Of a stretch of DNA of 40,607 bases, positions 1 to 40,607 are shown one piece after another. Where the stretch lies: assembly GCA_022781925.1 (NCBI GenBank), contig JALESO010000078.1:1-40607 (forward strand), in the 5' to 3' direction. Origin of the DNA: Lachnospiraceae bacterium. Its GTDB lineage: Bacteria > Bacillota > Clostridia > Lachnospirales > Lachnospiraceae. Below the pieces are notes generated by a model. That model was not told where the DNA came from, made no database searches, and was given only the letters and a program-made list of their open reading frames with translations. Positions within the stretch are counted from its first letter, which is position 1, and each line of letters opens with the position of its first letter. The position numbers and the translations under genes were made by a program.

Positions 1-14
1 TAATAACAAATCTT

Positions 15-44
15 TCTCAGTGGGAGTTCAATCTCCGACTGAGA
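15..44. other. Stem-loop upstream of the DUF58 gene
   Basis: Outer arms TCTCAGT (15-21) and ACTGAGA (38-44) are perfectly complementary. An inner GGAG/CTCC stem continues after one G-G mismatch. No T-run follows, so it is not an obvious intrinsic terminator. It belongs to a 231-base noncoding leader in which almost everything folds. The upstream gene is outside the window. Confidence 0.5.
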
Positions 45-62
45 TAAACGCTCCGCGAGGAT

Positions 63-139
63 GTGCAGTGATTCTGAGAAGAATATGTCAGCTTACGCTG
101 ACCAGAATCACGCACCAAGTCTCACATGCGTTCGACTTG
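63..139. repeat. Two-hairpin structured element, copy 1 (AGAAGAATATGTCA family)
   Basis: The first hairpin pairs GTGC+GTGATTCTG (63-76) with CAGAATCAC+GCAC (103-115) and contains an inner GTCAGC-ttac-GCTGAC stem (87-102). A second hairpin follows, CAAGTC (116-121) with GACTTG (134-139). The same order (large hairpin with AGAAGAATATGTCA in the left arm, then a CAAG...CTTG hairpin) recurs at 16931-17026. Shared core and architecture with different stems suggest a dispersed structured repeat or RNA element rather than chance. Function unknown. Confidence 0.5.
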
Positions 140-231
140 AAGGGTGTTTGAAAAGAAACTGCTATATGTATCAGGAAGATAAAAAAATAACGAATAGCAG
201 TACATGGTAGATAGTTTATGGAGAAGAAATT

Positions 232-1302
232 ATGTTGCGTTTGGGAGGAGCGGCGGCCGTTATTGTATGGCTGTTTTATATGTCCATGATCTATGGCAGT
301 TCCGCGATGGCACTGACCGGATTTGCGCTGATCTTTTTTCTGGGATTCAGTTATGTGGAAGTGTTGTGGTTCAGGAAGAAATGTAAGGTGCGGCTGGAGG
401 TTCCCTTTGCGGTGGCTTCACAGGAGGAAAGCGTACCCGTGTCCCTGCCTGTGGAAATAAAAGGAAAATTACAGCCGGGAAAGGTGCGCTGTTTGCTGGA
501 AGTGAGAAATACATTTTCCGGGAAAACGAAGAAAAAATGGATGGACGGAAATGCGGTGTATCCGTATGTGCCAAAAAAGCCGGGCTGTTATGAATTTTGC
601 CTGAAAAAGATACGGGTCTATGATCTGACAGGATTTTTTTATGTGACACGGAGGCTCGATCAGTGTGTGTCTGTGGATGTGCTTCCGGAGATCTGTTATG
701 TGCCGGTGCAGCTGACAGATGCCGTGCGCAATTTCTTCGGGGATGCGGACCGCTATGATGAATTCCGGCCGGGGTACGATCCCTCGGAACTTTTTGATGT
801 ACGGGAATTTCAACGGGGAGACCGGGTGCAGAATATCCACTGGAAACTCAGTGCGAAGGCGGATACCTGGATGGTGAAGGAACACAGTATGCCGAAGGCA
901 TGTGCGGTCACGATCCTGATGGATTTTGGCGGGACAAAAGCGGGAACGGACCGGACGGATTATCTGAAACTGGTGGCGGGGCTGTCTTTTTCCCTGATGG
1001 ATCAGAAATGTGCGCATTATGTGGCCTGGTACAGTCGGGAAGAAGCGGGGATCCTGCGGAGCAGAGTGGAGGATGAGGAAAGTTTTTACCTGTTTCTGTA
1101 CCGTTTCCTGAAGGTGGATGTGCAGATACAGCAAAGGGTGGATGTGCTGCAGGCATATAAGGAGAAGTATCGTTATGAGCGTCTGGTGCATCTGCTGGTG
1201 GTAACAGCGGATCTTGAAATTAAATGTGAGGGTGAAATTATTGGAAAAGCAGACAAAGAAAAACTCAGCCAGTCAATGGGGCAGATGGAACTGGTACTGT
1301 AA
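232..1302 (+). CDS. DUF58 domain-containing protein
   Basis: This 356-residue protein has two hydrophobic segments near the N terminus (about residues 5-45), then a soluble region. It carries the DUF58 signature, a GDRVQNIHWKLSAK stretch near residue 200, followed by a von Willebrand A-like fold segment beginning with a beta strand and DFGG. DUF58 proteins are usually encoded with a MoxR-type AAA ATPase and a transglutaminase-like membrane protein, and are thought to act in envelope or chaperone-like processes; the exact role is not established. Here the transglutaminase gene follows directly and overlaps, which fits that cluster. A MoxR gene is not visible, although the window begins only 231 bases upstream. 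The start is ATG with GGAGAAG six bases ahead. Family assignment is firm; function is not. Confidence 0.88.
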   Translation: MLRLGGAAAVIVWLFYMSMIYGSSAMALTGFALIFFLGFSYVEVLWFRKKCKVRLEVPFAVASQEESVPVSLPVEIKGKLQPGKVRCLLEVRNTFSGKTKKKWMDGNAVYPYVPKKPGCYEFCLKKIRVYDLTGFFYVTRRLDQCVSVDVLPEICYVPVQLTDAVRNFFGDADRYDEFRPGYDPSELFDVREFQRGDRVQNIHWKLSAKADTWMVKEHSMPKACAVTILMDFGGTKAGTDRTDYLKLVAGLSFSLMDQKCAHYVAWYSREEAGILRSRVEDEESFYLFLYRFLKVDVQIQQRVDVLQAYKEKYRYERLVHLLVVTADLEIKCEGEIIGKADKEKLSQSMGQMELVL

Positions 1303-3739
1303 TGTGAGCCTGCGGGCACTTTTTGCATGTGTGCTGGCGCTGGCAGTTCTGTGGAGCACCGGGCGGTTGGTGGAATACCTGTTTCCATCGCTGGAAATCT
1401 TTCGCTGGGTATTTGCATGCGGCGGCGGACTGGCGGCAGGCAGCAGTGTGTGGAACACGGTGTGCGGTGAGCTCCTTCAGAAAAAACGGCTGCGGCATAT
1501 CGGAAATCTGGCGATATTCGGAAGCGTTGGTGCCGTGCTGCTTCGAGTGGCTTATCTGCAGGCAGATCAGCTGGAGCAGGGATTCTGGTATGTGGAGCTG
1601 CTGATAAAAGCATTTATCAGTCATTATAAAGGCATGGATATTGCAGTGTCCGACGGCGGACTTGTGATTTCAGACAGTGCAACGGTGGAACTCTGTGGGA
1701 GTGTTTTCCTGAGTCTGATAGCGGCAGCGGTTTTTCTTATCTTACAGACCATTGCCGCAGAGCGGAAAAGGAGTATCTGGCTGGCGGCACTTCCGGCAGC
1801 GGTGGTGATCTTCGGGCTGTGCGTGGGCAAAGCTCCGGATTTTGCAGGACTGGCGGGCACTTTTCTCTGTCTGATCCTGCTGGCCTCTGTCAGCTGGAAT
1901 AAGAAGAAAAATATCGGAATGAGCAGTCTGCTGACGGGAATCCTGGCAGGAACACTGGCACTGGCGATGGTGACCTGTTCCACGGCGGCGGACTGGTTTG
2001 CGGCAAAGGAACAGCAGATGCTGCCGGTGCAGAAAAAGCTGGAGCGGCAGATCGCAGGTCTGTTTTCCGGTGCGTCAAATGTACAGGACGGAATCATTTC
2101 CAATAAATATCCGGAGTATACCGGGGAAGAGATGCTTCAGGTGCGGACGAAGGTGGCATTGCATAATACCTTGTATCTGAGAGGAACCTATGCGGATACC
2201 TATAAGGATGGACACTGGACCCGGGAAAAAGAATTTGCACTGACAGCGGATCGGTTTTCCGGATATGAGGACTGTCAGGATCTGGATCCGGCAGTGGCTG
2301 TGGCAAATGAATTCGCACAGAAGTACCAGGATCTTCTGGGGATAAGCGTGGCATCATATGCACTGCCGGAGATGCACTATGACATCAGGTATACCGGGCT
2401 GCATAACGAGACACTTTACCTGCCCTACGGACCGGAAATAGACACCATGACGGAAGGGTACACCCTGGAGGGGGATTATCAGTTCCGGAAACAGAAAAAG
2501 GATACGCATATGGATGTGGTTGCACTGGGAGGAACTGCGGAGATGTTTTGGCTTGGAACCGGTGTTTCGGATCTGTATTATAATGATGAGCAGACGTTTT
2601 CAAAATACGACGCATTTTATGAGGCATACAATGACTATGTAGAGGAAACGTATCTGGATGTACCGGAGGATATGGTGGCACTGAAACAGATTGCACAGGA
2701 GCTGCGGTCGGAATCACAATATGACGGTATATTCAGAGCTCTGGATGATCCGGTACAGAAAAATTCTGCCCGTCTGCAGCTGTGCGATGCGGTTTCTTCT
2801 GCCCTGCAGATGTCTTATTCTTACCAGAAACAGATCCCGGATGCGGGAGACATGGATCCTGTTGAATTTTTCCTGAAGGAGAAAAACGGAGGATTCTGTG
2901 TACATTTTGCTTCCGCAGGGGTACTGCTTTTGCGTGAACTGGGGGTTCCGGCCCGTTATGTCAGCGGTTATCGGGTGGAAAATGATGAATTTACGAAAAC
3001 GGAGTCTCAGGAAGAAGAATACAGATATGAATGTTCTGTCCCGGATTCGGATGCACATGCATGGGCAGAAGTGTATCTGGATGACTATGGATGGCTTCCG
3101 GTGGAGATGACACCGTCGGAGGAAGATTCCGCTGAGCGGGACAAGATCAGAGGAACTTATACGGATCCGGAGCAGGATCAGGCGGCAATGGATCCTGCGG
3201 ATGAAAATTCTTCTGCGCAGGAGACACAGTCGGCAGAACAGCCGACCCAGGATCCATCAGATGTTTCCGATGCACAGACCGATCAGACGTCAACCGGCAA
3301 AAACGGTGGTTCGGATGGAAGCGGATTCTATGTATCACAAAACAGATCGATCAACTGGAAAATGATGGCGAGGGTGTTCGTTCCGGCAGCAGCGGCAGTG
3401 GCGGTACTGCTTCTGGTTTTGCAGGAGAAAAAACGCAGGGAGACACGTTGGCAGAAAGAGTTTGCCCGGGCACGGAACAACGGCCGTTACAGCCGGGCGG
3501 CAAGGATGCTGAACCTAAGGTTTTACCGGCGGCTGGTAAAGGAGAAGAAATTGTCCGGAAGGCAGATGAAGGATCGGGAATATGCAGAGAACCTGCAGAA
3601 ACTGTATCCGGAGCAGGACTGGAACCGGTATCTGCAGATCATACAGAAAGCGGTATATGCAGATACAGAGCTGACAGAGGAAGAATATCTGGCGCTGGAG
3701 CGGACCATCAGATCGTGTATGCCGGAACGGAAAAAGTGA
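1241..3739 (+). CDS. Membrane transglutaminase-like (TgpA-type) protein
   Basis: This is a large membrane protein of about 832 residues. The N-terminal third has several transmembrane segments, followed by a long extracytoplasmic region with a transglutaminase-core domain. The catalytic Cys sits in GGFCVHFASAG (around residue 553), the His in HAWAEVYLDDYGW about 53 residues later, with an Asp in the following strand. A Ser/Thr/Gln-rich linker leads to one more membrane helix and a basic cytoplasmic tail, as in TgpA/DUF4129-type proteins. The reading frame has no early ATG. TTG at 1241 is preceded by GAGGGTG at good spacing and is preferred over TTG 1214 or GTG 1232. It overlaps the DUF58 gene by about 60 bases, so the two are probably translationally coupled. 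The natural substrate is unknown; a role at the cell wall or in surface-protein processing is inferred. Confidence 0.86.
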   Translation: MEKQTKKNSASQWGRWNWYCNVSLRALFACVLALAVLWSTGRLVEYLFPSLEIFRWVFACGGGLAAGSSVWNTVCGELLQKKRLRHIGNLAIFGSVGAVLLRVAYLQADQLEQGFWYVELLIKAFISHYKGMDIAVSDGGLVISDSATVELCGSVFLSLIAAAVFLILQTIAAERKRSIWLAALPAAVVIFGLCVGKAPDFAGLAGTFLCLILLASVSWNKKKNIGMSSLLTGILAGTLALAMVTCSTAADWFAAKEQQMLPVQKKLERQIAGLFSGASNVQDGIISNKYPEYTGEEMLQVRTKVALHNTLYLRGTYADTYKDGHWTREKEFALTADRFSGYEDCQDLDPAVAVANEFAQKYQDLLGISVASYALPEMHYDIRYTGLHNETLYLPYGPEIDTMTEGYTLEGDYQFRKQKKDTHMDVVALGGTAEMFWLGTGVSDLYYNDEQTFSKYDAFYEAYNDYVEETYLDVPEDMVALKQIAQELRSESQYDGIFRALDDPVQKNSARLQLCDAVSSALQMSYSYQKQIPDAGDMDPVEFFLKEKNGGFCVHFASAGVLLLRELGVPARYVSGYRVENDEFTKTESQEEEYRYECSVPDSDAHAWAEVYLDDYGWLPVEMTPSEEDSAERDKIRGTYTDPEQDQAAMDPADENSSAQETQSAEQPTQDPSDVSDAQTDQTSTGKNGGSDGSGFYVSQNRSINWKMMARVFVPAAAAVAVLLLVLQEKKRRETRWQKEFARARNNGRYSRAARMLNLRFYRRLVKEKKLSGRQMKDREYAENLQKLYPEQDWNRYLQIIQKAVYADTELTEEEYLALERTIRSCMPERKK

Positions 3740-3811
3740 TCTGCGGCATGAAAAAACGTATGTGTTAAGGGTTTGTTTGGAAATCTTCATGAATTATTCA
3801 GAAAAACCATC

Positions 3812-3838
3812 TTGCAAGGTTAAGATAGATGATATAAT
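3812..3838 (+). promoter_or_regulatory. Candidate sigma-A promoter for leuA
   Basis: TTGCAA (3812-3817) and TATAAT (3833-3838) are 15 bases apart; the spacer is slightly short but the -10 box is perfect. It lies in the gap after the transglutaminase gene and about 135 bases before the leuA start, leaving a long leader. Confidence 0.55.
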
Positions 3839-3860
3839 ATATATATTTAGCAAGGAAAAT

Positions 3861-3923
3861 ATGACAGGCATCTTGCGCTCTTTTTTGAGAAAAATCTGGA
3901 AAATTATGCCAGAAAATGATTGA
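3861..3923 (+). CDS. Possible leader peptide of leuA (speculative)
   Basis: A 20-codon open frame starts with ATG four bases after AAGGA and ends in TGA, all inside the leuA leader. The peptide, MTGILRSFLRKIWKIMPEND, has three Ile and two Leu. A small stem TCTGG/CCAGA (3895-3913) lies over its end. No T-run terminator follows, so classical attenuation is not shown. It could be a chance frame. It is listed because leader peptides rich in branched-chain residues are a known control device for this pathway. Confidence 0.22.
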   Translation: MTGILRSFLRKIWKIMPEND

Positions 3924-3972
3924 AAAAAGAGAATCCAGTCTGCCAGGATGTTATATCACGGGAGAGATACAT

Positions 3973-5634
3973 ATGTTAAATTACAAAAAATATAAAAGAG
4001 TTCCGGTATTACATTATCCGGAGCGTGAATGGCCGGACAAAGAGATCGAACATGCACCGATGTGGTGCAGCGTGGATCTGCGTGACGGCAATCAGGCACT
4101 GATCGAGCCGATGAATGTAGAAGAGAAGATGGAGATGTTCCAGCTGCTTCTGAAACTGGGATTCAAGCAGATTGAGATCGGTTTTCCGGCTGCATCCCAG
4201 ATTGAGTACGATTTCTTACGCAAGCTGGTTGATGAGAACATGATTCCGGATGATGTGCAGGTTCAGGTTCTGACCCAGTGCAGAGAGCATCTGATCGACC
4301 GTACCTTTGAGGCGATCCAGGGTATCAAAAATGTCATTGTACATATTTACAACTCCACATCTGTCCTTCAGCGTGACGTTGTATTCCATAAAGATAAAGA
4401 AGCGATCAAACAGATCGCCATCGAAGGAACCCAGATGGTAAAAGAGCGTGCAAAGAATTTTGACGGAAATATCCAGCTGGAGTATTCTCCGGAGAGCTTT
4501 ACCGGAACAGAGGTTGAGTTTGCACTGGATATCTGTACGGCAGTACAGGATGTCTGGGAGCCGACACCGGAGAACAAGATCATCTTCAACCTTCCGGCAA
4601 CCGTAGAGATGAATACCCCGAATGTTTATGCGGATCAGATCGAGTGGATGCATAAACATTTCAAAAACAGGGAATCTATTATTTTAAGTGTACATCCGCA
4701 CAATGACCGTGGAACCGGTATCGCAGCTACTGAGCTGAGTCTTCTGGCAGGTGCTGACCGTGTGGAGGGTACTTTATTCGGAAACGGAGAGCGTACCGGT
4801 AACATCGATATTTTAAATATCGCTTACAATATGTTCTCACAGGGCATTGATCCGGAATTAAATATCGAAAATATCAAAGAAATCATTGATGTATATGAGA
4901 GATGCTGCAAGATGGATATCGACATGCGTCATCCGTATGCCGGAAAACTGGTATTTACCGCATTTTCCGGTTCTCACCAGGATGCCATCAACAAAGGTGT
5001 GCATGCACTGCATGAGCGCAACACCGGTATCTGGGAAGTTCCGTATCTGCCCATCGACCCGGCAGACATCGGCAGAGAGTACGAGCCGGTGGTTCGTATC
5101 AACAGCCAGTCTGGAAAAGGCGGCGTGGCTTTCGTTATGGAATCCATGTACGGCTACAAGCTTCCGAAGGAGATGCACAAGGAGTTTGCCGATGTGATCC
5201 AGAAAATGTCTGAAGAGCAGGGCGGCGAGATTGCACCGGAGCAGATCTTTGATGCGTTCAAGCATGAGTACATTGCACTGGATGATCCTTTTGAGTTCAA
5301 GAAGATCCGCGTGGAAGATGTCAATGACAAAGACTGTGTGGCAACCATTGACTTTGAATATAAGAAGAAACCGTACCATATTGAAGCAAGCGGAAATGGT
5401 CCTCTGGATGCAGTCAAGACAGCTATCAACAAAGAGTTTGATCTGGATGTGCGCGTCCTGAACTATTCCGAGCATGCGCTGGGATCCGGTTCCCATGCGC
5501 GGGCAGCTGCTTACATTGAGATGCGTGACAATCGTACCGGCAAGGTACTGTTTGGCGCAGGCGACAGCTCCAATATCACAAAAGCTACGATCCGTGCATT
5601 CTTCAGCGGATTGAACCGTTTAGCTAACAAGTAA
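3973..5634 (+). CDS. leuA: 2-isopropylmalate synthase (long, type 2 LeuA)
   Basis: The enzyme condenses acetyl-CoA with 2-oxoisovalerate to give 2-isopropylmalate, the first committed step of leucine synthesis, in the cytoplasm. The sequence shows the HMGL-like TIM barrel with the SVDLRDGNQALIEPM active-site motif near residue 35 and the metal-binding HPHNDRG motif near residue 240. A C-terminal LeuA regulatory (leucine-binding) domain contains the LGSGSHARAAAYIE stretch. At about 553 residues it matches the long LeuA2 form. The frame extends 19 codons further upstream, but ATG at 3973 has GGGAGAG six bases before it and begins the conserved MLNYKKYKRVP segment. No T-box was found in the leader. 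It is transcribed alone; the next gene belongs to glycan synthesis. Confidence 0.95.
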   Translation: MLNYKKYKRVPVLHYPEREWPDKEIEHAPMWCSVDLRDGNQALIEPMNVEEKMEMFQLLLKLGFKQIEIGFPAASQIEYDFLRKLVDENMIPDDVQVQVLTQCREHLIDRTFEAIQGIKNVIVHIYNSTSVLQRDVVFHKDKEAIKQIAIEGTQMVKERAKNFDGNIQLEYSPESFTGTEVEFALDICTAVQDVWEPTPENKIIFNLPATVEMNTPNVYADQIEWMHKHFKNRESIILSVHPHNDRGTGIAATELSLLAGADRVEGTLFGNGERTGNIDILNIAYNMFSQGIDPELNIENIKEIIDVYERCCKMDIDMRHPYAGKLVFTAFSGSHQDAINKGVHALHERNTGIWEVPYLPIDPADIGREYEPVVRINSQSGKGGVAFVMESMYGYKLPKEMHKEFADVIQKMSEEQGGEIAPEQIFDAFKHEYIALDDPFEFKKIRVEDVNDKDCVATIDFEYKKKPYHIEASGNGPLDAVKTAINKEFDLDVRVLNYSEHALGSGSHARAAAYIEMRDNRTGKVLFGAGDSSNITKATIRAFFSGLNRLANK

Positions 5635-5667
5635 TCAGTCAACAAAAGCACAAAGACGAGGGATGCT

Positions 5668-7107
5668 ATGAATCGAAAGAAAAAACTGGGATGGTGGAAA
5701 CATATCGATTTTATGCTGATCGACCTGTTATGCATTCAGATTGCATATCTGGCAGCATATTTTTTCCGTCATCAGACAATGCGGATTTATCGCGAAACGA
5801 GCTTATATGCGCATGTAAATATTCTCCTGATCATTATTGACATCTGTTATGTGTTGCTGCGTGGAACATATAAGAATATTTTGAAGAGAAGTTTTGTGCG
5901 TGAGATAGAATCTGTACTGGTACACAACATCGTGATGTGGGGCGTCGTAATGGCGTATCTGTATGTCACGAAGCAGGCGTTCTGGTTTTCCAGACAGGTA
6001 TTTCTGACTTCCTTTGGTTTTACCGTCATCTTTATGCTGGTGGGACGTTTTCTGTGGAAGCTGAATGTCCGCCGCATCATATGGAAGGGAAAGAATCAGC
6101 CGAACTTCCTTGTTATCAGTACGAAGGAATATGCAGCAGAGATGGTGCAGCAGTTCTCTAACCGTATGTACAATGGATTTAATCTGTCCGGTCTGGCCAT
6201 TATGGATGAGGATCTGGAGGACACCGTTATTGAGCGGATTCCGGTAGTGTGTAACAAGGACAACCTGCTGGAATATGTCCAGAAAAATGTCATCGATGAG
6301 GTTATGATCAAGATACCTGAGAACAAGAAAGAAGTGGATGACCTTACCTGGACATTGCTTCAGATGGGTGTTGTCGTGCATATTGCCTTGGACTATACGG
6401 ATCGCGCACTGCCAAACCGTGTGGTAGAGCGCATCGGCGGATACACCTGTATGACCACAAGTATCAATACGGCAAGTAGCCTTCCGATGGGACTGAAGCG
6501 CCTGACGGATATCGCGGCAGGTGTCGTGGGATGCGCCATCACCGGAATCGCATTTATTTTTGTGGCTCCGCTGATCTACAAGGCATCACCGGGACCGATC
6601 TTCTACTGCCAGGAGCGTGTCGGCAAAAATGGCCGTCGTTTCAAAATGTATAAATTCCGTTCCATGTATATGGATGCGGAGGAACGGAAAAAAGAACTGA
6701 TGGCCCAGAATAAGATGCAGGGTAATATGTTTAAAATGGACAATGATCCGCGTATTATCGGCAGTGAAAAAGGACCGGGCAAGGGCATCGGAAATATCAT
6801 CCGAAGCCTGAGTATCGATGAATTACCGCAGTTTTACAATATTCTCCGCGGTGATATGAGTCTGGTAGGCACCCGCCCGCCGACAGTGGATGAGGTAGCG
6901 GCATATGACCTGCATCACAAAGTACGTCTGAGTATGAAACCGGGACTGACCGGTATGTGGCAGGTAAGCGGACGAAGCGAGATCACGGATTTCGAGGAAA
7001 TTGTCCGTCTGGATGCATATTATATCGAAAACTGGAGCCTGAAACTTGATCTGAAGATCATTTTAAAAACATTTAAAGTTGTATTTGCTAAAGAAGGAGC
7101 AGAATAA
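5668..7107 (+). CDS. Polyprenyl-phosphate sugar-1-phosphate transferase (WcaJ/WbaP type)
   Basis: The predicted role is to transfer a sugar-1-phosphate from a UDP-sugar to undecaprenyl phosphate at the inner face of the membrane, starting a surface polysaccharide repeat unit. The N-terminal half has four membrane segments and a nucleotide-binding-like middle region. The bacterial sugar transferase domain runs from about residue 275 to the end and includes a membrane-entering helix, the KFRSM motif (about 328), SIDELPQFYNILRGDMSLVG and RPP (about 384-405), and KPGLTGMWQVSGRS. The length, 479 residues, is usual for the full WbaP-like form. Sugar specificity (Gal, Glc or GlcNAc) cannot be read from the sequence. 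It is the first gene of a five-gene glycan cluster, with glf 27 bases downstream. Confidence 0.92.
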   Translation: MNRKKKLGWWKHIDFMLIDLLCIQIAYLAAYFFRHQTMRIYRETSLYAHVNILLIIIDICYVLLRGTYKNILKRSFVREIESVLVHNIVMWGVVMAYLYVTKQAFWFSRQVFLTSFGFTVIFMLVGRFLWKLNVRRIIWKGKNQPNFLVISTKEYAAEMVQQFSNRMYNGFNLSGLAIMDEDLEDTVIERIPVVCNKDNLLEYVQKNVIDEVMIKIPENKKEVDDLTWTLLQMGVVVHIALDYTDRALPNRVVERIGGYTCMTTSINTASSLPMGLKRLTDIAAGVVGCAITGIAFIFVAPLIYKASPGPIFYCQERVGKNGRRFKMYKFRSMYMDAEERKKELMAQNKMQGNMFKMDNDPRIIGSEKGPGKGIGNIIRSLSIDELPQFYNILRGDMSLVGTRPPTVDEVAAYDLHHKVRLSMKPGLTGMWQVSGRSEITDFEEIVRLDAYYIENWSLKLDLKIILKTFKVVFAKEGAE

Positions 7108-7134
7108 AAAGCGGAAAAGAAGGAGGAACATGTC

Positions 7135-8244
7135 ATGAAGAAGTATGACTATCTGATCGTAGGAGCCGGATTGTTTGGTGCTGTATTTGCACACGAAGCA
7201 AAAGAAGCCGGAAAAACATGTCTGGTGATTGACAAAAGAAATCATATTGCAGGAAATATCTATACCGATAAGGTAAAAGATATCGATGTTCATCAGTATG
7301 GCGCACATATTTTCCACACATCCAATGAGACAGTATGGAATTATGTAAATCGTTTTGCAAAATTTAATCGTTATACAAACTCACCGGTAGCAAATTACAA
7401 AGGTGAAATCTACAACCTGCCGTTCAACATGAACACATTCAACAAACTCTGGGGTGTGGTAACTCCGAAAGAGGCGCAGGCAAAGATTGAGGAGCAGAAA
7501 GCGGCTTATCATGTAGAGAATCCGCAGAACCTGGAAGAGCAGGCCATCAGCCTGATCGGACCGGATGTATATACAAAGCTGGTAAAAGGCTATACAGAGA
7601 AACAGTGGGGCAAACGTGCCACAGAGCTTCCTTCCTTTATCATCAAACGTCTCCCGGTACGTTTTACTTATGACAACAACTATTTCAACGATGATTACCA
7701 GGGAATTCCGGTAGAGGGATATACCAAGATGATCGAGCGCATGCTGGATGGTGTGGAAGTAAAACTGGAAGAGGATTTCCTGAAAAACAGAGAAGCTTTC
7801 ATGGAGCAGGCTGACAAGATCGTATACACAGGTATGATCGATGAATATTATAACTACTGCTATGGTGAACTGGAGTACCGTTCCCTGAACTTCGAGACAG
7901 AGGTACTGGAAGGTGTAGAGAACTATCAGGGTAACGCTGTTGTAAACTACACAGAGTATGAAGTACCGTATACCAGAATCATCGAGCACAAACATTTTAC
8001 TTATGGCACACAGCCGGATACCGTTATCACCAGAGAGTATCCGAAGACATGGAGCAAAGGGGATGAACCGTATTATCCGATGAATAACGAGAAGAACCTC
8101 AGCCTCTATGAGAAATATGCAGAGCTGGCAGCAAAAGAAGGAAATGTAATCTTCGGCGGCCGTCTTGGTATGTACAAATATTACGATATGGACGATACCA
8201 TTGAAGCTGCATTAAACTGTGTACACGCAGAGCTTAACGCTTAA
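7135..8244 (+). CDS. glf: UDP-galactopyranose mutase
   Basis: This flavoenzyme interconverts UDP-galactopyranose and UDP-galactofuranose, supplying galactofuranose for surface glycans. The N terminus has the FAD-binding VGAGLFGAVFAHEA dinucleotide motif (residues 8-21), followed by IDKRNHIAGN and HQYGAHIFHT, both hallmark Glf motifs. The GYTEKQWGKR stretch and the C-terminal NEKNLSLYEKY and GGRLGMYKYYDMD segments are also typical. The length of 369 residues is normal. A strong AAGGAGG precedes the ATG. Its position between a sugar transferase and glycosyltransferases implies a galactofuranose-containing polymer. Confidence 0.96.
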   Translation: MKKYDYLIVGAGLFGAVFAHEAKEAGKTCLVIDKRNHIAGNIYTDKVKDIDVHQYGAHIFHTSNETVWNYVNRFAKFNRYTNSPVANYKGEIYNLPFNMNTFNKLWGVVTPKEAQAKIEEQKAAYHVENPQNLEEQAISLIGPDVYTKLVKGYTEKQWGKRATELPSFIIKRLPVRFTYDNNYFNDDYQGIPVEGYTKMIERMLDGVEVKLEEDFLKNREAFMEQADKIVYTGMIDEYYNYCYGELEYRSLNFETEVLEGVENYQGNAVVNYTEYEVPYTRIIEHKHFTYGTQPDTVITREYPKTWSKGDEPYYPMNNEKNLSLYEKYAELAAKEGNVIFGGRLGMYKYYDMDDTIEAALNCVHAELNA

Positions 8245-8266
8245 TCAGAAACTGAGAAAGATGGCA

Positions 8267-8290
8267 GCCTCCGGCAGATCTGCCGGAGGC
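8267..8290 (+). terminator. Perfect GC-rich palindrome between glf and the GT2 gene
   Basis: A 24-base uninterrupted palindrome, arms GCCTCCGGCAGA / TCTGCCGGAGGC. The following sequence (GTTATTG) is only weakly T-rich, so it may act as a partial terminator, an mRNA-stability hairpin, or a pause site inside the operon. Confidence 0.5.
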
Positions 8291-8319
8291 GTTATTGATT
8301 CAAGAGACAGGAGAGACAC

Positions 8320-9249
8320 GTGACAGAATTATCATTAATCGTACCATGTTACAACGAAGCCCAGAACGTAGATGCGTTTTATGAAAGATGCCTTGAGGTA
8401 TTTGATCCGGATGCATTCGAGGTGGTGTTTGTAAACGATGGCAGTAAAGATGACACCTATAAAAAACTGCAGCAGCTGCATGAGAAGTACAGCAATGTTC
8501 TGGTGATCAATTTTTCCAGAAATTTCGGTAAAGAATCCGCTATTTATGCCGGTCTCCATTATGCGACCGGAACATATCTGTCCATCATCGATGCGGATCT
8601 GCAGCAGGATCCGAAGATCGTAAAGCATATGACGGAGATCCTGGAGGAAAAACCGGAGGTAGATGTGGTAGCAGCTTACCAGAAAGAACGCCATGAAGGA
8701 AAGTTCATGGGATGGTGCAAAGATCATTTTTACCGTTTTATCAACCGTCTCAGTGAAGTTGATTTGAGGGAAAATGCCAGTGATTTCCGCACGTTCCGCA
8801 GAAACGTACAGGAGGCACTGCTGGATATGCCGGAATACTTCCGTTTTTCCAAGGGACTGTTTTCCTGGGTGGGATTTGAGACAGAATACATTCCGTATGA
8901 GGCGGCGGAGCGTTTTGCCGGAACCACGAAATGGAGCTTTGGCAAGCTGATCAAATATGCTATGGAAGGAATCATTTCCTTTTCTACCATGCCGTTGCAG
9001 CTGGCGACCTTCTGTGGAGCGCTGGTATCCGTTTTTGCCATTGTATACGGTATCATCATCATTGCACACACCCTGCTCACCGGGATTGATGTGCCGGGTT
9101 ATGCGACCACTATCGTTGTAGTGCTGTTCCTCGGCGGTGTACAGTTGCTGGTCATGGGAATTCTGGGGGAATATCTCGCCAAGACTTATATCCAGGGAAA
9201 ACACCGGCCGGTGTATGTGGTGAAAAAAGTGCTGGAGAAGAAGGAGTGA
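8320..9249 (+). CDS. Family 2 glycosyltransferase (GtrB/DPM-like, polyprenyl-phosphate sugar synthase)
   Basis: The GT-A fold begins with SLIVPCYNEAQN (residues 5-16). VVFVNDGSKDDT follows, and IIDADLQQDP (around residue 90) carries the metal-binding aspartates. Two transmembrane helices near residues 228-252 and 265-290 anchor the C terminus, as in GtrB-type enzymes that load glucose or another sugar onto undecaprenyl phosphate. The GtrA-like flippase gene follows four bases later, giving the classical GtrA/GtrB pair used to decorate surface polymers. The start is GTG with AGGAG upstream. The donor sugar is not predictable. The antisense strand has a long open frame here, which is a shadow. 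Confidence 0.92.
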   Translation: MTELSLIVPCYNEAQNVDAFYERCLEVFDPDAFEVVFVNDGSKDDTYKKLQQLHEKYSNVLVINFSRNFGKESAIYAGLHYATGTYLSIIDADLQQDPKIVKHMTEILEEKPEVDVVAAYQKERHEGKFMGWCKDHFYRFINRLSEVDLRENASDFRTFRRNVQEALLDMPEYFRFSKGLFSWVGFETEYIPYEAAERFAGTTKWSFGKLIKYAMEGIISFSTMPLQLATFCGALVSVFAIVYGIIIIAHTLLTGIDVPGYATTIVVVLFLGGVQLLVMGILGEYLAKTYIQGKHRPVYVVKKVLEKKE

Positions 9250-9253
9250 TCGC

Positions 9254-9724
9254 ATGGAACAGAAGAAAGAAGATATCTTTGACCGGATGATGCATCTGCC
9301 CCTGCTTCGGATTTTTGAACCGTTTTATCAGAAAAATAAAGAAATGCTGCTGTATCTGCTGTTTGGCGGGCTGACCACCATCGTCAGCATCGGTTCCTAT
9401 GCCTGGGTCAATGTGGGGCTGGGGATCAACGAACTGATCGCCAACGTTATTTCCTGGATCTTTGCGGTGACTTTTGCATATGTTACAAATAAAATCTGGG
9501 TATTTCAGTCAAAGATCAACGGTTTTTCCGGTGTCTGCCGGGAAATGGCAAAGTTTTACGGCGGACGTCTGTTTACACTGGGCGTAGAGGAACTGCTTCT
9601 GTTTATTTTTATCACGCTGCTTCACGGAAACAGTGTGCTTGTAAAATTTGCGGCGCAGATCGTGATCCTGGTGCTGAATTATATCATCAGTAAACTCTTT
9701 GTATTTCGGAGGAAAAAGGAATGA
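9254..9724 (+). CDS. GtrA family membrane protein
   Basis: This 156-residue protein has four predicted transmembrane helices and the GtrA signature: YLLFGGLTTIVSIGSY in the first helix and FAYVTNKIWVFQSK after the second. GtrA proteins are thought to flip polyprenyl-phosphate-linked sugars made by the partner GT2, which is the preceding gene. It overlaps the next gene by four bases (ATGA), so these genes are very likely co-translated. The ATG has only a modest upstream purine stretch and probably relies on coupling. Confidence 0.9.
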   Translation: MEQKKEDIFDRMMHLPLLRIFEPFYQKNKEMLLYLLFGGLTTIVSIGSYAWVNVGLGINELIANVISWIFAVTFAYVTNKIWVFQSKINGFSGVCREMAKFYGGRLFTLGVEELLLFIFITLLHGNSVLVKFAAQIVILVLNYIISKLFVFRRKKE

Positions 9725-10776
9725 CAGTATATCAGGAATTGCAGCTGAATCAGGCCGGTTCCAAGGCGCTGATCCGCAGCTGTACCAATCGAAAAGACAA
9801 GATACGCCATACGGCAATCTATTTGTTTAAAATTTTTCTGACCATGGCATTCTGTATGGCAGTGGTCATTGGATTCAGTAAAATCTTTGGAAATGAGAAC
9901 AGTATCGTAGGTGTTGTGGTGCTGTTGTGTGTGATGGCATTTCGGTTCGCTGATTTCGGAATCCGTACACCGCATGCTATGGGTGCGCTGGCAATCATGT
10001 TTGCAATATTGACGTTTGGCCCGCGGCTGGCGAATGCAGGCAGTCTGGTCCAGGAATTTCTGGTGAACACGGTATGTATCCTGCTGCTTATGGTGCTTGG
10101 ATGCCACAATGTGGTGATGTTTAATCATTCTACACTGCTGCTCAGTTACCTTCTGCTTTATGGGAATGATGTGACCGGAGATCTGTACATACAGCGTCTG
10201 ATCGCCATGGGAATCGGGGCAGCGGCAACGCTGATCGTTTATTACCGGAATCACCGGAAAAGAGTATATAAGCGTGGTCTGCGAGATATTTTTAAGGAGT
10301 TCAACCTGCATTCCCTGCGGACAAGATGGCAGATCACCATGGTGTTCGGAGTGACCACAGCCATGTTGATCGCAGGTCTGTTGCATGTTCCGCGTCGGAT
10401 GTGGATCGGAATCGCAGCCATGTCCATTCTGGTGCCTTTCCATGAGGATGCAAAGAAACGTGCAAAAGCCAGAGTGCCGGGCAATATCGTGGGATGTTTT
10501 GTATTTCTGGCATTGTACTATTTCCTGCCGCCGTCCATCTACAACTATGTGGGCATCATCGGTGGTATCGGAGTGGGACTGTCAGCGACGTATGGCTGCC
10601 AGGCTGTGTTCAATACTTTCGGGGCATTGTCCATTGCGGTGGGAATTCTCGGACTTCCGGGGGCGATATTCTTCCGGATCTTCAATAACTTTTTCGGGGC
10701 CGTTTATGGTGTGCTTTTTGAGCGTGGCTTCGGAAGGGTGCTGGATCGGGTGTCATTGTCATATAATGGACAATAA
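9721..10776 (+). CDS. FUSC-like (aromatic acid exporter-type) integral membrane protein
   Basis: This 351-residue protein is built as two similar halves of hydrophobic helices separated by a basic loop (YYRNHRKRVYKRGLRDIFKEF region, about residues 175-200). The second half has a conserved-looking RRMWIGIAAMSILVPFHEDAKKRAKARVPGNIVG stretch, typical of the FUSC/YccS superfamily. That superfamily includes predicted exporters of aromatic acids and other small molecules; the substrate here is unknown. It starts four bases inside the GtrA gene and closes the glycan operon. A link to glycan export is only suggested by position. The region after it holds long palindromes. Confidence 0.72.
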   Translation: MTVYQELQLNQAGSKALIRSCTNRKDKIRHTAIYLFKIFLTMAFCMAVVIGFSKIFGNENSIVGVVVLLCVMAFRFADFGIRTPHAMGALAIMFAILTFGPRLANAGSLVQEFLVNTVCILLLMVLGCHNVVMFNHSTLLLSYLLLYGNDVTGDLYIQRLIAMGIGAAATLIVYYRNHRKRVYKRGLRDIFKEFNLHSLRTRWQITMVFGVTTAMLIAGLLHVPRRMWIGIAAMSILVPFHEDAKKRAKARVPGNIVGCFVFLALYYFLPPSIYNYVGIIGGIGVGLSATYGCQAVFNTFGALSIAVGILGLPGAIFFRIFNNFFGAVYGVLFERGFGRVLDRVSLSYNGQ

Positions 10777-10946
10777 AAAACATCCAAGACAGACACGGAC
10801 AATTTTCTATCTTCGTTGCGCCGCTTATTTCCGCCGTCTCCCGCGAACTCGCACGCAGAAACTGCGTGCTCAGACACACTCACGGAGGCGGGCTATGCTC
10901 ACTCCGATGACGAAAATTGCCCTACCGTCTTGTCTTTGGATGTTTT
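10776..10946. repeat. Long nested palindrome (about 170 bases)
   Basis: The left arm (10776-10806, beginning AAAAACATCC and ending GGACAATTTTC) is complementary, with small bulges, to the right arm (10912-10946, from GAAAATTG to GGATGTTTT). At its centre is a perfect hairpin, GCACGCAG (10851-10858) and CTGCGTGC (10862-10869). The whole unit could fold into one long RNA hairpin or a DNA cruciform. It sits directly after the last gene of the glycan operon and may end it. No reading frame with ribosome binding site was seen in it. Confidence 0.6.
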
Positions 10947-11063
10947 CTTATTGCCCCATTTACATGATGACACCAGGGTACCGCGCGTGCCATACAGCTA
11001 TGAAACATTTTGTGCACGCGCAGATATAAATGAGAATCCTAATTCCACAGATATGATATGGAG

Positions 11064-11229
11064 AAAACGAAGAATCCTGTCAGGGTAAGCGATTAAGTGA
11101 TCGACTGAGTTTCACAAGTTTTTGCGCGAGTGGGAACGACCTCTTTTTCAGGCGTGGGAACGAGCGCGATGAAAACGCTGTGAAACGAAGGTAGAGAACG
11201 TCTAGCGTCCCGACAGGATTCTTCGTTTT
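11064..11229. repeat. Second long palindromic element with 18-bp perfect ends
   Basis: Arms AAAACGAAGAATCCTGTC (11064-11081) and its exact complement (11212-11229) bracket 130 bases. Inside are a TTTCACA/TGTGAAA pair and the direct repeat GTGGGAACGA, which occurs twice. It lies between the glycan operon and a convergent minus-strand gene. The inverted-repeat ends with no coding content resemble a MITE-like or structured repeat, or a large bidirectional terminator. The right arm is followed by several T residues. Confidence 0.6.
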
Positions 11230-11269
11230 TGCTTTTATAACTGAAAATTTAAACCGCCAAGAAACAGAA

Positions 11270-11941
11270 TCATTTAACCGTCCGGAAAGTCACGAAGCGG
11301 AAGTGTTTATCCAGTTTCTCACCGACGATACCGATGACTTTTCCCATGGTGAATGCTGCCAGTACCGTTCCGATGCCAAGTCCTTTGATGCGTCCGAGTC
11401 CAATACCTGTGATCAGTGCGGTGGTTGCCAGACAGATAACATCAAAGGATATTTTTACTTTTGAGTATTTAAAATTCTTGATAGCGGACAATTCCCGTGG
11501 AAAGAGATCTGTCGGAATGATCGGCAGTCCGCAGCGGTTGGAGAGTGCGATTCCAAGGCAGAGCAGCAGGTAGCTGATAACAAAATAAATAATTCGCATT
11601 GGAATGTTATACGGCAGAATGGAGATCCATCCTTCGTGTACATCCAGCATCATACTGAAGGCAAAACCGACCACGAAACTCAGCAGGTATTCTGCCACGA
11701 ACCGTTTTCGCAGGAACATCAGCGAGGCAATCAGAATAGCCTGAAAGATGTAGGTCCATGTGCCAAGCGAAAGAAATGGGAATACTTCTGAAAATGCGTA
11801 AGGTACACTGGAAATAGCGGAAATTCCAGAACCGGAATAGAGCATCAGCACGACACCGAAACTGTTCATTATAATAACCAGAAGCAGAGCCAGCTCCCCG
11901 CGAAAAATATGTCTTTGATCTGCGCAATCTATTTCACTCAT
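11270..11941 (-). CDS. YczE/YyaS/YitT-like membrane protein (DUF6198 type)
   Basis: This 223-residue protein has about five transmembrane segments. Recognisable stretches are NSFGVVLMLYSGSGISAISSVPYAFS near the N terminus, YLLLCLGIALSNRCGLPIIPTDLFPREL in the middle, and GLGIGTVLAAFTMGKVIGIVGEKLDKHF near the end, all typical of the YczE/YitT group. These are integral membrane proteins of unknown function, some linked to antibiotic or lipopeptide producers; nothing here shows a substrate. A GGAGG lies 12 bases before the ATG, slightly far. It is a single gene, transcribed towards the long palindromes. Confidence 0.75.
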   Translation of the reverse strand: MSEIDCADQRHIFRGELALLLVIIMNSFGVVLMLYSGSGISAISSVPYAFSEVFPFLSLGTWTYIFQAILIASLMFLRKRFVAEYLLSFVVGFAFSMMLDVHEGWISILPYNIPMRIIYFVISYLLLCLGIALSNRCGLPIIPTDLFPRELSAIKNFKYSKVKISFDVICLATTALITGIGLGRIKGLGIGTVLAAFTMGKVIGIVGEKLDKHFRFVTFRTVK

Positions 11942-12116
11942 AATATATCAAGTCCTCCTGTACAGTGAATGTGTAATTGTAATATGTTTTGATACAGATA
12001 ACCAGAGAAAACCAGTATGTTCACTTTGTTTATCAAATGTGAGATGAACAACATGAATGCGGGAGCATTCTTGACATCCGTGTGTAATACTAGCAAAAAT
12101 TGAAATGAAATTCAAG

Positions 12117-12150
12117 AAGGAGATATCAGGACAACCGATATCTCCTTTTT
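12117..12150. terminator. Intrinsic terminator-like hairpin
   Basis: Arms AAGGAGATATC (12117-12127) and GATATCTCCTT (12137-12147) are perfect and are followed on the plus strand by a T-run. Read on the minus strand it lies 110 bases downstream of the histidine kinase gene and is followed by CTTGAATTTC, so it most plausibly ends the two-component operon. The rest of 11942-12259 has no supported gene. Confidence 0.65.
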
Positions 12151-12259
12151 CGAAGCAAATACAAGGGAACTGTGACAAACGTTTTGCACTGAACAAAATT
12201 CAAGTCGAATGTATGTGAGACCCTAAGGAAAATACTTAAATTTCTATAAGTGGTGAGTG

Positions 12260-13618
12260 CTAATTAGTTGTTTCAGAGGAAGCGTTGTCTTGATAAATCG
12301 GAAAGTGTAATTGTATCTCATAATGCTCTGCATCTGTTTGCTGTTCGACTTTTCCGTTCATTTTCTGCATCATCAATGCGATGTTTTTTACTCCGATTCC
12401 GGTGCTGGAGGAATAAGAGGTTGTGGCAATTTTATTTCGGAATGAAATGATCAGGTATCCGTTTGCCAGTTTGGTGCTGAAGAAAATGGGTTCCTGTCTG
12501 TCCGCATATTTTTGAATATTGGAAAAAATATTATTAATAATGCGGTTCATATATTCCATGTGGATACGAACGCTGACTTCCTGTGGAAATAAATCGCCCG
12601 TGCATATCTGAAAGCCTTCCTGTGACAGATACAGATACAGTTCAGAGAGATAATCTCCCAGAGCGTATTCGGCAGATTCCCAGGGCTCCAGAAGAATCGG
12701 TTCCTCTGCGGAGGCAAGAAAATATTCAAATAGCTGGTCGGAGAGTGTGCGGATTTCCTGCGTTTTTACCAGGGCACGCTCGGCATATTTCAGTTTGTCT
12801 GCTTCTGTGGGCTGCCGTTTCAGGAGTTCCAGATCGGTCAGAAGGGTAGCGAGTGGCGTGCGCAGATCATGTGCCATGCCGAGCACCAGTCGCTGCTGAG
12901 CCTGTTTCATTTCCTGTTCATGCTGTTCTTTTTCCAGTAGGGAAGCGCGCATAGCTTCAATGCCGGAGGCAAGGTATGCGATTTCATCATCGCCAGTGAC
13001 GGGAAAGGCTGTATATAAATTACCATTTCCGATGTCAGAAAGTCTGATATTTAAGGCATGAATACGGTCAATATCTTTTTTCTGAGCAGGAAAAAGGATG
13101 AGCACAGAGGCGAGAATTCCCAGTAGCCCGGCACTTAGAAGGAGAAGAAGATAAAATTTATGTTCAAATCCTTCATAGATAAATACAGAAGCCATCCCAT
13201 CTGAAAAAAAGATTTGGTGTGAGTTGCGATCAGCATAATTTAACAGATCCCACAGTTGGGTTGTTGCGGCAGGAGAGAAATTGCGTCCAGAAATGTTGCT
13301 GAATACAAACATGTTGTCTTTTTGAATGAGCATATTGAAAAGATTATGTTTGTTCATCCATGTAAGAAACTGCTGGGTATCGGTAGACGATATGTTATTG
13401 TCTGTTACCCAAGTTTGGAAAGAATACATGCGGGATGTTTCTATACGATACAAATAATCGGAGTTCCTGAAATGAAAGTCCAGTATTTTTATACCGAACA
13501 GAAAAATAACAACAAAAATACTTACTCCAAGTAGCAGGGAGATGAAAAGCCGTCCAACAATTTTATGATGATAAGTTTTTGTCGTTTTTATGGATGACAT
13601 AGAATGATAATTATCCAT
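12260..13618 (-). CDS. Sensor histidine kinase (HAMP, two transmembrane helices)
   Basis: This 452-residue kinase has a membrane helix at about 21-44 and an extracytoplasmic sensor region at about 45-154. A second helix lies at about 155-177, followed by a HAMP linker (DIDRIHALNIRLSDIGNGNLY). The HisKA H-box is MAHDLRTPL with phospho-accepting His250. The HATPase domain has an N-box (NRIINNIFSNIQKYA) and a G-box (GIGVKNIALMMQKMNG). The sensor domain is extracellular and not of a family I recognise. The start overlaps the response regulator by eight bases and has AAAGGGG upstream. The ligand is unknown. Its likely target, by position, is the divergent secreted-protein gene at 14498. Confidence 0.92.
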   Translation of the reverse strand: MDNYHSMSSIKTTKTYHHKIVGRLFISLLLGVSIFVVIFLFGIKILDFHFRNSDYLYRIETSRMYSFQTWVTDNNISSTDTQQFLTWMNKHNLFNMLIQKDNMFVFSNISGRNFSPAATTQLWDLLNYADRNSHQIFFSDGMASVFIYEGFEHKFYLLLLLSAGLLGILASVLILFPAQKKDIDRIHALNIRLSDIGNGNLYTAFPVTGDDEIAYLASGIEAMRASLLEKEQHEQEMKQAQQRLVLGMAHDLRTPLATLLTDLELLKRQPTEADKLKYAERALVKTQEIRTLSDQLFEYFLASAEEPILLEPWESAEYALGDYLSELYLYLSQEGFQICTGDLFPQEVSVRIHMEYMNRIINNIFSNIQKYADRQEPIFFSTKLANGYLIISFRNKIATTSYSSSTGIGVKNIALMMQKMNGKVEQQTDAEHYEIQLHFPIYQDNASSETTN

Positions 13619-14315
13619 AGCGATACCCCTTTCCCCAGACAGTCTGGATCAGAATCGGTTTTTCTGGCTTTTCTTCGATTTTAATTCGTAATCTGCGGAT
13701 ATGCACCATGACTGTATTTGCGCAGGAAGTAAAAAAAGGTTCTTTCCAGATGCTTTCATACAAATTCTGGATAGAAAAAATTTTTGTTGGATATTTCAAA
13801 AACAGATAGAGTAATTCAAATTCTGTATCGGTTAGTTCTACTATAGTTCCGCGGACGGTTACCTGAGGTGGATTTACAGTCAGTATAACATTGTGCCGTT
13901 GTAATGTTTCTGTTGCGCTTGTGCTTTGATAATCAGAACTGTGATTTTTGTAAAATTCGTTTCGGCGTAAAAGTGCCCGGACTCTGGCCACTAGTTCCAC
14001 ATAAGAAAATGGCTTGGTTAAATAGTCGTCCCCACCGGCATAAAAACCATGCACCTTATCACTTTCTGATGCTTTGGCTGTCAGAAATAAAATAGGTACA
14101 TAAGAAAAATTTCGTATTTTCTGGCAGGTTTCAATACCGGAAATACCAGGCATCATAATGTCAAGAATAACCAGCGATACGAAAGGCATAAGTTTTTCCA
14201 GAGCCTGAGTACCGTTGATTGCTTCCATAGTTTGGAATCCTTCATTTTGTAAGATGCTACAAATGTTTTCCCTGAGATCATTATCGTCTTCTACAATTAA
14301 AATAGTTTGTTTCAT
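13611..14315 (-). CDS. OmpR/PhoB-family response regulator
   Basis: The receiver domain has acidic residues near the N terminus (VEDD), the phospho-acceptor Asp52 in VILDIMMPG, a FLTAK motif and the YLTKPF Lys. The C-terminal winged-helix Trans_reg_C domain includes ELTDTEFELLYLFLKYPTKIFS and the HIRRLRIKIE recognition region. An in-frame ATG lies further upstream at 14333, but AAGGTG is six bases before the ATG at 14315, giving 234 residues. It is the first gene of a two-gene operon with the kinase. OmpR-family regulators commonly bind direct repeats spaced about 10-11 bases; such repeats lie at 14398-14435, between this gene and the divergent gene. Confidence 0.94.
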   Translation of the reverse strand: MKQTILIVEDDNDLRENICSILQNEGFQTMEAINGTQALEKLMPFVSLVILDIMMPGISGIETCQKIRNFSYVPILFLTAKASESDKVHGFYAGGDDYLTKPFSYVELVARVRALLRRNEFYKNHSSDYQSTSATETLQRHNVILTVNPPQVTVRGTIVELTDTEFELLYLFLKYPTKIFSIQNLYESIWKEPFFTSCANTVMVHIRRLRIKIEEKPEKPILIQTVWGKGYRYG

Positions 14316-14397
14316 TTTCATCACCTTAAACAAAAATATTTTTATGATGTAAATATAGTAACATAAATTTTTAGATATATGTTTTATTTTAATGCGA

Positions 14398-14451
14398 TTT
14401 AAGAAAATGTAAGATTTGTTAAGTGGTGTTGTAAGAAATTTCTGCTATATT
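14398..14451 (+). promoter_or_regulatory. KTAAG direct repeats and extended -10: likely response regulator binding region and promoter
   Basis: TTAAG (14399-14403), GTAAG (14409-14413), TTAAG (14419-14423) and GTAAG (14431-14435) occur on the same strand. The first three have exact 10-base periodicity and the fourth is offset by two. An extended -10, TGC-TATATT (14443-14451), follows; the expected -35 position has no TTGACA-like box but overlaps the repeats, as in activator-dependent promoters. Spaced TTAAG sites are known for the OmpR-family regulator CiaR, so binding by the adjacent response regulator is a reasonable inference. Confidence 0.6.
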
Positions 14452-14497
14452 AAAATCAAGCACAGTGCTTATATAAATAATTGGGAGGGGACATATA

Positions 14498-15307
14498 ATG
14501 AAAAAATTAATTATTTGTACGGTTTTGACAGTAACATTGGGTGTGGGAAGTAATATTACAGCTAATGCGACAGAAGTATTTTCAAATTATAAGGAAACGG
14601 TTACTATAGGTACAGATGAAAAAATTACTGTTAATTATAGTGCAGACCAAATTGCTGAATATACTGAAAATCAGCTTAAGGAAGAAGAAGTAATAATTTC
14701 CTGCGAACCTAAAAAACATACATTTTTTTTTAATGAGGATACATTCAAATATAAGATAAATATACCAGATGATGGATATCTTGAGTATGTATGCGATGAA
14801 GAAAATGAAAATGATCAAGCTGTTTTAATATATGATTCCGATCAGTCGTTGGTTGGATATGTAGAAAATATTATTCCTGAAAACGACAATATTTCTGTTG
14901 AATTATCTTTAGAAGACAATGTGGTAACGCAGCGTTACATATACCCAAGAGCAAAGAATTTTGCTGTTTCAGATGAAGATGTGGAAGTTGGAATAAATAT
15001 TGTTGCTACTCAGGCTGAAAAGTTTTCTACATATTTTACAGAAGGTAAGTGGATTACTAGGTCTGGTGAAGTTAGTTTATCTTTATATCGGAGAATTATA
15101 TTTGAAACTGTTGCACAAAGAAATGCGGCATGGTCAACTGTAAATTTTACGTTTAATGGTAGTGTAAATTGGAAAAATACGGCTGGAATGAAAGACCAAT
15201 TTATGTGTCATTCATATTTTGCAAAGTCAAAAAATCCCTGGAATTTAGAACCGGGACGTCCAAATGTCGGATATGCAGAAACGGTTAAAAAAAGGTGTAA
15301 TCCGTAA
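14498..15307 (+). CDS. Secreted protein with DUF2599-like C-terminal domain
   Basis: This 269-residue protein has a clear signal peptide: a KK start, a hydrophobic core and an ANA-T cleavage site after residue 24. The mature part has four cysteines (69, 99, 237, 267). Its C-terminal about 90 residues contain AAWSTVNFTFNG, QFMCHSYFAKSKNPWNLEPGRP, VGY and the terminal CNP, a pattern I recall from the DUF2599 family of secreted proteins of unknown function; this is from memory, not a search. The gene is clearly AT-richer than most of the window, suggesting acquisition. A strong GGGAGGGG precedes the ATG. The next gene encodes a membrane thioredoxin that could form its disulfides, and a two-component operon diverges from it. 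An antimicrobial or signalling role is possible but unproven. Confidence 0.72.
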   Translation: MKKLIICTVLTVTLGVGSNITANATEVFSNYKETVTIGTDEKITVNYSADQIAEYTENQLKEEEVIISCEPKKHTFFFNEDTFKYKINIPDDGYLEYVCDEENENDQAVLIYDSDQSLVGYVENIIPENDNISVELSLEDNVVTQRYIYPRAKNFAVSDEDVEVGINIVATQAEKFSTYFTEGKWITRSGEVSLSLYRRIIFETVAQRNAAWSTVNFTFNGSVNWKNTAGMKDQFMCHSYFAKSKNPWNLEPGRPNVGYAETVKKRCNP

Positions 15308-15322
15308 AAAGAGGGTGGTTAA

Positions 15323-15970
15323 GTGAAATGGATATTTCCTAAAAGAGTGAAATCGATATTTAATATTTTATCAATCGTTTATATTTTTTTTAGATGTTGT
15401 TTCGGTTCCTGGGCAATGGATATGAGAGATGAATATCCGACAAGAGGATATCTTATAGATGAATGGAGTTCATCTATACCGTATATTATTTCTGCACTTG
15501 TTATTGCACTCTGTATCATTGCTAACTGTGTAAAAAAGGAAAAAGCACGTATAGTGTTTAGCATTGTTGGGCTATTTTTTGTTGTATTTGGATATATATG
15601 CACGGTGTTTGAAACTGTTAATTATTTAGATATAAAGAAGACATATGAGCAGGAAAAGCAAACAGTAATTTCTGTTGATTTGAATGAATTAGATTGTATA
15701 TTAAAAAATAATATAAATCAGTATGTTTATATTGGGCGGGATTCCTGTTCTGTATGTCAGGATGCTTATCCGTTGATTGAAAAATATGCATCTACAATAT
15801 CAGAACCTGTTTATTATTATAATACGGAGCAGGATCGATATGATAATAAACAGGAAATGAAACAAATATTAGATGAAATAAATGTCGATGAGGTGCCGAC
15901 AGTTTTAAGGTTTGAGGATGGTGAAGTAAAAGAATATACAGGTGATTCGTTATGGGAACTGGTACGGTAG
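15323..15970 (+). CDS. Membrane-anchored thioredoxin-like protein (bacteriocin accessory-type)
   Basis: This 215-residue protein has three hydrophobic segments (about 12-31, 51-70, 77-99). Basic loops place the N terminus and the KKEKAR loop inside, so the C-terminal domain faces outside. That domain is thioredoxin-like: VYIGRDSCSVCQDAYP with a Cys142-x-x-Cys145 redox pair, and DEVPTVLRFEDGE supplying the cis-Pro loop. The pattern resembles PedC/BrcD-type bacteriocin transport accessory proteins but with an added membrane anchor. The GTG start follows GAGGGTGG closely, 15 bases after the secreted-protein gene, so the two form an operon. The inferred job is disulfide formation or repair in the four-cysteine partner; an immunity function is an alternative. 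Confidence 0.72.
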   Translation: MKWIFPKRVKSIFNILSIVYIFFRCCFGSWAMDMRDEYPTRGYLIDEWSSSIPYIISALVIALCIIANCVKKEKARIVFSIVGLFFVVFGYICTVFETVNYLDIKKTYEQEKQTVISVDLNELDCILKNNINQYVYIGRDSCSVCQDAYPLIEKYASTISEPVYYYNTEQDRYDNKQEMKQILDEINVDEVPTVLRFEDGEVKEYTGDSLWELVR

Positions 15971-15979
15971 AGAAAAATT

Positions 15980-16038
15980 AAGAAAAATATACTACACTTG
16001 AAGCAAGAAAGACGGCTTTGGTGTAGTATATTTTTCTT
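15980..16038. terminator. Bidirectional intrinsic terminator
   Basis: Perfect 18-base arms (15980-15997 and 16021-16038) run from AAGAAAAATATACTACAC to its complement. A/T-rich tracts at both outer ends provide T-runs in both directions. It closes the plus-strand secreted-protein/thioredoxin operon and the convergent minus-strand araC-family gene. Confidence 0.85.
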
Positions 16039-16062
16039 TGCGGTTAAACTTAAATAACTGTG

Positions 16063-16872
16063 CTAGTGCATTCTGCGAAATTCCAGAGGGGTCATGCCGG
16101 TTGCCTTTTTGAACATAGAAATAAAATGACTGGTGTCGGAGAAACCGGTCATGCGGGCGATGTCCTGTACTTTTAAGTAAGAATTTACCAGCAGGAGTTC
16201 CTTGGCCTTGTTGATGCGGTGCATGGTCAGATATTCATACACGGAGCAGGAAAAGAAGCGTCGGAACAGCCGGGAAAGGTACTGAGGGGAGACAAATACT
16301 TTTTCACTTAATGCCTGAGCTGTGAGATCCGAAGAAAAATTTGTTTCTATTTCCTGCACAACCGGGATAATGTAGCGCTGATAGAGCGGATCCTGCATGT
16401 GAGACGGACCGTTTACGCAGTCTGTAAAGTTCAGCAGCAGACTGTAACAGCTGGTGGACAGATAGCGGGTGTCCTGCTGACCGCTGGCAGAGATCATATC
16501 GACACATGCTGCAATCTGATCAGCGATCACCATGCCCTGGCTGTTGTCGGTCCAGATGACAGAACGGTTCTGTACCAGAGAGGAGATACTTGCTTCCAGT
16601 GTTCCGGTAAATGTGGCGAATAAAGTGAACCAGGTATCGGATTTTCTTTTATAGGAATGTGGGATGGAGGGTGCTATGAGAAATCCCTCATTTTCCTGTA
16701 ATTCGTAGATTTTCCCCTGAATCTCGATCTCTCCGTATCCTGTTTCCGTCTGCAGATAGTGATAGTGGGGATAGCCTTCCGGGCGGCATGTCTCTTCTTC
16801 TAACCAGTGGTTTCCGATTGAATCAAACATATAAGGTGCACTTACGGGTGTGCTTCTGAAGAAAATAGGCAT
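16063..16872 (-). CDS. AraC-family transcriptional regulator
   Basis: The N-terminal part is a cupin-like sensor domain (HYHYLQTETGYGEIEIQGKIYELQENEGFLIAPSIPHSY region), as in sugar-responsive AraC proteins. The C-terminal about 100 residues hold two helix-turn-helix units: LTAQALSEKVFVSPQYLSRLF and VQDIARMTGFSDTSHFISMFKKATGMTPLEFRR. The frame could begin earlier (16962), but the ATG at 16872 has AGGAG eight bases upstream and starts the usual MPIFF-type N terminus, giving 269 residues. It is divergent from lacZ across a structured 315-base gap. Control of lacZ in response to a galactoside is the natural inference, not shown directly. Confidence 0.9.
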   Translation of the reverse strand: MPIFFRSTPVSAPYMFDSIGNHWLEEETCRPEGYPHYHYLQTETGYGEIEIQGKIYELQENEGFLIAPSIPHSYKRKSDTWFTLFATFTGTLEASISSLVQNRSVIWTDNSQGMVIADQIAACVDMISASGQQDTRYLSTSCYSLLLNFTDCVNGPSHMQDPLYQRYIIPVVQEIETNFSSDLTAQALSEKVFVSPQYLSRLFRRFFSCSVYEYLTMHRINKAKELLLVNSYLKVQDIARMTGFSDTSHFISMFKKATGMTPLEFRRMH

Positions 16873-16930
16873 ATTCGGTACTCCTGAAAATCGTATGATT
16901 AATATATAAGAAAAACTTCTTTCTGTTGTA

Positions 16931-17026
16931 AGATACATGAGATGCGCAGAAGAATATGTCATGCGTTACATGACGTGCATCTCGCAGCAAGAATGTCGAA
17001 GGCATTCTTGAATCCTGTATGTATCT
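16931..17026. repeat. Multi-branched structured element, copy 2 (AGAAGAATATGTCA family)
   Basis: A closing stem AGATACAT (16931-16938) / ATGTATCT (17019-17026) encloses two hairpins. One is GAGATGC/GCATCTC with inner GTCATG/CATGAC; the other is CAAGAATG (16988-16995) / CATTCTTG (17003-17010). Order and core sequence match the element at 63-139. It lies between araC and lacZ. The cloverleaf-like shape is not a tRNA: it lacks the T-loop and anticodon-stem conserved bases. Confidence 0.55.
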
Positions 17027-17092
17027 GACAGTTGCTGTTTCGAAATGTTATATTTTTTAGCTTAACATATTATACACCTGCTGTACAAAATC

Positions 17093-17101
17093 TGCTATAC
17101 T
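17093..17101 (+). promoter_or_regulatory. Extended -10 of the lacZ promoter
   Basis: TG-C-TATACT (17093-17101) is a good extended -10 element. The -35 position is poor (TATACA at 17071-17076, 19-base spacer), which fits a promoter needing an activator such as the divergent AraC protein. Confidence 0.5.
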
Positions 17102-17187
17102 AAAAATATCTGAAACGCAGCTGAATGGATGCGAAGAAGTTCATTCAGTTAATGAATATGGATTATCTGAAAAAGGAGAAGGAACCT

Positions 17188-20100
17188 ATGAAAGAGTTTG
17201 ATTACGCAATGGTAAAAGATCCGGAATATTTCCGTGACGGTCGTCTGGATGCACATTCTGATCATGTGTATTACGCATCTGAGGAGGAAGTCTGGGACAA
17301 AGAGACTTCTTACCGCGAGTCTCTGAACGGACTCTGGAAATTCCAGTATGCGAGAAATTATGAGAGTGCCATTCCTGGATTTGAGGCAGAAGAGTACAAC
17401 TGCAAAGACTGGGAAGACATTTATGTACCGGCACATATCCAGATGGAAGGTTATGACGCACCGCAGTATGCAAATGTGCAGTATCCGTGGGAAGGACATG
17501 AGGAGATCCATCCGGGTGAGATCCCGACACATTTTAATCCGACGGCAAGTTATGTAAAATATTTTACTGTTCCGGAGCAGATGAAAGGAAAACGTTTATT
17601 TATTTCTTTCCAGGGCGCTGAGAGCGGACTGGCTCTGTGGCTGAATGGCAAGTTTGTTGGATACAGCGAGGATTCCTTTACTCCGTCTGAATTTGAACTG
17701 ACAGAGTATGTAAAAGAGGGAGAAAACAAACTGGCTGCACAGGTGTTTAAGTGGACGGCCAGCAGCTGGTGTGAGGATCAGGATTTTTATCGTTTTTCCG
17801 GTATTTACAGAGATGTATATCTGTATACCGTTCCGGAAGTACATGTAAATGATCTCCGCATCCGTGCGATCCCGGAAGAATCACTGGCAAGCGCAGAGCT
17901 TGAACTGGTGACAAAGACATGGGGAAGCGGACAGCTGAAAATTGTTCTTTCCAAAGATGGTGAGACCGTTCTGGAAGATACAAAAGCAATCTCCGGCGAG
18001 GATACATTTTCATGGAAGGTGGATGCACCGGTACTCTGGAGTGCAGAAGATCCACAGTTATATGATCTGGAACTGGCAGTATCTGATGCAGATGGAAACG
18101 TACAGGAGATCATTCCGCAGAAAGTCGGATTCCGCCGCTTTGAGATGAAAGACGGCATCATGACATTGAATGGGAAACGTATTGTATTCAAAGGTGTAAA
18201 TCGCCATGAGTTCAGTTCTGTCAGTGGTCGTCATGTATCCGAGGAGGAACTGCGCAAGGATCTGATTACCATGAAATTGAACAATATCAATGCCATCCGT
18301 ACCTGCCATTATCCGGATATGTCCAAAATCTATGAACTGTGTGATGAGTTCGGTCTGTACATGATCGATGAGACCAACCTGGAGTCTCATGGTTCCTGGG
18401 ATGTGGCTGAGATGACCAAAGACTTTACATATACTGTTCCACACAATAAACCAGAGTGGCTGGAAATGATGCTGGATCGTGCAAATTCTATGTATCAGCG
18501 AGATAAAAACCATCCGGCGATTCTGATCTGGTCCTGTGGAAATGAGTCCTTCGGTGGAAAAGATATTTTTGAAATGTCACAGTTATTCCGAAGAGAGGAT
18601 CCGACCCGTCTGGTTCATTATGAAGGTCTGTTCCATGACCGCAGCTACAACGATACCAGTGATATGGAAAGCCAGATGTATCCGTCTGTGGAGTCCATCA
18701 AGGAATTCCTTGCAAAAGATGACAGCAAACCGTTTATCTGTTGTGAGTATACCCATGCGATGGGAAATTCCTGCGGTGCAATGCACAAATATACAGATCT
18801 GACTGATACAGAGCCGAAATATCAGGGTGGATTTATCTGGGATTACATTGATCAGTCCATTTATAAAAAAGACCGTTATGGCAAAGAGTTCCAGGCATAC
18901 GGCGGAGATTTTGGTGAGCGTCCGACCGATTATAACTTCAGTGGCAATGGTATCGCATATGGTGGAGACCGTGAGGCTTCTCCTAAGATGCAGGAAGTAA
19001 AATTTAACTATCAGAATATCACAGCAAAAGTAAGTGAAGATAAAGTAACAGTAATCAATAAGAATCTGTTCGTAAATACAGATATTTATACTGCAAAAGT
19101 GACTCTGGCAAAAGATGGAAAAGTTATCTGCACAAAACCGCTGGCAACTGCAGTTGCACCGCTGAGTGAGGAGACATATGATCTTCCGATTGCAAAACAG
19201 GAGCGTCCGGGCGAGTATACGGTAACGGTATCTTTCCATCTGAAAGAGGATACCGTATGGGCAAAAGCAGGACATGAAGTAGCTTTCGGACAGTATGTAT
19301 ATCAGGTGGAAAAAGAGCCGGTTGTATGCACTGATGAGATTGAGATCATCCGCAGCACACACAATATCGGTATCCGCGGTGCGCATTTCGAAGTGATGTT
19401 CTCTGCATTAAACGGTGGTCTGGTATCTTATAAATATGCAGGCCGTGAGATGATCGAATCCATTCCGAAGCCAAACTTCTGGCGTGCGCCGGTTGACAAC
19501 GACTGCGGAAACCTGATGCAGATGCGTTACGCACAGTGGAAGATCGCAAGTATGTATCTGAACCACAAAGATTACCGTGATGGTATTTATGTGGGTGGAA
19601 ATCAGCCACAGCTGGAAGTAAAAGAACACTCCGCAGAGGTATCCTATACTTATGTAATGCCGACTACACCGATGGCAGAATGCCACATTTCCTATGAAGT
19701 ATTCGGAGATGGACGTGTAAAAACAACCCTTACTTATGATCCGGTCAAAGAACTGGGCGATATGCCGGAATTTGGTGTAATGTTCAAGTTCAATGCGGAC
19801 TATGATCATGTGGAATGGTACGGACTGGGCGAAGCTGAGACTTACGCAGACCGTAAACATGGTGCAAAACTCGGCATCTACAAAAACATGGTGGCTGATA
19901 ATATGGCTCATTACATGGTTCCGCAGGAATGTGGTGCAAAAGAAGAAGTTCGCTGGGCGAAAGTAACAGACCGCAAAGGCCGTGGAATGTTGTTCGAGAT
20001 GGATCCGGCAAACGGACCGATGATGTTCTCCGCACTGCCTTATACACCGCATGAGATCGAAAATGCAATGCATCCGTATGAACTTCCGGAAGTACATTAC

Positions 20101-20232
20101 ACGGTAGTACGTGCTGCAAAAGGTCAGATGGGTATTGCAGGTGATGACAGCTGGGGTGCACGGATCCATGAGGAATATCTGCTGAAAGCCGATGAGAAGA
20201 TGACATTCAGCTTCGTATTCAAAGGTCTGTAA
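17188..20232 (+). CDS. lacZ: Beta-galactosidase, glycoside hydrolase family 2 (LacZ type)
   Basis: This cytoplasmic enzyme hydrolyses terminal beta-galactosides such as lactose. The predicted 1014 residues contain the full LacZ layout: jelly-roll sugar-binding domain, Ig-like domains, TIM barrel and C-terminal beta-gal small chain. Motifs seen are GVNRHEF, TCHYPD, the acid/base Glu453 in SCGNESFGG, the nucleophile Glu520 in CCEYTHAMGNS, and FWRAPVDND(C)G. No signal peptide is present. The frame opens 21 codons earlier, but GGAGAAGGA sits just ahead of the ATG at 17188 and none ahead of 17125. It is a single gene; a divergent AraC regulator is upstream and no transporter is adjacent. The preferred substrate could also be a plant or host galactoside. 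Confidence 0.96.
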   Translation: MKEFDYAMVKDPEYFRDGRLDAHSDHVYYASEEEVWDKETSYRESLNGLWKFQYARNYESAIPGFEAEEYNCKDWEDIYVPAHIQMEGYDAPQYANVQYPWEGHEEIHPGEIPTHFNPTASYVKYFTVPEQMKGKRLFISFQGAESGLALWLNGKFVGYSEDSFTPSEFELTEYVKEGENKLAAQVFKWTASSWCEDQDFYRFSGIYRDVYLYTVPEVHVNDLRIRAIPEESLASAELELVTKTWGSGQLKIVLSKDGETVLEDTKAISGEDTFSWKVDAPVLWSAEDPQLYDLELAVSDADGNVQEIIPQKVGFRRFEMKDGIMTLNGKRIVFKGVNRHEFSSVSGRHVSEEELRKDLITMKLNNINAIRTCHYPDMSKIYELCDEFGLYMIDETNLESHGSWDVAEMTKDFTYTVPHNKPEWLEMMLDRANSMYQRDKNHPAILIWSCGNESFGGKDIFEMSQLFRREDPTRLVHYEGLFHDRSYNDTSDMESQMYPSVESIKEFLAKDDSKPFICCEYTHAMGNSCGAMHKYTDLTDTEPKYQGGFIWDYIDQSIYKKDRYGKEFQAYGGDFGERPTDYNFSGNGIAYGGDREASPKMQEVKFNYQNITAKVSEDKVTVINKNLFVNTDIYTAKVTLAKDGKVICTKPLATAVAPLSEETYDLPIAKQERPGEYTVTVSFHLKEDTVWAKAGHEVAFGQYVYQVEKEPVVCTDEIEIIRSTHNIGIRGAHFEVMFSALNGGLVSYKYAGREMIESIPKPNFWRAPVDNDCGNLMQMRYAQWKIASMYLNHKDYRDGIYVGGNQPQLEVKEHSAEVSYTYVMPTTPMAECHISYEVFGDGRVKTTLTYDPVKELGDMPEFGVMFKFNADYDHVEWYGLGEAETYADRKHGAKLGIYKNMVADNMAHYMVPQECGAKEEVRWAKVTDRKGRGMLFEMDPANGPMMFSALPYTPHEIENAMHPYELPEVHYTVVRAAKGQMGIAGDDSWGARIHEEYLLKADEKMTFSFVFKGL

Positions 20233-20287
20233 TTTGAACGCAAGTAACAAAAGCGGATTGCGAATGTCTGCTTTACGCTCCGATAAG

Positions 20288-20378
20288 GTGACTCAACGAT
20301 AGAGTTTGAAAAGTTCTACGGTAAAGTGACTCAACGATAGAGTTTGAAAAGTTCTACGGTAAAGTGAATAAACGGTAG
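20288..20378. repeat. 38-bp tandem repeat, two full copies and a partial third
   Basis: Copies at 20288-20325 and 20326-20363 begin GTGACTCAACGATAGAG and are identical apart from end effects; a third partial copy starts GTGAATAAACGG at 20364. A small hairpin AAAGCGGATT...GCTTT precedes (about 20250-20274). No spacers separate the copies, so this is not a CRISPR. Function unknown. Confidence 0.8.
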
Positions 20379-20386
20379 GTTGCGAA

Positions 20387-20455
20387 AAAGGTCTCCGTCA
20401 ATTTTGTCTTCGCGGCTAGCAATCGCTCGCTAAGAAAAAATTGTTGGAGACCTTT
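20387..20455 (+). repeat. Conserved-loop palindrome, copy 1
   Basis: Outer arms AAAGGTCTCC / GGAGACCTTT plus CAATTTT / AAAATTG enclose a loop containing GCTAGCAATCGC (20415-20426). The same loop motif (consensus GCTAACAATCGC) with unrelated stems occurs at 23231-23301, 34006-34069 and 34192-34253. Located downstream of lacZ, it is followed by TTCTTCT and may serve as its terminator. Confidence 0.7.
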
Positions 20456-20542
20456 CTTCTACGTTGCAGTGCTGTCCGATCGTTGATTGTTATTTTTGAT
20501 AAATGCTGCCAGGAATGTTTTTATACAAATAATAAAAAATAT

Positions 20543-20571
20543 TGTAACGATTTTGCTTCCATGGGGTCTAA
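20543..20571 (+). promoter_or_regulatory. Candidate ECF-type promoter
   Basis: TGTAAC (20543-20548) and GGTCTAA (20565-20571) are 16 bases apart. An AAC-type -35 with a GTC-type -10 is the usual form of an extracytoplasmic-function sigma promoter. It lies about 50 bases before the sigma gene, suggesting autoregulation. Confidence 0.5.
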
Positions 20572-20618
20572 TTTATAGAAAACAAAATCATGATGAAGTT
20601 TTTTGGGGGTGAATACAG

Positions 20619-21125
20619 ATGAGTGAACATGAAATCAGTCAGGATATCCTGATCGCAGAGTATGAAGCGGTATATTATTATGTGTTATCACTTTGTCATA
20701 ATTCATCCGAAGCAGAAGATATTACACAGGAAACTTTTTGCCGGGCGCTGTATAAAAAGACGGAGTTTAAAGGGAATTCCAGTATTTATACCTGGTTGTG
20801 TGCTATTGCCAGAAATATTTGGTTGAAGAGATTGAAAAAAGAGAAACGCAACGTATCGGATGAGGTTCTTTACAAAGAACTGGAGTGGAATGGCGAGAAC
20901 GTTGAATCAATGATCATAAATCAGGAAACGTTGAAAGTCATTCATAGAATTCTTCATACAATGGACGAACCGTACAAAGAGGTGTTTTCCCTGCGGACGT
21001 TTGGAGAACTTCCATTTCGGGATATTGCGGATTTATTTGGAAAGTCAGAGAGCTGGGCGAGGGTTGTGTATTATCGGGCAAAGCAAAAAATATTAGACAA
21101 ATGGAAGAAAGAAGGTGGCTTTTAG
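20619..21125 (+). CDS. ECF-type RNA polymerase sigma factor
   Basis: This 168-residue protein has a sigma-70 region 2 (YVLSLCHNSSEAEDITQETFCRALYKK, then WLCAIARNIWLKRLKK) and a region 4 helix-turn-helix (FRDIADLFGKSESWARVVYYRAKQKIL). It lacks regions 1 and 3, as ECF factors do. GGGGGTG lies ahead of the ATG. The gene is directly followed, with one base shared between its stop and the next start, by a zinc-finger membrane protein of the anti-sigma type. It probably directs its own promoter at 20543-20571. The stress signal is not predictable. Confidence 0.93.
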   Translation: MSEHEISQDILIAEYEAVYYYVLSLCHNSSEAEDITQETFCRALYKKTEFKGNSSIYTWLCAIARNIWLKRLKKEKRNVSDEVLYKELEWNGENVESMIINQETLKVIHRILHTMDEPYKEVFSLRTFGELPFRDIADLFGKSESWARVVYYRAKQKILDKWKKEGGF

Positions 21126-21814
21126 TGTCTGAAAAAAATAAAATCAATCAGATTTCCTGTGATATGGTTCAGGATTTGCTGCCATTATATCAGGATGGAC
21201 TTCTTCGGGATACCACAAAAGATGTAGTGCGTCAGCATTTAGAGCAGTGTTCGACGTGTAGATGTATATACGAACAGTTAAGAGTGCCTGTTGTTTTTGA
21301 AAAAAGTGAGACCAAGAAAAGAGCTGACCGATTTCAGGCTATGGTGAAAAAGAACCGGAAAGCTGTGGAAAGTAAAATAGCTGTCGGCTGTGTGATTTCT
21401 GCAGTAGCTACACTTGTTTTCTTTTTTGTAGTATTTTGTGTACCTGTGATTCCAACAAACGAGAGCAATATGCGAGTGAAAGATGTATACTGTGTGAAAG
21501 AGAACGGCATTCAAAAAGTATATGTATATTGTCAGTGGCCAGATAGCAGGAGAAGCGCAATTTACAGACCATCATTTGTATTGAATGAAGATGGTTCTGC
21601 AACGATGAAAACTGCAAAAGAGTATAAGCTGACCATCGCAGATAAAGTGAGTGGCCGTGCGGAAACCTACAATAATGAATTTTATGGAAGTGCATATGCG
21701 GAGTTGGATACTTCATGCAAAAGCATTATTTATGATGAAAAACAGATATGGTCGGAAGATGATTATACCAGAGAAACACCAGAATATGTGCAGGATTGGA
21801 TTGAAAATGAATAA
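21125..21814 (+). CDS. Anti-sigma factor with zinc-binding ZAS/zf-HC2 domain
   Basis: The cytoplasmic N terminus carries SCDMVQDLLPLYQDGLLRDTT and the Zn motif His38-x3-Cys42-x2-Cys45, typical of ZAS anti-sigma factors. One transmembrane helix follows (about 85-108) and an extracytoplasmic domain of about 120 residues of no recognised family. The open frame runs back to 21101, but GTG at 21125 follows AAGGTGG at seven bases and shares one base with the sigma stop codon, indicating tight coupling. It likely holds the preceding sigma factor inactive until an envelope signal acts on the outer domain. Confidence 0.87.
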   Translation: MSEKNKINQISCDMVQDLLPLYQDGLLRDTTKDVVRQHLEQCSTCRCIYEQLRVPVVFEKSETKKRADRFQAMVKKNRKAVESKIAVGCVISAVATLVFFFVVFCVPVIPTNESNMRVKDVYCVKENGIQKVYVYCQWPDSRRSAIYRPSFVLNEDGSATMKTAKEYKLTIADKVSGRAETYNNEFYGSAYAELDTSCKSIIYDEKQIWSEDDYTRETPEYVQDWIENE

Positions 21815-21872
21815 CCGGCAGGTTATAATAATGGCATAGTGTACGTGGGATTTTAAGAAGAGGTGGCTGGTT

Positions 21873-22193
21873 ATGATTGGATTTAGTATTACGACATGGT
21901 GCATTGCTGTTATTATGATAGGTTTGGGAATTTCTTTGCTGAAAGGAAATGATACATTCGTCCATGGAAACGTATTTGATAGAACCAAGGATAAGGCAGG
22001 ATACGCAAAACAACTTGGAAAACCAGTTTTGTTACTTGCATCAGGAATCGCCATTTCCGGAGTAATTGCAGTTGTATTTCCACAGAAATATGCTATGTCG
22101 ATTGTGATAATCTTTCTGCTATTTGTGGTGGCAGTAACGATTGGTCTGTTTTACAGAGTGGATAAATATTTTCGCAATTCCTTGTCTGAATAA
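21873..22193 (+). CDS. Small membrane protein (DUF3784-like)
   Basis: This 106-residue protein has three hydrophobic helices and a middle loop DRTKDKAGYAKQLGKP that resembles the loop of DUF3784-type proteins. Family recognition is tentative. It follows the anti-sigma gene by 58 bases with AAGAGGTGG near the start, so it is probably the third gene of the ECF operon. A terminator at 22243-22296 closes the unit. Its role is unknown; possibly an accessory to the envelope-stress response. Confidence 0.65.
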   Translation: MIGFSITTWCIAVIMIGLGISLLKGNDTFVHGNVFDRTKDKAGYAKQLGKPVLLLASGIAISGVIAVVFPQKYAMSIVIIFLLFVVAVTIGLFYRVDKYFRNSLSE

Positions 22194-22242
22194 AAAATTA
22201 AATATATTACGGCTCTTTCCTGCCACCGGGTAGGGAAGGTAA

Positions 22243-22296
22243 GCGTCAGAATTTCTATCGTTAGGTCTGAGAAGATAGGAATCCTGGCGTTTTTTT
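22243..22296 (+). terminator. Intrinsic terminator of the ECF operon
   Basis: An imperfect stem pairs GCGTCAGAATTTCTATC (from 22243) with GATAGGAATCCTGGCG and is followed by a run of seven T. It lies 50 bases after the small membrane protein gene. Confidence 0.75.
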
Positions 22297-22297
22297 G

Positions 22298-22465
22298 TTT
22301 GATAGGAAATTCATCATAATTTCCTATCAAATAAAAGCACTTCATGCAAGCGATGCGCACTCGCACGAGAAGAAGTTATTGCTTCGCAAGCGTGCTCGGC
22401 GCGGCCAAGAAAGATGTGCTATTGATAATTGCAAGCACGTAAGTGTACGATAGCACACTTTCTTG
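22298..22465. repeat. Hairpin cluster upstream of the PnuC-like gene
   Basis: A perfect 13-base stem TTTGATAGGAAAT (22298-22310) / its complement (22319-22331) is followed by a second long inverted repeat. Its arms are CAAGAAAGATGTGCTAT (22406-22422) and ATAGCACACTTTCTTG (22450-22465). Between them are GC-rich partial pairings (GCGCACTCGCACGAG, GTGCTCGGCGC). No gene or recognisable riboswitch was seen here. A small CCTTAC/GTAAGG hairpin (about 22483-22499) precedes the next gene. Confidence 0.55.
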
Positions 22466-22543
22466 TTGTGAGATGGATGAGTCCTTACTGGCTGTAAGGA
22501 AGATTAACGATAAATATATTGTAGTAGGAGATGAGAAACGGTT

Positions 22544-23221
22544 ATGAGTAATCCGATTACAAGTTTAACAAAAAAAGAATGGGCCGTTTGGCTGGGGGCA
22601 CTGCTGATCATCGTGGTATCAAATATTTTTTCGGCGAATTTTAATGTGCTGACGTTAGTGGCTTCGTGCGTAGGTGTGACATCCCTGATCATTGCGGCGA
22701 AAGGAAACGTGTGGTCACAGATTCTGATGATCTTATTTAGTGTTCTTTATGGAATCATTTCCTGGCAGTTTCACTATTGGGGAGAGATGATGACGTATCT
22801 TGGAATGACGATGCCGATGGCAATCTGGTCAACGATCACATGGATCCGGAATCCGTCCGAGAGTGGAAAAGAAGTTGAGATTCAGCAACTGACGAAAAAA
22901 CATATATTTCTGTTGGTTACCAGCGGTACCGCTATCACCATAATATTTTTCAAAATTTTGGCTGCATTGGAAACACCGAATATCATATTCAGCACAATTT
23001 CTATTACGACAAGTTTTTTAGCAGCGTCACTGACAATGCTGCGCTCCTCTTATTATGCAGTCGGATATGCCGCAAATGATATTGTACTGATCGTACTCTG
23101 GATTATGGCAACCATGAAGGATCCGTCCTACTTTTCAGTGACGATTATTTTTACAATATTTTTCTTCTTTGATGTATATGGTTTCATTAGCTGGAGAAAA
23201 AGAGAGATGACAAGGTCGTAA
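22544..23221 (+). CDS. pnuC: PnuC-family nicotinamide-type vitamin transporter
   Basis: This 225-residue integral membrane protein has about seven predicted helices. It shows PnuC-like stretches: AAKGNVWSQILMILFSVLYGIISWQ, GEMMTYLGMTMPMAIWSTITWIRNP, and a C-terminal FFDVYGFISWRKRE. PnuC proteins carry nicotinamide riboside or related vitamins by facilitated diffusion. The substrate may be another B-vitamin precursor (PnuT/PnuX subtypes), which the sequence alone does not settle. It is a single gene with a palindromic region before it and a conserved-loop terminator-like element after it. The start is ATG with a weak GGAG-like site (TAGGAG) upstream. Confidence 0.82.
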   Translation: MSNPITSLTKKEWAVWLGALLIIVVSNIFSANFNVLTLVASCVGVTSLIIAAKGNVWSQILMILFSVLYGIISWQFHYWGEMMTYLGMTMPMAIWSTITWIRNPSESGKEVEIQQLTKKHIFLLVTSGTAITIIFFKILAALETPNIIFSTISITTSFLAASLTMLRSSYYAVGYAANDIVLIVLWIMATMKDPSYFSVTIIFTIFFFFDVYGFISWRKREMTRS

Positions 23222-23230
23222 ACGTAAATG

Positions 23231-23301
23231 AAAGAAATCCGTAAATTTTTTTCTGGCAGGCGATTGTTAGCCGCCGGAACAAAATTTACGGATTTCTTTT
23301 T
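23231..23301 (-). repeat. Conserved-loop palindrome, copy 2
   Basis: Arms AAAGAAATCCGTAAATTTT (23231-23249) and the complement (23281-23299) enclose GCGATTGTTAGC (23260-23271), the reverse complement of the family loop motif. A T-run follows on the plus strand, so it can end the PnuC-like gene. Confidence 0.75.
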
Positions 23302-23397
23302 CATAGCCTGCCGTTTAGCCATAAAAGAAATTAAAACGTTTTTAAGTTCAATTAAGGTTCTCTTTGTAAACTCTCTGTAAAAGGAGGGCAAAACCAA

Positions 23398-24192
23398 ATG
23401 GAAGCGCAGAAAATTTTTAAACGATATGAATATAAATATATGTTGACGTTAGAACAGCTTGCAGCATTAAAAGAACTGATGGAGCAGTACATGATCGCAG
23501 ATGCTTTTGGCAGAAGCACCATCTGCAATCTCTATTTTGATACACCGCAGTATCTGCTGATCCGTCGTTCCATAGAGAATCACGTTTACAAAGAAAAAAT
23601 AAGGCTTCGCACTTACGGTCAGGCGACACCGGATACAACCGCTTTTATCGAGTTAAAGAAAAAATACAAAAAGGTGGTGTACAAACGCAGGATCAGTGCC
23701 AGTTACGAAGATGCCATGCAATATCTGTGCCAGCGGGCGGATGTGATCCCCCACAGCCAGATCTGCTCGGAACTGGATTATGCACTGAGTCTGTACAAAG
23801 AAATACAACCGGCGATGTATCTGTCCTACGAGCGGGAAGCGTTTTACGGAAAAGAGGATCATGAGCTTCGTATTACCTTTGATCAGAACATCCTGTGGAG
23901 GACAGAAGATCTGAATCTGACCAGTCCGGTGTATGGACGGGCACTTTTGCAGCCGGGACAGGTGCTGACGGAGATCAAGATCGGACATGCAATGCCGCTG
24001 TGGTTAAATCACTTTTTAACGGAACATCATATTTACCGCACTTCATTTTCAAAATATGGTACTGCGTACAAAACGCTGCTGATGGAGGCAGGAACAACGA
24101 AAAGAAGATGTATCGGAGGTAAGGTAACTCCCGTTTTTATAGGCGGTGAACAACAAAATTATATCGGAGGAAAGATGCCATCATCTATCTGA
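23398..24192 (+). CDS. VTC-domain polyphosphate polymerase
   Basis: This 264-residue protein is a tunnel-fold VTC domain like the catalytic part of yeast Vtc4, which makes polyphosphate from ATP. Characteristic basic and acidic strands are seen in order: FKRYEYKYML, YFDTPQY, KEKIRLRTYG, FIELKKKYKKVVYKRR, YLSYEREAFYG, LRITFDQNILWR, and EIKIGHAMPLW followed by SFSKYGTAY. AGGAGG lies upstream of the ATG. The DUF4956 membrane protein that usually accompanies it follows 64 bases later. Whether this one makes polyphosphate has not been shown for most bacterial homologues. Confidence 0.9.
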   Translation: MEAQKIFKRYEYKYMLTLEQLAALKELMEQYMIADAFGRSTICNLYFDTPQYLLIRRSIENHVYKEKIRLRTYGQATPDTTAFIELKKKYKKVVYKRRISASYEDAMQYLCQRADVIPHSQICSELDYALSLYKEIQPAMYLSYEREAFYGKEDHELRITFDQNILWRTEDLNLTSPVYGRALLQPGQVLTEIKIGHAMPLWLNHFLTEHHIYRTSFSKYGTAYKTLLMEAGTTKRRCIGGKVTPVFIGGEQQNYIGGKMPSSI

Positions 24193-24256
24193 TAGGACCT
24201 CCGGCAGATTGTAGAGATATACAAAAGAACGAATTTGAATAGTAAAGGAGACAAAT

Positions 24257-24949
24257 ATGCTTAATACATTATTTCAGGGAATTTTTGACAGCTCAACCAC
24301 ATCGGTCATTCCGGTGGGACAGTTTTTAGTGTGCATCGCAGTATCACTGGTGCTCGGAATCATTCTGGCATGCGCATACAGCTACAAAACCAGACACAAC
24401 GGAAGTTTCGTAAGAACACTGGCGATCCTGCCGGCGGTGGTATGTGTGGTCATCATGATGGTAAACGGAAATGTCGGAGCCGGTGTGGCAGTGGCCGGAG
24501 CCTTCAGCCTGGTTCGTTTTCGAAGTGTTCCAGGAAGTGCCAAAGACATTGGAGCAATTTTTATCGCCATGGGAACCGGCCTGATCACTGGTATGGGTTA
24601 CCTCGGATATGCAGCAGTATTTACCGTAGTATTATCCCTGATCATGGTGGCTTATGTACATATGAATCTCTGGGACAGACGCCAGATCAGTGAGAAACAG
24701 CTGATCATTACGATTCCGGAAGATTTGGATTATACACAGGTGTTTGATGATCTGATGGAACAGTACACGGAGAAAAATAACCTTGTAAAAGTAAAAACAA
24801 CAAATATGGGAAGCCTGTTCAAGCTGACCTATGATGTGAAATTAAAGGATCCGGCAAAGGAAAAAGAGTTTATCGATGAACTGCGCTGTCGCAATGGTAA
24901 TCTGGAGATCATGATGACCAATCAGGAAATTGGCAGCCAGTTGTTATAG
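24257..24949 (+). CDS. DUF4956 membrane protein
   Basis: This 230-residue protein has about four transmembrane helices in the first 140 residues, with the hallmark GNVGAGVAVAGAFSLVRFRSVPGSAKDIGAIFIAMGTGLITGMGYLGYA region. A cytoplasmic C-terminal domain (about 145-230) resembles an ACT/ferredoxin-like alpha-beta fold. DUF4956 genes are regularly found beside VTC-domain genes and beside CotH-like or beta-helix surface proteins. The product may be the membrane partner of the polymerase. AAAGGAG precedes the ATG. Confidence 0.9.
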   Translation: MLNTLFQGIFDSSTTSVIPVGQFLVCIAVSLVLGIILACAYSYKTRHNGSFVRTLAILPAVVCVVIMMVNGNVGAGVAVAGAFSLVRFRSVPGSAKDIGAIFIAMGTGLITGMGYLGYAAVFTVVLSLIMVAYVHMNLWDRRQISEKQLIITIPEDLDYTQVFDDLMEQYTEKNNLVKVKTTNMGSLFKLTYDVKLKDPAKEKEFIDELRCRNGNLEIMMTNQEIGSQLL

Positions 24950-25095
24950 AAAGATTGCCTGACAAATGAATGGAATCAGGAAACAGATAATGAAAAAATA
25001 GGTAGAAAAAACAATTTTACCGGTACTTGATTCGAATTTTTGAAGGTTCAGGCGTAAGAAGAAAATAGATGTGCGCGTAAGCGCAGGAGGAAACT

Positions 25096-27282
25096 ATGAA
25101 AAAACAAAGAATTATGATCGCGATGCTGATCGGTACGATGGCATTCTCCGGCATGATGACGGGATGCGGTACCACAGCTTCCAATACACAATCCAGTGCA
25201 GAGACAGAAGACGGGAACTCTGCGGATACGACAGAAGGAACCGAAAGCCTGCTGGATACAAGTGATATGTTTACGAAACGGGATCTGGATGCGTCCTATG
25301 ATGAGTCAGCGTGCACAGTGCTCACACTGGATGATGAAAACAGCAGTTGCGACAGTGATGCAGTGACCATTGACGGTCAGACAGTGACGATCACAGGTGA
25401 AGGCACCTATCTCATCAGCGGTTCGTTAAGTAATGGAAGTATCGTGGTGGATGTGGAGGATTCTGAAAAAGTGCAGCTCGTATTTGATAGTGTATCGATC
25501 ACCAACGAGAGAGGTGCGGCTGTATATGTCAGACATGCAGACAAGGTATTTCTGACACTGGCAGAGGGCAGTGAAAATACCATTGTTTCCAATGGAACCA
25601 CCACAGAAGATGACAGCAATATGGATGGCGCGATTTTTGCAAAAGATGATCTGACCATCAACGGAACCGGTACTTTGAATGTGACATCAGCAGCACACGG
25701 CATTGTATGCAAGGATGATTTGGTGGTGACGGGTGGAACTTACCATATTACTGCCGAAAAACAGGGACTTTCCGGCAAAGACAGTGTGCGTATCGCGGAC
25801 GGAACGTTTGAAATAACATCCGGCGGAGATGCAATCCACAGTGAAAATGAAGAGAAAGAAAATAAAGGTTTTGTGTATGTGGCAGATGGAACCTTCACAT
25901 TGAATGCCGAGGGTGATGGAATTTCAGCTTCTTATGTGGTTCAGCTGGATGACGGTACTTATGAGATCACAGCCGGTGGTGGAAGTGCCAATGCACAGAG
26001 CAAGAATCCAATGGGGGATATGGGACCGGGCAACATGCAAAATGGCGGGGGAACTCCGCCGGATGGAGGGACACCACCCCAGATGAATGGTCAGCAGAAT
26101 CAGAATAGTACAGACACGCAGACTACGGATTCACAGATAAATGCTGACAATACAAATGCAGAAAATACAGAAACAGAGAGTACAACAGAATCTGATTCTG
26201 ATACAAGTACCAAAGGCATAAAAGCAGCTTCTGCGCTTCAGATCAATGGCGGAACTTACAACATTGATTCCGCAGATGACAGTATTCACTCCAACGGAGA
26301 TGTATACATCAATGCAGGAACACTTGCATTAAGCACCGGAGATGATGGAATTCATGCAGACAGTGCAACGGATGTTTATGATGGAACGATTCCGATCAGC
26401 CAGTGTTATGAAGGAATCGAAGGGCAGACGGTTACGATTTTCGGCGGTAAGATCGACATTACATCCAGTGATGACGGTCTGAATGCAGCCGGCGGGAATG
26501 ACAGCAGCAACAGCAATGGACCGGGCGGCGGTGATCCGTTTTCCGCAGATGAGGATGCATATATCAATATTTCCGGCGGCGAGATCACCATCGATGCGAG
26601 TGGTGACGGCATTGACAGCAATGGTGACCTGAATGTCAGCGGTGGAACCATTTATGTGACGGGACCGACCAATGATGGTGACAGCGCACTGGATTATGAT
26701 GGTACGGCAACCATCACCGGTGGAACCGTTGTAGCTGCCGGAATGAGCAGCATGGCACAGAATTTTGGTGAGGATTCCAGTCAGGGATCCATGCTGATCA
26801 ACCTGAATGATACCCAGAGCGGTGAGATCACGCTGACAGATGCGGATGGAAATGAAGTCATCAGCTTTACCCCTTCCAGAGAATATAATTCCGTAGTCAT
26901 CAGTTGTGCAGATCTGGAAGAAGGAGCAACTTACACATTAAATACCGGTGAGACAGCGACAGAAGTAAAGTTGTCAAGCCTGGTATACAGTAACGGACAG
27001 AGTCAGGGCGGACAGCCGGGAGGAATGCAGAATGGACAGAAGCCAGACCAGAACGGACAATCAGACAGTAATGCCCCGTTGGGACAGCCGGGGGATGGAA
27101 ATGATCCGGGCAAGGGCGGCCCAGGTGGAAATGGAGGTCCGGGCAGACAGCCAGGTCAGGGAGGACCAGCCCAGAATAATACCGATAACAATCAGTCAGA
27201 AACTGACCAGAACAACACCGATAACAGCCAGTCAGGAACCGGTCAGAGCAACACAGACAGCAGTCAATCCAACACGTTATAG
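25096..27282 (+). CDS. Beta-helix carbohydrate-binding lipoprotein (Cthe_2159/DUF4353-like)
   Basis: This 728-residue protein has a lipoprotein signal peptide with an MMTGC lipobox (Cys24). It is mostly made of repeated short strands with D/G-N-rich turns (GTYLISGSLSNGSIVVDV, ADGTFEITSGGDAIHSENE, SGGEITIDASGDGIDSNGD). That pattern fits the right-handed parallel beta-helix of the Cthe_2159 polygalacturonate-binding family. Two low-complexity Gln/Asn/Gly/Pro/Thr segments interrupt it, at about residues 300-380 and from about 635 to the end. The many Asp residues in turns suggest calcium binding. It follows VTC and DUF4956 in the same orientation, a combination seen in other Firmicutes. It probably sits on the outer face of the membrane and binds an acidic polymer. 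Confidence 0.85.
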   Translation: MKKQRIMIAMLIGTMAFSGMMTGCGTTASNTQSSAETEDGNSADTTEGTESLLDTSDMFTKRDLDASYDESACTVLTLDDENSSCDSDAVTIDGQTVTITGEGTYLISGSLSNGSIVVDVEDSEKVQLVFDSVSITNERGAAVYVRHADKVFLTLAEGSENTIVSNGTTTEDDSNMDGAIFAKDDLTINGTGTLNVTSAAHGIVCKDDLVVTGGTYHITAEKQGLSGKDSVRIADGTFEITSGGDAIHSENEEKENKGFVYVADGTFTLNAEGDGISASYVVQLDDGTYEITAGGGSANAQSKNPMGDMGPGNMQNGGGTPPDGGTPPQMNGQQNQNSTDTQTTDSQINADNTNAENTETESTTESDSDTSTKGIKAASALQINGGTYNIDSADDSIHSNGDVYINAGTLALSTGDDGIHADSATDVYDGTIPISQCYEGIEGQTVTIFGGKIDITSSDDGLNAAGGNDSSNSNGPGGGDPFSADEDAYINISGGEITIDASGDGIDSNGDLNVSGGTIYVTGPTNDGDSALDYDGTATITGGTVVAAGMSSMAQNFGEDSSQGSMLINLNDTQSGEITLTDADGNEVISFTPSREYNSVVISCADLEEGATYTLNTGETATEVKLSSLVYSNGQSQGGQPGGMQNGQKPDQNGQSDSNAPLGQPGDGNDPGKGGPGGNGGPGRQPGQGGPAQNNTDNNQSETDQNNTDNSQSGTGQSNTDSSQSNTL

Positions 27283-27334
27283 TTTCGGAAATACAGACAC
27301 ATATATAGATACAACTGTAAATGCAGCAGATGTT

Positions 27335-28465
27335 GTGCAGAAATCTGTGTTGCCGGAAACATTGCCAGGAACATTATCGAAGGAAACTCAATTACACCGT
27401 TATGTCGTGATTCCGGCATATCAACCGGATGAACGGCTGGTGACACTGGTGCGGGCACTGCATCGGGAGAGTCGCAACCACTTGGAAATCGTAGTGGTGG
27501 ATGATGGAAGTGATGCATCCTGTCAGCATATTTTTGAAGCACTTGGCGGAGATGCCATTGTTTTACAGCATTCGGAGAACCGTGGCAAGGGAGCTGCATT
27601 GAAAACCGCATTTTCCTATATCCGGAAACAATGCACCAGAGGCATAGTTGTGACGGCAGACGCAGATGGTCAGCATACACCGGAAGATATTTTACGGGTT
27701 GGATATTATGTGGAAGAACATCCGAAAGAAATGGCGCTTGGAAAACGGACTTTCAAAGGAAACATTCCATGGAAGAGCCGGGTGGGAAACTGCCTGACGA
27801 AAAAGCTTTTTGCATGGTGCAGCGGACATGAAATTCAGGATACCCAGACGGGACTGCGGGGATTTTCCACCGAATCCCTCTCCTTTTTGCAGGAAATTTC
27901 CGGCGAGCGCTATGAGTATGAGATGAATATGCTCTATGATTGGGTACAGACTTATCCGGTGCAGGAACTGGACATTCAGACCATCTATCTGAACAAAAAT
28001 GAATCTTCACATTTCTGTCCGTTGAAGGATGGATGGAGGATCTACCGGAATCTGCTGAAGCACACGCTGCGGGAAAAACTGATTTCATTTTGCAAATTCA
28101 GCGGAGTCTCTTTGTTATCTTTTTGCATTGATTATGGTATTTACAGTGCATGTGCGGCATTTTTGCCGCTGGAGGATGCGGTGAGACTGATCGTGGCAAA
28201 TACCATCGCCCGGGGCATCAGCGGAATATTTAATTTCGAGATGAACCGGCGGGTGGTATTTCAGAAAAAAGGAAATGTGCTGCGAAGCGGTGTGCAGTAT
28301 CTGGTTCTGGCAATCTGCATTTACCTGCTGAGTACGACGTTGATTTCCGGCATTTATACATTGACACATTTTAATGTATACATCCTGAAACTGTTCGTAG
28401 ATTTCTGCCTGTTCCTGATCAGCTGGGCGGTACAGAAGCACTTTATTTTTCATGATGAGAAATAG
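27335..28465 (+). CDS. GT2 glycosyltransferase fused to a GtrA domain
   Basis: The N-terminal domain is a family 2 glycosyltransferase: YVVIPAYQPDERL, EIVVVDDGSD, ENRGKGAALKTAF and VTADADGQHTPEDI carry the nucleotide and metal-binding acids. The C-terminal about 125 residues have four helices of the GtrA type (FCKFSGVSLLSFCIDYGIYSA, then GIFNFEMNRRVVFQKK). It is thus a one-chain form of the GtrB/GtrA pair. The start is uncertain: the frame stays open back to 27032, inside the previous gene's low-complexity tail, where an ATG has GGGAGG eight bases upstream. GTG 27335 is the first possible start after the upstream stop but lacks a good ribosome site. The conserved domain needs only the part from about 27390. 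Confidence 0.85.
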   Translation: MQKSVLPETLPGTLSKETQLHRYVVIPAYQPDERLVTLVRALHRESRNHLEIVVVDDGSDASCQHIFEALGGDAIVLQHSENRGKGAALKTAFSYIRKQCTRGIVVTADADGQHTPEDILRVGYYVEEHPKEMALGKRTFKGNIPWKSRVGNCLTKKLFAWCSGHEIQDTQTGLRGFSTESLSFLQEISGERYEYEMNMLYDWVQTYPVQELDIQTIYLNKNESSHFCPLKDGWRIYRNLLKHTLREKLISFCKFSGVSLLSFCIDYGIYSACAAFLPLEDAVRLIVANTIARGISGIFNFEMNRRVVFQKKGNVLRSGVQYLVLAICIYLLSTTLISGIYTLTHFNVYILKLFVDFCLFLISWAVQKHFIFHDEK

Positions 28466-28609
28466 AAATAGACGGAACGGTTGATATGATTAAGGAAAAT
28501 AGCAGATCTTTGATTGTGAACATGTAGGAAAAGAACCGTTATTTGACGATGAAACAGGATTTTATAGAAATGTAGGTTTGTTTGAGAGAAGACTTGTGAG
28601 GTGTGACAG

Positions 28610-29533
28610 ATGAAATTTTGGAAAAAACCAGTGATCTATGCGGTGATATTTGGCGTGGTGCTGATGGGATGCAACACCTATGCGCTGCTTGATACTTTTG
28701 TGATTTTCCACGCAATGGCGGCATCAACTGACAGCAGTTCAACGGCAAGCGGAAGTTCCAGTGAAACTTCTGATACAGAGACCGGAAAAATAACGCAGAC
28801 AGATACCTCTTATGAGGATGACAACATCAGCATTTCCATCAATACTTACGAAGCATACGACACGACTTATTATGTGGCAGATGTGGAGCTGGCTTCTGCA
28901 GAATATCTGAAAACCGCACTGGCACAGAACCTATTTGGCACAAATGTGACAGAAACGACGTCGGAGCAGGCGGAGGATCACAATGCGATTCTGGCAATAA
29001 ACGGTGATTATTACGGAGCAAATAAATCCGGTTATGTGATCAAAAATGGAACGGTTTACCGCAGCAGTCAGCGCAGTGACAGCGAATACGATGATCTGGT
29101 CATTTACGAGGACGGCAGCTTTGGCATTATCAATGAGACGGAAGTAAGTGCGGAAGAACTGGTGGAAGACGGTGTGACACAGCTTTTTGCCTTTGGTCCG
29201 ACCTTGGTCGAAAATGGAGAAGTGGCGGTCAGCCAGAATGCAGAAGTGGGAAAAGCCATGGCAAGCAATCCGCGAACCGCCATCGGAATCATTGATGACT
29301 GTCATTATATTCTGGTAGTTGCGGATGGAAGAAGCAGCGAGAGTGAAGGACTTTCCCTGTACGAACTGGCGCAGATCATGCAGACGTATGGATGTGAAAC
29401 AGCTTATAACTTAGACGGAGGTGGTTCTTCCACCATGTATTTTAACGGTGAAGTCGTAAACAATCCATCCACGAACGGACATAGTTTTTCGGAAAGAGAG
29501 GTAAGTGACATTGTATACATCGGATATGAATAA
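28610..29533 (+). CDS. Phosphodiester glycosidase (NAGPA domain) exoprotein
   Basis: This 307-residue protein has one N-terminal membrane helix or uncleaved signal (about residues 6-30), a Ser/Thr-rich linker, and an NAGPA domain. The markers are AINGDYYGANKSGYVIKNGTVY, FGPTLVENGEV, NPRTAIGIIDDCHYILVVADGR and CETAYNLDGGGSSTMYFNGEVVN. NAGPA-domain enzymes cleave sugar-phosphodiester bonds (for example the GlcNAc phosphodiester in mannose-6-phosphate uncovering). The bacterial substrates are mostly cell-wall or teichoic-acid-type glycans. Here it likely acts outside the membrane on a glycan related to the neighbouring GT2. AGGTGTG precedes the ATG. Confidence 0.87.
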   Translation: MKFWKKPVIYAVIFGVVLMGCNTYALLDTFVIFHAMAASTDSSSTASGSSSETSDTETGKITQTDTSYEDDNISISINTYEAYDTTYYVADVELASAEYLKTALAQNLFGTNVTETTSEQAEDHNAILAINGDYYGANKSGYVIKNGTVYRSSQRSDSEYDDLVIYEDGSFGIINETEVSAEELVEDGVTQLFAFGPTLVENGEVAVSQNAEVGKAMASNPRTAIGIIDDCHYILVVADGRSSESEGLSLYELAQIMQTYGCETAYNLDGGGSSTMYFNGEVVNNPSTNGHSFSEREVSDIVYIGYE

Positions 29534-29906
29534 ATGGAAAAAAATGCAGATGATCTATGCGGGTGTGACAGCATTCTGCAGCATCGGAACTATCATTTAT
29601 GAACATTTCAGCTATGGAGAATATTCCACATTGATGCGGATTTCATTTCTGTTTCCGCTGCTTGGCGGCGTGGTGCTGTATGGCGGTTTGCGGAAATGGA
29701 AACGGCCGATTTTGACCATGGCCTATTGTCTGTGGAACAGTGGCATTGCGATCTTTATATCTGGTTGTCTGGTGGGCGGGATTATTACCATTTCTGGCAG
29801 AAGTTTTGCTTATGGTCCATGCTACTGGGCAATGGGACTGATCTTTTTGGTGACGGCTGTGGCCGCAGGTGCAGTACCGGCGAAAGGACGCAAAATTTTA
29901 TCCTAG
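29526..29906 (+). CDS. Small four-helix membrane protein of unknown function
   Basis: This is about 126 residues and almost entirely hydrophobic, with four predicted transmembrane helices and short basic loops (LRKWKRP, KGRKILS). I do not recognise the family. The ATG at 29526 overlaps the end of the phosphodiester glycosidase gene by eight bases, so it is probably translated by coupling; no good ribosome site is visible. Its last codons form the left arm of a terminator hairpin. By position it belongs to the VTC-to-glycosidase run. Confidence 0.65.
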   Translation: MNKWKKMQMIYAGVTAFCSIGTIIYEHFSYGEYSTLMRISFLFPLLGGVVLYGGLRKWKRPILTMAYCLWNSGIAIFISGCLVGGIITISGRSFAYGPCYWAMGLIFLVTAVAAGAVPAKGRKILS

Positions 29907-29933
29907 CTGAAGTAGTTCCGCTAGGATAAAATT
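29894..29933. terminator. Intrinsic terminator of the VTC-glycosidase gene run
   Basis: Perfect arms AATTTTATCCTAGC (29894-29907) and GCTAGGATAAAATT (29920-29933) surround a 12-base loop. A/T-rich ends allow use in either direction. It overlaps the 3' end of the small membrane protein gene and faces the minus-strand DUF2812 pseudogene. Confidence 0.7.
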
Positions 29934-29984
29934 AATTTAGCAATATTGGATTGCCGAAAGCATTGAGCTGACAGAGTATCAAAT

Positions 29985-30662
29985 CTAATGAAATAAACCT
30001 GGAATGAGGAATTGAATGACAAGTATAAGGATAAAAATGATACGCTGCCAGTTTTTTGTTTTTAAGTATCGATGATAATCCTGCTCAGAGAATGGAATAT
30101 TGTTTCGCAGATGTTGTATTTGCTTGGAGAAACTTGTACGTCTGCAGATATATCGAAAGGTAAACCAAACAAAAAATACAAGTCCCTGAACAACAGAAGG
30201 AATCAGGTTTGCCCGGTATCCGCGGTAGTAGTCAAAACACTCAGAAAGTGGAAGCAAAGAAAAAATAAGGATGTCTATTAAATAAGTGCAAAATATCCAT
30301 CGGTGCATCCGCTTGATATCCATGATCTCAGTAGCCGCTTCCGAGTGCAGATCCGGCGCATTCATATCCTCTGTGGCATAAATGTCCGTGATGCGTGCAT
30401 TGCATACCTGATGCCATCCCATATCTTCGATCAAGCTCACCATACCGATGACATCATCTGTCTTTGGCAGGGCGCAAATGCTCTGATACCGCATGCGTGT
30501 CGGCTGCTTCTTTTTCAGTGACATAAATGAACCGAGAAAGCCATTGCTGCTTAAAATCAGTCCCCTGGAAGCCTGTTCTTCCAGCCAGTGTGCCAGGTAT
30601 TCTGTATCATACTAGGAAAATGGACAATATTTCCATACTTTTTTTGTAGTCTCTTCACTCAT
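29985..30662 (-). pseudogene. DUF2812 membrane protein gene with a nonsense mutation
   Basis: Reading on the minus strand, an ATG at 30662 with GAGAGGGGG upstream starts a frame translating to MSEETTKKVWKYCPFS. An in-frame TAG (30612-30614, codon 17) comes next. The same frame then continues without further stops as YDTEYLAHWLEEQASRGLIL... for more than 200 codons, matching the usual DUF2812 N terminus (an F-x-x-Y-[DE]-x-E segment, then WLEEMA-like and GL). Two membrane helices lie in the C-terminal half (about codons 115-160 and 205-222). DUF2812 proteins commonly follow PadR regulators, as here. A shortened product could start at the ATG at 30524. A single base change (Tyr TAT/TAC or Trp TGG to TAG) explains the break; a sequencing error is the main alternative. 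Confidence 0.8.
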
Positions 30663-30766
30663 TATTGTTTCCCCCTCTCTCAAACATGTCGAAGCAATTC
30701 TAAAAAGAACATGTCGATTTATGCTGCTTCGAATTGCCTGTCAGTCTTATAGTTGTTTGCTTTGAA

Positions 30767-31078
30767 TTAATTCATCAGACTATTTGCATTTGCCAGACAC
30801 TGTGTCAGACGTAATACTTCTGCCTGATAAATCTGTAAACCCTTCTCCGTCAGTGCGTAAGTTCGTTTGCGGCCTTCCACCGCCGTTTCGTGAATCAGCT
30901 TTTCCTGTTCAAATTTTCCGAGAATCGTATAAAGTGTTGCCGGTCCGAGGTGAACCCGGCCTTTTGTCAGTTCCCGGATGAAATCTGTGATTTCCACACC
31001 ACATTTTTCCCCCTGTGAAAAAGCCATCAGGACATAAAACATAGATTCTGTTAAAGTTTCAAGCGCTTTTTTTGCCAT
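30767..31078 (-). CDS. PadR-family transcriptional regulator
   Basis: This 103-residue PadR-type winged-helix protein contains TESMFYVLMAFSQGEKCGVEITDFI, the recognition segment LGPATLYTILGKFEQEKLI, and the wing VEGRKRTYALTEKGLQIYQ. The frame extends 33 codons further upstream, but the ATG at 31078 has GGAG nine bases ahead and begins the usual MAKKALETLTESM. Such regulators repress their own operon with a membrane partner, here the broken DUF2812 gene. 13-base repeats at 31171-31215 in its upstream region are the likely binding sites. Confidence 0.93.
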   Translation of the reverse strand: MAKKALETLTESMFYVLMAFSQGEKCGVEITDFIRELTKGRVHLGPATLYTILGKFEQEKLIHETAVEGRKRTYALTEKGLQIYQAEVLRLTQCLANANSLMN

Positions 31079-31170
31079 GGTATTGTTCTCCATCATGATG
31101 AGCAACGCACCGGATGTTACGTGCGTTTGCGTTTTATTTTGTTTTGCTTTGATGAAAATGTATTGTAGTA

Positions 31171-31215
31171 ATATCAATAAACGATATCATTTGTTGATAT
31201 CAATATATGATATTG
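31171..31215. promoter_or_regulatory. Tandem 13-bp operator-like repeats upstream of padR
   Basis: ATATCA begins at 31171, 31184 and 31197, with ATATTG at 31210, an exact 13-base period. The palindrome TTGATATCAA (31194-31203) lies in the middle. Placed about 100 bases before the padR start and 190 before the plus-strand gene, they fit a multi-site operator for PadR autorepression. Confidence 0.55.
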
Positions 31216-31318
31216 TGAGAAAAATGTCAATAGGATTTATAAAAACAGTGTTACAAATTTCTCGTGTATATTTTTAGGGGAATAGATGGATTAAGTGTTG
31301 TTTGTAAATGACAGGATA

Positions 31319-31348
31319 TTGACGCAGATTTTCCAAATGGGGTATACT
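31319..31348 (+). promoter_or_regulatory. Promoter for the AAA-ATPase gene
   Basis: TTGACG (31319-31324) and TATACT (31343-31348) with an 18-base spacer. It lies about 55 bases before the gene start. Confidence 0.6.
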
Positions 31349-31402
31349 GCTAGATATAGTTAATTTATAGTATATTATGTTTTGTGAAAGCAGGGGAATC
31401 GA

Positions 31403-33073
31403 ATGAAAGGACTGAATATACCTGTTGGTGTTTCTGATTTTGTGGAAATACGGCAGAATGGATATTATTATGTAGATAAAACAGGCTTGATCTGTGAATT
31501 ACTGAAGACCACAGGTACAAAGGTGACTTTGATCACCCGTCCAAGGCGTTTTGGTAAAACACTTACGATGAGCATGCTGGATAATTTTTTCAATATCCAA
31601 AAGGATAGCAAAAGTATATTTGCGGGGCTTGAAATAGCGGGACAGGATGCACTTTGCCGTGAGTGGATGAATCGCTGGCCAGTGATATTTGTTTCATTCA
31701 AGCAGGTGGATGGGCTGGATTTTGCAAGTGCGTATGAGATGCTGAAACAGGTAGTAGCTGATGTTTATAAAAAACATTTGTACTTGCTGGAAAGTGAAAA
31801 AATAGCAGAGTTTGATAAACAGATCATACGCCGCCTGGTAGAAAGAAAAGGATCAGAAGCAGAGACAAAAAATAGCTTCGGACTGCTTACAAATGTTATG
31901 CAGGCATACTATGGTCAGCAGGTCATTCTTCTGATGGATGAATACGATGTACCGGTGGCGAAGGCAAACAGCAATGGCTACTATACGGAAATGCTGGATA
32001 TGATGAAAGGTATCATGCAGCCGTTGAAAGACAATCCGGCCCTTCGTTTTGCGGTAATTACCGGATGTCTGAAAATTGCCAAGGAAAGTATTTTTACCGG
32101 AACCAACAACTTTGTTTCTGACACGGTCACGGATTCCCGATTAAATGAATATTTTGGATTTACACAGAAAGAAGTGGATCGTATTTTACAGGACGCCGGT
32201 GCTGAAAAACAGGCGGAACTGGTAAAAATGTGGTATGACGGATATCATTTTGGTGAGTTTGATGTATATTGTCCATGGGATGTCATGAACTATCTGCGGG
32301 ACTGGCAGTATAATCCAAATGTAAAGCCGGTTGGATATTGGAAAAATACCAGTGATAATGCGATCATTCGATCTTTTATCGATTACGCTGGCAGTGCGAT
32401 TACGAAAAAGCTGGAGATTTTGCTGTCAGGTGGTTATATTGTGCAGCAGATTGATGAAAATCTGACGTATGATTATCTGCATTCGTCAGAGGATAATCTG
32501 TGGAGCATTTTGTATCTGACCGGATATCTGACCAGAATCCGTGAGACGGAACTGGATCAGAAAATTCCGAATGGAACGGAAGCACTCATCATTCCAAATG
32601 CAGAGATTCGTGAAATATTTGAAACTACGATTGTAAAATGGTTTCAGGAAAGTGCCAGAGTGTGGGATCGGCAGAAATTGTTTGCGGCGGTCTGGAACGG
32701 AGACGGGGAAACGATCACGCAGGAGATGAATCGTCTTTTGCGAAAAACCATCAGCTATCATGACTATAAAGAAGATTTTTATCATGCATTCCTGGCGGGA
32801 ATTTTTGCCGGTGCAGGTTGTATGGTAGAATCCAACCGGGAACATGGCGAAGGACGAAGTGACGTGGTAGTCAGTGATCCTACGGAAGCCAGAGTTGCGG
32901 TTTTTGAAGTAAAATATTCACACAAAATGGATGAGATGGAGCATGACTGTAACGCAGCATTGCAGCAGATTGATGAGCGGATGTATGCGGTGGAGTACGA
33001 AGATGATTATGATCAGATTTTGTGTTATGGGATTTCCTTTTATAAGAAACGTTGTCTGATTCGAAAAAAATAG
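31403..33073 (+). CDS. AAA-ATPase-like / PD-(D/E)XK nuclease-domain protein (DUF1703 type)
   Basis: This 556-residue protein opens with GVSDFVEIRQNGYYYVDKTGLI, the usual start of the AAA-ATPase_like family. A P-loop RPRRFGKT lies at about 46-55 and a Walker B LLMDEYDVP at about 177-185. The C-terminal PDDEXK_9 domain has an upstream Glu-containing helix (GAGCMVESNREHGEG), the Asp in GRSDVVV (about 483), and the core EVK in VAVFEVKYS (about 500). This family is abundant and often multi-copy in gut bacteria; its role is unknown, with nuclease or defence links proposed. It is single and has its own promoter. AGGGGAA precedes the ATG. The catalytic residues look intact. Confidence 0.9.
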   Translation: MKGLNIPVGVSDFVEIRQNGYYYVDKTGLICELLKTTGTKVTLITRPRRFGKTLTMSMLDNFFNIQKDSKSIFAGLEIAGQDALCREWMNRWPVIFVSFKQVDGLDFASAYEMLKQVVADVYKKHLYLLESEKIAEFDKQIIRRLVERKGSEAETKNSFGLLTNVMQAYYGQQVILLMDEYDVPVAKANSNGYYTEMLDMMKGIMQPLKDNPALRFAVITGCLKIAKESIFTGTNNFVSDTVTDSRLNEYFGFTQKEVDRILQDAGAEKQAELVKMWYDGYHFGEFDVYCPWDVMNYLRDWQYNPNVKPVGYWKNTSDNAIIRSFIDYAGSAITKKLEILLSGGYIVQQIDENLTYDYLHSSEDNLWSILYLTGYLTRIRETELDQKIPNGTEALIIPNAEIREIFETTIVKWFQESARVWDRQKLFAAVWNGDGETITQEMNRLLRKTISYHDYKEDFYHAFLAGIFAGAGCMVESNREHGEGRSDVVVSDPTEARVAVFEVKYSHKMDEMEHDCNAALQQIDERMYAVEYEDDYDQILCYGISFYKKRCLIRKK

Positions 33074-33111
33074 AATGACTAACAGTAAGTAGAAAGAAGC
33101 GGGATAATACA

Positions 33112-33966
33112 ATGAACTTAGCAGGAAAAAATATAAAATGCATTGCCTTTGATCTGGATCATACGGTGATCAATTCCGATGGGACAATGTCGGATGCCAC
33201 ATGGACAGCGATCGAGCAGGCTATTGCAGATGGGATAGAGATCGTACCGGTAAGCGGCCGCGCGTTTGCGACATTTCCGGAAAGCATCGGTCAGATCGAG
33301 GGCATTTCATACGCAGTAACTTCCAATGGTGCGGCGATCTACAATAAGAAAACAGGGGCGCGGATTCACGGAGTTGCCATTGAATCCGCAGATTTACATA
33401 ATATATTAGATGCATTTGCGCCTTATTTTGAAAAGGGACAGATTACATATGAAGCCTTTGTGGACGGTGTGGCTTATGGCGGCAGAGATTATGTGGAACA
33501 TCCGAATGCCTTTGGCGTGCCGCAGGGAAATGTAGCATATGTGCAGAGTACCCGGAAGCCAGTGGATGACATCATTGCGTTTCTGACAGACCATGAAGAA
33601 GAACTGGACAGTCTGGATATCGTAGCGGCAGATCCGGTGCTTTATAAAAAGATGGAAGAACAGATCCCTCTCGTTACCAAAGCGGTATACACGACATCGG
33701 CGGTATCCTATCGTCTGGAGATCTCGCATAAAAATTCCGGAAAAGCAACCGGTCTTGCTTACGTGCTGGATTTACTTGGCATTATGCCAGGGGAAACCGT
33801 TGCTTTTGGAGACGGGGACAATGATGCGGAGATGCTGGAATTTGCAGGACTTGGGGTGGCTATGGAAAATGCCACAGAAAACTGTAAAGCGGCTGCGGAT
33901 ACCGTCTGTGGTTGTTGCGAAAATGATGGAGTTGCGAAATTTTTACGGGAGTCTTTGGACGTTTAA
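33112..33966 (+). CDS. Cof-type HAD hydrolase
   Basis: This 284-residue haloacid-dehalogenase phosphatase has the nucleophile motif FDLDHT (Asp14, Asp16), the SGR motif II (VPVSGRAF), the C2-type cap domain, and the loop IV GDGDNDAEML (about 234-243). Cof-family members dephosphorylate sugar phosphates, FMN or related metabolites in the cytoplasm; the substrate is not readable. The ATG has a purine-rich AAGCGGG upstream. It is probably cotranscribed with the AAA-ATPase gene 38 bases earlier. A conserved-loop hairpin with T-run follows at 34006-34069. Confidence 0.92.
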   Translation: MNLAGKNIKCIAFDLDHTVINSDGTMSDATWTAIEQAIADGIEIVPVSGRAFATFPESIGQIEGISYAVTSNGAAIYNKKTGARIHGVAIESADLHNILDAFAPYFEKGQITYEAFVDGVAYGGRDYVEHPNAFGVPQGNVAYVQSTRKPVDDIIAFLTDHEEELDSLDIVAADPVLYKKMEEQIPLVTKAVYTTSAVSYRLEISHKNSGKATGLAYVLDLLGIMPGETVAFGDGDNDAEMLEFAGLGVAMENATENCKAAADTVCGCCENDGVAKFLRESLDV

Positions 33967-34005
33967 GGTATAGTGATTTAATGATTAACGGTAGTTTATG
34001 AAGCG

Positions 34006-34069
34006 AAATCTGCCCATTTTGTCTTGTCTGCTAACAATCGCATTCCAAGAAAAAATGGGCAGATTTTTT
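34006..34069 (+). repeat. Conserved-loop palindrome, copy 3
   Basis: Arms AAATCTGCCCATTTT (34006-34020) and its complement AAAATGGGCAGATTT (from about 34052) enclose GCTAACAATCGC (34030-34041). The right arm runs into six T, so it can act as terminator of the Cof-type gene. Confidence 0.78.
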
Positions 34070-34191
34070 AGATTCACGTAACAAGTCTCACGTTAGAATT
34101 AAATGATATGATTTAAAATGCAGTAAGATATGTACTGTGTCAGATACCATGAAAATACTGACTGTAAATTGAAAATATATACGTAAATCGA

Positions 34192-34253
34192 GAGCGCTGG
34201 AAAAATTTTCTTGGACAGCGATTGTTAGCGGACAAGACAATTTTTCAGCGCTC
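34192..34253 (-). repeat. Conserved-loop palindrome, copy 4 (inverted)
   Basis: Arms GAGCGCTG (34192-34199) and CAGCGCTC (34246-34253), continued by an A/T stem, enclose GCGATTGTTAGC (34218-34229), the loop motif in reverse orientation to copy 3. Copies 3 and 4 face each other across about 120 bases with no gene. Copy 4 has no T-run on the plus strand. Confidence 0.72.
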
Positions 34254-34355
34254 GGTTCAATAAAGAAAAACATAAATTTAAAAAAGTAAATTAATCCAAT
34301 AAAGTAAAACATAAATCAATAAAGAAAAATAAAAAAATTTAAATTATCCCACAAA

Positions 34356-34380
34356 CCGTGGTCATAACCACGGAATTTTT
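34356..34380 (+). terminator. Hairpin with T-run in the ferredoxin gene leader
   Basis: Perfect CCGTGGT / ACCACGG stem (34356-34373) followed by AATTTTT. It lies 120 bases before the iron-sulfur gene, in A-rich DNA carrying three near-repeats of CAATAAAGAAAAACATAAA (34257-34335). It may be an attenuator or the end of an upstream transcript. Confidence 0.5.
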
Positions 34381-34500
34381 CTGAAAAACCATGTATGCTA
34401 AGTACATCTTACGAAAGAGAACAACTGCAAAGGTACAAAAGATATCTTTTTTAAATTGAAAACACGAAAAAATACAAATAAAAAAGCGAGGAACAAACTT

Positions 34501-35250
34501 ATGGTAAGAAGAATTATTCATATTGACGAAGAAAAATGCAACGGCTGTGGCGCATGTGCAAATGCCTGTCACGAAAGTGCCATCGGCATGGTAAATGGAA
34601 AAGCAAAACTGCTCCGTGACGATTACTGTGACGGTCTTGGCGATTGTCTGCCGGCCTGTCCGACCAATGCCATCACATTCGTGGAACGTGAAGCAGCGGC
34701 TTACGATGAGGCAGCCGTGCTGGCAAACAAAGCAAAAAAAGATGCAGAGAACGCAAAAGCAGCAGGAACTCCTGCACCGGCACATGCACCGATGGCTGGC
34801 GGATGCCCGGGCACACGGATGCGTATGTTGAACCAGCGTCTGGAAGAGACAGAGGAGAGCACACCGGAAGCACCGCAGCAGAGTGTATCCCGCCTTGGTC
34901 AGTGGCCGTGTCAGATCAAACTGGTTGCTCCGAATGCACCGTATTTCAATGGCGCAAAATTACTGATCGCGGCAGATTGTACCGCTTATGCCTATGCCCG
35001 TATGCATGAAGATTTCATGAAAGGCAAAGTAACACTGATCGGCTGTCCGAAACTGGATGACATTGATTACAGCGAGAAGCTGACAACGATCATTTCCAAT
35101 AATGACATTCAGAGTGTGACTATCGTTCGTATGGAAGTTCCGTGCTGTGGCGGTCTGGAGTTTGCAGCAAAGAAAGCATTGCAGGCAAGCGGCAAATTTA
35201 TTCCGTGGCAGGTAGTGACCATCTCCATTGATGGAAATATTCTTGATTAA
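34501..35250 (+). CDS. Ferredoxin-type 4Fe-4S protein with extended C-terminal domain
   Basis: The N-terminal 60 residues hold two cluster motifs. The first is complete (Cys13-x2-Cys16-x2-Cys19-x3-Cys23). The second is Cys43-x5-Cys49-x3-Cys53-Pro with Leu at the position where a second Cys is expected, so the second cluster may be 3Fe-4S, altered or absent. An Ala/Pro-rich linker follows, then a domain of about 130 residues with an AADCTAYAYARMHEDFMKG stretch, GCPKLDD and VPCCGGLEFAA. Similar proteins occur next to hybrid-cluster or nitroreductase-type genes in anaerobes, but the partner is not visible here. The frame opens earlier, but GCGAGGAAC precedes the ATG at 34501. It likely moves electrons in the cytoplasm. 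Confidence 0.85.
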   Translation: MVRRIIHIDEEKCNGCGACANACHESAIGMVNGKAKLLRDDYCDGLGDCLPACPTNAITFVEREAAAYDEAAVLANKAKKDAENAKAAGTPAPAHAPMAGGCPGTRMRMLNQRLEETEESTPEAPQQSVSRLGQWPCQIKLVAPNAPYFNGAKLLIAADCTAYAYARMHEDFMKGKVTLIGCPKLDDIDYSEKLTTIISNNDIQSVTIVRMEVPCCGGLEFAAKKALQASGKFIPWQVVTISIDGNILD

Positions 35251-35343
35251 TCAGTAAGAGAATATCAGGTGTGAGATGATTCTCGCCACGTTGGATGGTG
35301 AGTAGAAGCGAAAAAATATATATTAAAAATAATTAAAAAAGGA

Positions 35344-35397
35344 AAACACGCAAAAATGACTTACATTGTCACGTTTACGTGTTTTTTTAACAAAAAA
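35344..35397 (+). terminator. Terminator of the iron-sulfur protein gene
   Basis: AAACACG...ATGAC pairs with GTCACG...CGTGTTT (35344 to about 35394) and ends in a run of seven T. It lies 94 bases after the stop. Confidence 0.75.
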
Positions 35398-35442
35398 CTG
35401 GATAAATTCAATCATAAGTGATAATGTGAACGCAGAGTAAGA

Positions 35443-35496
35443 AAAGCGGATACATTCATGAGCAAGCAGCGAAAGCAGATTATGAATATCCGCTTT
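35443..35496. repeat. Inverted repeat upstream of the TauE/SafE gene
   Basis: Arms AAAGCGGATACATTCAT (35443-35459) and ATGAATATCCGCTTT (35482-35496) match with one bulge. No T-run follows. A related AAAGCGGAT...GCTTT hairpin lies after lacZ at about 20250-20274. Nothing else is seen in 35398-35621. Confidence 0.55.
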
Positions 35497-35621
35497 ACTT
35501 TACGAGAATCAGCTGATTTGTAAGTCACAGTAAAAATAAGATTCTGTAACAGTTTGCAAAAATCCGGTATACAGCAAGGGGGGGTACAGAATCGTGCATG
35601 TAAATAAGGAGAAGAAAACTT

Positions 35622-36359
35622 ATGATCTGGTTTATCATTGCAACGCTGGTTGCATTTTTTATCAAGGGGCTGTGTGGCTTCGCAAATACCCTGATTTTTA
35701 ACGGGATTTTAAGCTACACGGCAAACAACATCAATATTTCACCGCTGGAAGTGGTGCTTGGCTATCCGAGCAATATTATTTTAGTCTGGAAAGAGCGGAA
35801 ATCCCTGAACTGGAAGATCTGGCTGCCACTGACGGCGCTGGTCGTGGCGGGCAGCATTCCTGGCATCTTTCTGCTAAAACATACAGATGCTGGTCTGTTG
35901 AAAGTGATTTTCGGAATTGCAGTTATCGTCATTGGTATCGAAATGCTGTTTCGGGAAATGAAAAGCAGCAAAAGCAGCAACAAAACATCCGGCGGTTCCA
36001 AAATTGTACTGGTACTGATCGGAATTATCTCCGGTCTGCTCTGTGGTCTGTATGGCGTAGGCGCACTGCTGGCAGCTCATGTAAGCAGAGTGGCAGAAAA
36101 CAGTCATGAATTCAAGGCAAATATCTGTGTGGTATTTGTGGTGGAAAATACGATCCGCATTATTTTATATGCGGCCACCGGAATCCTGACACTTGCTGTG
36201 CTTAAACAGGTCGTGATCCTGATTCCGTTTATGCTGGCGGCAGTATTTCTTGGTATGAAGAGCAGTTCGGTTCTGAATGAAAAAGTCATCAAAAAGATTG
36301 TGATCGTTCTGCTGATCCTGTCCGGAATCGTGCTGATCATCAATAATATTCCAAGGTAA
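35622..36359 (+). CDS. TauE/SafE-family anion exporter
   Basis: This 245-residue protein has about seven or eight transmembrane helices in two similar halves. Recognisable features are FFIKGLCGFANTLIFN near the N terminus, LGYPSNIILVWKERKSLNWK, and GIISGLLCGLYGVGALLAAHVSR at the start of the second half. The family moves sulfite, sulfonates or related anions; the substrate here is unknown. AAGGAG precedes the ATG. It is monocistronic, followed by a convergent corA. Confidence 0.88.
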   Translation: MIWFIIATLVAFFIKGLCGFANTLIFNGILSYTANNINISPLEVVLGYPSNIILVWKERKSLNWKIWLPLTALVVAGSIPGIFLLKHTDAGLLKVIFGIAVIVIGIEMLFREMKSSKSSNKTSGGSKIVLVLIGIISGLLCGLYGVGALLAAHVSRVAENSHEFKANICVVFVVENTIRIILYAATGILTLAVLKQVVILIPFMLAAVFLGMKSSSVLNEKVIKKIVIVLLILSGIVLIINNIPR

Positions 36360-36448
36360 GTTCTCTGGTTAAGCGTATGTGAAAAAGCAGCGTGTATCTA
36401 AAAAACTGGGACATGATACGCTCAAGTAGAGTAGAATAAAAGGTGATG

Positions 36449-37360
36449 TTATATAATCTTACGTTTTTTCAAAATCCAGAACTCCACGGCGATGACGCCG
36501 AGACTGATGGCGATGATCAGCGGATAACCAAAACGGGCATCCAGCTCCGGCATGTGTGAAAAATTCATGCCGTACCAGCCGGTGATGACGGTGAGCGGAA
36601 AAAAGACGGAAGTCAGAACCGTCATCAGCTGCATGGTTTTATTCTGTTTGTGATCGGACTGCGCCTGTTCAAAATCCCGCAGAGTCTGGCAGTAGTCGAT
36701 GGACTGCTGTGCCACCTGCTGGAGGCGGCAGGCCCGGTCACCGATGAGCTGAAGCAGCTGCAGCCGTTCCGGGTCAAAATAGTTCCGGACGTTGCCCTGA
36801 AGCTGTCCGGCCATATCGTCAATCTGTTCATAATAATTGCGCAGGCGGGTCAGTTCCCGCCTGTTTTTTAATAACCGGGGCATCAGGTCATGGATGTTGC
36901 CCCGCATGGCATTTTCCTCCAGCAAAAATAATTTGCGTTCATAGGATTCTAAAAGTTCCATATCATCTGTCAGAAATTCCGAGAAAAATCCATATAAAAA
37001 CAGTTCCGGTGACATGTCCTGGCTTTCGTAACGGTGGATCATCGTCTCAATGACGCAGTCAGGCACGGAATCCTCCGATACAAATACAATACAGGATTCA
37101 TTGATATAAAAAGTAAAGCAGAGTGGTGTTTCCAGCAGCCGTTTCCGGTCAGGGATACACAGACTGCCGGAGATGTAGCGGGGATAGATTTCTGCCTTGC
37201 AGCTTCGGATGATGGTATTTTCCAGACCGGCATAGGACGGAAAGCGCAGAGAGACTTTTTGTTCTTCCCACTGTGCGGGGGATAACGTCAGTACGTTTTC
37301 TAAATCCGATTTGTGATCTGGTTCTGTCTTTTTCAATCGCTCATGTAGTGTGTAATACAT
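36449..37360 (-). CDS. CorA-family divalent metal transporter
   Basis: This 303-residue protein has a large cytoplasmic N-terminal domain and long coiled helices (about 140-235). Two C-terminal membrane helices carry the selectivity motif YGMNF (in ITGWYGMNFSHMPEL), and the tail is basic (KKRKII). CorA proteins carry Mg2+ (sometimes Co2+ or Ni2+) through a homopentamer. The ATG has AAGGAG just upstream. It is divergent from the min genes across about 220 bases. Usual length; no sign of damage. Confidence 0.92.
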   Translation of the reverse strand: MYYTLHERLKKTEPDHKSDLENVLTLSPAQWEEQKVSLRFPSYAGLENTIIRSCKAEIYPRYISGSLCIPDRKRLLETPLCFTFYINESCIVFVSEDSVPDCVIETMIHRYESQDMSPELFLYGFFSEFLTDDMELLESYERKLFLLEENAMRGNIHDLMPRLLKNRRELTRLRNYYEQIDDMAGQLQGNVRNYFDPERLQLLQLIGDRACRLQQVAQQSIDYCQTLRDFEQAQSDHKQNKTMQLMTVLTSVFFPLTVITGWYGMNFSHMPELDARFGYPLIIAISLGVIAVEFWILKKRKII

Positions 37361-37501
37361 AAAAACTCCTTATGAATGGCTATGGCAGATTTTGTTATAG
37401 GACAGAAGCTTTTGTTTTCCATGATCTGGGAAACAGAAAGATCTGCTGTGGATAGAATATCCGAAAAATGCAGTTTTTATCAGTGGATTCTGACAAAAGC
37501 A

Positions 37502-37529
37502 TTGCATATTTACCCAGATTCGGTATAAT
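37502..37529 (+). promoter_or_regulatory. Promoter for the min operon
   Basis: TTGCAT (37502-37507) and TATAAT (37524-37529) with a 16-base spacer, about 50 bases before minC. Confidence 0.65.
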
Positions 37530-37578
37530 TAAATAATGGTGTATCAAAAAGCCATTTCTATAAATTTGGAGGAAATAC

Positions 37579-38277
37579 ATGTCACAAGCAGTAGTCATAA
37601 AAAGTAATAAATATGGAATTAATCTGGTTCTGGACAAAACGATGCCGTTTCAGGAACTGCTGGCTGCCGTCAAAGAGAAATTTCTGGAATCTGAGAAGTT
37701 TTTCAAAGATGCGAAAATGGCGATTTCTTTTGAAGGGCGTGTGCTGACACAGGAGGAAGAGTACCAGATTATAGAGACCATTACAGAGAATACAAGTATA
37801 TCGATCATCTGTATTGTGGATAATGACGAGTCCCATGCGGATCTGGTAAAGCAGCAGATTGATGCTTATTACGATTCCGTGTCCGGCCGGGAAGGTGAGT
37901 TTTACCGCGGTACCCTGCGTTCCGGACAGGTGCTGGAGAGTGTTTCCAGCGTCGTGATCGTCGGCGATGTCAATCCGGGGGCAAAGATTATCTCACAGGG
38001 CAATATTGTGGTGCTTGGTGCTCTGAAAGGCAATGCCTATGCGGGAGCGGCCGGGGACAGCAATTGTTTTATCGTGGCGCTTGAGATGGATCCGATCCAG
38101 ATCCAGATCGGGGATATCCTGGCAAAGAGCCCGGATCATAAGAAAATGAAACCGCGCAGACTGCGCCGCAAAGAGAAAAATCCGGTGACACCGGAGGCAC
38201 AGATCGCTGTGGCAAAGGGTGGCAATATCTACATAGAGCCGATCACACGGGGAAGTTTGAGCGATTATACCAGATGA
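37579..38277 (+). CDS. minC: Septum site-determining protein MinC
   Basis: This 232-residue protein inhibits FtsZ ring assembly away from mid-cell and binds MinD. The N-terminal MinC_N domain (residues about 5-80) is followed by the C-terminal beta-helix domain, with FYRGTLRSGQVLESVSSVVIVGDVNPGAKIISQGNIVVLGALKGNAYAGA from about residue 115. GGAGG precedes the ATG. It is the first gene of minC-minD-minE, all in one direction. The segment after the beta-helix (MKPRRLRRKEKN) is more basic than in E. coli MinC. Confidence 0.95.
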   Translation: MSQAVVIKSNKYGINLVLDKTMPFQELLAAVKEKFLESEKFFKDAKMAISFEGRVLTQEEEYQIIETITENTSISIICIVDNDESHADLVKQQIDAYYDSVSGREGEFYRGTLRSGQVLESVSSVVIVGDVNPGAKIISQGNIVVLGALKGNAYAGAAGDSNCFIVALEMDPIQIQIGDILAKSPDHKKMKPRRLRRKEKNPVTPEAQIAVAKGGNIYIEPITRGSLSDYTR

Positions 38278-38301
38278 GAGATGCGCAATGAGAGATGCGC
38301 A
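38274..38301. repeat. 14-bp tandem duplication across the minC stop
   Basis: ATGAGAGATGCGCA occurs twice in a row (38274-38287, 38288-38301). The first copy includes the minC TGA stop. The GAGATGCGCA core and the following GATGTCAGAGGCATTC resemble parts of the structured element at 16931-17026, suggesting a decayed copy. Confidence 0.6.
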
Positions 38302-38354
38302 GGGGGATGTCAGAGGCATTCCTGAACAAGTAAAATAATGGAGGACTGGATGCA

Positions 38355-39146
38355 ATGAGTGAAGTAATTGTTATTACATCAGGAAAGGGTGGCGTTGGTA
38401 AGACAACGACCACTGCAAACGTGGGTACAGGACTTGCCCAGCTGAACAAAAAAGTCGTACTGATCGATACCGATATCGGACTTCGTAACCTGGATGTGGT
38501 TATGGGACTGGAGAACCGTATCGTGTACAATCTGGTAGATGTTGTGGAAGGAAACTGCAAGATCAAACAGGCACTGATCAAAGATAAAAAATATCCGGAA
38601 TTATATCTGCTTCCGTCTGCACAGACGAGAGACAAGACATCCGTTACTCCGGAACAGATGAAGAAACTGACCGATGAACTCAGAGATGAGTTTGACTATA
38701 TCCTTCTGGATTGCCCGGCAGGTATCGAGCAGGGATTTAAGAATGCCATCGCAGGTGCTGACCGTGCCATCGTTGTCACCACACCGGAGGTATCCGCGAT
38801 CCGTGATGCAGACCGTATCATCGGACTTCTGGAGGCCAATGAGGTAAAACAGACAGAACTGATCGTAAACCGTCTCCGTATGGATATGGTAAAACGCGGC
38901 GATATGATGTCTGTGGAAGATGTATGTGATATCCTGGCGATTCCGCTGCTTGGTGCAGTTCCGGATGACGAGCACATCGTTATTGCAACAAACCAGGGTG
39001 AGCCGCTGGTAGGAACAGACTGTCTGGCTGGACAGGCTTATTCCAATATCTGCAGACGAATCCTCGGTGAGACAGTAGAGTTTTTAAATCTGGAAGAGAA
39101 ACAGACCGTATTTGATAAACTGAAAAACTTGTTTAAGAAAAACTAG
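38355..39146 (+). CDS. minD: Septum site-determining ATPase MinD
   Basis: This 263-residue ATPase is a membrane-cycling partner of MinC and MinE. The deviant Walker A, SGKGGVGKTTTTANVG, lies at residues 9-24. DTDIGLRNLDVVMGLENRIVYN and LLDCPAGIEQGF (Walker B region) are also typical, and the C terminus ends in a likely amphipathic membrane-targeting helix (VFDKLKNLFKKN). GGAGG is ten bases before the ATG. Length is normal. Confidence 0.97.
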   Translation: MSEVIVITSGKGGVGKTTTTANVGTGLAQLNKKVVLIDTDIGLRNLDVVMGLENRIVYNLVDVVEGNCKIKQALIKDKKYPELYLLPSAQTRDKTSVTPEQMKKLTDELRDEFDYILLDCPAGIEQGFKNAIAGADRAIVVTTPEVSAIRDADRIIGLLEANEVKQTELIVNRLRMDMVKRGDMMSVEDVCDILAIPLLGAVPDDEHIVIATNQGEPLVGTDCLAGQAYSNICRRILGETVEFLNLEEKQTVFDKLKNLFKKN

Positions 39147-39160
39147 GGAGGGCTTTTACC

Positions 39161-39451
39161 ATGGGATTTATGGATTTTTTCAAAAGAAAAAGTTCCGGGG
39201 ATGTAGCAAAAGACCGCCTGAAATTATTACTTGTGTCAGATCGGGCGAACTGTTCCCCGGATGTGATGGAGTTGATTAAAAACGATATCATCAAAGTGAT
39301 TTCCAAATACATGGAGATCGACGCAGAGGGACTGGATATTCAGATCACTCAGACAGAATCCGATACAGGAAACGGAACGGTTCCTGCACTGTATGCGAAT
39401 ATCCCGATTCGTGATATGCATCATTCACCGAAGAAAACAGAAGAAAAATAA
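39161..39451 (+). CDS. minE: Cell division topological specificity factor MinE
   Basis: This 96-residue protein stimulates MinD ATPase and restricts MinC/MinD to the poles. The N-terminal membrane/MinD-binding segment (MGFMDFFKRKSSGDVAKDRLKLLLVSDRANC) is followed by the dimerisation domain with IIKVISKYMEIDAEGLDIQI. GGGAGGG precedes the ATG, 14 bases after minD. Typical size. A strong terminator follows at 39503-39542. Confidence 0.93.
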   Translation: MGFMDFFKRKSSGDVAKDRLKLLLVSDRANCSPDVMELIKNDIIKVISKYMEIDAEGLDIQITQTESDTGNGTVPALYANIPIRDMHHSPKKTEEK

Positions 39452-39502
39452 AAGCAGACTGAGCGCAGACTATGATAAAATAAGGCTGCCGGGCTGTGTG
39501 AG

Positions 39503-39542
39503 AAGCCATTTTCCGGAAGTGATTCCGGGAGATGGCTTTTTT
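39503..39542 (+). terminator. Terminator of the min operon
   Basis: AAGCCATTTTCCGGAA pairs with TTCCGGGAGATGGCTT around a GTGA loop, followed by T residues (to 39542). Confidence 0.85.
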
Positions 39543-39727
39543 GGTGGGAAGAATCACGGATTTCCCAGTAATGCACTGTGAAAAATACACAAAACCAAAT
39601 CGACGTATTTTTGTAAAAAGTCACAAAATTTTTAAATGAATATACAATTTACTGACTTCTTTTGCGAAAATGTGGTATACTTTATATAACAATTGTCAAA
39701 TGGAAAAAGAGGAAAGGAGCGTTGTGT

Positions 39728-40234
39728 ATGTTTGAAAAAGGGGAATATGTCGTATATGGAAGCAAAGGTGTCTGCAGGATACAGGACATTTCACATGTAG
39801 ATATTCCCGGTGTCGATCAGAAACGTCTGTATTACATCATGCATCCGGTGCAGAACAGTGAACAGACGGTGTATCTGCCAACGGACAGTACAAAGGCAGT
39901 GATTCGACGGGTGATGACAAAGGAAGAGGCGAACCGCCTGATCCATGAGATCCCTTCCATTGAAAATCTGGAAGTACCGAATGAAAAGCAGCGGGAAGCA
40001 AGTTATAAGCAGGCTCTGCATGGATGCAGCGGACGGGCATGGATCAGTATTTTGAAGACGCTGAATCAGAGAAAAGAGGAACGGCTGGCGGCAGGCAAGA
40101 AAATAACCGCACTGGACGAACGGTATCTGCGGGTGGCAGAACAGGAACTGTACGGAGAATTATCCGTTGTATTGGGAATTGAAAAAGAAAATATGCATGC
40201 TTACATTCAGGAACAGATCGCAGCATTATCATAA
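39728..40234 (+). CDS. CarD-family transcriptional regulator
   Basis: This 168-residue protein opens with the CarD_CdnL_TRCF RNA-polymerase-interacting domain: FEKGEYVVYGSKGVCRIQDI, and KRLYYIMHPVQNSEQTVYLPTD. A helical C-terminal domain follows (EEANRLIHEIPSIENLEV..., ending in YLRVAEQELYGELSVVLGIEKEN). CarD proteins bind the RNA polymerase beta subunit and influence promoter-complex stability. The frame opens earlier (39662), but AAAGGAGC eight bases before the ATG at 39728 decides the start. A TATACT -10 (39676-39681) with a weak -35 lies upstream. It is monocistronic. Confidence 0.9.
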   Translation: MFEKGEYVVYGSKGVCRIQDISHVDIPGVDQKRLYYIMHPVQNSEQTVYLPTDSTKAVIRRVMTKEEANRLIHEIPSIENLEVPNEKQREASYKQALHGCSGRAWISILKTLNQRKEERLAAGKKITALDERYLRVAEQELYGELSVVLGIEKENMHAYIQEQIAALS

Positions 40235-40295
40235 GGCAGAGGTCCTGGACAGGAAAGCAGCAGACAGATAGAAACAAAAAAGTGACAGAATAATA

Positions 40296-40328
40296 AGATA
40301 AAGTCAGCACAGGCTTTATCTTTTTTTT
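40296..40328 (+). terminator. Terminator of the CarD-family gene
   Basis: AAGATAAAG (40296-40304) and CTTTATCTT (40314-40322) with a T-run to 40328. Confidence 0.88.
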
Positions 40329-40401
40329 GCCCTTATTTTGTGAGGGGCAGGAGAACTGTTACTTTTCTTATGAAATCTCATCTTTGACAGTTAATTAGTA
40401 A

Positions 40402-40447
40402 AAAAAGTGCCGCAATCCCAGTAAATACAAGGGGTGTGGCACTTTTT
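40402..40447. terminator. Bidirectional terminator near a mobile-element end
   Basis: AAAAAGTGCC (40402-40411) and GGCACTTTTT (40438-40447) are perfect arms with an inner CCC/GGG pair. It sits just after the stop of the minus-strand partial transposase, and could be its terminator or part of the element's end. Confidence 0.7.
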
Positions 40448-40474
40448 CCTGCATACACGAAATATGGTAATGTT

Positions 40475-40606
40475 TTATCTCCGTTTACTTTTTTTCTGAA
40501 TTCCTTTCATTTTTCGTTTTGTTATGAATTGATAGTCAGTTCTGAATCCACAGGTTTCATGGAGATCGTCAGTGATTTTCTGACGTTCATATACTGGCAT
40601 GAATCC
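40475..40606 (-). CDS. C-terminal fragment of a probable transposase (runs off the window)
   Basis: The minus strand has an open frame entering from the right edge and ending with TAA at 40475-40477. Its 43 residues include GFMPVYERQKITDDLHETCG, FRTDYQFITKRKMKGIQ and a KKSKRR tail. The LHETCGFRTDYQ segment followed by a basic end is like the C terminus of IS1634/IS4-type transposases, recalled from memory. The rest lies outside the window, so completeness cannot be judged. No terminal inverted repeat can be confirmed. Confidence 0.5.
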   Translation of the reverse strand, partial: GFMPVYERQKITDDLHETCGFRTDYQFITKRKMKGIQKKSKRR

Positions 40607-40607
40607 C

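What the first reader, a model, noticed from the sequence alone, without database searches (positions are those of the whole stretch)
12260..15970. Two-component system facing a secreted four-cysteine protein and a membrane thioredoxin
The kinase and regulator (minus strand) diverge from an AT-rich operon. That operon encodes an exported protein with a DUF2599-like C terminus (ends CNP, four mature cysteines) and a three-helix membrane protein whose outward-facing thioredoxin domain has Cys142-x-x-Cys145 and a cis-Pro loop like bacteriocin accessory proteins. The parts form one coherent unit: signal sensing, controlled export, and a dedicated disulfide catalyst. It could be a bacteriocin-like or signalling system not described as a set.
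Basis: partly seen in the sequence, partly recalled or inferred. Interest (0 to 1): 0.72.

Follow-up and report, generated by a model that had tools for sequence, protein, structure and literature searches.

The report
Bacteriocin-like toxin with immunity-thioredoxin partner
The pair of genes looks like a secreted antibacterial protein of the propionicin SM1 type next to one membrane protein that seems to join self-protection to a disulphide-forming thioredoxin, which gives a likely function to a protein family (DUF2599) that had none.

Summary
In detail: an exported protein with C-terminal DUF2599 (E 3e-17, four mature cysteines), a 3-TM protein with an outward thioredoxin (C142-x-x-C145), and a divergent two-component system. 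In one Listeria draft contig DUF2599 ends a (frame-broken) RHS toxin gene. Of 33 Gram-positive DUF2599 places (window included) 21 have a small multi-TM neighbour (8/177 control ORFs) and 9 a thioredoxin (3/177). I read the small protein, often with a G-x-x-x-D-E loop, as the immunity protein. In the window it appears fused to the thioredoxin; three other loci share that order and two have the reverse. A thioredoxin accompanies DUF2599 in 9 of 18 hosts without DsbB or VKOR and 0 of 11 with one, though phylogeny confounds this. The two-component system is not conserved beside it. Killing, immunity and oxidation are inferred; the window protein's own match to the membrane family is weak; no structure could be predicted.

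The parts
14498..15307 (+). Secreted propionicin SM1-like protein: signal peptide about 1-24 (ANA|T by eye), N-terminal module with C69/C99, C-terminal DUF2599 183-269 with C237-H238, K245, W248-N249-x-E251 and C267-N268
   Evidence: PF10783 E 3.4e-17; alignment A3 of 24 proteins; cysteines; ORF
15323..15970 (+). Apparent fusion of a putative immunity hairpin (TM 9-27, loop G42-Y-L-I-D-E, TM 52-70) and an anchored outward thioredoxin (TM 77-95, C142-S-V-C145, cis-Pro loop EVPT)
   Evidence: TIGR01295 E 1.9e-11 below cut-off; PDB 1zma best for the profile of 8 relatives, E 1.5e-14; profile of four fused TM regions to the stand-alone 3-TM profile, probability 93, E 3.4e-7; window alone probability 11.7, E 0.0026
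15323..15559 (+). Putative immunity portion (residues 1-79)
   Evidence: loop motif; E 0.0032 would rank it above the best TM ORF that is no DUF2599 neighbour (0.0075)
13611..14333 (-). OmpR/VanR-type response regulator, divergent from the operon
   Evidence: PF00072, PF00486; NF033117 E 7e-62 below cut-off
12260..13618 (-). Sensor histidine kinase with an extracytoplasmic loop of about 110 residues (by eye)
   Evidence: PF00512 E 5.9e-9
14399..14435 (+). Possible regulator boxes: [GT]TAAG at 14399, 14409, 14419 (period 10) and 14431, upstream of an extended -10-like TGCTATATT
   Evidence: this triple in 0 of 20000 Markov shuffles, but chosen after seeing it; a general three-copy scan is not significant (437 of 3000)
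15980..16038 (+). Transcript-end hairpin after the thioredoxin gene
   Evidence: -26.5 kcal/mol, z -7.07, 0 of 200 shuffles; the simple terminator scan (loop 3-8) does not list it

Best explanation
A contact-free antibacterial cassette. The 269-residue protein leaves by the Sec route and its C-terminal DUF2599 domain, the domain of the purified bacteriocin propionicin SM1, harms competing bacteria. The next gene makes a membrane protein that is immunity protein and disulphide catalyst in one chain: a TM hairpin with an outward G-x-x-x-D-E loop protects the producer, and the outward thioredoxin forms or corrects the C237-C267 bond (and C69-C99) as the toxin emerges. A dedicated thioredoxin is needed because the host shows no DsbB or VKOR. 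Shown by sequence: the shared domain with propionicin SM1, recurrent gene neighbourhood, fusions in both orders, the host pattern. Inferred: killing, immunity, oxidation (rather than reduction or isomerisation), and control by the two-component system.
For: (1) pLME106 DUF2599 protein: 207 aa; without 27 residues 19,941.8 Da; propionicin SM1 is given as a 207-aa propeptide with a 27-aa signal and a mass printed as 19.942 (PMC5756557, passages); it passes the DUF2599 cut-off, 30 against 25 bits. (2) L070: RHS gene (RHS_repeat E 5e-50, DUF6531) with DUF2599 at its end (tblastn E 3e-7; motif in the other frame), then a 94-aa TM ORF and a thioredoxin; PT-HINT ORF upstream in L022. (3) Small multi-TM neighbour in 21/33 places against 8/177 control ORFs; thioredoxin 9/33 against 3/177. 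(4) G[IVLFYA][ILVF]xD[EDH] in 11 of 178 small multi-TM ORFs, all 11 (10 distinct) DUF2599 neighbours, though the pattern was read off them. (5) Of 177 other TM ORFs, the ten best rows (eight distinct) against the stand-alone profile are all DUF2599 neighbours. (6) Fusions: TM-thioredoxin in window, L020, L023, L095; thioredoxin-TM in L024, L094. (7) Thioredoxin in 9/18 hosts without DsbB and VKOR, 0/11 with one, p 0.005. (8) Later genomes: 3 of 3 with a partner. (9) PedC raises pediocin potency (PMC4919988, abstract and section 8).
Against: No activity, immunity or redox datum for any part of the window. P0002 alone matches the 3-TM profile weakly (E 0.003; not reported by hmmsearch at E 10); the link rests on its relatives L020, L023, L085. 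Only 11 of the 25 partner proteins (21 small ones and 4 fused) carry the loop pattern. Actinobacterial partners (P0006, L047) and the L030/L037/L031 group do not match the stand-alone profile clearly, so several unrelated membrane proteins may be involved. Eight of 33 places show no partner (L012 after dropping a spurious hit, L013, L026, L029, L032, L034, L039, L069). L070's toxin gene is broken between frames and Pfam did not list DUF2599 in its RHS-side ORF. Pseudomonas DUF2599 loci (0/29) lack both partners. With neither DsbB nor VKOR found, how the thioredoxin would be re-oxidised is open. L095 keeps only one cysteine (CPEY). Half of the hosts without DsbB and VKOR have no thioredoxin at the locus, and the host test is confounded by phylogeny. 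Purified propionicin SM1 is reported active on P. jensenii only (passages).
Confidence: 0.68

Rival explanations
1. The 3-TM part is only a membrane anchor that also recruits the substrate; immunity comes from elsewhere or is not needed. The pair is a secreted disulphide protein plus its oxidase.
For: Window P0002 alone is weakly similar to the stand-alone TM family; single-TM anchors suffice in L008, L028, L031.
Against: Places with a stand-alone thioredoxin also have a separate TM protein (L008, L025, L028, L031, L070); 7 of the 8 loci in DsbB hosts keep a small TM neighbour without a thioredoxin; both fusion orders exist.
Confidence: 0.2
2. The thioredoxin is a reductase or quality-control factor, or shields the producer by reducing incoming toxin, so redox itself is part of immunity.
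For: CxxC outside the cell in a host without DsbB or VKOR; one copy has lost the second cysteine (L095, CPEY).
Against: Best relatives are bacteriocin maturation proteins (TIGR01295, 1zma), for which a maturation role is published (PMC4919988).
Confidence: 0.15
3. The exported protein is a wall- or host-directed protein and not antibacterial; DUF2599 is a binding domain, as at the end of Pseudomonas HvnA.
For: HvnA carries a C-terminal DUF2599 (PMC3510237, figure S3 legend passage); Pseudomonas loci lack partners (0 of 29); DUF2599 heads a table of families expanded in mycobacteria (PMC3388012 passage).
Against: Match to a purified bacteriocin; RHS toxin end; membrane partner in 21/33 Gram-positive places.
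Confidence: 0.12
4. The two-component system senses the toxin, or its target damage, and drives the operon.
For: Divergent layout with a 164-bp shared region; TAAG boxes; co-loss in the sister species.
Against: Regulator not conserved beside other DUF2599 genes (matches only in L036, L027); boxes not significant in the general scan.
Confidence: 0.5

Closest known systems
Propionicin SM1 (Acidipropionibacterium jensenii; gene on pLME106 by my match)
   Same: Sec signal, variable N-terminal part, C-terminal DUF2599 with the C-H ... K-x-P-W-N-L-E-P ... C-N signature; followed by a small 3-TM protein
   Different: No thioredoxin beside it; two mature cysteines instead of four; the partner's loop is GDPDVWDF, not GxxxDE; the window protein is 28% identical
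PedC/BrcD bacteriocin maturation thioredoxins and bacteriocin transport accessory protein 1zma
   Same: Thioredoxin fold, CxxC, encoded beside a bacteriocin
   Different: 44 bits against a cut-off of 120; joined to a TM hairpin; serves a large Sec-exported protein, not a small peptide (recalled: exported by a dedicated ABC transporter)
RHS/polymorphic toxin tip-immunity cassettes
   Same: DUF2599 at the end of a broken RHS gene in L070, partner directly downstream, HINT ORF in L022
   Different: In the window the domain has its own Sec signal and no delivery module
Carnobacterium UB5
   Same: Predicted secreted bacteriocin whose best match is propionicin SM1 (34% and 49% in the table; PMC7409045, passages)
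   Different: Prediction only; no partner genes described in the passages read

Membership tests
DUF2599 (PF10783) | Score over the curated cut-off | tested here: met
   63.2 bits against 25
Propionicin SM1-type bacteriocins | Sec signal and C-terminal DUF2599 | tested here: met
   signal peptide judged by eye
Propionicin SM1-type bacteriocins | Kills bacteria when purified | not testable with these tools
   needs bench work
Propionicin SM1-type bacteriocins | Adjacent membrane partner | tested here: met
   15323-15970 follows after 15 bp; immunity role itself untested, also for propionicin SM1 as far as the passages read tell
PedC/BrcD (TIGR01295) | Score over the curated cut-off of 120 bits | tested here: not met
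   44 bits
PedC/BrcD (TIGR01295) | Thioredoxin domain with CxxC beside a bacteriocin gene | tested here: met
   the neighbour is bacteriocin-like, not proven
3-TM DUF2599 partner (defined here) | Match to the profile of nine stand-alone members | tested here: inconclusive
   P0002 alone E 0.003 and not reported by hmmsearch; fused group E 3.4e-7
3-TM DUF2599 partner (defined here) | GxxxDE loop between two TM helices | tested here: met
   G42-Y-L-I-D-E47 between TM 9-27 and 52-70
Polymorphic toxin system | Tip domain on an RHS or similar delivery protein | tested here: not met
   window protein has none; L070 has
Regulated bacteriocin operon | Two-component system conserved beside the toxin | tested here: not met
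   matches in L036 and L027 only

The most novel reading that the evidence does not exclude
A single membrane protein is both the immunity factor and the activator of a secreted toxin: it folds the toxin by making its disulphide and at the same time shields the producer, so that a cell cannot make active toxin without being immune. DUF2599 would be a general antibacterial domain, used from free bacteriocins to RHS toxins, with a new family of membrane immunity proteins, and thioredoxin would be recruited, and fused in both orders, only in hosts without their own disulphide machinery.
Probability: 0.4. Interest if true: 0.78.

Novelty: new variant of a known kind. Interest (0 to 1): 0.65.

Why it matters
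It turns a domain of unknown function into a testable antibacterial toxin family. It links one purified but little-studied bacteriocin to RHS polymorphic toxins and to Clostridia. It names candidate immunity proteins that pass no Pfam or NCBIfam cut-off where tested, and it suggests how bacteria without DsbB or VKOR can still export disulphide-bonded toxins. For DUF2599 the paper search found 3 papers and for PF10783 1; the passages read give no function.

Tried and rejected
Rejected: the two-component system as a conserved partner. Rejected as proof: the TAAG boxes, striking but chosen after seeing them; the general scan gave 437 of 3000. Rejected: phage carriage as a rule; the deposited phages held no match for two queries, though two IMG/VR contigs do (L016, L017), L017 being the same stretch as L025. 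The scan of viral contigs with P0002 found nothing; P0001 by sequence found no relative in the 60 other genomes. PDB holds no clear DUF2599 relative by sequence (best E 1.5). Rfam: no match in the window. PHROGs: nothing for P0001, P0005 or P0007; thioredoxin families for P0002. The same site in a third species of the genus (G012) could not be read: its contig ends there. That all partner TM proteins are one family is not shown: the actinobacterial and the L030/L037/L031 groups gave poor profile scores.

Limits of the counts. The 33 places include the window. The L012 thioredoxin hit (CEAC, no TM) is spurious and was dropped by hand (10 to 9); the L014 TM hit is an ORF antisense to the likelier 97-aa ORF seen; L027 shows an antisense ORF besides the real one; L016, L030 and L038 have the TM ORF on the other strand, and L010's is short with two TM. 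The 177 control ORFs are mechanical ORFs of the same loci, not annotated genes. Duplicates were left out before counting: L007 (= L006), L017 (= L025), L011 and L015 (= L026). The residues invariant in A3 are partly forced, because the scan used patterns on K[TN]PWN[IL]EP; rows found by profile only (L003, L004, L094) differ there, and L004 ends near GNP. The first Fisher test used 10 of 18 by a counting slip; the right count is 9 of 18. L020's genome was not held, so it is missing from the host test. TM helices were called by a hydropathy window, not by a trained predictor. My impression that two regulators in the other flanks is about chance was not computed.
Full report
Check of the observation. 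The exported protein P0001 carries DUF2599 at 183-269 (E 3.4e-17, 63.2 bits, cut-off 25), the only such match in its genome. Its cysteines are at 7, 69, 99, 237 and 267, so four remain after the signal peptide. P0002 has hydrophobic segments at 9-27, 52-70 and 77-95 followed by a thioredoxin domain with C142-S-V-C145; the nearest named family is PedC/BrcD (E 1.9e-11 but 44 bits against a cut-off of 120), and a profile of P0002 with seven relatives finds 1zma, a bacteriocin transport accessory protein, as best solved chain (E 1.5e-14). The genes lie 15 bp apart, on DNA of 0.31-0.32 G+C, and the pair ends in a strong hairpin (z -7.07).

What DUF2599 is. A protein search of plasmids found DUF2599 in 6 records, among them pLME106 of Acidipropionibacterium jensenii. 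That protein has 207 residues; without the first 27 its mass is 19,941.8 Da. A review (PMC5756557, passages only) gives propionicin SM1 of the same species as a 207-residue propeptide with a 27-residue signal and a mass printed as 19.942 in a table whose other entries are in Da. From length, leader and mass I conclude that the gene is propionicin SM1; that it is plasmid-borne is recalled, and the primary paper (Miescher 2000) was not read. The protein passes the DUF2599 cut-off (30 bits). The review says in its text that the purified protein acted only on strain DSM 20274 (its table adds DSM 20535), so the activity may be narrow. A Carnobacterium protein reported as similar to propionicin SM1 (PMC7409045, passages) shows the same C-terminal motif by eye. 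In Listeria cornellensis L070 the domain stands at the end of an RHS gene (RHS_repeat E 5.1e-50, DUF6531 E 9.9e-17), in a draft contig where the gene is split over several frames: the match comes from tblastn (E 3e-7) and from the motif in the neighbouring frame; Pfam did not list DUF2599 in the RHS-side ORF. Directly after it come a 94-residue TM ORF and a thioredoxin (E 8.5e-8). In L022 a pretoxin HINT ORF lies just upstream (E 1.5e-17). Both settings belong to competition toxins.

The partner. A scan of the genome collection with alignment A2 gave 53 loci. I examined 33 Gram-positive places (window, plasmids, genomes, one viral contig; duplicates removed). A small ORF of 75-150 residues with at least two TM segments lies within 600 bp in 21 of 33, against 8 of 177 other ORFs in the same loci; a thioredoxin-like ORF lies within 1,100 bp in 9 of 33, window included (10 with one spurious hit), against 3 of 177. 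Eight places show neither. In the 29 Pseudomonas loci examined, many of near kin, neither occurs. I aligned nine stand-alone partners that share a G-[IV]-x-x-D-E-like loop between TM2 and TM3. The pattern G[IVLFYA][ILVF]xD[EDH], read off these, occurs in 11 of 178 small multi-TM ORFs in the loci, all of them DUF2599 neighbours (two are the same gene), but it is absent from more than half of the partners. When 177 other TM ORFs were compared with the profile of the nine, the ten best rows, eight distinct genes, were all DUF2599 neighbours. Three of the nine tested with Pfam, two with NCBIfam, the L070 partner and the pLME106 partner P0006 match no family at E 0.01; the L094 partner has three matches, all under their cut-offs.

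The fusion. In the window the partner seems to be one chain with the thioredoxin: TM, loop G-Y-L-I-D-E, TM, TM, thioredoxin. Bittarella L020, an uncultured Clostridia L023 and L095 have the same order; L085 has the TM half without a thioredoxin. In Lacticaseibacillus L024 and in L094 the order is reversed: anchor, thioredoxin, then TM helices. In L008, L025, L028, L031 and L070 thioredoxin and TM protein are separate neighbours. Stand-alone thioredoxins have one N-terminal anchor, so I read the window's third TM helix as that anchor and the first two as the hairpin corresponding to TM2-loop-TM3 of the stand-alone protein. The four fused TM regions as a profile match the stand-alone profile with probability 93 and E 3.4e-7; the window sequence alone is weak (probability 11.7, E 0.0026) though aligned on the same loop, and hmmsearch does not report it at E 10. 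Basic residues between helices 2 and 3 put the loop and the thioredoxin on the outer side (inference).

A test on new genomes. A phylum-wide sample of 398 genomes brought 3 DUF2599 carriers besides the window's own. All 3 have a partner: L094 a thioredoxin-TM fusion upstream and a 3-TM protein downstream, L095 a TM-thioredoxin fusion (with CPEY in place of CxxC), L096 a thioredoxin about 0.8 kb downstream and no TM protein seen in the 3.2 kb held. DUF2599 is rare: 4 of 397 genomes of the family, 2 of 392 of the order, 2 of 391 of the class, own genome included each time.

A test on hosts. If the thioredoxin serves oxidation, hosts with a general system should not need it. DsbB/BdbC (PF02600) was found in 8 and VKOR (PF07884) in 4 (one of them with both) of 29 host genomes, so 11 have one; the thioredoxin accompanies DUF2599 in 0 of these 11 and in 9 of the 18 without (p 0.005; 0.012 if the CPEY copy is not counted). 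The window's genome has neither. The idea came from seeing that the Bacillus-type loci lacked a thioredoxin, and all 8 DsbB carriers are of Bacillus- or Paenibacillus-like genera, so phylogeny confounds the test; half of the hosts without either system also have no thioredoxin at the locus.

The two-component system. Among the other DUF2599 loci held, a regulator-like match occurs only in L036 and L027 and a kinase-like match only in L036. In the sister species G009, whose flanks are about 90% identical, three short pieces match window 12079-12590 (71-92%; two of them lie in the kinase gene), and the rest up to window 16030 is missing; no DUF2599 was found in that genome. The unit was thus lost together there, or the kinase is older than the operon at this site. 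Full-length kinase relatives in the genus (38% and 30%) stand beside other genes. The boxes upstream of the operon are suggestive only.

Mechanism, with what is shown and inferred. Shown by sequence: the exported protein shares the domain of propionicin SM1; a membrane protein, a thioredoxin or both recur beside this domain. Inferred: the toxin is exported reduced, its C237-C267 bond (present in all 24 rows of A3) and C69-C99 are made by the outward thioredoxin, the hairpin with the acidic loop protects the producer, and competitors are harmed at or near the membrane. The conserved C-H, K, W-N-x-E residues could be a catalytic site or a binding surface; without a structure I cannot say. The role of PedC in bacteriocin potency (PMC4919988, abstract and section 8) is the nearest experimental precedent that I saw.

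What is known. Paper searches: DUF2599 in 3 papers, PF10783 in 1, propionicin SM1 in 9, with 'immunity' in 6 (listing only), and polymorphic toxin with thioredoxin, immunity protein and disulfide in 0. In the passages read none describes the TM partner, the fusion, or the identity of DUF2599 with the propionicin SM1 domain; subscription papers are largely not covered.

Verdict. A real and coherent two-gene cassette, a new variant of a known kind. The bacteriocin reading and the thioredoxin coupling are well supported by genomics; the immunity role is likely but rests on relatives; the two-component link is open.

Noticed in passing
L016 2906-5333; L018 5274-7899; L030 5668-7740; L017 3908-9582: DUF2599 and its TM partner sit beside ORFs that look by eye like endolysins or holins (L016, L018, L030) or in a contig with terminase- and portal-like ORFs (L017), as cargo of prophages.
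   Followed up: partly
L085 3916-5211: A truncated DUF2599 and a fusion-type TM gene without its thioredoxin half lie among two copies of the same ORF segment, like an orphan cassette.
   Followed up: no
L017 2300-3335 (= L025 3300-4335): Upstream of the DUF2599 triad lies another exported-looking 249-aa protein followed by a 94-aa membrane protein, perhaps a second toxin-partner pair.
   Followed up: no
L022 5147-5416: Pretoxin HINT ORF (E 1.5e-17) just upstream of a DUF2599 gene that has its own signal peptide by eye.
   Followed up: partly
window 20619-22193: Sigma-70 region 2/4 protein with a zinc-finger anti-sigma-like membrane protein next to a small membrane protein.
   Followed up: no
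L035, L040-L046, L048-L068: Pseudomonas DUF2599 loci, some with long HvnA-like ORFs, show neither the TM nor the thioredoxin partner (0 of 29).
   Followed up: partly
L006 and L007: pRGO1 of A. acidipropionici carries the same DUF2599 protein record as pLME106; PMC3534718 (passage) says an assembled plasmid matched both exactly.
   Followed up: no
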